A stretch of DNA of 40,570 nt from Lactobacillaceae bacterium. Lineage in GTDB: Bacteria > Bacillota > Bacilli > Lactobacillales > Lactobacillaceae. Shown here piece after piece: positions 1 through 40,570 of the stretch. The translations under genes and the position numbers were made by a program. The notes under the pieces were generated by a model, which had not been told where the DNA came from, searched no databases, and saw nothing but the letters and a program-made list of their open reading frames with translations. How positions within the stretch are numbered: position 1 is the stretch's first letter; each line of letters opens with the position of its first letter. Location: the NCBI GenBank assembly GCA_031289615.1, contig JAITPD010000011.1:1-40570 (forward strand), in the 5' to 3' direction.

Positions 1-64
1 TCAAGCTGCCTGAAAGATATTCTTGCACAACTGTAACTTTCTGTTCAAAACTATATTTTGTCAT
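1..64 (-). CDS. IS3-family transposase OrfA, N-terminal fragment cut by the window edge
   Basis: The minus strand from 64 opens with ATG and reads MTKYSFEQKVTVVQEYLSGS, then runs off the window. This resembles the first helix of the HTH_Tnp_1-type OrfA of IS3/IS150-group elements, which bind the ends of their own insertion sequence. Only 21 residues are visible, so neither activity nor the presence of OrfB can be judged. The hairpin-forming sequence just upstream (70-116) fits an IS end. A similar short peptide by chance is possible, but start, hydrophilic pattern and adjacent inverted-repeat-like end agree. Confidence 0.6.
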   Translation of the reverse strand, partial: MTKYSFEQKVTVVQEYLSGSL

Positions 65-69
65 AATAA

Positions 70-116
70 AAGGGCTCCAAGTTGGTTAGATTTTGTCTAA
101 CTTTTTTGGAGCCCTT
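70..116 (-). terminator. Long hairpin at the IS end, downstream of murF
   Basis: AAGGGCTCCAA (70-80) pairs perfectly with TTGGAGCCCTT (106-116), with an inner GTTAGA/TCTAAC stem (85-90/96-101). On the minus strand it lies 36 nt after the murF stop and is followed by CTTTTATT. It can terminate murF mRNA and insulate the transposase gene from read-through. Confidence 0.6.
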
Positions 117-151
117 CAAGTAAAATTTCTCTATCTAAGCTTTCTCGATTA

Positions 152-1522
152 TTATTTTCTCAATTCTTCAACAATTGTTTCCAAATGTGAACCATGTGAA
201 GCCTTCAGCAAAACTAGATCGTGCGGATACAGGGTAGCTTTTAAAGCCTTTGTCAGTTCAGTTTTTTGATTGCCAGCATAATGATGAATTTGTGATGGAT
301 TGTATTTATCAACAAGAGCATCAGCCAAATTTTGCATCAGCTCACCAATTAAGAAAACTTCAGTAACTTGGGTCGGATCGAGTGATGCAGCAATATCGGC
401 ATGCAACTGAGGCCCCGCTGTTCCTAATTCAAGCATGTCACCAAGTACGACAATCTTTTTACCGGTTGTGTGCACCGTCGTTTGAAAAAAATTAAGGACT
501 TCTTTCATCGCCGTTGGATTAGCGTTGTACACGTCACTTAAAATTTCACCGCCATAGTTTCCTTGAATCCATTCTGTCCGGTTCTCAGTCACAGGTGCAT
601 TTTCTAAGGCTTCTGCAATTTTTTCATCTGAAATTCCAAGCAAGTGACCGACAGAAATTGCTGCTAAAGCATTGTCGACATTGTAACGGCCAGTCAAAGG
701 GAGAGTGAAGCGCGTGTTCGATTGATTGGTAATGAATGAGGCAGAAACGGGAGTGAGTTCAATTTCTGTTGCGAACAATTGATTGTCAGACTTGAGACCA
801 AATGTACTTGTTTTCAAATTATTATGCTTCTCAGCACGTTCAACTAATAGCGGTTCGTCGCCGTTATAGACAAGTGTGCCACCTGGACGTAACCCGTTGA
901 CGATTTCAATTTTTCCATCCGCAATCCGATCGCGCGTTTTGAAAAACTCAATGTGCGCTTCACCAATCATCGTGAGGACTGCAATGTCAGGTTGGATCAT
1001 ATTAGAAAGAATATCCAAATCTCCGAGGCGATCCATCCCAAATTCAATGACCAAAAGCTCAGTGTCTTCTGGCATAGCAAGAATTGTTGTTGGAACTCCG
1101 ATTTCATTGTTAAAATTTTGCGGAGTTTTGACGGTCTTAAAAGTAGTAGCTCCAATCGCAGCAGTAAAGTCTTTGGTCGTTGTTTTTCCGTTCGAACCAG
1201 AAATTGCAACGACTTTTGGATTAATCTGATGGAGATAATGAATCGCTAATTTTTGAAAGGCTTTGAGTGTGTCTTGCACAACGATGGTCGGAAAGTTAGT
1301 TGGTGTATTTTGATGATCTCCGGCCCACAAAGTTGCGCTGGCATGATTATCAATAGCTCCTTGAATGAAATTGTGGCCATCATTACCCCATGTGATCGGA
1401 ACGAAAAGGCTACCGGCAGTTGCTTTACGTCCATCAAAAACAACATTGGTAATAGAAGAATCAGCTGTATTAATTAATTCGCCACCGACAATTTCGGCGA
1501 CTTCTTGAATTGAATATTTCAT
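152..1522 (-). CDS. murF: UDP-N-acetylmuramoyl-tripeptide--D-alanyl-D-alanine ligase
   Basis: MurF adds D-Ala-D-Ala (or D-Ala-D-Lac) to UDP-MurNAc-tripeptide, the last cytoplasmic step of peptidoglycan precursor synthesis. The 456-residue length is normal. Visible features: the N-terminal substrate domain with DGRKATAGSLF (about 30-40), the ATP loop GSNGKTTT (109-116), NFNNEIGVP (about 136-144), the central YNANP segment and VLGDMLELG in the C-terminal domain. The start is ATG at 1522 with TTTGGAG upstream. It is divergent from mbl, with its own promoter at 1554-1582, and its transcript runs into the IS-end hairpin. Nothing in it looks damaged. Confidence 0.96.
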   Translation of the reverse strand: MKYSIQEVAEIVGGELINTADSSITNVVFDGRKATAGSLFVPITWGNDGHNFIQGAIDNHASATLWAGDHQNTPTNFPTIVVQDTLKAFQKLAIHYLHQINPKVVAISGSNGKTTTKDFTAAIGATTFKTVKTPQNFNNEIGVPTTILAMPEDTELLVIEFGMDRLGDLDILSNMIQPDIAVLTMIGEAHIEFFKTRDRIADGKIEIVNGLRPGGTLVYNGDEPLLVERAEKHNNLKTSTFGLKSDNQLFATEIELTPVSASFITNQSNTRFTLPLTGRYNVDNALAAISVGHLLGISDEKIAEALENAPVTENRTEWIQGNYGGEILSDVYNANPTAMKEVLNFFQTTVHTTGKKIVVLGDMLELGTAGPQLHADIAASLDPTQVTEVFLIGELMQNLADALVDKYNPSQIHHYAGNQKTELTKALKATLYPHDLVLLKASHGSHLETIVEELRK

Positions 1523-1553
1523 GATATTTGCTCCAAAGTTTGTTTAATGTGTA

Positions 1554-1582
1554 GTAATAAATCGCTCCGGTCACGAAGACAA
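1554..1582 (-). promoter_or_regulatory. murF promoter
   Basis: Read on the minus strand: TTGTCT (1582-1577), 17-nt spacer, TATTAC (1559-1554), about 30 nt before the murF start. Confidence 0.5.
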
Positions 1583-1692
1583 GCCCGATTTGAAATTAAG
1601 GTTTACGAATGCATTGTGCTTTGGTCGATCAGATTATAATAATAGCATTATGCTCATAGTTCTATTTTACCAAATTTTATTGGTTTAATTCT

Positions 1693-1700
1693 GCTATAAT
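1693..1700 (+). promoter_or_regulatory. Extended -10 promoter of the mbl-DUF2969-rodA-proC cluster
   Basis: TGCTATAAT is a full extended -10 (TGnTATAAT, 1692-1700) about 50 nt before the mbl start. The -35 region is poor, as often with extended -10 promoters. Confidence 0.55.
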
Positions 1701-1752
1701 TAAGTATAAATTTAAAAAATATGATTTATCAAATAAAGAGGTAAAAACACGC

Positions 1753-2730
1753 ATGGCAAAAGAAATTGGAATTGACTTAGGAACGGCCAACGTTTTGGTA
1801 TTCGTTGAGGGTGAAGGCATTGTTTTGAACGAACCATCTGTTGTTGCGGTTGACGTGAAAACGGATAAAGTTTTGGCGGTTGGAACTGAGGCGTATCAAA
1901 TGGTTGGCCGGACTCCCGGTAATATTCGCGCGGTTCGTCCTCTAAAAGATGGAGTGATTTCTGATTTTGATATGACCGAAGCAATGTTGGCATATTTCAT
2001 TAAGAAGTTAAATGTAAAGGGTGTGATGTCACGCCCAAATATCATGGTCGCTGCACCAACTAATATTACTGAAATTGAACGTAAAGCTATTATGCAAGCT
2101 GCTGAAAAAGTTGGTGGGGCAAAGGTTTATTTGGAATATGAACCAAAAGTTGCAGCTATTGGAGCCGGCCTAAACATTTTCTCACCAATCGCATCAATGG
2201 TGATTGACATGGGAGGTGGAACTTCTGACATCGCCGTGCTTTCATTGGGTGACATCGTTTCTGCGCGCTCAATTCGAGTGGCTGGAGACAAACTTAATGC
2301 TGATATTGCTAACTTTACTAAGCGCAAGCATGGTTTGCAAATTGGTGAACGAACTGCTGAACAAATTAAAATTACGATTGGAAATGCAATTCAAGAAGAT
2401 GAACCAACAGTGATGACGATTCGTGGACGTGATACGTATGATGGAATGCCTCAATCAGTTGATATTGATTCAAATGAAATTGAAGAAGCATTGCGCGATT
2501 CATTGCGTCAAATTGTTGGAGCAGCTCATGAAGTTTTGGCTGAGATTCAACCAGAATTGGCAGCTGACATTATTGACCGCGGAATTGTCCTCACAGGTGG
2601 AGGAGCTTTGCTTAAAAATATTGACAAGCTCATCTCAAAGGAACTTGGTGTGCCCGTTTTGATTGCGGATCACCCGCTTGATAACGTGGCGCGTGGTGCT
2701 GGTGAGTTGCTGGAGCATATGCACGATTAA
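1753..2730 (+). CDS. mbl: Rod-shape determining protein, MreB/Mbl family
   Basis: Actin-like ATPase that forms membrane-associated filaments steering the elongation machinery in rod or ovoid cells. The 325 residues match the family. Visible: phosphate-1 motif GIDLGTANV (6-14), NEPSVVAVD, VGRTPGNI, phosphate-2 motif DMGGGTSDIAVLS (from D152), GERTAEQIKI and the adenosine motif GIVLTGGGALLKNID near the C-terminus. The opening resembles Bacillus Mbl slightly more than MreB, so the symbol is a best choice between paralogues. AGAGG lies 12 nt before the ATG. It is followed by the DUF2969 gene and rodA, so the context is cell elongation. mreC/mreD are not in the window. Confidence 0.92.
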   Translation: MAKEIGIDLGTANVLVFVEGEGIVLNEPSVVAVDVKTDKVLAVGTEAYQMVGRTPGNIRAVRPLKDGVISDFDMTEAMLAYFIKKLNVKGVMSRPNIMVAAPTNITEIERKAIMQAAEKVGGAKVYLEYEPKVAAIGAGLNIFSPIASMVIDMGGGTSDIAVLSLGDIVSARSIRVAGDKLNADIANFTKRKHGLQIGERTAEQIKITIGNAIQEDEPTVMTIRGRDTYDGMPQSVDIDSNEIEEALRDSLRQIVGAAHEVLAEIQPELAADIIDRGIVLTGGGALLKNIDKLISKELGVPVLIADHPLDNVARGAGELLEHMHD

Positions 2731-2734
2731 AAAT

Positions 2735-2860
2735 GGAGTGCGACAAGGGGCGTTTAAAACTATCGGGATAAGTTAATTTTCATGTTTGCTGCCAAAGCGT
2801 AGCGACGCAGTGGATATGAAAAATGACTTATAACCGAAGTTTTGCCACTTGGAACACGAT
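2735..2860 (+). repeat. Long-hairpin intergenic repeat (family D), copy 1
   Basis: Nearly the whole mbl-DUF2969 gap is one imperfect palindrome. Outer arms GTGCGACAAGGGGC / GCCACTTGGAACAC, middle arms CGGGATAAGTTAATTTTCAT / ATGAAAAATGACTTATAACC, and a loop containing CAAAGCGTAGCGACG. A second copy is at 40144-40270 with the same core and differently paired outer arms. The function is unknown; it may be a small non-autonomous repeat or an mRNA stabilising structure. Confidence 0.75.
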
Positions 2861-2887
2861 TAATTAAGAGCATGAAAAGGAGAAAAC

Positions 2888-3100
2888 ATGGCAACACGTA
2901 AAAACAAAGCCATTGATGTTGAAATCAATGATTTGGGTAATCAAATTAGTGAAGTGAAAATCAACAAAAATGTTTTAGGTAAGATTGATGAATCTGCAAC
3001 CCCAATCAAAGTCAACGTTGGGCCAAACAATACCCAAGTAGTTAAGACTTTTGATGAAGGCGTAGAAGTTTTAATTGCCGAATATAATTTACACCACTAA
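2888..3100 (+). CDS. DUF2969 family protein
   Basis: A 70-residue soluble, charged protein opening MATRKNKAIDVEINDLG. It matches what I know of DUF2969, a short family of unknown function found in Lactobacillales, usually between mreB/mbl and rodA, exactly as here. AAGGAGAAAAC precedes the ATG. No catalytic motif is visible. Position suggests a role tied to elongation, but that is inference. Confidence 0.8.
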   Translation: MATRKNKAIDVEINDLGNQISEVKINKNVLGKIDESATPIKVNVGPNNTQVVKTFDEGVEVLIAEYNLHH

Positions 3101-3115
3101 AGGAGTTTTTGATTC

Positions 3116-4309
3116 ATGGCAAAGCGTTTGTTCGGTGGCAAAGGTGAAATTGACTGGAGTATTATCTTCGTAGTTTTGATGCTGGCCTTAATTGGGTTAG
3201 CATCTGTTTACGTTGCAGCTAGTCATGATAGCAACACAACAAGCCCCCTAAGAATGGTTTTAATGCAGACAATCTGGTATTCCTTGGGGATTATTGCAGT
3301 TGTTTTCATTATGCAATTTGATTCAGAACGGCTTTGGCGCCTATCACCATATATCTTTGGTGTGGGAATCTTTTTAATGGTCGCAGTCCTGATCTTTTAC
3401 AGTCGCTCGTACTACGACCAGACTGGTGGTAAATCTTGGTTTGCCATTGGTTCACTGACATTTCAGCCGTCCGAAGTCATGAAGCCAGCGTTTATCATGA
3501 TGTTGGCCCGCGTCATTGCATTGCACAATTTGAAGTTTGCTGATCATAATTGGGAAAACGACAAAGTATTGATTGGTAAAATTATTTTGGTGAGCGTTCC
3601 AGTCTTGATTTTAGTTTTGCTACAACATGACTTTGGAACAATGCTAGTGTTCGTCGCGATTATCTTTGGAATGACTCTTGTTTCTGGAATTTCATGGACA
3701 ATTTTGGGACCAATTATCGGAGCAGTAGCGGCTCTTGGAACTGCTGCAATTATGTTGGTTGCCAGCACAAGTGGGCGTGAGGTGCTTGGACATTTTGGGT
3801 TCAAAGCGTATCAGTTTGCTCGAATTGATGCGTGGCTCCATCCAGAGGGGGACACATCAAATTCTGCCTATCAACTTTGGCAATCAATGACTGCGATTGG
3901 GTCAGGGGGCTTAACTGGGACTGGTTTTAACGTTTCGCACGTCAATGTTCCGGTCCGCGAATCAGACATGATTTTCTCTGTGATTGGCGAGAATTTTGGA
4001 TTCGTTGGTTCACTGTTGCTGTTGCTATTGTATTTCCTCTTAATTTACCGCATCTTCCAGGTCGTCATTGATACGTCAAACCAATTTTATGCGTACATTG
4101 CTGCCGGAGTTGTGATGATGCTTCTATTCCACATTTTTGAAAATATCGGAATGAGTATTGGATTAGTACCATTGACTGGAATTCCATTGCCGTTTGTCTC
4201 ACAAGGTGGTTCGGCATTGGTCGGAAACATGCTTGGAATTGGCTTGGTGATGTCGATGAGATACCACAACAAGAAGTACACGTTATCAGGTCAGGAAGGA
4301 TTTGCATAA
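3116..4309 (+). CDS. rodA: Rod-shape determining peptidoglycan polymerase RodA (SEDS family)
   Basis: SEDS glycosyltransferase that polymerises lipid II during cell elongation, working with a class B PBP and the Mbl/MreB filament. The 397 residues form about ten membrane segments. Family marks: GGKSWFAIGSLTFQPSEVMKPAF in the first third (the QPSE motif), the long extracellular loop region with YQLWQSMTAIGSGGLTGTG, and the C-terminal TGIPLPFVSQGGSALVGN signature. AAAGGAG precedes the ATG, 15 nt after the DUF2969 stop. Its stop overlaps the proC start (TAATG), so the two are translationally coupled. FtsW is the alternative, but the mbl neighbourhood favours RodA. Confidence 0.93.
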   Translation: MAKRLFGGKGEIDWSIIFVVLMLALIGLASVYVAASHDSNTTSPLRMVLMQTIWYSLGIIAVVFIMQFDSERLWRLSPYIFGVGIFLMVAVLIFYSRSYYDQTGGKSWFAIGSLTFQPSEVMKPAFIMMLARVIALHNLKFADHNWENDKVLIGKIILVSVPVLILVLLQHDFGTMLVFVAIIFGMTLVSGISWTILGPIIGAVAALGTAAIMLVASTSGREVLGHFGFKAYQFARIDAWLHPEGDTSNSAYQLWQSMTAIGSGGLTGTGFNVSHVNVPVRESDMIFSVIGENFGFVGSLLLLLLYFLLIYRIFQVVIDTSNQFYAYIAAGVVMMLLFHIFENIGMSIGLVPLTGIPLPFVSQGGSALVGNMLGIGLVMSMRYHNKKYTLSGQEGFA

Positions 4310-5091
4310 TGTTAAAAATTGGCTTTATTGGTGCTGGAAATATGGCGCAGGCGATGATTCAAGGGTGGTCTAGTTTGGATGAAGTGCGTCAGGCTGTCTA
4401 CTCACCTCATTCGGCAAAAGCAGTGGCGCAAAAACTAGGCATTGAAGCTGTCGAGACTGCGGCAGAATTAGTCCAAATGAGCGACTTGGTAGTTATTGCG
4501 ACTCCGCCTGCTCAGCTAGCAGAAGTGGCGGCAGAAATTAAACCATTTCTCTCTGGAAAAGTGGTGATCTCAATTTTGGGTGGCGTTTCGCTAAGTAAGC
4601 TGGCAGAACAGTTGGGCGTTGACACGTTAATTATTCGAGCTTTGCCAAACGTGAATGTTGCCGTTCAACAAGGTTACACAGCCATGGCCGTTAGTGCAAC
4701 CGTGGATGTTGAAGTCAAAGGAGCCGTGTTTGGATTGTTAACGGTTCTTGGACGCGTTGATGAATTTGCGGAAGCTCAATTTGGCGCTGTGAGTGCTCTG
4801 GCTGGATCTGGCCCAGCATTTGTGGCAGGATTCATCCAAGCACTTAGCGCGGCTGGTATCACGGCAGGAATTGATGCTGAGACAGCCGAACAGTTGGCGA
4901 TTCAAACTGCGCAAGGAACATTGGCAAAGATGACGCAAGATAAGTTGGCACCACGCGAATTGGCGGAGCAAGTGATGACGCCAGGTGGTTCGACTGCAGC
5001 AGGTTGGCAAGTGATGGAAGACCAAAATCTTGTTCAGCTGGTGTCAGATGTGATTCAAGCAACGATGAAAAAGAATGCTGAATTCGAGTAA
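4309..5091 (+). CDS. proC: Pyrroline-5-carboxylate reductase
   Basis: Reduces pyrroline-5-carboxylate to L-proline with NAD(P)H, the last step of proline synthesis. The 260 residues show the N-terminal dinucleotide loop IGFIGAGNMAQAMI (4-17), ALPNVNVAV, and the C-terminal catalytic/dimer region AGSGPAFVAGFIQAL and VMTPGGSTAAGWQV typical of ProC. It begins inside the rodA stop codon (one-base overlap), so it belongs to the mbl-rodA transcript although its job is unrelated. No other proline gene lies nearby. Confidence 0.95.
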   Translation: MLKIGFIGAGNMAQAMIQGWSSLDEVRQAVYSPHSAKAVAQKLGIEAVETAAELVQMSDLVVIATPPAQLAEVAAEIKPFLSGKVVISILGGVSLSKLAEQLGVDTLIIRALPNVNVAVQQGYTAMAVSATVDVEVKGAVFGLLTVLGRVDEFAEAQFGAVSALAGSGPAFVAGFIQALSAAGITAGIDAETAEQLAIQTAQGTLAKMTQDKLAPRELAEQVMTPGGSTAAGWQVMEDQNLVQLVSDVIQATMKKNAEFE

Positions 5092-5138
5092 ATTTGCTAC
5101 GTGAAAAAAGTAATTTTAAACTTATTTGAATTTGGGGC

Positions 5139-5167
5139 TTGCATTAAGTCCGAATTCTTGGTAAGAT
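5139..5167 (+). promoter_or_regulatory. Promoter of tRNA-Glu(UUC)
   Basis: TTGCAT (5139-5144), 17-nt spacer, TAAGAT (5162-5167), about 33 nt before the tRNA. Confidence 0.6.
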
Positions 5168-5200
5168 ATTATCTGTTGTTAAATGACAACGGATAATCAT

Positions 5201-5272
5201 GGCCCATTGGTCAAGCGGTTAAGACTCCGGTTTTTCACACCGGCATCCAGGGTTCAACTCCCTGATGGGCTA
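5201..5272 (+). tRNA. tRNA-Glu (anticodon TTC)
   Basis: A full cloverleaf can be drawn: acceptor GGCCCAT/ATGGGCT, D arm with GGTCAAGCGGTTAAGAC, anticodon stem CCGGT/ACCGG around loop TTTTCAC (anticodon TTC), and T arm CAGGG TTCAACT CCCTG. CCA is not encoded. It has its own promoter and terminator. Confidence 0.97.
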
Positions 5273-5282
5273 TCGCTTAAAG

Positions 5283-5314
5283 CGACATCATTTTGTTAAG
5301 ATGATGTCGTTTTT
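5283..5314 (+). terminator. Terminator of tRNA-Glu
   Basis: CGACATCAT (5283-5291) pairs perfectly with ATGATGTCG (5301-5309), followed by T5. Confidence 0.9.
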
Positions 5315-5334
5315 GTTTGCTTAGATTAATGTAT

Positions 5335-5362
5335 TTGCAAATTGAATGCGCTATACTATAAG
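5335..5362 (+). promoter_or_regulatory. Possible promoter of the DUF4811/FGGY-like pair
   Basis: TTGCAA (5335-5340), 16-nt spacer, TATAAG (5357-5362). The leader after it (5375-5410) can form a short CCGCCAT/ATGGTGCGG hairpin. Confidence 0.4.
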
Positions 5363-5459
5363 ATATGTAAAGTGTACTGTCCGCCATCGCTGCATTATGG
5401 TGCGGTCAGTCGTAAAAAATAAAAATTATAAAATCAGCTTACCCATGGAGGAAGTTATT

Positions 5460-6185
5460 GTGTATATTTTAATTGCTATCGGCGTAATTTTATTGCTAAT
5501 TGCGGGCGTGACTTATTATAAAACTCGGATTTTGCGCTGGATTTTTATCATTATCGGGCTAGTACTGGTTATCGGAAGTTCAATTGGACTTAACCTCGCG
5601 CAACATGGTCATTTTTTGATGCAAAAGAATGAAACAATTGAAACACATAAGCTTGGTTCTAAGACGGAAGTAGCTGGTAAGTCGTTTATTGTGACAACGC
5701 AAACTAAGGCCGGAAAATTTGAATATCATTATATGCTGAACGGGAAGAGTTATCGGACGATGCCAGCTAACGGAACGACACGGGTTGTAACTGGTAAAAA
5801 GGCGCAACTAGAAGAAAAGATTGTTTCATACAGCGCCAACAACATTGTTTCAAAGTTTATGCTAGTTGGTCTGCCTACATCAACGCCGGCTGACAGTACG
5901 TACACTTTTGAGCTTCCAAAGGATTGGTATATTATTTCTGACCAACAAAATACAGAGATCCAAAAAATGGTAGATGATTCAAAAGCTGGTCTAGAAGATA
6001 AGATTAAAGACAGTGTGACTAAAGCTGTGCAAGATGCCGTTGCTTCAAATCCAGATTATTTAACTGACACAAACGCGCAAAAGCAAACGCAAGATGATAT
6101 TGTTAAACAAGTCACAGGTGAAATTAATGATCAATTGGCCAAAGATGTTGAGGCGAAGTTAAAGTCTTGGAATTTAGAGAAGTAA
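5460..6185 (+). CDS. DUF4811-like membrane protein
   Basis: An unrecognised function; the layout fits the DUF4811 family of Lactobacillales. The frame is open from 5346, but I place the start at GTG 5460 because GGAGGAA (5447-5453) sits 6 nt before it, and the upstream extension is basic and lacks a ribosome site. The resulting 241 residues start with two membrane segments (about 1-17 and 26-45), then an exported-side beta-rich domain with YHYMLNGKSYRTMPANGTTRV (split here as YHYMLNGKSYR and TMPANGTTRV), and a charged helical tail (about 170-241) with many Lys/Asp. The downstream gene follows after 27 nt, so they are probably co-transcribed. Family assignment is moderately sure. Confidence 0.7.
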   Translation: MYILIAIGVILLLIAGVTYYKTRILRWIFIIIGLVLVIGSSIGLNLAQHGHFLMQKNETIETHKLGSKTEVAGKSFIVTTQTKAGKFEYHYMLNGKSYRTMPANGTTRVVTGKKAQLEEKIVSYSANNIVSKFMLVGLPTSTPADSTYTFELPKDWYIISDQQNTEIQKMVDDSKAGLEDKIKDSVTKAVQDAVASNPDYLTDTNAQKQTQDDIVKQVTGEINDQLAKDVEAKLKSWNLEK

Positions 6186-6212
6186 TCGAGCACTTTACTA
6201 GGGGAGAGAGTA

Positions 6213-6920
6213 ATGAAGTACAAATTCGACTTAATAATCACCGGTTCATCGGTTCACATTACGACAATTGATGAAAATGGTAATCAAAATGTGCGTAATC
6301 TTCAGTATTCTGATGAGACACAACAAAAGATGCAGAAGTTAGATGCTTCACAATTGGTGGTGCTTTTAGAAAAAACAATTAAGGAATTAATTGACGAGCT
6401 GCCAAAACGTTCAGAGATTACTGAAATTAAGTTACGCGAATCCTTAGATGCATGGTTGTTTATGGATGCTGATGGAACGATGTTATTAAATCAGTATTTG
6501 AACGTCACTGAGTTAGATAAATTACAAGGCTATTTAAAAGCTTTGAAGCTCAACGGTGTCATTGACCAACTAGAGGCTAAATCAGGAGTCATGATTTCAA
6601 CTGAGACGCCCTTAATATTTGCTTTGTGGTTTAAAAATGAGCAGCGACACTTGTTAAGTCATTTGAAATACCTTAGTAGCATGCATGAATATATACATTT
6701 TGCTTGGACGGGAAAAAATCAAATTACTCCACATTTGGCTGCACGAACCGGTATGTTTGATTTAGAGCACAACACTTGGAATCCACAAGCATTAGCATTG
6801 GTTGAGATGTCAGAAGATATTTTGCCAGAAGTAGTGACGGATGATCAAATTGTCACAAACTTATTGCCTGAAGTTATTGAACGTTTGGGAGTATCAAAGC
6901 ATACCCAAGTTCACTGGTAA
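6213..6920 (+). CDS. Degenerate, half-length FGGY carbohydrate-kinase-like protein
   Basis: The 235 residues follow the N-terminal lobe of FGGY kinases (gluconokinase/xylulokinase type): FMDADGTMLLNQYLN (sugar-site strand region), the conserved-looking TPLIFALWFKNEQRHLLSHLKYLSS, EYIHFAWTG and ARTGMFDLEHNTWNPQAL (normally ..SxASxTGLxDxxxxxW). The C-terminal ATPase lobe of about 250 residues is absent, and the N-terminal phosphate loop, normally DxGTTSxK, reads DLIITGSSVHI. It therefore should not phosphorylate sugars; a sensory or binding role, or slow decay, are both possible. The frame is intact with GGGGAGAG before ATG. Neighbour upstream is the DUF4811-like gene. No remnant of the missing lobe is visible downstream, where a candidate RNA gene begins. 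Confidence 0.65.
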   Translation: MKYKFDLIITGSSVHITTIDENGNQNVRNLQYSDETQQKMQKLDASQLVVLLEKTIKELIDELPKRSEITEIKLRESLDAWLFMDADGTMLLNQYLNVTELDKLQGYLKALKLNGVIDQLEAKSGVMISTETPLIFALWFKNEQRHLLSHLKYLSSMHEYIHFAWTGKNQITPHLAARTGMFDLEHNTWNPQALALVEMSEDILPEVVTDDQIVTNLLPEVIERLGVSKHTQVHW

Positions 6921-6924
6921 GGCG

Positions 6925-6930
6925 TATAAT
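6925..6930 (+). promoter_or_regulatory. -10 box in front of the candidate ncRNA
   Basis: A perfect TATAAT lies just after the FGGY-like stop, 7 nt before the first helix of the structured RNA. I find no good -35, so strength and independence from the upstream operon are uncertain. Confidence 0.4.
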
Positions 6931-6936
6931 AATAAA

Positions 6937-7207
6937 GTTACCGGGGATGCGATTAGTCAAGGAAGTAAGGAACCTAGGACTGTTGAACTTTTGGGAGAAG
7001 GGTGCAATGCCCTGTCGTCCGGTAATTGTTACAGTTTGGAGGTGAAGAAACCAAGCTGTAGCAGGATGAGGATTGAGTTTAATGGGCTCAATCTGATGGA
7101 AAAGAAGATTAGTCGTGGTGGTGGATCGACTAATTGGACATGGTGGACAGAGATGGGGACATCTCAAATGAATGGCACACGCTCATTTAGTGAGAAGTGC
7201 CATTTTT
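6937..7207 (+). ncRNA. Candidate structured non-coding RNA, about 270 nt, GGA-rich
   Basis: No protein frame with a ribosome site fits here, but perfect or near-perfect helices follow one another: GTTACCGG 6937-6944 with CCGGTAAT 7019-7026 closing a domain that holds AGGG/CCCT (6999-7013); TACAGTTTGG 7030-7039 with CCAAGCTGTA 7051-7060; GATTGAG 7071-7077 with CTCAATC 7087-7093; ATTAGTCG 7108-7115 with CGACTAAT 7127-7134; GAGAT/ATCTC 7150-7165; then an intrinsic terminator. By my count 13 GGA triplets occur, many in loops or linkers. I do not recognise the class. It could be an sRNA, a large catalogued RNA such as raiA that I cannot recall in sequence, or a leader; the distance to the next gene (380 nt, own promoter) argues against a leader. 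Confidence 0.65.
7171..7207 (+). terminator. Terminator of the candidate ncRNA
   Basis: AATGGCAC (7171-7178) pairs with GTGCCATT (7197-7204), with an inner CTCA/TGAG stem, followed by T5. Confidence 0.85.
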
Positions 7208-7240
7208 ATTTGTCTAACGCGTAGAGCTTGTTATGTCATA

Positions 7241-7368
7241 TTGTTCTTTTGTTGATCAGCTTCGGTAAAGATTCTTTACGTTCGGATTTCCCTACACGAA
7301 TGGGACCGTGTCGCCACTTACTATCATTATTGAAAAGTAACCACGCAAGTTAAAAATGACCAAGATGA
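7241..7368 (+). repeat. Modular palindromic intergenic repeat (family B), copy 1
   Basis: The 370 nt between the RNA gene and pox1 hold a copy of the repeat: module A (CAGCTTCGGTAAAGATTCTT, ACGTTCGGAT) followed by module B1 (GGGACCGTGTCGCCACTTAC and TAAAAATGACCAAGATG). Same module order, inverted, at 35733-35900. The remainder (7369-7489) shows nothing else recognisable. Confidence 0.75.
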
Positions 7369-7489
7369 TGCATAATTAGCACTATGCGATATTTCAATTT
7401 GGTGAAAATGGTTACGATAACATTTGCTGAAAAAGTAGTAGATTGTGAAAAAATTCAAAAAATATGACAAAAAACATTGTTAGAACGGC

Positions 7490-7518
7490 TTGCAACTTGT
7501 GAAAATTTAGAGTATAAC
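7490..7518 (+). promoter_or_regulatory. Promoter of the first pyruvate oxidase gene
   Basis: TTGCAA (7490-7495), 17-nt spacer, TATAAC (7513-7518). Confidence 0.7.
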
Positions 7519-7536
7519 AATAGATGTAAGCGAATA

Positions 7537-7550
7537 TGTAAGCGGTTACA
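7537..7550 (+). promoter_or_regulatory. cre box (CcpA operator) downstream of the pox1 promoter
   Basis: TGTAAGCGGTTACA fits the catabolite-responsive consensus TGNAANCGNTNNCA at every fixed position. It lies about 12-25 nt after the predicted transcription start, a placement that normally gives repression by CcpA when glucose is present. Confidence 0.8.
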
Positions 7551-7585
7551 AGAAATTAGTTTGTTCATTCGGGGAGGAAAGAAAA

Positions 7586-9382
7586 ATGTCAAACACTAAA
7601 GTAAAGTATGATGCTAGCACGAAGATTCCTGCTGCTGTTGCAATGATGAAGGTAATTGAGGCTTGGGGCGTCAATAATATTTATGGCTATCCAGGTGGTT
7701 CATTTAGTTCAACAATGCACGCACTGGATGTTGAAAAGGACAATATTAATTTCGTTCATATTCGGCACGAACAAGTTGGAGCGTTGGCCGCTTCTGCAGA
7801 GGCGAAGTTGACTGGTAAGCTCGGAGTGGCCTTTGGTTCAGCTGGACCAGGAGCAGTCAATTTGTTGGATGGACTCTACGATGCTCGCGAAGATCATGCA
7901 CCTGTTTTGGCTTTGGTGGGACAAGTTCCTTCGACTAAGATGAACTATGATTTCTTCCAAGAATTTAACGAAGCACCAATTTTTGATGACGTTTCAGTTT
8001 ATAACCGGACTGTGATGAATGCCGAAAGTTTGCCATACGTGGTTGATAAGGCAATTCGCATGGCCTATAAGCATCAAGGAGTTGCAGTGGTCGTAATCCC
8101 AGTTGATTTTGGTTGGGAAGAGATTGATGATATTCCTTACGAATCAGCGACATCATATCATCCGGCTGATCAAGCAAAGTTATTGCCACAACCAACAACG
8201 GACGAGATTAATACGGCGTTGGCAATGATTAAAGCAGCCAAGGCACCAGTCTTCCACGTTGGTCGTGGAGCGTTTGGAGCCTCAGAAGAGTTGATGAAGG
8301 TGTCAGAGAAGTTGCAGATTCCTATCATTACGACTGCCTTAGCTAAGGGAATTATTCCTGACAGCTATGTTGGTAACTTAGGATTGGTCAATCGAGCTGG
8401 CTCAATTTCGGCGAATGAAGCCTTGAACAATGCTGACTTGGTAATTGCAATTGGAAATGACTTCCCGTTTGCGGAAAACGTTTATACCAGTCATCCATTC
8501 CAGTTTATTCAAGTCGACATTGATAGTTCTGTAATTGGGGCGCATCATCATGTTGATTTGGGAATTGAAGCCGATGGACCTTCATTCATCAAGGCGTTGT
8601 TAGAGCAAAGTGAAGAAGCACCAAAGTCAAAAATTTATGAAGCCGAGTTGGCGCAAAATAAGGATTGGCGTGCTTATTTGAAGAAGTTGATGGATAAGGA
8701 AACGAATCCAATTGAGTACGAACAAGTTTACAAGCAAATTGCGCGAATTGCTGAAGATGATGCTGTCTTTGGAATTGATGTCGGAGATAATGTGGTTAAC
8801 ACTGTTCGTTTCTTGGATGTTAAGCCACAACAAAAGTGGACGACTTCTGCATTGTTTGCCACGATGGGTTATGGGGTGCCAGCAGCGATTGCCGGTAAGT
8901 TAGCCTTCCCAGAGCGACAGGTCTTTAATATTGCTGGTGATGGAGCGTTCTCAATGGTGATGCAAGATTTGTTGACTGAGACATTGCACGAGTTGCCAAT
9001 TATCAATATCATTACGTCAAACAAGACTTTGAGCTTTATCAAGAATTCACAAGCTGATTTACCAATGAATCCATCTGGTGTTGATATTCTTGATGCCGAT
9101 TATGCCAAGATTGCTGAAGGAATGGGTGTCGTTGGCATTAGCGTCCATACTTTCGCGGAATTGGCACCAGCGTTTGATAAGGCAGTTGCTACAACGAAAG
9201 AAGGTCGGCCAGTTTTGCTTGATATTAAGATTAGGGACAAGCGTGGTTTCCCAGTTGAAGCGATGGATATGGATCCAGAAAAGACGTCACAAGCTTCTGT
9301 TGATGCCTTTAAGGAAAAGTATGACGCGATGGAGCTTAAGCCATTGAAGGATTATTTTGCTGAATATGGTGTGGAGCTTTAG
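7586..9382 (+). CDS. Pyruvate oxidase (divergent paralogue)
   Basis: Thiamine-diphosphate flavoenzyme converting pyruvate, phosphate and oxygen to acetyl phosphate, CO2 and H2O2. The 598 residues show IRHEQVGALAASAEAKLTGK (catalytic Glu in the RHE motif), FGSAGPGAVNLLDGLYDARE, the FAD region, and the ThDP motif GDGAFSMVMQDLL ending at TSNKTLSFIKN. Compared with the second copy (10543-12315) and Lactiplantibacillus POX, residues around the active-site segment differ (SNKTLSF instead of TNxQFGF), so substrate or kinetics may differ. GGGGAGGAAAG precedes the ATG. It has its own promoter, cre box and terminator. A closely related ThDP oxidase is the only realistic alternative. Confidence 0.88.
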   Translation: MSNTKVKYDASTKIPAAVAMMKVIEAWGVNNIYGYPGGSFSSTMHALDVEKDNINFVHIRHEQVGALAASAEAKLTGKLGVAFGSAGPGAVNLLDGLYDAREDHAPVLALVGQVPSTKMNYDFFQEFNEAPIFDDVSVYNRTVMNAESLPYVVDKAIRMAYKHQGVAVVVIPVDFGWEEIDDIPYESATSYHPADQAKLLPQPTTDEINTALAMIKAAKAPVFHVGRGAFGASEELMKVSEKLQIPIITTALAKGIIPDSYVGNLGLVNRAGSISANEALNNADLVIAIGNDFPFAENVYTSHPFQFIQVDIDSSVIGAHHHVDLGIEADGPSFIKALLEQSEEAPKSKIYEAELAQNKDWRAYLKKLMDKETNPIEYEQVYKQIARIAEDDAVFGIDVGDNVVNTVRFLDVKPQQKWTTSALFATMGYGVPAAIAGKLAFPERQVFNIAGDGAFSMVMQDLLTETLHELPIINIITSNKTLSFIKNSQADLPMNPSGVDILDADYAKIAEGMGVVGISVHTFAELAPAFDKAVATTKEGRPVLLDIKIRDKRGFPVEAMDMDPEKTSQASVDAFKEKYDAMELKPLKDYFAEYGVEL

Positions 9383-9446
9383 AAAATATAATTGTGGTCT
9401 TGAGCCCTCCAACTTGAGAACATAATGTTGATGAATTTTTTCATCC

Positions 9447-9481
9447 AAATGATACTAAGGAAAAATCTTGGTATCATTTTT
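9447..9481 (+). terminator. Terminator of the first pyruvate oxidase gene
   Basis: GATACTAAG (9451-9459) pairs with CTTGGTATC (9467-9475) with flanking AAAT/ATTT, followed by T-rich sequence. A weaker GATGAA/TTCATC hairpin precedes it. Confidence 0.85.
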
Positions 9482-9522
9482 ATTTTCCAATTGAATGTGC
9501 TTTCTATCGTTCCAAAAATTAT

Positions 9523-9530
9523 GGTATGCT
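9523..9530 (+). promoter_or_regulatory. Extended -10 promoter of the AP endonuclease gene
   Basis: TGGTATGCT is an extended -10 (TGn + TATGCT) about 30 nt before the gene. Confidence 0.4.
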
Positions 9531-9558
9531 TATTTTAGATTAAAGTGGAGGCACGACA

Positions 9559-10377
9559 ATGAAGTTAATTTCATGGAACATTGACAGTATCAACGCAGCA
9601 GTTGAGCACAAATCACCCCGCGGAGAAATGACCTGGGATGTCTTGAATCAGCTGGCAGAACTGCAACCGGATGTCTTGGCGATTCAGGAAACAAAGGCTA
9701 AAGTGACAGGTCTGACTAAGAAACAGGCGACCGCTTTAGATGAATTATTTCCGGGTTATCATCGTTATTTAAATGTTAGTAATGGCCGTCCGGGTTATTC
9801 GGGGACAATGATGTTGAGCAAAGTTGAACCGATCAATGTTGAATATCCTGAAATTGGTGCGCCGGGTGAAATGGACTTAGAAGGCCGGATTATCACGTTG
9901 GAATTTGCTGATTTGTTTGTGTCGACGGTGTACACTCCTAACTCTGGCTCAGAACTAGCGCGCCTAGATGATCGCCAAGCTTGGGATGATGCATATCGCG
10001 CTTATGTAAAAAATTTGGATGCCAAGAAGCCAGTGATCTTTAGCGGTGATTTTAACGTTGCGCACCAAGAGATTGATTTGAAGAATCCAAAGTCTAATCA
10101 ACGTTCTGCTGGCTTTACAGATGAAGAGCGGGCGAAATTTACAGAGCTGCTGGATGCTGGCTTCATTGACACGTTCCGCACACTCAATCCTGACACGACG
10201 GATGTCTATACGTGGTGGGCGCAGATTAGTAAGACTTCTAAGATTAATAACAGCGGTTGGCGAATTGACTATTACTTGGCTTCAAAGCGTTTGCAAGAAC
10301 AGCTACAAAGCTTCCAAGTTGTTAATACTGGGCTACGGCAAGACCATGCGCCGATTGTGGCAGAATTTAATTTATAA
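9559..10377 (+). CDS. exoA: Exodeoxyribonuclease III / AP endonuclease
   Basis: Mg-dependent enzyme that cuts DNA 5' to abasic sites and trims 3' ends in base-excision repair. The 272 residues carry all EEP-fold active-site segments: ISWNIDSINAA (4-14, Asn), DVLAIQETK (metal Glu), GYSGTMMLS, SGDFNVAHQEIDLKNPKSN (Asp/Asn), GWRIDYYLAS and RQDHAPIVAEF (Asp-His pair). GGAGG precedes the ATG. It sits alone between two H2O2-producing oxidase genes; repair of oxidised DNA next to a peroxide source is a suggestive arrangement but may be coincidence. It has its own promoter and terminator. Confidence 0.95.
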   Translation: MKLISWNIDSINAAVEHKSPRGEMTWDVLNQLAELQPDVLAIQETKAKVTGLTKKQATALDELFPGYHRYLNVSNGRPGYSGTMMLSKVEPINVEYPEIGAPGEMDLEGRIITLEFADLFVSTVYTPNSGSELARLDDRQAWDDAYRAYVKNLDAKKPVIFSGDFNVAHQEIDLKNPKSNQRSAGFTDEERAKFTELLDAGFIDTFRTLNPDTTDVYTWWAQISKTSKINNSGWRIDYYLASKRLQEQLQSFQVVNTGLRQDHAPIVAEFNL

Positions 10378-10385
10378 ACACAGAC

Positions 10386-10413
10386 AAAAACGGTTGTTCG
10401 CGCAATCGTTTTT
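10386..10413 (+). terminator. Terminator of exoA
   Basis: AAAAACGGTTG (10386-10396) pairs with CAATCGTTTTT (10403-10413). Confidence 0.85.
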
Positions 10414-10444
10414 ATTGTGGAAGCACGCATGATGACCCTAATCA

Positions 10445-10474
10445 TTTACCATATGAAAAATTAAGTTATATAAT
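10445..10474 (+). promoter_or_regulatory. Promoter of the second pyruvate oxidase gene
   Basis: TTTACC (10445-10450), 18-nt spacer, TATAAT (10469-10474). Confidence 0.6.
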
Positions 10475-10492
10475 TGTCCTTGTAGAGAAAAG

Positions 10493-10506
10493 TGTAAGCG
10501 GTTGCA
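10493..10506 (+). promoter_or_regulatory. cre box downstream of the pox2 promoter
   Basis: TGTAAGCGGTTGCA fits TGNAANCGNTNNCA and starts about 12 nt after the predicted transcription start, the same geometry as in front of pox1. Confidence 0.8.
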
Positions 10507-10542
10507 ATTTACAACCTGTAACATAAAAGGGAGATGTAAAAA

Positions 10543-12315
10543 ATGGCAGAGACAATTAACGCCGGTGTTGCAATGGTTAAGGTACTTGAGGCCTGGGGTG
10601 TCAAGCATATTTATGGTATTCCTGGTGGATCAATTAATTCCACGATGAATGCTTTAGCGGAAGAAAAAGATCAGATTAAATATATTCAAGTTCGGCATGA
10701 GGAAGCTGGGGCCATGGCTGCAGCGGCTGATGCCAAGTTAACTGGTAAGATTGGGGTCGCCTTTGGTTCAGCTGGGCCTGGCGGAACCCATTTGTTAAAC
10801 GGGTTGTATGATGCGCGTGAAGATCACGTTCCAGTTTTGGCTTTGGTTGGTCAATTTGGAACTGGTGGTATGAACATGGATACGTTCCAGGAAATGAATG
10901 AGAATCCAATTTATGCTGATGTTTCAGTTTATAATGTGACTGTCATGACTGCTGAGTCGTTGCCACACGTGATTGATGAAGCGATCCGGCGCGCATATGC
11001 CGGTAAGGGTGTGGCAGTTGTGCAAATTCCAACTGATTTGCCAACGCACGAAATTCCAGCCGAGTCGTGGTATGCTTCAGCGAACTCATATAATGAACCA
11101 ATTTATCCAGTGATTGAAGATGAAAAAATTAATGAAGCTGTTGAAATTTTGACCAATGCTGAGCGCCCATTGATTTACTTTGGAATTGGAACGCGTAAAG
11201 CCAGTGTAGAGCTAGTCGAGTTGTCAAAGAAGTTAAAGATTCCTTTGATGAACACTGCGATTGCAAAGGGTATTGTGCCAGATGACTACGAAGCTTTGTT
11301 GGGGTCAGCTAATCGGGTTTCACAAAAGCCTGGGAATGAAGCTTTGCACCAAGCTGATGCAGTTTTGTTCATTGGAAATAATTATCCATTTGCTGAAGTT
11401 ACCAATGCATTTAAGAATACTAAGAAGTTTATCCAAGTTGATATTGATTCGTTGAAGCTTGGTAAGCGCCACAAGACGGATGTGGCGATTCTTGGGGATT
11501 CAAAGACAGCGTTGCGCCAAATGATGGATGCAAGTACTGAAAAGGCAGAGACACCTTGGTGGCGGGCGAACATTGCTAACCTGAAGAATTGGCAGGCATA
11601 TATGACGATGCTCGAAGACAAGACTGAGGGCGATTTGCAATTGTATCAAGTCTTTAAGCAGATTAACCGAATTGCAGAAGAGGATGCTGTGTTCTCAGTT
11701 GATGTTGGGGATGTCACGCAGACTTCAGTGCGCCATTTGCATTTGAATGGAAAGCAACCATGGTTCACGTCAGCGTTGTTTGCGACGATGGGGGTTGGTA
11801 TCCCAGGAGCGATTGCGGCCAAGTTGCAGTACCCTGACCGGCAAGTATTTAGCTTGGTCGGTGATGGAGCGATGGCAATGAATGGGCAAGATCTCGTGAC
11901 GCAAAAGACGTATGGTTTGAATGCGATTAATGTGATCTTTACGAATCACCAATTCGGTTTCATTACAGACGAGCAAGAAGACGCCGGAATGAGGGAACGC
12001 ATTGGGGTCGATTTTGAAGACATTGATTTCAGTAAGTACGCTGAAGCAATGGGAGTCAAAGGAATTCGTGTGACTAAGGTTGCCGAATTGCCAGCAGCAT
12101 TTGATACCGCTTTGGCTGAGTCAAAGTCAGGTCGTCCAGTTTTGATTGACGCAGTGATCAGCAATGAGCGCCCATATCCGGTTGAAATTCAAGATTTGAC
12201 ATCTGATGAGTTCAAGAAGCGCTATGAAGCAGATAATTTGCAACCTTTGACTGACTATATGATGGCTGAGGGAATTGAGATTAAAGACGGAGAAGTGGCT
12301 TTGGGTGGCTTCTAG
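10543..12315 (+). CDS. Pyruvate oxidase
   Basis: Same reaction as the paralogue at 7586. The 590 residues agree with Lactiplantibacillus plantarum POX along their length: VRHEEAGAMAAAADAKLTGK (catalytic Glu), FGSAGPGGTHLLNGLYDARE, GMNMDTFQEMNENPIYADV, the FAD domain with YFGIGTRKAS, the ThDP motif GDGAMAMNGQDLV ending TNHQFGFI, TDEQED, and a C-terminal QPLTDYMM...GGF tail. This is the canonical copy of the two. GGGAG lies before the ATG, with a promoter and cre box upstream and a terminator at 12398. Acetyl phosphate made here yields ATP through acetate kinase (not in the window). Confidence 0.94.
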   Translation: MAETINAGVAMVKVLEAWGVKHIYGIPGGSINSTMNALAEEKDQIKYIQVRHEEAGAMAAAADAKLTGKIGVAFGSAGPGGTHLLNGLYDAREDHVPVLALVGQFGTGGMNMDTFQEMNENPIYADVSVYNVTVMTAESLPHVIDEAIRRAYAGKGVAVVQIPTDLPTHEIPAESWYASANSYNEPIYPVIEDEKINEAVEILTNAERPLIYFGIGTRKASVELVELSKKLKIPLMNTAIAKGIVPDDYEALLGSANRVSQKPGNEALHQADAVLFIGNNYPFAEVTNAFKNTKKFIQVDIDSLKLGKRHKTDVAILGDSKTALRQMMDASTEKAETPWWRANIANLKNWQAYMTMLEDKTEGDLQLYQVFKQINRIAEEDAVFSVDVGDVTQTSVRHLHLNGKQPWFTSALFATMGVGIPGAIAAKLQYPDRQVFSLVGDGAMAMNGQDLVTQKTYGLNAINVIFTNHQFGFITDEQEDAGMRERIGVDFEDIDFSKYAEAMGVKGIRVTKVAELPAAFDTALAESKSGRPVLIDAVISNERPYPVEIQDLTSDEFKKRYEADNLQPLTDYMMAEGIEIKDGEVALGGF

Positions 12316-12397
12316 ACTGCGTGAATTGATAGTTTTTAAGCACATTAACTAAACTTAATAGCTTAATGAAGTTATTTCTATAACAAATACAATTTTA

Positions 12398-12444
12398 AAT
12401 AAGGCCTTGACACTTGGTAAGCAAGAGTTAAGGTTCTTATTTTT
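12398..12444 (+). terminator. Terminator of the second pyruvate oxidase gene
   Basis: AATAAGGCCTTGAC (12398-12411) pairs with GTTAAGGTTCTTATT (12427-12441) with one mismatch region, followed by T-rich sequence. It lies within the 363-nt gap before the secreted-protein gene. Confidence 0.75.
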
Positions 12445-12513
12445 GGTACAAGAGCAGAGGTGATTTTTTAAATATTGTGGCGTGAAGAAAATTAATGTCG
12501 TTAATTCAAAAGT

Positions 12514-12525
12514 GTTAACGTTAAC
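12514..12525 (+). promoter_or_regulatory. Perfect 12-bp palindrome, possible operator
   Basis: GTTAACGTTAAC is its own reverse complement. It lies about 150 nt before the secreted-protein gene, upstream of -10-like TATACT at 12583-12588. No regulator is identified. Confidence 0.3.
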
Positions 12526-12678
12526 CGTGATTTTTTTAATACAAGGTTGTAAATAAGATGTTTTGATTTGCTAATTATACGATATACTTAACTTGTTATT
12601 AAGATATGGTACCGTCTTAAATTACATAATTGGCCTGTTGCAGTTTTATCTTAAGAAATAATACGAGGGGTATTTATT

Positions 12679-13215
12679 ATGAAAAAGACAATTGCTGTAT
12701 TTAGTGTTGTAGCTTCAACAATTCTAATTGGAACTTCTATTTTACCGAGTGTTCAAGCACATGCGAGTACTATAAATTCACAAGTTAGCCAAACTATTTA
12801 TCCAAACATTGATTTTAATAATCCTGTTTTAGACAATTCAAATAGCGTCCATTATATTTTTGGAGCCGAAATATTGGCAGTAGTTAAGCTAAATAATCCT
12901 TTAGAATATGCCCAAATTCCTGATTCTGAAATACAAGCTATTCTGGAGCAGGATAATTTACGCCAAGGTGGCACATATTATAAAGACCTAGGTAACGGAA
13001 ATTACCGTATTTATATTAACAGTGCAATCGTTAAGGCAATAAAATTAGGATATATGTCCGTTGCTGCTGGATTAATTGCTGCTTCTCCACTAACAGCTGG
13101 GCTTAGTGCAGCTGTTGGTACCGCAGTGGTAGGTGCTATTTCATATATTCCAGATAATCGTGGCGCATGGTTCCAATTTAGCCGTAGTCAAATGACCAGT
13201 TTTGGACAACAATAA
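12679..13215 (+). CDS. Secreted protein of unknown function (signal peptide, hydrophobic Gly/Ala segment, GAWF tail)
   Basis: Not a family I can name. The 178 residues begin with a Sec signal peptide (1-29, cleavage likely after QAHA), then a soluble part with NSVHYIFGAEILAVVKLN (residues 55-72) and GTYYKDLGNGNYRIYINS, then a long Ala/Gly-rich hydrophobic segment (125-156) and a short tail RGAWFQFSRSQ. The pattern of a secreted protein with a late hydrophobic stretch ending in an aromatic, polar tail is seen in lactobacillar secreted peptides of unknown role, some suspected bacteriocins. GAGGGG precedes the ATG. A 43-residue two-helix membrane protein starts one base after the stop, reminiscent of an effector/immunity pair. 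The region is AT-rich compared with its left flank. Confidence 0.75.
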   Translation: MKKTIAVFSVVASTILIGTSILPSVQAHASTINSQVSQTIYPNIDFNNPVLDNSNSVHYIFGAEILAVVKLNNPLEYAQIPDSEIQAILEQDNLRQGGTYYKDLGNGNYRIYINSAIVKAIKLGYMSVAAGLIAASPLTAGLSAAVGTAVVGAISYIPDNRGAWFQFSRSQMTSFGQQ

Positions 13216-13216
13216 A

Positions 13217-13348
13217 ATGTCTAAGAAGAAATTAATGGTCGTTTCTATTTCAATGGTGCTTATAGTGTTATCTTTTCTTTTAATCAATTCGCATTGGTTA
13301 GCAGTGGCACTATTTGTTGGATTAATTATTTATTTTAAAAAAATATGA
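13217..13348 (+). CDS. Small hydrophobic protein, 43 residues
   Basis: ATG at 13217 follows the secreted-protein stop by one base, so translation is probably coupled; there is no separate strong ribosome site. The peptide opens MSKKKLMVVSISM and consists of two hydrophobic stretches (about 6-23 and 27-40) split by NSH, ending KKI. Basic ends suggest a membrane hairpin with both termini inside. Size and position fit an immunity-type partner of the upstream secreted protein, but similar small membrane proteins have many roles. A terminator follows at once. Confidence 0.6.
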   Translation: MSKKKLMVVSISMVLIVLSFLLINSHWLAVALFVGLIIYFKKI

Positions 13349-13356
13349 TTCCATTT

Positions 13357-13396
13357 AGGTGGCTTGTGTATCAATTACGCAAGTTGCCTATTTTTT
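13357..13396 (+). terminator. Terminator after the secreted/small membrane protein pair
   Basis: AGGTGGCTTG (13357-13366) pairs with CAAGTTGCCT (13380-13389) using wobble pairs, followed by A and T6. It lies between two convergent genes. Confidence 0.75.
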
Positions 13397-13435
13397 GAAT
13401 TATAAAGTACTTGCTTCTAATAGTTAGGCCTCACC

Positions 13436-13738
13436 TTAATTATTTATGAGATGTTGATTTATTTGTGAAACAAAATTCAAAAGCGTTTGTCCTTTGGGCG
13501 TTAATTTATAAATAACTCGCAGTGGAATTTCTTCAACCACAGTTCTACTAATTAAATTTAAATCCAACATTTCTGCCAAACGTTCAGATAAAACTTTATG
13601 TGATAATCTGGGAAGATTATTTTGTAATTGATTAAACCCAGTTAACTCAAAGTTCTTAATTGTTATCATAATTTCTAGTGACCATTTTGAAGATAGCGTT
13701 TTTAAAATATCTTGGGTTATTTTTGAGATGTTAGTCAT
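13436..13738 (-). CDS. HxlR-family winged-helix transcriptional regulator
   Basis: About 100 residues with the HxlR/DUF24 layout: ILKTLSSKWSLEIMITI, then a winged helix with F-LxRLSHKVLSERLAEMLDLNLISRTV as its recognition region, and YKLTPKGQTLL. HxlR proteins often sense electrophiles or quinones through an N-terminal cysteine and control flavoprotein genes; this one has no cysteine at all, so thiol sensing is excluded. I place the start at ATG 13738, because the alternative GTG at 13753 lies inside a palindrome (13746-13768). It is divergent from the HerA operon, which holds an MdaB-like gene, so it is the likely local regulator. Confidence 0.8.
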   Translation of the reverse strand: MTNISKITQDILKTLSSKWSLEIMITIKNFELTGFNQLQNNLPRLSHKVLSERLAEMLDLNLISRTVVEEIPLRVIYKLTPKGQTLLNFVSQINQHLINN

Positions 13739-13745
13739 TACTTTG

Positions 13746-13768
13746 ATACGCACTATTTGGTGCGCTAT
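13746..13768. promoter_or_regulatory. Inverted repeat upstream of the HxlR gene, probable operator
   Basis: ATACGCAC - TATTTG - GTGCGCTAT: the CGCAC/GTGCG arms are perfect, with near-matching flanks. It lies directly before the regulator start, in the gap shared with the divergent HerA operon. Confidence 0.5.
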
Positions 13769-13800
13769 TCTCTTTTCGATTCAGATTGGTAAGATAATAA

Positions 13801-13837
13801 TTGAATAGTTGCCTTCACTTTAAACAACTACATTCAA
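13801..13837. promoter_or_regulatory. Inverted repeat in the promoter region of the HerA operon
   Basis: TTGAATAGTTG (13801-13811) is mirrored by CAACTACATTCAA (13825-13837) with a 2-base interruption. A -10-like TATACA at 13839-13844 follows immediately, so a protein bound here would affect the operon. Confidence 0.4.
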
Positions 13838-13876
13838 TTATACAATTAATTTAATGCTATACAGAGGCTGACTAAT

Positions 13877-15046
13877 ATGAATTCTGAAAATTTGAATTTT
13901 GCTTATTTAAAAAATGATTTAACTCCAATTAGTTTTTCCTATGATGATTTACTTAAAAAACATTTGTTAGTTATCGGCCAAACAGGTAGTGGTAAAACTA
14001 CCTCAGTTAAAGCGATTGTTAATGAATTACAAAAAATAAATTATACAAATATTATTTTTGACCCAACAGGCGAATACGATGATTATCAAAATAGCATTAA
14101 GATGACTCTTGGAAAAAATACGTTTATTGACATTTCTAAACTTCATGCGAAAGAATTAATAAAATTAATTGGATTGAAAACAAGTGTCAATGTCCTTAAT
14201 AAAATGGAACTAGCGATTAATTCATTACGAATTCAAAATAATATTAAACACAAAACAGGTGTCTACAAAAAGATTAATAAAAAGTGGACCGACTTTAATT
14301 CTGATAATGAGCGGTTGAAATTATTCGGATATGACTACAATGTTCGGCTGTTGGCAGATCAAATCGTTCAAGAATATGTGATACCTTACGCTGATTCAAA
14401 AGCAAATTATGATTATGTTGGTCAAGAATTAGATTACGAAAATATACGTCGTGACTGGCATGAAATTTTGGCAATTAAAGCACGAGTAAATGATCCCAAA
14501 ATTGTTGAATTTTTTAATTTAAAATCACACATTAAACGAGCTTTTAAAACTGAATTAACTTTTACTATCAAACAATTCGAGGCAGCTAAAAGTTTGCACC
14601 GCTCATTAGTGATAAATTTAGCACCATTACAAGATTTTGAGCATATGCAGTCAGAGATAATCTCTTTGCTGTTTAAATTTGTTCTCTTGAACCGAGCCAA
14701 AACAGAACAACGCTTCCCAGTGACAGTTGTAATTGATGAAGCACACCGTTATTTACCAAAGCAATCAAAGTTAAATCATAATGGTATTTTTCAAGTACTT
14801 CGCGAAGGAAGAAAGTTTGGTATTAATTTGATTGTCAGCACACAGTCTCCCTTGGATCTTCCTAATCGAATGAGAGGTCAATTTAGTACATTATTGGTGC
14901 ATGAAATGTCAAATGAAGTTGAGATACAGTCAATTTTGGATACCCCGGATTTCATTAAAGAAATCCGTAGCTTAGCAGTTGGCGAGGCTCAATTAACATT
15001 TAAATCTAGAGCAAGGTATAGCATAATCATAGAGGAACCAACGTGA
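13877..15046 (+). CDS. HerA-like P-loop ATPase (DUF87 / FtsK-HerA superfamily)
   Basis: The 389 residues contain Walker A GQTGSGKTT (34-42), FDPTGEYDDY just after, Walker B VTVVIDEAHRY (around 283-291), the sensor-like VSTQSPLDL and an arginine-rich GRKFGINLI, the order seen in HerA/VirB4-type motors that pump or unwind DNA as hexamers. The long insert between Walker A and B (about 95-210) is helical and charged. Classical archaeal HerA works with nuclease NurA; no nuclease gene lies here. In bacteria HerA-like ATPases are frequent parts of anti-phage systems with a separate effector. AGAGG precedes ATG 13877. It is the first gene of a four-gene AT-rich operon. Confidence 0.85.
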   Translation: MNSENLNFAYLKNDLTPISFSYDDLLKKHLLVIGQTGSGKTTSVKAIVNELQKINYTNIIFDPTGEYDDYQNSIKMTLGKNTFIDISKLHAKELIKLIGLKTSVNVLNKMELAINSLRIQNNIKHKTGVYKKINKKWTDFNSDNERLKLFGYDYNVRLLADQIVQEYVIPYADSKANYDYVGQELDYENIRRDWHEILAIKARVNDPKIVEFFNLKSHIKRAFKTELTFTIKQFEAAKSLHRSLVINLAPLQDFEHMQSEIISLLFKFVLLNRAKTEQRFPVTVVIDEAHRYLPKQSKLNHNGIFQVLREGRKFGINLIVSTQSPLDLPNRMRGQFSTLLVHEMSNEVEIQSILDTPDFIKEIRSLAVGEAQLTFKSRARYSIIIEEPT

Positions 15047-15097
15047 TTTTTAGCAACAGATTGAAACAACAAAATCAGTTATTATGAGGAGCTAAAA

Positions 15098-15652
15098 ATG
15101 AAAATTTTAATTATTAATGGATATGAAAAACATGTTGATTCAAACGGCCAATTAAATGCAACGTTATTCAGCCGTTATATTGAACAACTTAAAAACAATA
15201 ATGATATTAAAATTAGCAATATTGAAGACTATCAGCGTACCGATGAAATTAATAAATGGTTATGGGCTGATACAGTTTTAATTCAGTTTCCAATTTATTG
15301 GTTTAACATGCCTGGAAAGTTAAAGTCATACTTTGATGACATTTTTGCGTATGGCATTTTTTACGGATTAGATTATTCCATTTATGGACAAGGTGGGAAA
15401 TTACAAGGTAAAAGATTTGCATTATCAACAACTTGGAATGCACCAGAAAATGTATTCAATGTACCAGACTCATTCTTTAGTGGGAAAAGTTTAGAGGACG
15501 TGCTATTGCCAGCTATTAAGACAATGGAATTCGTTGGTATTGAACCCCTCCAACCTCAATATTTAGTATCTTTTCATGATGTCGTCCATAATCCAGATAT
15601 TGACAAATATCTTCATGACCAACAAGAATTCATTGAAAAGAGTTTCAAATGA
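15098..15652 (+). CDS. NAD(P)H-dependent flavodoxin-fold oxidoreductase (MdaB/quinone reductase type)
   Basis: The 184 residues show the flavodoxin-like fold of the MdaB/DT-diaphorase group: KILIINGYEKH at the FMN phosphate region, WADTVLIQFPIYWFNMPGKL (the family signature around FPIYWFNMPG), FDDIFAYGIFYG and KRFALSTTWNAPENVF. Enzymes of this group reduce quinones by two electrons and protect from electrophile stress. GAGGAG lies before ATG. It follows the HerA gene by 51 nt and its stop overlaps the start of the next gene (ATGA), so it is in the operon. A nearby HxlR regulator is a common pairing for this family. Confidence 0.88.
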   Translation: MKILIINGYEKHVDSNGQLNATLFSRYIEQLKNNNDIKISNIEDYQRTDEINKWLWADTVLIQFPIYWFNMPGKLKSYFDDIFAYGIFYGLDYSIYGQGGKLQGKRFALSTTWNAPENVFNVPDSFFSGKSLEDVLLPAIKTMEFVGIEPLQPQYLVSFHDVVHNPDIDKYLHDQQEFIEKSFK

Positions 15653-16356
15653 TTTGTATTGTTAATTTTAAAACATTGATGGATTTTGAATTACAGTTAA
15701 AGTGGCTCAATGATATTGCGAACGAAGAAATTAATTTTAAGCTACTAATCGCGCCAACGTTACCCCTTAAAAATACGCACAATAACTATGAAATCATTAG
15801 TCAAAACATTGCTGGGTTAACGCGAACTGTTGGTGAAATTTCAGGAAGTGTTCTTCAATATGAAAATATTAAATATGCTATTATTGGACATTTAGAGCGT
15901 AGGAAAATTTTAAATGAAGATTCAGCAATTATTAATCAACGGTTAAAAAGTTGCTTTGCCTTTGATATTACTCCAATTATATGTCTAGGCATGCATAGTG
16001 GGCCTGATTTGGTAGTTCGAGAATTAAAGAGTATCGTTAAAAATGTTGAGCTAACGAACCGGAATATTATTATTGTGTATGAATCTAAAAAATCAACACT
16101 GAACGGTCAAGCTGAATATTCATTTATTGAAATGCAAGCTGTTTTAAAGTATTTGAAGGAATATATTACATCACTTAATAAAAAGCATAAAGGCCCTCGA
16201 AGTGTAAAGTATATAATGGGTGGACACGTTGATGAAATTGGCGTACAGGTTGCTAATCGCTTAGGTTATGATGGTGTTTTGATTGGTGATCGATATAAAA
16301 CAGTAGAAGCAATTGAACCGGTATTAGTAGAATTAAATAAATTACAAAAAGCATAG
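15649..16356 (+). CDS. Triosephosphate-isomerase-like protein with altered active-site loops
   Basis: The 235-residue chain follows the TIM barrel of TpiA. The catalytic set is present: Asn6/Lys8 in NFKT (normally NWK), His81 in IIGHLERR (normally IGHSERR) and Glu145 in VYESKK. The flexible lid, normally EPVWAIGTG, is replaced by ESKKSTLNG, the phosphate loops read MGGHVD and IGDRYK in place of YGGSV and VGGAS, and CIGE reads CLGM. It is therefore unlikely to be the glycolytic enzyme and may act on another substrate or none. The start overlaps the previous stop (ATGA); the CinA-like gene follows after 10 nt. Confidence 0.82.
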   Translation: MICIVNFKTLMDFELQLKWLNDIANEEINFKLLIAPTLPLKNTHNNYEIISQNIAGLTRTVGEISGSVLQYENIKYAIIGHLERRKILNEDSAIINQRLKSCFAFDITPIICLGMHSGPDLVVRELKSIVKNVELTNRNIIIVYESKKSTLNGQAEYSFIEMQAVLKYLKEYITSLNKKHKGPRSVKYIMGGHVDEIGVQVANRLGYDGVLIGDRYKTVEAIEPVLVELNKLQKA

Positions 16357-16366
16357 GTAGTTAAAT

Positions 16367-17629
16367 ATGAATGCAGAAATAATTTCAGTCGGGACAGAAT
16401 TATTGTTAGGTCAAATCGTTGATACTAACCGCCCATTTATAGCTAGAGAATTAAGCGAAATAGGTATAAATTCCTTTCACCAATCTGTTGTAGGTGATAA
16501 TTATGATCGAATGATTGACGAAATAAACCTTGCCTATAATCGGTCTGACTTAGTGATTCTATTGGGAGGGCTTGGACCGACTGAAGATGACTTGACTAAG
16601 AAAGTTACTGCAAATTTTTTAAATGAGAAATTAGTTACTGACAAAAAGGCAATTGAAAAATTGAAAATATGGCATAAAAATGCTGGAATTGAAATGGCTT
16701 CCAATAATCAACAGCAAGCTTTGTATTTAAATCATGGTGATGCCATTCCAAACGATGTTGGTTTTGCGGTAGGAGTATACTATCAGAATCAAAACGGGGC
16801 TGATTTTTTACTGTTACCAGGTCCACCTTGGGAATTACAACCTATGTTTAATAAATATGTTAAACAATTGTTAGTTGACAATTATTTAGATGGTACACAA
16901 TTAAATTCATTAATTTTACGTTATTTTGGAATTGGAGAATCTCGGCTTACTACTCTAATTAAGCCAATCATTGAAGCTCAAACTAATCCGACCGTTGCGC
17001 CGTATATTAAAAAGCATGAGGTAACTTTAAGGTTAACTGCAAAAGCTGATAAAATTGATCAAGCAAAAAAAATGAATCAAGCATTGGCTAATGAAATTAA
17101 CAATGTACCTGGTGTCGGAAGTTATTTTTACGGAATTGGAGACGATAATAGTTTATTAAGGACAACTTATCAAGCCTTATTTGATTCGAAAATAACAATT
17201 GGAATAGCTGAAACGTTTACCCAAGGGCAGTTACAGTCTGAATTGCATACACTTGATATTGGCAACAAGATTGTTACAGGAGGATTCACAGGCACAAGCG
17301 CAATTTTAGACTTAACTGACGAAGATATTGAAAAATTCGGTGAAAATGGTCGAGTAATCGTGGACAAACTAGCTGCATTAACTCAAACAAGATTACAAAC
17401 CAATCTTGGATTAGCGATTATTAGCGAAAAATCCCTGGTAGATCCTAATAATAACGGATATGTTGTAGAGAAGGTTTGGTTTGGTTTAAAATTTAAAGAT
17501 AATAAATCCGTCATAATTAATCAGGTATTTGCTAAAGATCATCAGGATAATTTAGAAGATGCAGCTTTTGTTGCACTGGATTTAGTTAGGAGAGTTGTTA
17601 TGGATAAACCTATTATTGAACGTGCCTAG
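16367..17629 (+). CDS. CinA-like protein with a degenerate C-terminal amidase domain
   Basis: The 420 residues match CinA in both domains. The N-terminal MoaB-like domain keeps GTELLLGQIVDTN, LGGLGPTEDDLTKK and LPGPPWELQPM (in other CinA proteins, an ADP-ribose pyrophosphatase). The C-terminal domain, NMN deamidase in active members, normally opens AESCTGG; here residues 281-287 read AETFTQG, and the SVTGIAGP segment is absent, so the amidase should be dead. CinA is normally next to recA; here it ends an accessory operon and is probably a second, horizontally acquired paralogue. There is only a weak ribosome site (GGTAG). No clear terminator follows before the tRNA. Confidence 0.85.
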   Translation: MNAEIISVGTELLLGQIVDTNRPFIARELSEIGINSFHQSVVGDNYDRMIDEINLAYNRSDLVILLGGLGPTEDDLTKKVTANFLNEKLVTDKKAIEKLKIWHKNAGIEMASNNQQQALYLNHGDAIPNDVGFAVGVYYQNQNGADFLLLPGPPWELQPMFNKYVKQLLVDNYLDGTQLNSLILRYFGIGESRLTTLIKPIIEAQTNPTVAPYIKKHEVTLRLTAKADKIDQAKKMNQALANEINNVPGVGSYFYGIGDDNSLLRTTYQALFDSKITIGIAETFTQGQLQSELHTLDIGNKIVTGGFTGTSAILDLTDEDIEKFGENGRVIVDKLAALTQTRLQTNLGLAIISEKSLVDPNNNGYVVEKVWFGLKFKDNKSVIINQVFAKDHQDNLEDAAFVALDLVRRVVMDKPIIERA

Positions 17630-17753
17630 TCAATATATCTGCTTCAGTTAGAAAATTTACAGAATTCAGAAACATCAATTAATGGTACTATTTCAGTAGT
17701 GATGAGTCGTTGTTGTAATAGTTGTATATGACTATCAAGCTTGTGAAAAGCTC

Positions 17754-17782
17754 TTGACGTTGGACGCTTAATAATGTATATT
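17754..17782 (+). promoter_or_regulatory. Promoter of tRNA-Glu(CUC)
   Basis: TTGACG (17754-17759), 17-nt spacer, TATATT (17777-17782), about 30 nt before the tRNA. Confidence 0.75.
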
Positions 17783-17813
17783 TAATTATTGTTGTTGAGT
17801 TGTTCAACTCGAT

Positions 17814-17885
17814 GGCCTCATGGTCAAGTGGTTAAGACGTCGCGTTCTCAGCGCGGAATCCAGGGTTCAATTCCCTGTGGGGCTA
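17814..17885 (+). tRNA. tRNA-Glu (anticodon CTC)
   Basis: Acceptor GGCCTCA/TGGGGCT, D arm GGTCAAGTGGTTAAGAC, anticodon stem TCGCG/CGCGG around TTCTCAG (anticodon CTC), T arm CAGGG TTCAATT CCCTG. It shares much of its body with the tRNA at 5201. CCA is not encoded. This isoacceptor reads only GAG and is not universal in low-GC Gram-positives. Confidence 0.93.
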
Positions 17886-17902
17886 TACTAAAAGTAACGT
17901 TT

Positions 17903-17947
17903 AAACACCGTTATACCGGCATTTATGGCTGATATAGCGGTGTTTTT
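17903..17947 (+). terminator. Terminator of tRNA-Glu(CUC)
   Basis: AAACACCG-TTATA (17903-17914) pairs with TATAG-CGGTGTTT (17933-17945), followed by T-rich sequence. From 17948 to 18098 I see nothing beyond the MFS leader. Confidence 0.85.
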
Positions 17948-18110
17948 TATTGGTTTGATCGAATACAATACTATTAAACCTCAATCCCCCCACCGCACAC
18001 ATACCAGATTTTAAGTTAAATCAACAGACGAATTTTTTGAAATGTTTTTAAATTTGACCAAGTTGGCGTTTGAAAAAAGGACTAAAATTGAAGTATGAAT
18101 GGAGGAGAAA

Positions 18111-19460
18111 ATGTTTAAAAATATTCGGCAGTTAACGCCGTTTTCGTTAACCCTATTAGCAATGGCATTTGTTATGTCAATCAGTCAATCGACAATGACC
18201 ACGACGTACCCAATGCTAATGGCTCAGTTTCACATCAATACCATCACGGTTCAATGGCTGACGACAGGCTTCATGGTGGCGATGACCTTAGCAATGCCAG
18301 TTAGTCCCTGGTTGCTCAATAACGTTTCACTAAAGCGGTTATTAAACGGAATTGGAATTATCTTTTTAGTGGGTACTTTATTGGCAATGCTTTCACCAAA
18401 CTTTATCGGCGTCATCATCGGTCGTTTGCTAGAAGGAATAGCAGTTGGTGCCTTATTCCCAACCTTTCAGACAATCATCATGGAAAACAGTGATGAAAAG
18501 CGCCGTGGAGAAGCAATGGGCATTGTTGGTCTCGTGATGGGATCAGCATTAGCAGTCGGCCCAATTGTGTCTGGAGTGTTGTTACAATGGATTTCGTGGC
18601 GCGCCTTATTTGGTTTCTTTTTAATTATCTTGACCGTGTTATTACTCATCATGCAAGGGAAAATCAGCCAGACGCATTCTATTGCTCGAACGACATTTGA
18701 TTGGTGGTCAGCGTTAAGTTTGCTTGGCTTTGGTGGTTTGTTGTACGCGATTTCAATTATTCCAACCAGCGGAATTAATTTAGTTTGGTGGAGTGTAATC
18801 GTCGTGAGTGTTTTCTTGCTTGGAATGTTTATCTGCCGCCAAAAGAGGTTGACAACACCATTTTTAGATTTATCAGTTCTAAGTTTTCAAGGTTATCGAC
18901 CTGCAATGTTTTTGACGGGCTTATCATATTCTGGATTAATCGTGGCAACAGTGTTAATGCCCCTTTTATATCAAAAAGTTTATGGTATCTCGCCGTTGTT
19001 TTCTGGTTTGTTAATGGTGCCACCAGCATTTATTCTAAGTCAGTTAAATCCACGCGCAGGGAAACTCTTAAATCAAATTGGCTTAAAGCGATTGGTCTAC
19101 ATCGGGATGAGCATGATGATTCTAGGTTATCTATTGCTCGGATTCTTTGGCCAAATGTCGTGGCTGATTGGTTTGCTCGCAGCCGTATTACTAGAAGGAG
19201 GGAATGCGTTTGTGATGATGCCAGCGATAACTGCGGCTGGAAATGCGTTGCCTAAGGATTTAATTAGTCATGGGACGGCAATCATCACTTCAATGCGCCA
19301 ATTCATTGGAGCAGGCAGTGTAGTAGTTGCATCAATCCTGATTGCGTATTTTAATCAAGTGGGTAGCTTTGGACATGCGCTGATGATTTCAGCTCGTTGG
19401 TTGATGTTGATGCCAATATTGGGAATCATCTTGGCACTGCGATTAAAAGAAGATAACTAA
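18111..19460 (+). CDS. MFS drug exporter, DHA2-like
   Basis: Proton-driven exporter of the major facilitator superfamily. The 449 residues are almost entirely membrane helices, 12-14 by eye. Motif marks: WLTTGFMVAMTLAMPVSPWL (helix 2), GRLLEGIAVGALFPTFQTII (motif B region with the Arg-Glu pair) and the motif-C-like GLVMGSALAVGPIVSGVLL typical of drug antiporters. I use ATG 18111, because GGAGGAG (18101-18107) lies just before it; an in-frame ATG at 18099 overlaps that ribosome site. It is a single gene. The substrate cannot be told from sequence. Confidence 0.88.
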   Translation: MFKNIRQLTPFSLTLLAMAFVMSISQSTMTTTYPMLMAQFHINTITVQWLTTGFMVAMTLAMPVSPWLLNNVSLKRLLNGIGIIFLVGTLLAMLSPNFIGVIIGRLLEGIAVGALFPTFQTIIMENSDEKRRGEAMGIVGLVMGSALAVGPIVSGVLLQWISWRALFGFFLIILTVLLLIMQGKISQTHSIARTTFDWWSALSLLGFGGLLYAISIIPTSGINLVWWSVIVVSVFLLGMFICRQKRLTTPFLDLSVLSFQGYRPAMFLTGLSYSGLIVATVLMPLLYQKVYGISPLFSGLLMVPPAFILSQLNPRAGKLLNQIGLKRLVYIGMSMMILGYLLLGFFGQMSWLIGLLAAVLLEGGNAFVMMPAITAAGNALPKDLISHGTAIITSMRQFIGAGSVVVASILIAYFNQVGSFGHALMISARWLMLMPILGIILALRLKEDN

Positions 19461-19490
19461 CGCATAGTGTTGGTTGCGTAATATTAGTTT

Positions 19491-19712
19491 TTGCTTGAGC
19501 AGCATAGCGATTCTGTCGTCGGATGACCAAGCCCTTGCCGAATCTAGGCGAACCTTTTCACGCGTGCTTTAGCGCCGTGAAATTGGCGAATTATTTCGCC
19601 ATTCGGCATGAATCGTGCAGGGCAAATCCGAACGTAAAGAATCTTTAGCGGAGCTGATCAATCAACAGACGAATTTTTAATGCACCACCACGCCCGTGAA
19701 AAATGATCAAGA
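19491..19712 (-). repeat. Modular palindromic intergenic repeat (family B), copy 2
   Basis: Most of the 380-nt gap between the MFS gene and the phosphatase gene. Minus orientation: AGCGATTCTGTCGTCGGATG, an inner TTTCACG-CGTGCTTTAGCG palindrome, TGGCGAATTATTTCGCCA, then module A reversed (CCGAACGTAAAGAATCTTTA). It ends with the shared tail GAAAAATGATCAAGATG. Some or all of it may act as the terminator of the MFS gene. Confidence 0.75.
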
Positions 19713-19780
19713 TGTTGCAAACCCAACACAACGCACTAACTAGTATTTTTGAAAATTATGAAAGATTAAATCCTCTTAAA

Positions 19781-19809
19781 AGGAAGCGTTTTCCTGAGCA
19801 TGATATACT
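19781..19809 (+). promoter_or_regulatory. Promoter with cre-like dyad before the histidine phosphatase gene
   Basis: TATACT (19804-19809) is preceded, at the -35 position, by AGGAAGCGTTTTCCT (19781-19795), a dyad with the AANCG core of cre boxes but not the full TG..CA ends. Binding there would block RNA polymerase. Confidence 0.4.
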
Positions 19810-19840
19810 ATAAGAAGGAACTTATGGGAGGGAACTTAGA

Positions 19841-20512
19841 ATGAGCTTTAATTTGTATTTAGTCCGTCATGGGCAAACGATTTTTAATAAATATAACCGG
19901 ATGCAGGGGTGGTCGGATGCCCCGTTAACCGAAAAAGGGATTGCTGATGGTCAGGCTGCAGGAAATCGCTTAGCCAATGTTAAGTTCGACCATGTCTTTG
20001 CATCTGATTTGACTCGGGCGGTTCGAACGGCACGCTTTATTATGAATCGAAACGATGTGACACCTGAATACTCTGAGCCAACTGAGTTACCCCAGTTTCG
20101 CGAAGAATTTTTTGGGACATTTGAAGGCCTGCCAGGTCCACAAGCCGCTGAAGCTGTGGCACAATTAAAACAGCTGTCTGGCATTCAATCGTATGGTGAT
20201 CTAATGGTGCAGATGTCACAAGATGAAGTGATGGACGCATTGCACGAAGCCGATTTAACGCATGATGCTGAAAGTTCAGTGCAATTTTGGAACCGGATTG
20301 AAGATGGGCTGAAGATTTTAAAGACGACGGCTAAAGATGATCAAAATGTTTTACTGGTCGCGCACGGAACGTTGATTCGGAATTTGGCTGGAAAATATGC
20401 TGGGCACGAATACACATTGCCAAGCATGCACAATGGTTCAATTTCAAAATGGGTAATTAGCGACGATGCCATGAAACTAGAAGTTTTCAATGACATCGAG
20501 AAAGTTTGGTGA
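19841..20512 (+). CDS. Histidine phosphatase family protein (phosphoglycerate-mutase-like)
   Basis: The 223 residues carry the branch-1 histidine phosphatase signature LVRHGQTIFNKYNRMQGWSD (catalytic His10), DLTRAVRTA (second Arg), the acid/base Glu region LPQFREEFFGTFEG and the second His in LLVAHGTLIRNL. Family members include cofactor-dependent mutases and broad phosphatases; the exact substrate cannot be read. GGGAGGG precedes the ATG. hflX starts 4 nt after its stop, so the two form a short operon ended by the terminator at 21812. Confidence 0.88.
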   Translation: MSFNLYLVRHGQTIFNKYNRMQGWSDAPLTEKGIADGQAAGNRLANVKFDHVFASDLTRAVRTARFIMNRNDVTPEYSEPTELPQFREEFFGTFEGLPGPQAAEAVAQLKQLSGIQSYGDLMVQMSQDEVMDALHEADLTHDAESSVQFWNRIEDGLKILKTTAKDDQNVLLVAHGTLIRNLAGKYAGHEYTLPSMHNGSISKWVISDDAMKLEVFNDIEKVW

Positions 20513-20516
20513 TTAA

Positions 20517-21800
20517 ATGCACGAGAACGAACAAAACCCGCAAACGCCAGTGTTACTGGTTGGATTAGATAAAAACGATCCACAATTTGAATATCAAATG
20601 ACGGAACTAGAAAACTTAGCTGAAGCCAATAATATGGTGGTAGTTGACCGTTTTACGCAAAAGCTCGAGCGGCCCATTGCAGGAACGTATTTTGGAAAAG
20701 GAAAAGTTGACGAGCTAAAAGAGGCGGTTGAATATCATCAAGTTGATATGGTCGTTGCAAATGATGAGTTGTCGCCTTCGCAGATTCGTAATCTAGAAGA
20801 AAAAACTGGTGCGACTGTGATGGATCGGACTGCTTTGATTTTGGACATTTTTGCTTCGCGCGCCAAAACTCGTTTGGCAAAGTTACAGGTTGAAATCGCC
20901 CAGTTGCAATATCAACTACCACGTTTGCGCACAAGTATGAATATTCGACTTGATCAGCAAACTGGTGGAGGTGGAGGTGGCTTTACTTCGCGTGGAGCTG
21001 GTGAAACCAAGCTTGAGACCAACCGGCGAACGATTGAACACCAAATTTCGATGATTAAAAAAGAAATTGCTGAAATCGAAACGGATGATCAGACGCGTCG
21101 AGCCCATCGAGATAAGCAAAGCATTAAAAATGTGGCGCTTGTTGGATATACCAATGCGGGTAAGTCAACCTTTATGAATGGGTTGGTTAAGCTCTTTGGA
21201 GAAAACCAAGATAAGACCGTTTTCCAAGCCGACATGTTGTTTGCGACTTTGGAAACCTCGGTCCGCAAGATGAACTTGCCTGACAATCAGTCGTTTTTGT
21301 TGTCTGACACTGTTGGGTTCGTGTCGAAGTTACCGCATAATCTAGTTGCAGCTTTCCGAGCAACGTTGGCAGAAGCAGCACAAGCAGATTTGTTGCTCCA
21401 GATTGTTGATTTCTCAGATTCGCATTATCCTGAAATGATGGAGACGACGGCGAAAACTTTGCAGGAGGTGGGCGTGAAGGATATTCCGATGCTGACCATT
21501 TATAACAAAGCTGATTTGCGTGAAGGAACGCATTTTCCAGATCGTGACGGAGAAACTTTGACTCTGTCGGCGCAGGATCCGGCTTCACTTGATTTGCTGG
21601 TCGATGTCGTGCGTCAACATATCTTTGCAGACTTTGTAGATACGACATTGTTGATTCCGTTTGACAAGGGTGACTTAGTTTCGGAATTAAACGAGCAGGC
21701 CACGGTCTTTGGAACTGAGTATGTCGAAAAAGGCACATTACTTCACGTGAATTTGACGCCGGTGCAAGCACAACGTTTTGCTGATTATGTAGCTGAATAA
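20517..21800 (+). CDS. hflX: GTPase HflX
   Basis: Ribosome-associated GTPase that splits stalled or hibernating 70S ribosomes under stress. The 427 residues contain the HflX N-domain (GTYFGKGKVDEL, NDELSPSQIRNLEE, DRTALILDIFASRA), the glycine-rich linker TGGGGGGFTSRGAGETKLE, and a GTPase domain with G1 GYTNAGKST, G3 DTVGFVSKLPHNLVAAF and G4 NKAD. The ribosome site is GGTG close to the ATG; coupling with the upstream phosphatase gene is likely. Confidence 0.96.
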   Translation: MHENEQNPQTPVLLVGLDKNDPQFEYQMTELENLAEANNMVVVDRFTQKLERPIAGTYFGKGKVDELKEAVEYHQVDMVVANDELSPSQIRNLEEKTGATVMDRTALILDIFASRAKTRLAKLQVEIAQLQYQLPRLRTSMNIRLDQQTGGGGGGFTSRGAGETKLETNRRTIEHQISMIKKEIAEIETDDQTRRAHRDKQSIKNVALVGYTNAGKSTFMNGLVKLFGENQDKTVFQADMLFATLETSVRKMNLPDNQSFLLSDTVGFVSKLPHNLVAAFRATLAEAAQADLLLQIVDFSDSHYPEMMETTAKTLQEVGVKDIPMLTIYNKADLREGTHFPDRDGETLTLSAQDPASLDLLVDVVRQHIFADFVDTTLLIPFDKGDLVSELNEQATVFGTEYVEKGTLLHVNLTPVQAQRFADYVAE

Positions 21801-21811
21801 AAATAACTTAT

Positions 21812-21848
21812 GGATGATGACGGTAATTTGCTGGATTCATCCTTTTTT
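21812..21848 (+). terminator. Terminator of the phosphatase-hflX operon
   Basis: GGATGA (21812-21817) pairs with TCATCC (21837-21842), followed by T6. It lies inside the open frame extending upstream of the next gene, which shows that extension is not coding. Confidence 0.75.
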
Positions 21849-21926
21849 GTCAACTCTAGCAGTTGTGTTAAGCTCCCTAAATTGTTAGACTTAAAGATAC
21901 TAATTTACATACGAGGAGAGGGAAAT

Positions 21927-23648
21927 ATGAAATCATTAAAGCCGTATTTAGGTAAATATAAAATAGATATGCTAATTGCTATAATTTCAGTCGCAATCAT
22001 GGCCGGTTCGTCATTGTGGCAACCAAAATTGTTACAAGGAGTCATGCAGGCCATCACAGAAGATAAGATGGATAAGGTCAACGCGATTGGATTGCAACTG
22101 ATCATCATCGCTGTAATTGGGTTAATCGCCGGTGCAATCAATGCTGTCTTTTCTGCTAAGTTAGCGCAAAGTGTCGCAGCGGATTTGCGCGAGAACACGT
22201 ATCGGCAGATTCAAAGTTTCTCATTTGCAGATATTGAAAAGTTTTCGGTTGGTAATCTGGTTGTACGTATGACCAACGACGTTCAACAAGTGCAAACGCT
22301 CGTCATGATGGGCTTTCAAGCATTGATTCGGATGCCCATGCTATTTATTGGCGCTTTGATTTTGGCGCTCATTACGTTGCCAGAACTTTGGTGGGTCATC
22401 ATTTTGATGGTGATTTTAGTCTTAGGGATTACGGCTGCCGTCTTTCGTAAAATGGGACCGCTCTTTGGACGCATTCAAAGCTTGATTGAAAAAACTAATA
22501 ACCTCGCTAAAGAAAATATGCAAGGTGTGCGTGTGGTTAAGTCGTTTAACCAAGAAGAAAATGAAAAGATCCGCTTTAACGCCGCCTCTGATGAATTAAA
22601 TCATGTTAACGTGACGATCGGGTACCTTTTTTCGATTATCATGCCGTTATTCACTTTGATCGGTCAGCTCGCCATCGCCGTCTCAATTTATTACGTTGGG
22701 CAGCACGTCGGAGCTCATCCAACAATGTTAGCGAGCGTTTCGTCGTTCATGAATTATTTAATGCAAATCATGATGGCGATTATTATCGGTGGAATGCTGA
22801 TGACCTTTGCGGCTCGTGGTGCGGTTTCGATTAAGCGAATTGGTGAAGTGTTGAATACCGAGCCATCAATGACTTACGATGCTGATGCTCCAGAACAAGA
22901 TTTGGCTGGAAGTGTCGAATTCGAGCAGGTTTCTTTCCAATATCCAGGTGATGAGAAAGAGGTTTTGCAGAATGTAAGCTTCAAAGCGAATGCGGGTGAA
23001 ATGATTGGAATCGTTGGTGCTACTGGTTCTGGTAAGACAACGCTGGCACAACTGATTGCGCGTTTGTTTGATCCAACTAAGGGAACGGTTGAAGTTGGCG
23101 GTGTTGATCTGAAGCACGTCAACGAAAAGTCTCTGCGCAAGGCGGTTTCGTATGTTTTGCAACGGGCAACACTATTTTCTGGTAAAATATCTGATAATTT
23201 ACGCCAAGGAAAAGCTGATGCGAGTGCCGCTGATATGCAACGAGCAGCTAATATTGCTCAAGCTTCAGAATTCGTGGAACGCTATGAAGATACGTATGAA
23301 CACCCCGTTGAAGAGCGTTCTGCCAATTTCTCTGGTGGACAAAAGCAACGTCTGTCGATTACACGGGGCGTGATTGCTGATCCGAGAGTCTTGATTCTAG
23401 ATGATTCGACTTCAGCGCTGGATGCTAAATCTGAGAAACTGGTTAAAGAAGCGTTGGACAAGGAACTCAAGGATACGACGACCTTTATTATTGCAGAAAA
23501 GATTTCATCGGTTATCAATGCAGACCGGATCTTAGTTTTGGATGAAGGACAATTAGTTGGCGAAGGAACGCACAAAGAGTTACTCGCGAGTTCAGAAGTA
23601 TATCGCGAGATTTATGCAACGCAAAAAGCGCAGGAGGTAAATGACTAA
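21927..23648 (+). CDS. ABC exporter half-transporter, degenerate-site subunit (heterodimer with the next gene)
   Basis: Membrane domain plus nucleotide-binding domain, 573 residues from ATG 21927 (GAGGAGAGGG just before; the longer frame from 21810 overlaps a terminator). About six membrane helices fill 1-300. NBD: Walker [10 protein letters not shown] (from 364), signature FSGGQKQR (from 468), Walker [11 protein letters not shown], with Asp493 where the catalytic Glu normally stands, and the H-loop position reading IIAEKISS without His. This is the pattern of the noncanonical half of LmrCD/BmrCD/TM287-288-type multidrug exporters. Stop and next start overlap (TAATG). Confidence 0.9.
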
Positions 23649-25429
23649 TGGCTGATTTTTGGAATGCAATTAAGTTTTTTGCTCATTATTTTAAGCGCTA
23701 TAAGCTTGGAATTGCTCTTTTAGCTGTGTTCACGGTGATTTCAACTTATTTTCAAGTCAAGGCTCCTGTTTATATGGGAAATGCAATTCAGGAAATGGGT
23801 AACTATATCGTTGTGAAGCTCAATCCTGCTACAGCGGCCCATGCAAATTTGGATAAGTTTCATCATGCGCTGTACTTGCTGGTACTTTTCGTGGTCATGA
23901 TGGCGATCGGTTTGCTAATTATGAGTATCTTGCAATCGTTGGTTTCTGCGTATTCGGTCAATGATATGCGAACTGGTTTATTTGGCAAAATGCAACGAAT
24001 GACGATTCGCTATTTTGATGCACATCAGGATGGTGAAATTTTGGCACGCTTCACTTCTGATCTTGATAATATTTTTAATGCGATGAATCAAGCCATCTTC
24101 CAATTGTTCTCGCAGCTAGCTTTGATGATTGGAATCATTATTATGATGTTCCGACAAAATACAGAACTTGCATGGGTCACAATGGCTTCAACACCGCTCT
24201 CGATTTTGATTGCTGGTGTAGTGATTGTTCGGGCTCGGAAATATGTCAATCTCCAACAAGCTGAAGTTGGCCATATGAACGGTTTCATCAACGAGCAGAT
24301 TAACGGTGAAAAAGTGATTATCACCAATGGCTTGCAAAAAGAGTCGATTAGTCAGTTCATGGATCATAATGATAAGGTTCGCCGAGCAACTTTCAAGGGC
24401 CAAGTTTGGTCTGGAATTCTTTTTCCGTTGATGATGGGGATGAGCTTGGTAAACACGGCGATTGTGATTTTCTATGGTGGTTCGATGGCGCTAAACGGTG
24501 ATTTGCCACGGGCGACTGCGCTGGGACTGATTGTGATGTTTATGTCATTTTCACAGCAATATTATCAACCAATTACCAATATCACGTCGACGTACAACAT
24601 GTTGCAACTAGCATTGACAGGAGCGCAACGGTTGAAGGGAGTCTTTGATCAAGAGGACGAAAGCTCACCGGTTGATGGGCATGAGTTTAATGGAATTCAA
24701 AAGCAGGTTTTGCTTAATGATGTACACTTTGGTTACAATGAAGGCAAAGAAATTTTGCATGGCGTTTCAATCGCAGTCGACAAGGGTGAAATGGTCGCGT
24801 TGGTTGGGCCAACTGGTTCGGGAAAGACAACGGTCATGAATTTGTTGAATCGTTTCTATGATGTTACGGATGGCGCAGTGACATTTGATGATATTGATGT
24901 GCGTGATATTCAGTTGAAAACTTTACGTGATCATGTCGGGATTGTGTTGCAGGATTCGGTGCTGTTTAGCGGAACGGTTCGTTATAACATTGCCTTTGGA
25001 AATCCTGATGCAACTGATGAGGAAGTCGAAATTGCAGCAAAGCAGGCCAATATTCATGACTTTATCATGACGCTGCCAGATGGATATGCGACAAAGGTGG
25101 ATGATGAAAATTCTGTCTTTTCAACGGGGCAAAAGCAGTTGATGTCAATTGCACGAACGATTTTGACTAATCCAGATTTGTTGATTTTGGACGAAGCAAC
25201 TTCAAACGTTGACACGGTGACGGAGGCAAAGATTCAAAAGGCGATGGATAACGTGATTTCTGGACGAACGAGTTTCGTGATTGCACACCGCTTGAAGACG
25301 ATTTTGGCCGCTGATAAAATTGTGGTGCTCAAGGATGGAAATGTGATTGAGCAGGGAAATCATGCTGAACTATTGGCGCAAGGTGGCTTCTATGCCGAGC
25401 TTTATACGAATCAAATGGTGTTTGAATAA
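23648..25429 (+). CDS. ABC exporter half-transporter, catalytic-site subunit
   Basis: Partner of the previous gene, 593 residues, with an extracellular-side insert after helix 1 (about 50-75). NBD: Walker [10 protein letters not shown] (from 387), signature FSTGQKQL (around 491) departing from LSGGQ, Walker [13 protein letters not shown] with Glu516, and H-loop VIAHRLKTI. Combined with the upstream subunit, one ATP site has Glu, His and an FSGGQ motif (active) and the other has Asp and FSTGQ (weak), the known asymmetric design of heterodimeric exporters. The substrate is unknown. The terminator at 25770 may end this transcript. Confidence 0.92.
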
Positions 25430-25470
25430 AGTTATAAACTATGCGTAGTAATCGTTGTGAAATATTTTCC

Positions 25471-25710
25471 TTTGCTTGAACAGCTTCGCTAAAGATTCTT
25501 TACGTTCGGATGGCCCTGCACGAGTCACGGCGAATGGCAAAATAATTTGCCAATTTCACGGCGCTAAAGCTCGCGTGAAAAAATTTTCGCCTTGATTCGG
25601 CAAGGGCTGGTCATCCGACGACAGAATCGCTTCGCTGTTCAATCAAAGTGCCATTAACATTTTGGTCATTTAATTAAAGTCAACACGCAAGTGAAAAATG
25701 ACCCAGATGT
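25471..25710 (+). repeat. Modular palindromic intergenic repeat (family B), copy 3
   Basis: It occupies much of the 499-nt gap before the MacB-like gene. Plus-orientation module A (AACAGCTTCGCTAAAGATTC), inner hairpins TGGCAAAATAATTTGCCA and TTTCACGGCGC/GCGTGAAA, then the mirrored arm ending GACAGAATCGCTTCGCTGTT. A second small hairpin GGTCATTT/AAATGACC follows (25661-25703). Confidence 0.8.
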
Positions 25711-25769
25711 TTCACAACAAATTAAACCAAATGTTTATAAAATTTCGCTAAACCTGTCACTTACCGCTT

Positions 25770-25814
25770 AAAAAATACAACTTACCGCAAAATGTTGGCA
25801 AAGTTGTATTTTTT
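25770..25814. terminator. Strong hairpin terminator, possibly bidirectional
   Basis: AAAAAATACAACTT (25770-25783) pairs perfectly over 14 bp with AAGTTGTATTTTTT (25801-25814). Confidence 0.85.
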
Positions 25815-25863
25815 AATTTATGCTGGACACGTTGATTGATTTATTTATTTTGTGTCAAATTAT

Positions 25864-25892
25864 TTTACAATGAATCAGTAAATGACTATACT
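25864..25892 (+). promoter_or_regulatory. Promoter of the MacB-like gene with flanking direct repeats
   Basis: TTTACA (25864-25869), 17-nt spacer, TATACT (25887-25892). CAGTAAA occurs on both sides of the -10 (about 25876 and 25897), a possible activator or repressor site. Confidence 0.65.
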
Positions 25893-25928
25893 AATACAGT
25901 AAACGAAACATCATAAAAGGAGTACAAA

Positions 25929-27920
25929 ATGTCATTTTTAACATTGCGTAACATTAAGAAATCTTACTTTTTAGGTAAGGAAGAATTTCCAGTTTTGAAA
26001 GGGATCGACCTTGATTTTGAATTAGGCGAATTCGTTTCTGTTTTGGGAGAATCTGGTGGTGGAAAGTCGACGCTGATGAACATTATTGGCGGACTAGACC
26101 GAAACTTTGAAGGCGAAGTCACAATTAATGATGAAAAATTGGATCATAAACAGGAACGCCGGCTTGATGAATATCGACGTGGAACCATTGGCTACATTTA
26201 CCAGTCATACAATTTAATCTCACATTTGTCAGTGCTCGATAATGTCTTAATTTCGCTGGACATGACCACGATGTCGCACAAAGAACGTGAGACGCGCGCA
26301 AAGGAGCTGTTGGAAAAAGTTGGGCTTGCTGACCAAATTAAGAAAAATCCGAACCAATTATCTGGTGGACAAAAGCAACGCGTGGCAATCGCGCGGGCCT
26401 TGGCTCCGGATCCACAAGTAATTATCGCAGACGAACCAACTGGTGCTTTGGATTCGCAAAATACAGCTGAAGTTTTGACTCTTTTGCAACAAATCGCAGC
26501 TGACGGCAAGTTAGTCATCGCTGTTACGCACTCGCAGGATGTTGCCGATCACGGAACTCGAATTGTGCATCTGGCTGACGGAAAGATTGACGACAACAAG
26601 CGGATTAAAGATGCCTATCCGGTGACCAATACTGAATCAGCAATCAAGTCAAAGCCAATGTCATTTATGGCGAGCTTTCAAAATGCGTGGAAGCACTTTG
26701 CACATAATTTCTGGCGCAACTCGTTGATTATGATTGGAACAGCGATTGGTTTGTTTGCGGTGCTATTATTCTCAGGTTTGGGAAATGGGATTAACGCCTA
26801 TATCAACAAGCAAGTTGGCGATTTAGCTAATCCCAACTATCCATTGATTATGAAAAATGTCACGCCAAATGCAAAAGGCAAGCAGGGTACTGAGTTGATG
26901 CAAGCCACTTCACAAGCCTTGTCAACGAATTATAATAGTACGACACTTTCGAGCACATTAATTAAAAAAATTGAAGCAGTTAAGCATGTTTCATCCGTAG
27001 AACCAGGATATATGTTTAATGGGGCGAACGTTGCTTACGGTAAGATTGCAGTGACCACGCCACAATTGAACACGTGGACGCATTTTAAGTCTTCTTCACA
27101 GATTAAAGCCGGCCATATTCCTGGCAATGGTGAAGTAGCAGTGGATAAGAAGACGTTTGCTCAAGTTGTGGACGCTAAAGATTGGAAGTCAATTATTGGT
27201 AAGAATGTGACGCTGACATTCATGGGCTACAATTCAGAGAACCAGCCAATTCCTGTGACGATGACTTTGAAAGTCGCAGCTGTCGTGGAATCATCACAAG
27301 CTAGTGCAGTTGTTTCGACCAATGCAGCAACGATGAAAAAGGCGCTCAAGGCAGCAGGAGCAAACACAGAATACACGTTTGTGACGGCCAAGATTTCTAA
27401 GACAGAGTACGTTAAGAGTGTCACTAAGCAGGTGAATAAGATTCAAAATAACGGTCAACGTGCCTTTGTTGCTCTGTCAATTGGATCGATTTTGGATACG
27501 ATTAATACGATTATCAAGTTGGCCACAACGGTCTTGGCTGCTATTTCAGCAATTTCGTTGATCGTGTCAGCCCTAATGATTATTGTCACAATGTATATGT
27601 CAGTTTCAGAACGGACCAAGGAAATTGGAATTTTGCGAGCCCTTGGCGAATCAAAGCGTGATATTCGGCGCTTGTTCACCTCAGAGTCATTGATTATTGG
27701 ATTGATGTCGGCGGCGTTGGCACTGATTATGGTGTTTGGACTCGGCTTCGCATTAAATAAGGCATTGTACTCGATTGCTAAGTTTAATATGATTCAAATT
27801 TCGTTTGGCAATGTCATCTTTGCAATTGTGATAGCGTTGATTATTTCGTTCTTGGCGGCTTTGCTTCCAGCCCGGCGCGCATCTCGCTTGAACCCAATTG
27901 ATGCGTTGGCAGCTGATTAA
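25929..27920 (+). CDS. MacB-like ABC transporter (ATPase fused to FtsX-type permease)
   Basis: One 663-residue chain with an N-terminal LolD/MacB-type ATPase (Walker A GESGGGKST 40-48, signature LSGGQKQR, Walker B VIIADEPTGALDS) and a C-terminal permease: first helix about 260-285, a large extracytoplasmic MacB-PCD-like domain (about 290-520) and three FtsX helices at the end, with the TKEIGILRALGESKRDIRRLF coupling region. In Gram-positives such proteins act as mechanotransmitters or export peptides and antibiotics. AAGGAG precedes the ATG. It is a single gene with its own promoter and terminator. Confidence 0.9.
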   Translation: MSFLTLRNIKKSYFLGKEEFPVLKGIDLDFELGEFVSVLGESGGGKSTLMNIIGGLDRNFEGEVTINDEKLDHKQERRLDEYRRGTIGYIYQSYNLISHLSVLDNVLISLDMTTMSHKERETRAKELLEKVGLADQIKKNPNQLSGGQKQRVAIARALAPDPQVIIADEPTGALDSQNTAEVLTLLQQIAADGKLVIAVTHSQDVADHGTRIVHLADGKIDDNKRIKDAYPVTNTESAIKSKPMSFMASFQNAWKHFAHNFWRNSLIMIGTAIGLFAVLLFSGLGNGINAYINKQVGDLANPNYPLIMKNVTPNAKGKQGTELMQATSQALSTNYNSTTLSSTLIKKIEAVKHVSSVEPGYMFNGANVAYGKIAVTTPQLNTWTHFKSSSQIKAGHIPGNGEVAVDKKTFAQVVDAKDWKSIIGKNVTLTFMGYNSENQPIPVTMTLKVAAVVESSQASAVVSTNAATMKKALKAAGANTEYTFVTAKISKTEYVKSVTKQVNKIQNNGQRAFVALSIGSILDTINTIIKLATTVLAAISAISLIVSALMIIVTMYMSVSERTKEIGILRALGESKRDIRRLFTSESLIIGLMSAALALIMVFGLGFALNKALYSIAKFNMIQISFGNVIFAIVIALIISFLAALLPARRASRLNPIDALAAD

Positions 27921-27947
27921 AAATGTTAGAATTAAAAATTTAAATAG

Positions 27948-28000
27948 AATGAGCTTAATTTTTCTTTGATGCGATTAAGAGGAATTGGGCTCATTTTTTT
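27948..28000 (+). terminator. Terminator of the MacB-like gene
   Basis: AATGAGCTTAATT (27948-27960) pairs with AATTGGGCTCATT (27983-27995) with wobbles, followed by T7. Confidence 0.85.
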
Positions 28001-28020
28001 GTATGAGGTGATAGTGTGTT

Positions 28021-28240
28021 TGAGTTGTTCAGCTAAGCTAAAGATTCTTTACGTTCGAATGGCCCTGCACGATTCATGCCGAATGGCAAAATAATTTGCC
28101 AATTTCACGGCGCTAAAGCTCGCGTGAAAAGTTTCGGCTAGATTCGGCAAGGGCTGGTCATCCGACGACAGAATCGCTCCGCTGAATAGCAAACTTGGTC
28201 ATTTTATTTAAAGCTACCACGCAAGTGAAAAATGACCAAT
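28021..28240 (+). repeat. Modular palindromic intergenic repeat (family B), copy 4
   Basis: It lies in the gap before pepV. Very close to copy 3, including AAAGATTCTTTACGTTCG, TGGCAAAATAATTTGCCA and GACAGAATCGCTCCGCTGAA, then TTGGTCATTTT / AAAAATGACCAA (28194-28230) as a terminal hairpin. The rest of the gap (28241-28369) shows only a possible weak pepV promoter. Confidence 0.8.
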
Positions 28241-28381
28241 GTTTTTGTGTTAGCGGAATTGAACATCTCAAACTCAATCTTTCACAACCAGCTTGAGTGA
28301 TAAATTGTTAGTCTTGAAAACCACAAATTCGCCAAAAAGAGTGTAAAATATAAGGTAGATTAACTATTGGAGGAGATTCAC

Positions 28382-29815
28382 ATGAACACGAATAAGAAAC
28401 CAGCTGAATGGCTCGCTGAGTCACTTAAATATGAAGATGCATTATTGGCAGACTTAAAGACGTTGCTTGCTATCGCGTCAGTTCGCGACGATGCAGCTGC
28501 AACTGAAGATGCCCCACTTGGCCCTAAGACTAAGAAAGCATTGATGAAGTGGGAAGAAATTGCAAAGCGCGATGGCTTCAAGACTGGAGATTTCAAAGGC
28601 CTTGTTGGTTATGCTGAATTGGGTGATCATGACGCTCCTGAATCATTGGACGTCATTGGCCACTTGGATGTGATGCCTGAAGGTGAAGGTTGGACCAAGG
28701 ATCCATTTACGCCAGTGATCGAAGACGGTCGTTTGTATGCGCGTGGTGCTTCTGACGATAAGGGTCCATCAATGATTGCGTACTATGCAGTTAAGATGCT
28801 AAAAGACATGGGATTGCCAATGAAGCGCCGTGTTCGTTTGGTGATGGGAATCGATGAAGAATCTGATTGGACTGGAATGGATGATTTCTTTGCAACAGAA
28901 GGCTATCCAACGATGGGATTCTCACCTGATGCAGAGTTTCCAATTATTAATGGGGAAAAGGGAAATGTGTCACAAGTAGTTCGCTTCGATGGAACAAACG
29001 GCGGAACCGTTAAGTTGGTTTCATTTGCAGCTGGTCAACGGCCAAATATGGTGCCTGGAACTGCAAAAGCCACTATTGAAACGGCTGATGCAGCTGCGGT
29101 TGTGACAGCTTTGGATGCATACCTTGCTAGTGAATCACGTGTGAAGGCCGAAGCTAAGGTAACTGGTAATTCAGTTGCTTTGACTTTCTATGGTAAGCAA
29201 GTTCACGGGGCCGTTCCTGAGACTGGTGAAAACGCTGGAACTTATATGGCTAATTTCTTGCAACAATTTGACTTTGGTGGCAACGCTAAGGGCTTCTTGA
29301 CGTTCTTGGGAACAGCTGTGCATGATGATTCAGTTGCTTCAAAGATTGGTGCCATTAAGCATGATGATTTGATGGGTGATCTTTCAATGAACATCGGAAT
29401 TCAACACTTTGATGATGGTCAACCTGGCTTTATCAACTTGAATTTCCGTTATCCACAAAACACGACACCAGAAGCAATTGGTGCTGCTGTTAAGGGTGGT
29501 TTGAGCACTGACTTTACTGCTACAGTTGCAATTGAAGGGCACGCGCAAGGCCCTCATTATGTTTCAGGCGACGATCCACTTGTAAAGACGTTGTTGGATG
29601 TTTACCGTGAGCACACTGGAATGCCTGCTACAGAACAAGTCATCGGTGGTGGAACATTTGGCCGTTTGCTTAAGCGTGGTGTGGCCTTTGGAGCAATGTT
29701 TGAAGGAGTTCCTGACACAATGCACCAAGCAGACGAATTCTATCCAGTGGCTGATTTAACACGGGCGATGGCAATCTTTGCTGAGGCGATTTATCGTTTG
29801 GCCAACGAAGATTAA
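28382..29815 (+). CDS. pepV: Dipeptidase PepV (M20 family)
   Basis: Zinc exopeptidase that splits dipeptides in the cytoplasm, the last step in using imported peptides. The 477 residues show the PepV/M20 metal motifs: VIGHLDVMPEGEGW (His/Asp), YARGASDDKGP (bridging Asp), GIDEESDWTGMDDFF (catalytic Glu-Glu), PDAEFP and the C-terminal GGGTFGRLLKRGVAFGAMF with DTMHQADEF (last His). The start is ATG 28382 after GGAGGAG; an in-frame TTG upstream overlaps the ribosome site. Its stop codon lies inside the first direct repeat of the 3' RNA element. Functionally it fits the two peptide-binding proteins downstream. Confidence 0.95.
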   Translation: MNTNKKPAEWLAESLKYEDALLADLKTLLAIASVRDDAAATEDAPLGPKTKKALMKWEEIAKRDGFKTGDFKGLVGYAELGDHDAPESLDVIGHLDVMPEGEGWTKDPFTPVIEDGRLYARGASDDKGPSMIAYYAVKMLKDMGLPMKRRVRLVMGIDEESDWTGMDDFFATEGYPTMGFSPDAEFPIINGEKGNVSQVVRFDGTNGGTVKLVSFAAGQRPNMVPGTAKATIETADAAAVVTALDAYLASESRVKAEAKVTGNSVALTFYGKQVHGAVPETGENAGTYMANFLQQFDFGGNAKGFLTFLGTAVHDDSVASKIGAIKHDDLMGDLSMNIGIQHFDDGQPGFINLNFRYPQNTTPEAIGAAVKGGLSTDFTATVAIEGHAQGPHYVSGDDPLVKTLLDVYREHTGMPATEQVIGGGTFGRLLKRGVAFGAMFEGVPDTMHQADEFYPVADLTRAMAIFAEAIYRLANED

Positions 29816-30000
29816 TAAAGAGCATGGAACACCGGTTTTGAGCAACGCGAAAAATTGAACTAACGAGGTAAGAAGATTATTTATCATTACGTGCAACGTG
29901 ATGATAAATAATTTTCTTAGAGTCGTATAGTTCAAAGGTGTGGAAGGCGTTTTAATAAAGAGCATGGAACACCGGTTTTGAACGAAGTGAAAAATTGAAC
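29812..30000 (+). ncRNA. Structured 3'-UTR element (family C), copy after pepV
   Basis: Direct repeat 1 (29812-29860) and repeat 2 (29952-30000), 140 nt apart, share TTAATAAAGAGCATGGAAC and CCGGTTTTGA...AAAAATTGAAC, differing only in the loop. Between them: TTGAACTA (29856-29862 region) pairs with TAGTTCAA, then CGA/TCG, TAAGAA/TTCTTA, ATTATTTATCA/TGATAAATAAT and ACGT/ACGT form one long hairpin. ACACC in repeat 1 pairs with GGTGT at 29937-29941. The element begins within the stop codon and ends before the terminator. Same element after both oppA-like genes. Confidence 0.8.
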
Positions 30001-30009
30001 ATGGGAAAA

Positions 30010-30039
30010 GGCGATTGGAAAATTCCAGTCGTCTTTTTT
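30010..30039 (+). terminator. Terminator of pepV
   Basis: GGCGATTGG (30010-30018) pairs with CCAGTCGTC (30025-30033) using two wobbles, followed by T6. Confidence 0.9.
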
Positions 30040-30165
30040 ATGAGACAAAAATTCACAATTATGCCGAAAAACCAAACAAACTGTGAAACTGTCAATCTAT
30101 TGTAGAGAAATGCATGTTGGAAGGGTAGAATATCAAGAAGAGATTAACGAGAGAGGAACTTTAGC

Positions 30166-30747
30166 ATGACTAAGAAGCATTTAATTGCAGCAATAATTGT
30201 TGGATTAGGTCTTTTTGGCGCTACTCCGATTCATGCTGACACTGAGGTTGAAAACGCCAATCAAACTAGCGAGATGATCACAGCGGATCTTGGATTGTAT
30301 GATCGGTTGACTGATTATGATGCTGAAGATCACAATGCCGTTGAAGAGGATGTCGAAGAAGAAATTGTTCGCGAGATTTTGACGAAACGCTCAGACGTTC
30401 TTGAAGTTCCAAGTGGAGTCAGTGCAAACATGGATGGTTTGATTCGCAATAAGAATCAAGGCGAAGACAAAATTAGTGTCACCACGCCAATGGGAGCAGA
30501 AGAAGTACAAACAGCAAACGAAATTGCTTTTAATGCAGATTCGACGCAAGTTAAGCATGCTGGTATTGGTGGAATTACATTTTCCATGAAAGATAACATC
30601 TGGGTACCAATTGTTGGAACTTGGATTTTGGTTGCATTGTTTGTTTGGACGATTTGTTTCTACGGAATTTTGCGTTATCAACAATCTAGAATTAAGCGCA
30701 TGATGAGTCGCTCAGAGATATCAACTCAAAATTATGGCGACGAATAA
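30166..30747 (+). CDS. Membrane-anchored, acidic extracellular protein of unknown function
   Basis: I do not recognise a family. The 193 residues have a signal peptide (1-24, cleavage near IHA), a strongly acidic segment (DYDAEDHNAVEEDVEEEIV, about 50-68), a polar region, one membrane helix (146-169) and a basic cytoplasmic tail (YQQSRIKRMMSR). Topology is therefore a type I membrane protein with a 120-residue outer domain. GAGAGGAAC precedes the ATG; it is a single gene closed by a terminator at 30763. A role in cell-surface sensing or in secretion quality control would be guesses. Confidence 0.75.
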   Translation: MTKKHLIAAIIVGLGLFGATPIHADTEVENANQTSEMITADLGLYDRLTDYDAEDHNAVEEDVEEEIVREILTKRSDVLEVPSGVSANMDGLIRNKNQGEDKISVTTPMGAEEVQTANEIAFNADSTQVKHAGIGGITFSMKDNIWVPIVGTWILVALFVWTICFYGILRYQQSRIKRMMSRSEISTQNYGDE

Positions 30748-30762
30748 ATTGAATAACCCACT

Positions 30763-30790
30763 AAAACGAGAGCCGAGGTTCTCGTTTTTT
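30763..30790 (+). terminator. Terminator after the acidic membrane protein gene
   Basis: AAAACGAGA (30763-30771) pairs with TCTCGTTTT (30780-30788), followed by TT. An extended -10 (TGGTACAAT, 30790-30798) for the birA operon starts right after. Confidence 0.85.
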
Positions 30791-30882
30791 GGTACAATAT
30801 AGGAATACTGTTGAAAAGTAAGAATGATGATTTGGCGGGTTCTGATCAATCGGTCACTCCGTAAGTTTTAAAGGAAACTATT

Positions 30883-31638
30883 ATGAATATTGAAAAATTA
30901 AAGACGTTGCTTGAAGAACAAAAAATCGATTTAAAATATTTTGATGAAATTGATTCAACTAATTTAGAAGCTAAGCGCCTTATCAATTCTGGGCCGCTCA
31001 ATCGGCCATTGGCAATTGTTGCCAACGCTCAAACGGCTGGTTATGGACGCAACGGGCGGAGTTTCTATTCGCCCAAGCAAGTGGGATTGTATTTGACGCT
31101 GGTCTTGCCTGCAGGAACTGACGAATTTAACCCAGGTAAAATCACGACCGCCTTGGCTGTGGTAGCAGTTGAAGCCATTCGCGACATCACAAAGATTCAG
31201 GTACAGATTAAATGGGTGAATGACCTTTATTTGAATGAGCATAAAGTTGGCGGAATTCTAACCGAGCTAGATAATGAACATTTAATTATTGGAATGGGCC
31301 TTAATTTGGAACCGACTGATTATCCAACAGAAATTGCCGAACGCGTGGGAGCTCTTTCTGCGCAAAATGGCATCCAAGTTGAAGAACTGATTAGTCAGCT
31401 GACTACAAAGTGGCTTCAACAGATGCAATATCCGGTTGATTTGATGGAGCGTTATCAAAAATATTCAAACCTGTTACAGAAAAAAGTTGTGCTCGCCGTG
31501 GGTCAACAAGAAGTTGCAGGAATCGTGACTGGCTTTGGAACAAGTGGCGAAATCATTCTTGAATCAGATCAGGGTCAGCAAGCATTTCATTCTGGAGAAG
31601 TTATTAAAGTACTGAAAGTTGAGGGATTAGAACTATGA
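30883..31638 (+). CDS. birA: Biotin--[acetyl-CoA carboxylase] ligase, without DNA-binding domain
   Basis: Attaches biotin to the carboxyl-carrier protein of acetyl-CoA carboxylase through biotinyl-AMP. The 251 residues begin directly with the ligase fold: IDSTNLEAKRL, the biotinyl-AMP loop AGYGRNGRSFYSPKQVG (the first Arg of the usual GRGRxGR is Tyr here), KWVNDLYLNEHKVGGILTE with the catalytic Lys, and a C-terminal SH3-like domain with GIVTGFGTSGEIIL. No winged-helix domain is present, so it cannot repress transcription as Escherichia or Bacillus BirA does. bioY overlaps its stop (ATGA), a logical biotin uptake/use operon. Confidence 0.94.
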   Translation: MNIEKLKTLLEEQKIDLKYFDEIDSTNLEAKRLINSGPLNRPLAIVANAQTAGYGRNGRSFYSPKQVGLYLTLVLPAGTDEFNPGKITTALAVVAVEAIRDITKIQVQIKWVNDLYLNEHKVGGILTELDNEHLIIGMGLNLEPTDYPTEIAERVGALSAQNGIQVEELISQLTTKWLQQMQYPVDLMERYQKYSNLLQKKVVLAVGQQEVAGIVTGFGTSGEIILESDQGQQAFHSGEVIKVLKVEGLEL

Positions 31639-32168
31639 ACGCACGCACAATCACATTAGCAGGAATTTTCGCGGCGGTTATTGCCGTGATTGCACCGCTC
31701 TCGATTCCATTACCAATCGTCCCAATTACGATGCAAACCTTGATTATCCCATTGATTGCAACTATCAGTGTGATGAGGATTAGTGGCTGGGCAACTGGTT
31801 TGTATTTGATTCTTGGAGCGGTTGGGATCCCAGTCTTTGCGAATTGGAGTGGCGGAGTTGGTTTGTTATTTGGCCCAACTGGTGGTTATCTCTGGGGAAT
31901 GTTGCTATTCCCATTGATCATCGGAGAAATATTGAAGACCAAGCGTAACTGGTTCACAATCGTCGGCAGCAACTTGCTCGCAGCTTTTGTGCAACTATTA
32001 TTTGGAACGATTTGGTTAATTGTGGCGACTGGATTACCAATTGAAAAAGGGTTGATGACTGGCTTTATTGTCTTTATCATCCCAACGTTATTGAAGGTTG
32101 CCATTGTCGTATTATTGGCTTATCTCATTGGTAAGTCGGTTAAAATCCCATTGTCTGGAACAAAGTAA
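31635..32168 (+). CDS. bioY: Biotin ECF transporter substrate-binding (S) component
   Basis: BioY binds biotin in the membrane and delivers it through the shared ECF energising module (not in the window). The 177 residues form about six helices, with the family-typical PLPIVPITMQTLIIPLIATI opening, the GAVGIPVFANWSGGVGLLFGPTGGYL stretch split over helices 3-4 (GPTGGYL being diagnostic) and a C-terminal KSVKIPL tail. It is translationally coupled to birA. The next gene follows after one base. Confidence 0.93.
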   Translation: MNARTITLAGIFAAVIAVIAPLSIPLPIVPITMQTLIIPLIATISVMRISGWATGLYLILGAVGIPVFANWSGGVGLLFGPTGGYLWGMLLFPLIIGEILKTKRNWFTIVGSNLLAAFVQLLFGTIWLIVATGLPIEKGLMTGFIVFIIPTLLKVAIVVLLAYLIGKSVKIPLSGTK

Positions 32169-32169
32169 A

Positions 32170-32736
32170 ATGAGTGAGAAAGTATTTGTATTAACTGGTA
32201 ATACTGGAACTGGCAAGACGACGGTCGCAAATTATCTGGCTGACTTCTATCAAGTGCCAAAGGTGGTCACGCACACAACGCGTTTGCCTCGTGAAGGTGA
32301 ACAAAACGGGATTGATTATTATTTTGAAACTGATGCGAGCTTTGAAACGATGCATTATCTGGAGCGAGTTGAGTATAATCAGCAAAAGTATGGTTCTTCT
32401 TATGAGGGACTAGAATTGGCTTGGCAAAAGAATCAGCTCATCACAATCGTTCTTGATACAGCCGGGGCAGTGACTTACGCGCGTGAATTAGGTGACAAAG
32501 CGGTTATCATTTTTATGAGCGTGACAAACGAAAAGGAACTGCATGATCGTTTGATTGAACGTGGTGATAATGCTGCCATGATTGAAAAGCGTTTGCATAG
32601 TGCAGAATTTGCTCGTGATTTGAATGTTCCAGAGCCTTTGCAAGGAATTGCACATGTTGTGTTGAACGATGAATGGTCTGATACAAAGCACGAAATTGAT
32701 CAAATTATCCAAGATGTGATTAATACAAAAAGATAA
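32170..32736 (+). CDS. Guanylate-kinase-like protein
   Basis: The 188 residues show a P-loop FVLTGNTGTGKTT (5-17), THTTRLPREGEQNGIDYYF (GMP-binding region as in Gmk, with the paired Arg), a YGSSYEGL segment and VVLND near the C-terminus. It is shorter than housekeeping guanylate kinase (about 205), and the P-loop NTGTGKT differs from the usual GPSGVGKGT, so it may be a divergent paralogue rather than the essential enzyme. The start at ATG 32170 is chosen because bioY ends at 32168; an earlier ATG overlaps bioY. The biotin context does not explain it. Confidence 0.75.
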   Translation: MSEKVFVLTGNTGTGKTTVANYLADFYQVPKVVTHTTRLPREGEQNGIDYYFETDASFETMHYLERVEYNQQKYGSSYEGLELAWQKNQLITIVLDTAGAVTYARELGDKAVIIFMSVTNEKELHDRLIERGDNAAMIEKRLHSAEFARDLNVPEPLQGIAHVVLNDEWSDTKHEIDQIIQDVINTKR

Positions 32737-32739
32737 TAT

Positions 32740-32761
32740 TTGACAGAAGTAGTGGTATAGT
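32740..32761 (+). promoter_or_regulatory. Promoter-like sequence before the amino-acid ABC operon
   Basis: TGGTATAGT (32753-32761) is an extended -10; TTGACA at 32740-32745 is too close (10 nt) to act as its -35, so only the extended -10 is proposed. Confidence 0.35.
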
Positions 32762-32790
32762 GAGAAATTAAGAGTACATTGGAAGAAAGC

Positions 32791-32810
32791 TTACAAATTT
32801 TTATTTGTAA
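32791..32810 (+). promoter_or_regulatory. Perfect hairpin just before the ribosome site of the ABC operon
   Basis: TTACAAAT-TTTT-ATTTGTAA is an 8-bp perfect hairpin 2 nt upstream of AGGAGG (32813-32818). It may stabilise the mRNA 5' end or influence translation; weak GC content argues against a terminator. Confidence 0.5.
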
Positions 32811-32825
32811 ATAGGAGGCAAGACG

Positions 32826-33560
32826 ATGTCAATGATCGAATTTAACAATGTTGAAAAATACTATGGTGATTTTCACGCACTAAAAGATGTTAATCTGAAT
32901 GTGGAAGCAGGAGAAACAGTGGTGCTGATTGGCCCATCTGGTTCTGGAAAGTCAACCTTGATTCGGACGATTAATGGACTTGAACCAATTCAAGGTGGAC
33001 ATTTGATTGTCAATGGCTTTGATTTGGCAGATCCAAAGACTGATATGAACAAGATTCGTAAAAATGTCGGAATGGTTTTCCAACACTTTAATTTGTATGC
33101 AAACAAGTCAGTCATTGAAAATATTATGCTGGCTCCCCGTAAAGTCTTGAAGATGGACGAAGCGGAAAATAAAAAGAATGCCATGGCTTTGCTAGAAATG
33201 GTTGGCTTGGTTGAAAAGGCTGATAAGATGCCGTCTTCACTTTCTGGTGGACAACAACAACGAATCGCCATCGCGCGTTCTTTGGCAATGAAGCCAAAAG
33301 CATTGTTATTTGACGAACCAACTTCAGCCCTTGATCCAGAAATGGTTAACGATGTTTTGAATATCATGAAGAAAATTGCGGCTGATTCATCAATGACCAC
33401 TTTGGTTGTGACGCACGAAATGGGCTTTGCCAAGCAAGTTGCTGACCGAGTGATTTTCATGGCGGACGGTCAAATTTTGGAAGACGCACCAACGACGGAA
33501 TTCTTTGCCAATCCAAAGGAGCCACGGGCCCAAAAGTTCTTGTCGCAGATCATGCACTAG
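32826..33560 (+). CDS. Polar amino-acid ABC importer, ATP-binding protein
   Basis: Energises uptake by the two permeases at 34404-35708. The 244 residues match GlnQ/HisP-type ATPases: Walker A GPSGSGKST (about 38-46), the Q-loop VFQHFNLYANKSV, signature LSGGQQQR, Walker B ALLFDEPTSALDPEM, and the H-loop VVTHEMGFAKQVADRVIFM. ATG 32826 follows AGGAGG by 7 nt. It is the first gene of a four-gene operon; the binding protein starts 10 nt after its stop. The substrate (glutamine, glutamate, arginine or another) is not readable from this subunit. Confidence 0.94.
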   Translation: MSMIEFNNVEKYYGDFHALKDVNLNVEAGETVVLIGPSGSGKSTLIRTINGLEPIQGGHLIVNGFDLADPKTDMNKIRKNVGMVFQHFNLYANKSVIENIMLAPRKVLKMDEAENKKNAMALLEMVGLVEKADKMPSSLSGGQQQRIAIARSLAMKPKALLFDEPTSALDPEMVNDVLNIMKKIAADSSMTTLVVTHEMGFAKQVADRVIFMADGQILEDAPTTEFFANPKEPRAQKFLSQIMH

Positions 33561-33570
33561 GAGGAACATC

Positions 33571-34404
33571 ATGAAAAAGTGGATTAAAATCGTGACAGTT
33601 ATTAGTGCAAGTTTACTTGTTGCGAGCTCAGTCCTAACAGTGCCAACATCTGCAGCAACTAAGAAAAATGCAGTTTTGACAAGGATTGAAAAAAAGCATG
33701 TGATGCTGTGGGGAACAAAAGCCGATACTCGTTTGATGGGCTTGATGGACATTAAAACTGGTAAGATTCAAGGTTTCGATGTTGACATGGCCAAAGCACT
33801 CACAAAGATCATTGATCCAAATGCCAAGGCAGAGTTTACCCAAGTTACTTCCGGGACGCGAATTCCTTTGTTGAAGAATGGAAATATTGACGCCATTATT
33901 GCAACTATGTCAATCACACCTGAACGGGCTAAAGTAGTTGATTTTACTAAACCATATTTCTTGGCAGGTCAATCATTGCTTGTTCAAAAGGGTTCAAAGA
34001 TTACAAATATCCAAGACGTGAATCATAAAGGAGTCACTGTTGTTGGTGTGGCCGGTTCAACTTCGGTCCAAACGATTGCTAAGTTGGCTCCTAAGGCTGA
34101 AGTGTTGGCATTGCCCGATTATGCCACAGCTTTATCAGCACTTAAAGCTGGGCAAGGGGATGTGTTAACGACTGATTCTGGAGTTATTGCCGGAATGGCG
34201 GATGAAGATAAGTCATTAATGATGGTTGGTGGAACGTTTACAAACGAATCTTATGGAATTGCCTTTGCAAAGGGAAATCCTGAATTGGTCAAGAAAACCA
34301 ATGCAGCAATTGATGAACTTCACAAAAACGGGACTTACGCTAAGTTGATCAAAAAATGGTTTAGCAAGGTTCCTGGAATGGACTGGAAGGAGATGGCAAA
34401 GTAA
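33571..34404 (+). CDS. Amino-acid ABC importer, substrate-binding protein (no lipobox)
   Basis: SBP_bac_3 family, 277 residues from ATG 33571 (GGAGGAAC before it; the longer frame overlaps the ATPase gene). Visible: GTKADTRLMGLMD, IQGFDVDMAKALTKII, the hinge segment NIDAIIATMSITPERAKVVDFTKPYF split about residue 105-125, and GVAGSTSVQTI. The signal peptide (1-28) ends TVPTSAATKK with no cysteine, so it is not a lipoprotein as in most Gram-positives; it must be free or bound to its permease. The stop overlaps the permease start (TAATG). Confidence 0.92.
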   Translation: MKKWIKIVTVISASLLVASSVLTVPTSAATKKNAVLTRIEKKHVMLWGTKADTRLMGLMDIKTGKIQGFDVDMAKALTKIIDPNAKAEFTQVTSGTRIPLLKNGNIDAIIATMSITPERAKVVDFTKPYFLAGQSLLVQKGSKITNIQDVNHKGVTVVGVAGSTSVQTIAKLAPKAEVLALPDYATALSALKAGQGDVLTTDSGVIAGMADEDKSLMMVGGTFTNESYGIAFAKGNPELVKKTNAAIDELHKNGTYAKLIKKWFSKVPGMDWKEMAK

Positions 34405-35048
34405 TGATTGAATTATTTAGTACTCATAGCCAGGAATTCTTAGTTGGCTTTGGCTGGACTCTTCTGGCCAGCGTTATCGCTTTGGTTGGTTCATTAATCT
34501 TAGGAACATTTTTTGCAATTTTAGAAGTGATTCCAAATAAAATTACGTATTATATTGCCCGCTTGTACATTGAAGTTTTACGAAATGTGCCCTTGCTGGT
34601 CATCACAATGTTCTTCTATGTTGTTGTGGCAAAAATCTTCAAGCTTAATGGTTTCTATTCAGGAACAATTGGACTGACATTGTACACTTCGGCCTTTATT
34701 GCTGAAACTGTCCGAGCCGGAATCCTTGCTGTTCCAGGTGGCCAGCTTGAAGGAGCATTGTCAAACGGCTTGTCTTGGTGGGATGGAATGCGCTTAATTA
34801 TCTTGCCTCAAGCCTTTAAATATGTGATTCCGCCTTTGGGAAACCAGTTTGTCAACTTGGTTAAGAACTCATCAGTGTTGGCGTTCGTTGCCGGTTTTGA
34901 CTTGATGTATCAGGCCAACCAAATTTCGCAACTGACTTTTGACACGTTTAATCCATTTATTATTGTTGGGTTATTCTACTTGGTCATCACGTTGCCAATT
35001 AGTTATTACATGCGTTATCTCGAAAATAAACTAGCAAAGGAGGCCTAA
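34404..35048 (+). CDS. Amino-acid ABC importer, permease 1
   Basis: HisMQ-type permease, 214 residues and five helices. The family EAA-type coupling region reads GALSNGLSWWDGMRLIILPQAFKYVIPPLGNQ (residues about 117-148), and EVLRNVPLLVI marks helix 2-3. It overlaps the binding-protein stop by one base. It pairs with the next permease to form the channel. Confidence 0.92.
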   Translation: MIELFSTHSQEFLVGFGWTLLASVIALVGSLILGTFFAILEVIPNKITYYIARLYIEVLRNVPLLVITMFFYVVVAKIFKLNGFYSGTIGLTLYTSAFIAETVRAGILAVPGGQLEGALSNGLSWWDGMRLIILPQAFKYVIPPLGNQFVNLVKNSSVLAFVAGFDLMYQANQISQLTFDTFNPFIIVGLFYLVITLPISYYMRYLENKLAKEA

Positions 35049-35051
35049 AAG

Positions 35052-35708
35052 ATGGAGAATTTTATTCACGCTTATTCATGGATTAACATGCGCTTCTTGC
35101 TCGAAGGAATGTGGGTGACGGTGCAAGTCGCCGTGATTTCTGTGGTGCTAAGTTTTATTATTGGTTCAATTTTGGGTGTTCTGCGCTACACTAAGATTCC
35201 GGTTCTGTCACAAATTGTCGGAATTATTATTGATGTTATTCGGAATTTGCCATTGCTGTTGATTATCTTCTTCACGTACTTTGCTCTGCCAAAGATTGGG
35301 ATTCATTTTAGCGTCATGGGTAGCACGATCTTTGCCTTAACGATTTTTGAATCAGCGATGTTAGCAGAAATTGTTCGTGGTGGAATCGTAGCTGTGCCAA
35401 AAGGTCAACTTGAGGGTGGACTTTCTAACGGGCTGAGCTTTTATCAAACCTTGAAGTATGTGTTGTTACCACAGGCATACAAGAAAATGATTCCGCCAAT
35501 TGTGTCGCAGTTTATTTCGTTGATTAAGGATACGTCGTTGGCTACAATCATCATGTTGCCAGAAATGACTTACCGCGCACAAATTATTTATGCGCAAAAG
35601 CCATCAGAAATTATTCCAATGTTTTTGATGCTGGCATTGTTGTACTTCATCTTGAACTACGCTTTGTCAAAGGTTGCCAATGTTTTTGATCGGCGAATGG
35701 TGGCATAG
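35052..35708 (+). CDS. Amino-acid ABC importer, permease 2
   Basis: 218 residues of the same family: DVIRNLPLLLIIFFTYFALP, AEIVRGGIVAVPKGQLEGGLSNGLS and LLPQAYKKMIPPIVSQFISLIKDTSL in the coupling region. AAGGAGGCC lies before the ATG, 3 nt after the first permease. Last gene of the operon; terminator at 35934. The two permeases are clearly paralogous and likely form a heterodimer. Confidence 0.92.
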   Translation: MENFIHAYSWINMRFLLEGMWVTVQVAVISVVLSFIIGSILGVLRYTKIPVLSQIVGIIIDVIRNLPLLLIIFFTYFALPKIGIHFSVMGSTIFALTIFESAMLAEIVRGGIVAVPKGQLEGGLSNGLSFYQTLKYVLLPQAYKKMIPPIVSQFISLIKDTSLATIIMLPEMTYRAQIIYAQKPSEIIPMFLMLALLYFILNYALSKVANVFDRRMVA

Positions 35709-35732
35709 TACTTCATACGTTATGTTGAGGTT

Positions 35733-35900
35733 TAGTTATTCAGCTTCTGGTCATTTTTCACCTGCGTGGTGTATTTTCGATAAAGATAGTAAGTGGCGAC
35801 ACGGTCCCGTTCGGCATGAATCGTTCAGGGCCATCCGAACGTAAAGAATCTTTCGCGAAGCTGATTAACTCAAATACAATATAAAATGACCAAGTTGTTT
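35733..35900 (-). repeat. Modular palindromic intergenic repeat (family B), copy 5
   Basis: In the 407-nt gap after the permeases. Minus orientation: TGGTCATTTTTCACCTGCG, GTAAGTGGCGACACGGTCCC, TTCGGCATGAATCGTTCAGG, CCGAACGTAAAGAATCTTTC, and the closing AAAATGACCA. Same modules as copy 1, reversed. Confidence 0.8.
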
Positions 35901-35933
35901 CATAACTTACAATGCTTAATTTAAATTTTTTGC

Positions 35934-35986
35934 AAACAGCTTAAACGTCCGCTAACTTTAGTGTTGGAGTGGCTTAGGCTGTTTTT
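35934..35986 (+). terminator. Terminator of the amino-acid ABC operon
   Basis: AAACAGC-TTAA (35934-35944) pairs with TTAG-GCTGTTT (35974-35984), followed by T-rich sequence. Confidence 0.65.
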
Positions 35987-36006
35987 ATATTGACATTTTG
36001 TAAGAG

Positions 36007-36050
36007 AATGAGACTAGAATTAGAGGCAAACTATTGACGGTCTCATTTTT
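36007..36050 (+). terminator. Second hairpin overlapping the oppA1 promoter
   Basis: AATGAGAC (36007-36014) pairs with GTCTCATT (36040-36047), followed by TTT. It covers the -35 box of the next promoter. Confidence 0.6.
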
Positions 36051-36062
36051 GTTAGGTAAAAT
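36034..36062 (+). promoter_or_regulatory. Promoter of the first oligopeptide-binding protein gene
   Basis: TTGACG (36034-36039), 17-nt spacer, TAAAAT (36057-36062). Confidence 0.6.
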
Positions 36063-36115
36063 TAATGTTAATTCTTATATTATGCTTTAAAAAACAGTAA
36101 GGGGTAAGAAATTTT

Positions 36116-37753
36116 ATGAATAAAGTAATGAAGGTATCAGCATTGTTGTCAGCCACGATCATCTTAGGATCATCATTGGCAACGGTCGCTACAGTTCCAA
36201 CGGCATCTGCTGCTGGTTACAAGACAATCAACTGGACAGAAACAGCTGACTTGGGAACAATGGACCCATCAGTCGTGACTGACGTTGTGTCATTTGACGC
36301 GTTGCAAGCCTCTGGTGAAGGTTTGTATCGAAATGACAAGAAGCAAAAGCCACAATTGGCATTAGCAAAGTCTGTTGACGAATCAGCCGATGGATTGACA
36401 TACACTTTCCATTTGCGTTCTGGTTTGAAGTGGGCGAACGGTGACGCTTTGACGGCACAAGATTTCGTTTACGGATGGCAACGTACTAATGATCCAAAGA
36501 CTGCATCACAATATGCATACTTGTTCTCAGGAATTAAGAATGCTGATGCAATTCAAAATGGTGAAGATACAGATTTGAGTTCATTGGGAGTGAAGGCTGT
36601 TGATGATACGACATTGGAAGTTTCTTTGGAAAAGCCAATGCCACAACTTAAGGCGATCTTGACTATGGCTCAATTCTATCCACAAAACAAAAATTTCGTG
36701 GAAAAGGTTGGTAAGAAATACGGAACTGCTGCTAAGTATACTTTGGCAAACGGACCATTTATCTTGAAGGGTTGGACTGGTTCAAACAACAAGTACAGCT
36801 TCGTCAAGAATGACAAGTACTATGATGCTAAGGCTGTTAAGTCAAAGAAGATCGTTGTTCAAACTGTTAAGGACCAAAACACTGGCTACAACTTGTATAA
36901 GTCAGGTAAGGTTGACTTCACAAACTTGTCAGCTGATCAAGTGACTGCATCAAAGAAGAACAAGGCTTACAAGGTTATCCCTCAAGCTACAACGTTCTAC
37001 TTGCAATTCAACGAAGAGAAGGCTGAATTTGCTAACACTAAGATTCGTCAAGCAATTTCATACTCAATCGATCGTTCACAAATGGCAAAGAAGATTTTGA
37101 CTGGGACTGCTACGCCAGCGGACACATTTACGTCTACTGACTTGGCTATCGATCCAAATACTGGAAAAGACTTTGCTAAGTCATCAGCAGTGAAGGGTGC
37201 AATTGCCTACAACGCTAAGAAGGCTGCAACTTTGTACAAAGAAGGTTTGAAGGAACTTGGTAAGAAGAACATCACCTTTACTTTGACAACTGACGATACT
37301 GATGGTGCAAAGAAGACTGCTCAATTCATCCAAGCTCAAGTTCAAAAGAACATGAAGGGTTCTAAGGTTGAAGTTCAAACTGTTCCGTTCAAGCAACGTT
37401 TGAATTTGTCATCAACTAAGAAGTATGACGTCGTGATCTCTGCTTGGGGTGCTGACTATGCTGACCCAAGTTCATTCTTGGACTTGTATACTTCAGATTC
37501 ATCATTTAACGAAGGTTCATGGAAGAATGCTGATTACGATGCATTGATGGCTAAGGCTTCTGGTGCGGATGTATTGGATCCAGATGCACGTTATAAGGAC
37601 ATGACTGAAGCAGAACAAATCATCGAGAAGGAAGTTGGAGTTGCTCCATTGTACTACCGCTCATATGCTGTTTTGTTGAACCCATCAGTTAAGGATGTTA
37701 TCACAAGCTCAATTGGATCTCCTTATGACTGGAAGTATGCTTACAAGAAGTAA
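36116..37753 (+). CDS. Oligopeptide ABC transporter substrate-binding protein, OppA-like (no lipobox)
   Basis: SBP_bac_5 family, 545 residues, captures peptides outside the cell for an Opp permease. Visible: NWTETADLGTMDPSVVTDV at the mature N-terminus, TFHLRSGLKWANGDALTAQDF (family signature), VYGWQRTNDPKTASQYAYL, and near the end DVVISAWGADYADPSSFLDLY. The signal peptide (about 1-33) ends TASAAGYK with no cysteine. No oppB, C, D or F is in the window, so this is an orphan binding protein. AAGGGGTAAG precedes ATG. Its codons are strongly biased (AAG, TTG, CAA), which suggests high expression. The stop lies at the start of the 3' RNA element. Confidence 0.93.
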   Translation: MNKVMKVSALLSATIILGSSLATVATVPTASAAGYKTINWTETADLGTMDPSVVTDVVSFDALQASGEGLYRNDKKQKPQLALAKSVDESADGLTYTFHLRSGLKWANGDALTAQDFVYGWQRTNDPKTASQYAYLFSGIKNADAIQNGEDTDLSSLGVKAVDDTTLEVSLEKPMPQLKAILTMAQFYPQNKNFVEKVGKKYGTAAKYTLANGPFILKGWTGSNNKYSFVKNDKYYDAKAVKSKKIVVQTVKDQNTGYNLYKSGKVDFTNLSADQVTASKKNKAYKVIPQATTFYLQFNEEKAEFANTKIRQAISYSIDRSQMAKKILTGTATPADTFTSTDLAIDPNTGKDFAKSSAVKGAIAYNAKKAATLYKEGLKELGKKNITFTLTTDDTDGAKKTAQFIQAQVQKNMKGSKVEVQTVPFKQRLNLSSTKKYDVVISAWGADYADPSSFLDLYTSDSSFNEGSWKNADYDALMAKASGADVLDPDARYKDMTEAEQIIEKEVGVAPLYYRSYAVLLNPSVKDVITSSIGSPYDWKYAYKK

Positions 37754-37932
37754 AGCATGAAGGAACGGTTTTGTGTGAAACACAAAATTGAATGGACGAG
37801 CTAAGTAGGGTTACGTGTGTTGCGTGCAACGCGACGGTAAATAACCTGCTTAGAGTCGAACAGTTCAAAGTTCCGTAAGGCGTTTATAGTAAAGCATGAA
37901 GGAACGGTTTCGAACGAAGCGAGAAATTGAAC
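37749..37932 (+). ncRNA. Structured 3'-UTR element (family C), copy after the first oppA-like gene
   Basis: Direct repeat 1 (from 37749, AGTAAAGCATGAAGGAACGG) and repeat 2 (from 37889) are 140 nt apart. GGAAC in repeat 1 pairs with GTTCC (37870-37874); the small hairpin is TTTTGTGT-GAA-ACACAAAA; the long hairpin is TTGAA...TTCAA, CGAGCTAAG/CTTAGAGTCG, AGGGTTA/TAACCT and GTTGCGT/ACGCGAC. The stop codon of the gene lies in repeat 1. Confidence 0.8.
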
Positions 37933-37941
37933 CGAATGAAG

Positions 37942-37968
37942 CGTCCCGTGAGAGCGGGGCGTTTTTTT
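37942..37968 (+). terminator. Terminator of the first oppA-like gene
   Basis: CGTCCCG (37942-37948) pairs with CGGGGCG (37955-37961), followed by T7. Confidence 0.9.
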
Positions 37969-38043
37969 GTGTTCATACAAACAACAAAGACAATTATTTT
38001 TCGCGTAAGATTAGAACAAAATAAGAATAGTCACAATTTTCTA

Positions 38044-38072
38044 TTGATTTCCTTATTTTTATAAAGTATGAT
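38044..38072 (+). promoter_or_regulatory. Promoter of the second oligopeptide-binding protein gene
   Basis: TTGATT (38044-38049), 17-nt spacer, TATGAT (38067-38072). Confidence 0.7.
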
Positions 38073-38119
38073 ATTAGTTATTGAAATATGTTTTAAGGAA
38101 AAAAAGGAGAATTTAGCGT

Positions 38120-39745
38120 ATGAATAAATGGATTAAAGCAGGGGCGTTGCTCTCAACAGGAGTGATTTTGGCTTCAGCAGTATCAGCAGTTCCTTCAGCT
38201 TCAGCAGCTACTTACAAGACAATCAACTGGACAGCAGTTTCAGATTTGCAAACATTGGACCCATCATTGGCCACTGATGCAACTTCAATCACTGCATTGT
38301 CATCTTCAACAGCTAGCTTGTACAGCACTAAGAACGGTCAACCAGTTTTGGAAGCTGCTAAGTCAGTTAAAAAATCTGATGACGGTTTGAAGTACACAAT
38401 TACTTTGCGTTCAAACTTGAAGTGGGCAGACGGATCAAAGTTGACAGCACAAGATTTCGTTTATGGTTGGCAACGGACAAATGATCCTAAGACTGGTTCA
38501 GAATATGCTTACTTGATGTCTGGAATTAAGAATGCTGATGCGATTCAAAAGGGTGAAGTTACCGATTTGAACGAATTGGGAATCAAGGCGATCAACGACA
38601 CAACTTTGGAAGTTGAATTAGAACGTCCATTGGCAGTCTTTTCAGCTTTGTTGACAATGCCAGCTTTCTATCCACAATCACAAGCTTTCGTTGAAAAAGC
38701 TGGTGACAAGTTTGGAACAACCGCAGCAACAAACCTTGCATCTGGTCCTTATATTGTTAAGGGGTGGAATGGTTCAAACCAAAAGTATAGTTTCGTCAAG
38801 AACCCAAATTATTGGGATGCTAAGGCCGTAAAGACGCCTAAGATTACGACACAAATTATCAAAGATCAAAACACTGGCTACAACTTGTTTAAGGGTGACA
38901 AGGTTGACTTTACAATTCTTTCACCAGATCAAGTAAAGGCTTCAAAGAAGGACAAAGCTTATGGTCTGACTCATCTTGGTGCCGAAAATTCATTGACGTT
39001 GAATGAAGTTAAGATTCCTGAATTTAAAAACTTGAAGATTCGCCAAGCAATTTCAGATGCAATTGATCGTAAAACTTTGTCTGACAAGATCATGAGCGGA
39101 TCAGCCGTAGCAGCTACAACGATTACACCAACGCACTTTGCTAAGGCAGCAAACGGTAAAGACTTCGCAACTGCTTCAGAAGTTAAGGGAGCCATCAAGT
39201 TTGACAAGAAGGCTGCTGCAAAACTTTGGAAAGAAGGATTGAAAGAAGTTGGTAAGTCAAAGTTGACATTTACAATCTTGACTGACGATGACGATGCTTC
39301 AAAGCGCGCTGTGCAATATGTTCAATCAGAATTGCAAACGAACTTGAAGGGCTTGACTGTCAACGTTAAGACGATGCCAAAGAAGCAACGTTTGGCATTG
39401 CAATCGGCTAAAGACTTTGATGTCGTAGTATTTACTTGGATGGCTGATTATTCAGACCCATCATCATTCTTGGACTTGTACACGACGGATGCAACTTATA
39501 ACTACGGTGGATGGTCAAATGCTGACTATGACGCTGCTGTGAAGAAGGCGCAAACAACTGATGCAGCTAATCCAAAGGCTCGTTTGAATGATTATGCTCA
39601 GGCTGAAAAGATCATTGAAAAGAACTTGGGATCAATTCCTTTGTATTACCGTGCAACTCCATACTTGGAAAACACAAAGGTTCATGGAGTGGTACAAAAC
39701 CCAGCCGGAAACCCTTACGAATTCAAGTATGCTTACAAGAAGTAG
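38120..39745 (+). CDS. Oligopeptide ABC transporter substrate-binding protein, OppA-like paralogue (no lipobox)
   Basis: 541 residues, a close paralogue of the previous gene over the whole length: NWTAVSDLQTLDPSLATDA, ITLRSNLKWADGSKLTAQDF, VYGWQRTNDPKTGSEYAYL, DVVVFTWMADYSDPSSFLDLY, and the same C-terminal YAYKK. The signal peptide ends PSASAATYK, again without cysteine. Differences concentrate in the central lobe (about 270-300 and 330-420), where peptide specificity resides, so the pair may bind different peptides. AAGGAG precedes ATG. It is a separate transcription unit with its own promoter, the same 3' RNA element and a terminator. Confidence 0.93.
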   Translation: MNKWIKAGALLSTGVILASAVSAVPSASAATYKTINWTAVSDLQTLDPSLATDATSITALSSSTASLYSTKNGQPVLEAAKSVKKSDDGLKYTITLRSNLKWADGSKLTAQDFVYGWQRTNDPKTGSEYAYLMSGIKNADAIQKGEVTDLNELGIKAINDTTLEVELERPLAVFSALLTMPAFYPQSQAFVEKAGDKFGTTAATNLASGPYIVKGWNGSNQKYSFVKNPNYWDAKAVKTPKITTQIIKDQNTGYNLFKGDKVDFTILSPDQVKASKKDKAYGLTHLGAENSLTLNEVKIPEFKNLKIRQAISDAIDRKTLSDKIMSGSAVAATTITPTHFAKAANGKDFATASEVKGAIKFDKKAAAKLWKEGLKEVGKSKLTFTILTDDDDASKRAVQYVQSELQTNLKGLTVNVKTMPKKQRLALQSAKDFDVVVFTWMADYSDPSSFLDLYTTDATYNYGGWSNADYDAAVKKAQTTDAANPKARLNDYAQAEKIIEKNLGSIPLYYRATPYLENTKVHGVVQNPAGNPYEFKYAYKK

Positions 39746-39923
39746 AGCATGAAGGAACGGTTTCGAACGAAGTGAGAAATTGAACGGACGAGCTAACTAG
39801 GGTGCGTGTGTTGCGTGAAACGCGACGCTAAGGAACACAGTTAGAGTCGAGCTGTTCAAAGTTCCGTAAGGCGTTTATGGTAGAGCATGAAGGAACGGTT
39901 TCGAACGAAGTGAGAAATTGAAC
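39742..39923 (+). ncRNA. Structured 3'-UTR element (family C), copy after the second oppA-like gene
   Basis: Repeats 39742-39785 and 39880-39923 are identical over 44 nt (GTAGAGCATGAAGGAACGG, then TTTCGAACGAAGTGAGAAAT, TGAAC) and 138 nt apart. GGAAC in repeat 1 pairs with GTTCC at 39861-39865. Long hairpin: TTGAAC/GTTCAA, CGAGCTAAC/GTTAGAGTCG, GTTGCGT/ACGCGAC. The TAG stop is in repeat 1. Confidence 0.8.
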
Positions 39924-39937
39924 TTATGAAAAAACAG

Positions 39938-39979
39938 CGCGGTTGAGACAGAATTTTATATTTTGCCTCAACCGCGTTT
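39938..39979 (+). terminator. Terminator of the second oppA-like gene
   Basis: CGCGGTTGAG (39938-39947) pairs perfectly with CTCAACCGCG (39967-39976); the T-run is short. Confidence 0.8.
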
Positions 39980-40016
39980 GTGTAAATTAGATGATGCGTA
40001 TTGCTAATTATTAAAC

Positions 40017-40324
40017 ACCTTGTTCATTTTTCAATTACATGGTGGATTTTTGATAAAGATAGTAAGTGGCGACACGGTCCCATTCGGCTTTTAATTTCGT
40101 TGACCCGAAATTTAGTCGAATTGGTGCCACTACCTCGCTTTAAGGAGTGTGCACAAAGGCGCTCTGAGCTGTCGGGATAAGATTATTTTCCAATTTGCTA
40201 CCAAAGCGTAGCGACGTAGTGATTTGGAAAATGATCTTATAACCGAAACTCAGCCTTTGTAAACACGATAATCACTTAATATCATCATCTCAAGCCACCA
40301 CGCCTTAAACTAAATGAACAAGGT
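40017..40324 (-). repeat. Family B repeat, copy 6, interrupted by a nested element
   Basis: Ends ACCTTGTTCATTT (40017-40029) and AAATGAACAAGGT (40312-40324) are a perfect 13-bp inverted repeat, with TGGTGG/CCACCA further in. The left half has module B1 reversed (GATAGTAAGTGGCGACACGG) up to CATTCGGC; then unrelated sequence and the family D hairpin follow. Confidence 0.7.
40144..40270 (+). repeat. Long-hairpin intergenic repeat (family D), copy 2, nested
   Basis: Outer arms GTGTGCACAAAGGC / GCCTTTGTAAACAC, middle arms GGGATAAGATTATTTTCCAA / TTGGAAAATGATCTTATAAC, core ACCAAAGCGTAGCGACGTAG. Same core as 2735-2860, but the outer arms differ and still pair. Confidence 0.8.
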
Positions 40325-40331
40325 TTCTGTC

Positions 40332-40570
40332 GTTATATTGTTCTTTGATTGATCAGCGCAGCGATTCTGTCGTCGGATGACCAGCCCTTACCGAATCTAG
40401 CCGAAACTTTTCACGCGTGCTTTAGCGCCGGGAAATTGGCGAATTATTTCGCCATTCGAACCACCTCCGTTACTAAGTCGCCCAGCTGTATGACACAGCT
40501 GCCCAACTAAGTACTGCGGATCGTGTTTTGGTAAGCGATAAATCGCTAACAAAACGCATAATGAATCGTG
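40332..40570 (-). repeat. Family B repeat, copy 7, with a ~105-nt insert, cut by the window end
   Basis: Matches copy 2 from CAGCGATTCTGTCGTCGGAT through GGCGAATTATTTCGCCATTC. Then, where copy 2 continues GGCATGAATCGTG, an insert of about 105 nt (40450-40558) intervenes before ATGAATCGTG. The insert holds two hairpins (CAGCTGT/ACAGCTG; GTTTTG..AGCGAT/ATCGCT..CAAAAC). No gene is visible from 39746 to the window end. Confidence 0.7.

Follow-up and report, generated by a model that had tools for sequence, protein, structure and literature searches.

A dispersed, structured repeat docked behind stop codons looks like a new kind of small mobile element in a Lactobacillaceae genome

We describe a repeat of about 132 nt that folds as an RNA on its sense strand and docks behind stop codons, and which is probably a non-autonomous mobile element (we put the probability at roughly 0.78). 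It is dispersed over the genome, shows a sense-strand bias, is present or absent between species and is flanked by short repeated linkers. Rather than a regulator of peptide genes, it seems to be a small mobile repeat of a new kind, set apart from the known ones by their descriptions. Small mobile repeats in bacterial UTRs are already known; the unusual point here is a strongly covarying multi-helix fold that starts a few bases from the stop at most sites.

Three copies of the structured element lie in the window, that is, the whole analysed stretch of 40,570 nucleotides, at 29812-30000, 37749-37932 and 39742-39923. Each of them consists of a 49-nt repeat, a spacer and a second 49-nt repeat (repeat family D3, n=6), whereas the unit proper is only 132-133 nt long (Table 1). 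The second 49-nt repeat belongs to another copy, of which it is the 5' part, and this neighbour is most plausibly older and shortened; behind pepV a weak CM match covers it as well (29960-30016). Counting the unit's final base, the linker of unit 1 has an 8-nt suffix in common with the upstream flank. An earlier, sequence-only reading had described the copies as starting at the stop codon and ending before a terminator, and this is seen in all three, the hairpin after unit 2 being the sole one in the pattern scan.

Table 1. Coordinates of the three copies, their host genes and neighbouring features in the window
Feature	Position	Strand	Evidence or remark
Host gene pepV (dipeptidase)	28367..29815	+	NCBIfam NF005591, above cut-off
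Unit 1	29820..29952	+	133 nt; 4 nt past TAA of pepV; CM R1 131.7 bits; alignment, pair counts
Unit 1, P1 helix	29829-29833 (ACACC) with 29937-29941 (GGTGT)	+	alignment
Unit 1, 3' linker TAATAAA	29953..29959	+	repeats bases preceding unit 1, target-duplication-like
Partial second copy after unit 1	29960..30000	+	GAGCATG, P1 5' strand, P2 hairpin; D3
Terminator-like hairpin with T run, 3' of pepV copy	30004..30039	+	sequence, predicted fold; absent from simple scan
Host gene, oligopeptide-binding protein (first OppA-like)	36116..37753	+	NCBIfam matches below equivalog cut-offs
Unit 2	37753..37885	+	133 nt; first A is last base of TAA of first oppA-like gene; CM R1 130.5 bits
Partial second copy after unit 2	37892..37932	+	D3; weak CM match, E 0.017
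Terminator after unit 2	37938..37965	+	terminator scan: 12-pair stem, T run
Host gene, second OppA-like protein	38120..39745	+	NCBIfam matches below equivalog cut-offs
Unit 3	39745..39876	+	132 nt; first G is last base of TAG of second oppA-like gene; CM R1 131.0 bits
Partial second copy after unit 3	39883..39923	+	D3; weak CM match 39883-40008
Terminator-like hairpin after unit 3	39938..39979	+	sequence, predicted fold; absent from simple scan

The same reading had proposed that the fold is kept while both strands change, and its helices are present: P1 as ACACC/GGTGT or GGAAC/GTTCC, the long hairpin with CTAAG/CTTAG or CTAAC/GTTAG, and the small stem TTTTGTGT/ACACAAAA in the first oppA copy. 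In the predicted fold of the sense strand, P1 is the closing helix, P2 branches off as a side hairpin, and P3 continues into the long hairpin P4/P5. The compensatory changes are real, since among 20 own-genome units we found double changes in 29 of the 45 pairs (17.2 when shuffled), and 91.7% of the pair cells were paired against 79.2% when shuffled, none of 500 shuffles being as high in either measure. When the partners were slid by 1-3 columns, pairing in the own-genome units fell to 34-43%. Extending the count to 39 copies of six species gave double changes in 38 of the 45 pairs; the alignment used, A2, results from a fit to the model and is biased towards the model's structure, and it leaves out L053, the partial matches and L120 (not given, or removed by the E-value limit). 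The chimeric match L017 was excluded from the model alignment. When each copy is compared with its nearest one (divergence 11-28%), 134 of 178 changed pairs still pair, whereas random change would leave about 55 of 265. Furthermore, the predicted fold of the sense strand was more stable than that of the antisense strand in 39/39. A conserved RNA-type fold, apparently maintained via compensatory change, is thus supported. The earlier reading knew no described RNA class with this layout, and no Rfam class was found for it: with Rfam 15 at gathering cut-offs, the window and seven unit loci gave two tRNAs and one L21 leader, none of them on the unit, and in a permissive search of 29700-40000 all the matches had E values of at least 2.4 and fell below the cut-off.

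The own genome (G000) has 26 strong CM matches, scoring 64-142 bits and scattered genome-wide over 24 sites, some of them in tandem, and the 5' motif has 43 matches, the reversed pattern none. For 20 of the 24 sites, the first base of the unit falls between -1 and +8 nt relative to a stop codon on the sense strand, at 2 further sites a reading frame ends inside the unit, and L033 and L036 are without an upstream sense gene. Random placement would bring about 2 sites into this range, and none of 200,000 placements reached 20, which has to be taken as an estimate, because the range was set after the distances had been seen; the gaps of L028, L032 and L034 were set from sequence, 100 nt was used where no next gene was called, and the distances of the other repeat family use ORF ends chosen by hand. 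Among the 15 stubs examined, 10 sit -1 to +4 nt from a stop.

As for the marks of insertion, the repeated linkers match the upstream flank over 4.2 nt on average, far above the 1.65 nt of the shuffles (0/5000 as high), yet in 8 of 29 units only one base is shared, and several units have little or no repeated linker. With about 132 nt and 26 strong matches, the unit lies under the 200 bp limit of MITEs and occurs in many copies, as they do. Its ends GAGCATG and AAACGCC, compared by eye in three units, match poorly as a terminal inverted repeat, and the inverted match starts inside, at P1. A small ORF from the ATG within GAGCATG was dropped (by eye), because sister copies read GAGCATA or GAGCACA.

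The suggestion that the copies belong to peptide or amino-acid genes did not hold. The upstream genes at the 24 sites (n=22) are mixed, and only pepV and the two oppA-like genes, plus one asparaginase, are related to peptides; the remaining ones with a hit belong to cell wall, replication, translation, lipid, NAD, sugar and purine functions. The hosts are mostly housekeeping genes, e.g. dnaB, murG, nadE, lepA, ychF and pfl (L044 was scanned by NCBIfam only, L052 and L053 by Pfam only). These mixed hosts rule out a peptide-gene regulon, and the three peptide-gene hosts in the window are a local coincidence. Neither does the expected recurrence behind peptide genes in several species appear, given that the element is not behind pepV in 26/26 other species read. 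What stands from the proposed relation to genes is the relation itself: the copies are tied to genes, through the stop codons of many gene kinds.

In the nearest sister species the element is missing at 9/9 loci compared, namely pepV and 8/8 others. At these loci the own-genome gene ends at the same codon as in the nearest species in 5 cases and 1-4 codons earlier in 4 (the ends of nadE, lepA, including the G015 frame, and galE were compared by eye). At four further loci (A-D) presence and absence differ among five sister species, and the empty-site junctions are blurred. Strong matches occur in 7/28 species of the genus, and there were none in the other genera sampled. Out of 16 sister-species units, 9 are at stop codons, 3 (in G007) follow a terminator-like T run or stand in tandem, and 4 are located between a pair of tRNA-Gln genes, in antisense orientation. 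Since the element is lineage-specific and comes and goes between sister species, it is better explained as a mobile repeat than as a 3'-UTR regulator of ancestral origin. These genes with the same post-stop RNA, and their orthologues without it, are natural replicates on which the effect of a structured domain behind the terminating ribosome could be tested.

A host-owned cis-regulatory 3'-UTR RNA (a stabiliser, a processing signal or the source of a released sRNA), spread by duplication and selected per locus, is possible, although we consider it unlikely. It would agree with a fold maintained in strongly diverged copies, with the exclusive use of the sense strand and with the proximity to stops, as well as with the rnr-smpB gap, where six genomes (G000, G003, G004, G013, G023 and G027; gene names checked for G000 and G023) have either the element itself or a stub or deleted form of it. 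However, the host genes have no common theme, the element is missing behind the same genes in sister species and restricted to few species of the genus, and many copies are stubs or internally deleted forms.

For the mobile element, we propose that new units would insert right behind stop codons, or right before a unit already there, copying a few target bases. In this way the beginning of the 3' UTR, or of an intergenic gap, would come to consist of such a unit, and older units would be reduced to stubs of the 5' end or to forms with internal deletions. Some enzyme would presumably be the mover. The fold may be kept for the element's own spread and/or because the host tolerates, or profits in cis from, a structured domain behind the terminating ribosome, which might protect the 3' end or tune the upstream gene, effects that have been reported for REP and ERIC. 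Even the most similar copies are at least 11% apart, and hence there is no fresh burst that would prove present activity.

How a mobile element could find stop codons is a question that follows from this. A rather doubtful answer is that it targets translation termination, so that an enzyme-moved structured RNA/DNA would be inserted by a mechanism recognising the 3' end of a translated gene, new copies stacking before old ones at the same stop. An improbable rival explanation is mobilisation by retrotransposition or as single-strand DNA (SINE-like, or of the IS200/IS605/RAYT type), with which a strand-specific fold with short variable target repeats and the tandem copies would be consistent. 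Nevertheless, of the sole mobilising genes sought, by profile, RVT_1 is in 0/7 carrier species (3/28 genus genomes overall), and Y1_Tnp, also positive in 3/28 genus genomes, is found among the carriers in G021 and G023 only. Both are absent from G000, the holder of most copies, and so RT or Y1 mobilisation was set aside there; this assembly is 95.6% complete, so that such a gene could be missing from it. The plasmid and phage collections gave no match to an own-genome unit, nor did the plasmid collection to two sister-species units. With a 21-nt pattern there was no match in the viral set, and 17 in the one-genome-per-species collection, one per genome over unrelated groups, which we read as chance (own-genome records are possibly omitted in both).

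We give still less credit to a two-state switch, in which the P1' strand would pair with the first copy (R1) or the second (R2) and a terminating ribosome covering R1 would shift the pairing. Such a switch would account for the stop adjacency, and in the three window copies the predicted R2:P1' probability is 0.71-0.92 when every base is left free and 0.86-0.997 once R1 is covered; at locus D, R2 is the 5' arm of the terminator. In the 29 units with R2 (P1' taken from a fixed offset, L070 with its R2 out of register), 123/145 R2:P1' pairs form against 99 by chance (0/2000 shuffles as high). However, this excess comes mostly from units in which R2 equals R1, which common descent explains too, and the 15 units where they differ have 55/75 pairs against 49 by chance (82/2000 as high). 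Moreover, R1:P1' keeps 4-5 of 5 pairs in 33/33 units, whereas R2:P1' has only 1/5 in L120 and R2 is lacking in 4/33 units.

Among the open-access papers listed, nothing matched, either for stop-docked structured repeats or for repeats and structured RNAs in Weissella/Leuconostoc. Judging from their descriptions, in the parts of the cited sources that were accessible, the nearest in kind would be ERIC, YPAL, bcr and REP. ERIC (IRU, RU-1) of enterobacteria, 127 bp long, is likewise a small dispersed repeat and a structured RNA, and it is co-transcribed, its orientation being of importance for the effect on the upstream mRNA; it differs in its TA termini and short terminal inverted repeats, and stop-codon docking is not described in that part of the source (PMC2229807). 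YPAL (RU-2) of Yersinia, with 168 bp, is similar in the lack of TA ends, the internal inverted repeats and the filled and empty sites, has variable target duplications of 3-26 bp and is linked to upstream gene transcripts, but it belongs to other bacteria and targets areas of dyad symmetry, not stop codons (PMC2229807). The bcr1-bcr18 repeats are, as here, group-restricted Gram-positive intergenic repeats (Bacillus cereus group), found in mRNAs in 84/165 and 62/155 cases in two strains, some MITE-like and some predicted RNA elements, although no stop-codon docking is described in the accessible text (PMC3446304). Finally, REP/BIME with the RAYT transposase are hairpin repeats close behind stop codons, and REPs less than 16 nt from the stop are reported to lower translation (PMC12306157). 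They differ from our unit in the Y1 gene, not found in G000, in their size of 20-40 bp (PMC3733652), and in the proportion within 15 nt of a stop, 446/4,072 predicted in E. coli (PMC12306157) versus 20/24 sites here.

The element belongs to an evidently mobile family of small structured units that dock, unusually, at stop codons. Dispersal, fold, sense bias, polymorphism between species and stop-codon docking were all found for it. No comparable family was listed in the searches made of the open-access literature, and none of the Rfam families matches it. The three copies in the window each consist of a 49-nt repeat, a spacer and the same repeat again. The sequence-only reading was right in seeing three structured copies. 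The unit proper (132-133 nt) comprises, from 5' to 3', GAGCATG, P1, the hairpin P2, P3, the long hairpin P4/P5, the second strand of P3, that of P1, and a 3' tail terminating in AAGGCGTTT; a short linker follows, after which another partial copy starts.

By eye, we also saw at least three times in the own genome, G000 (L183, L187 and L025), a short form some 72 nt long, in which the 5' half is fused to CGTTCTGCA and P1 and P2 are retained. This is perhaps a separate subfamily.

Regarding the fold, 20 own-genome units in a plain MAFFT alignment showed double changes in 29 of 45 pairs and 91.7% of cells paired; none of 500 shuffles, which ignore relatedness, matched either value, and sliding the partners along the alignment left a pairing of only 34-43%. 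Homologues in sister species were recovered with a model built from the own-genome units. Among 39 units from six species, double changes affected 38 of the 45 pairs, 92.7% of cells were paired and the covariation score was 0.613 versus 0.198 in shuffles that likewise ignore relatedness, although this alignment was fitted to the model and is therefore biased towards structure. The compensatory changes claimed from the sequence alone are strongly confirmed. When each unit was set against its closest relative (11-28% divergence), pairing was kept in 134 of 178 changed pairs, against around 55 of 265 for random change. At the tip of P2, two positions carry non-standard pairs of the G.A type in 12-13 of the 20 units. 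The sense strand was predicted to be more stable than the antisense strand in all 39 units (mean -49.5 versus -34.8 kcal/mol).

In G000 the model gave 26 matches (64-142 bits) spread over 24 sites, of which two hold tandem pairs, besides weaker partial matches; the 5' motif occurs 43 times and its reversed control pattern never. The distance from the stop codon of an upstream gene on the same strand to the start of the unit is -1 to +8 nt at 20 of the 24 sites, whereas random placement in the same gaps would give an estimated 2 or so. At two further sites the upstream frame ends within the unit, namely murG (L049), whose stop codon lies inside it, and a gene encoding glutamine-amidotransferase and phosphoribosyltransferase domains; L033 and L036 are without an upstream sense gene. 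Among the shortened copies, 10 of the 15 examined lie at -1 to +4 nt from the stop. Of 16 sister-species units, 9 sit at a stop codon; another 3, all in G007, follow a terminator-like T run or stand in tandem, and the remaining 4 belong to a single locus, shared by three species, where they lie antisense between two tRNA-Gln genes. By eye, the G007 units at L063 and L067 directly follow a terminator-like T run and not a stop codon; possibly a different target rule applies there.

The peptide-gene theme of the sequence-only reading was not borne out, because only 3 of the 22 upstream genes in the own genome are peptide-related, and its appearance in the window is a coincidence. The hosts matched PBP2B, YycI, a GW-domain protein, a LytR-type protein and MurG, and also diacylglycerol kinase, asparaginase, YhaM, TruB, PepV, NadE, LepA, two OppA-like proteins, DnaB, GalE, YchF, pyruvate formate-lyase, a purF-like protein and, below the cut-off, a xylose-isomerase-like TIM barrel; some of these genes extend past the locus edge, and several matches fall below equivalog cut-offs. 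Two of the 22 had no match in the protein-family search. Sister-species hosts include GatB, ValS, phosphogluconate dehydrogenase, RNase R and, with weak matches only, an aldo/keto-reductase-like protein.

Of the 28 species in the genus, 7 gave strong matches to the model and an eighth (G004) gave fragments. At least 6 of 397 genomes were positive in the family-wide search (40 genera sampled), all of the same genus, and at least 1 of 395, the own genome, in the order-wide search (80 genera); these searches scored 8 candidates per genome, so that copies can be missed, and G023, found by a closer search, is absent from the family-wide positives. Among the genomes searched, the family was seen in one genus only.

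Behind pepV, the element was missing from all 26 other species read. The closest species as judged by PepV (G015, 89% identical) also lacked it at all 8 further orthologous loci queried, every one of which was recovered. Gene ends of the two species fall at the same codon in 5 of 9 loci (pepV, ychF, yhaM, galE and pfl); in nadE, lepA, murG and dagK (L038, L039, L049 and L031) the own proteins are 1-4 residues shorter at the end. Insertions may therefore clip and re-close coding ends. At yhaM the own unit was inserted where G015 has a gap of 10 nt to the next gene. We also compared four loci among five sister species (G003, G013, G021, G023 and G027). At locus A, G013 carries a unit, G003 and G027 carry R-like remnants, and G023 and G021 have nothing; B is filled only in G021 and C only in G013; at D there is a unit in G013 and in G027, only a solo 5' stub in G003 and in G023, and nothing in G021. 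At locus D (L131, L132, L133, L135), judged by eye, the stub forms the 5' arm of an apparent transcription terminator, and changes in the 3' arm match those in the 5' arm (AGCAAC..GTTGCT versus AGCACTG..CGGTGCT); it looks like an element remnant taken over as a terminator.

The gap between rnr and smpB in G013 holds a full unit, then a deletion remnant like G023's unit there, and then a stub, which looks as if a newer unit had landed directly behind the stop codon, ahead of an older one. The linkers on either side of a unit have on average 4.2 nt in common (1.65 in shuffles), the match being a single base in 8 of 29 units. Because of this stacking and the shared linkers, the second copy of the repeat is best interpreted as an older neighbour that has been shortened. 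The 3' strand of P1 could pair with either the first or the second copy; for the three copies in the window such two-state pairing is thermodynamically possible, and across all 29 units this strand is matched by the second copy more often than by chance (123 of 145 pairs). However, the fit is barely above chance in the 15 units whose second copy differs from the first, and we consider two-state pairing quite improbable.

In six species the same gap contains the element itself, a form with a deletion, or a stub (L186 in G000, L061 in G003, L121 in G004, L064 in G013, L120 in G023 and L069 in G027; gene names checked in G000 and G023); it is an old or repeatedly used site. Both RNase R and SmpB function in trans-translation and RNA decay, and the hosts include a further exoribonuclease, YhaM.

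Neither a reverse transcriptase (RVT_1) nor a Y1 transposase (Y1_Tnp) was found in G000. In E. coli, structured repeats less than 16 nt from the stop were reported to lower translation (PMC12306157), and ERIC was reported to affect upstream mRNA stability (PMC2229807); a similar effect on the host gene would be plausible by analogy.

The intergenic gaps of the window also hold a second dispersed repeat family, unrelated to the first, in both orientations and with parts 80-95% alike. Positions 40000-40570 had no match in the plasmid collection. The distance from members of this second family to the closest ORF end upstream ranges from 6 to 276 nt, and look-alike pieces also adjoin L056 and L187.

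Positions of the two repeat families in the window
Feature	Coordinates
Structured element	29812-30000
Structured element	37749-37932
Structured element	39742-39923
Second repeat family	7230-7387
Second repeat family	19477-19717
Second repeat family	25462-25712
Second repeat family	28011-28246
Second repeat family	35748-35890
Second repeat family	40021-40458
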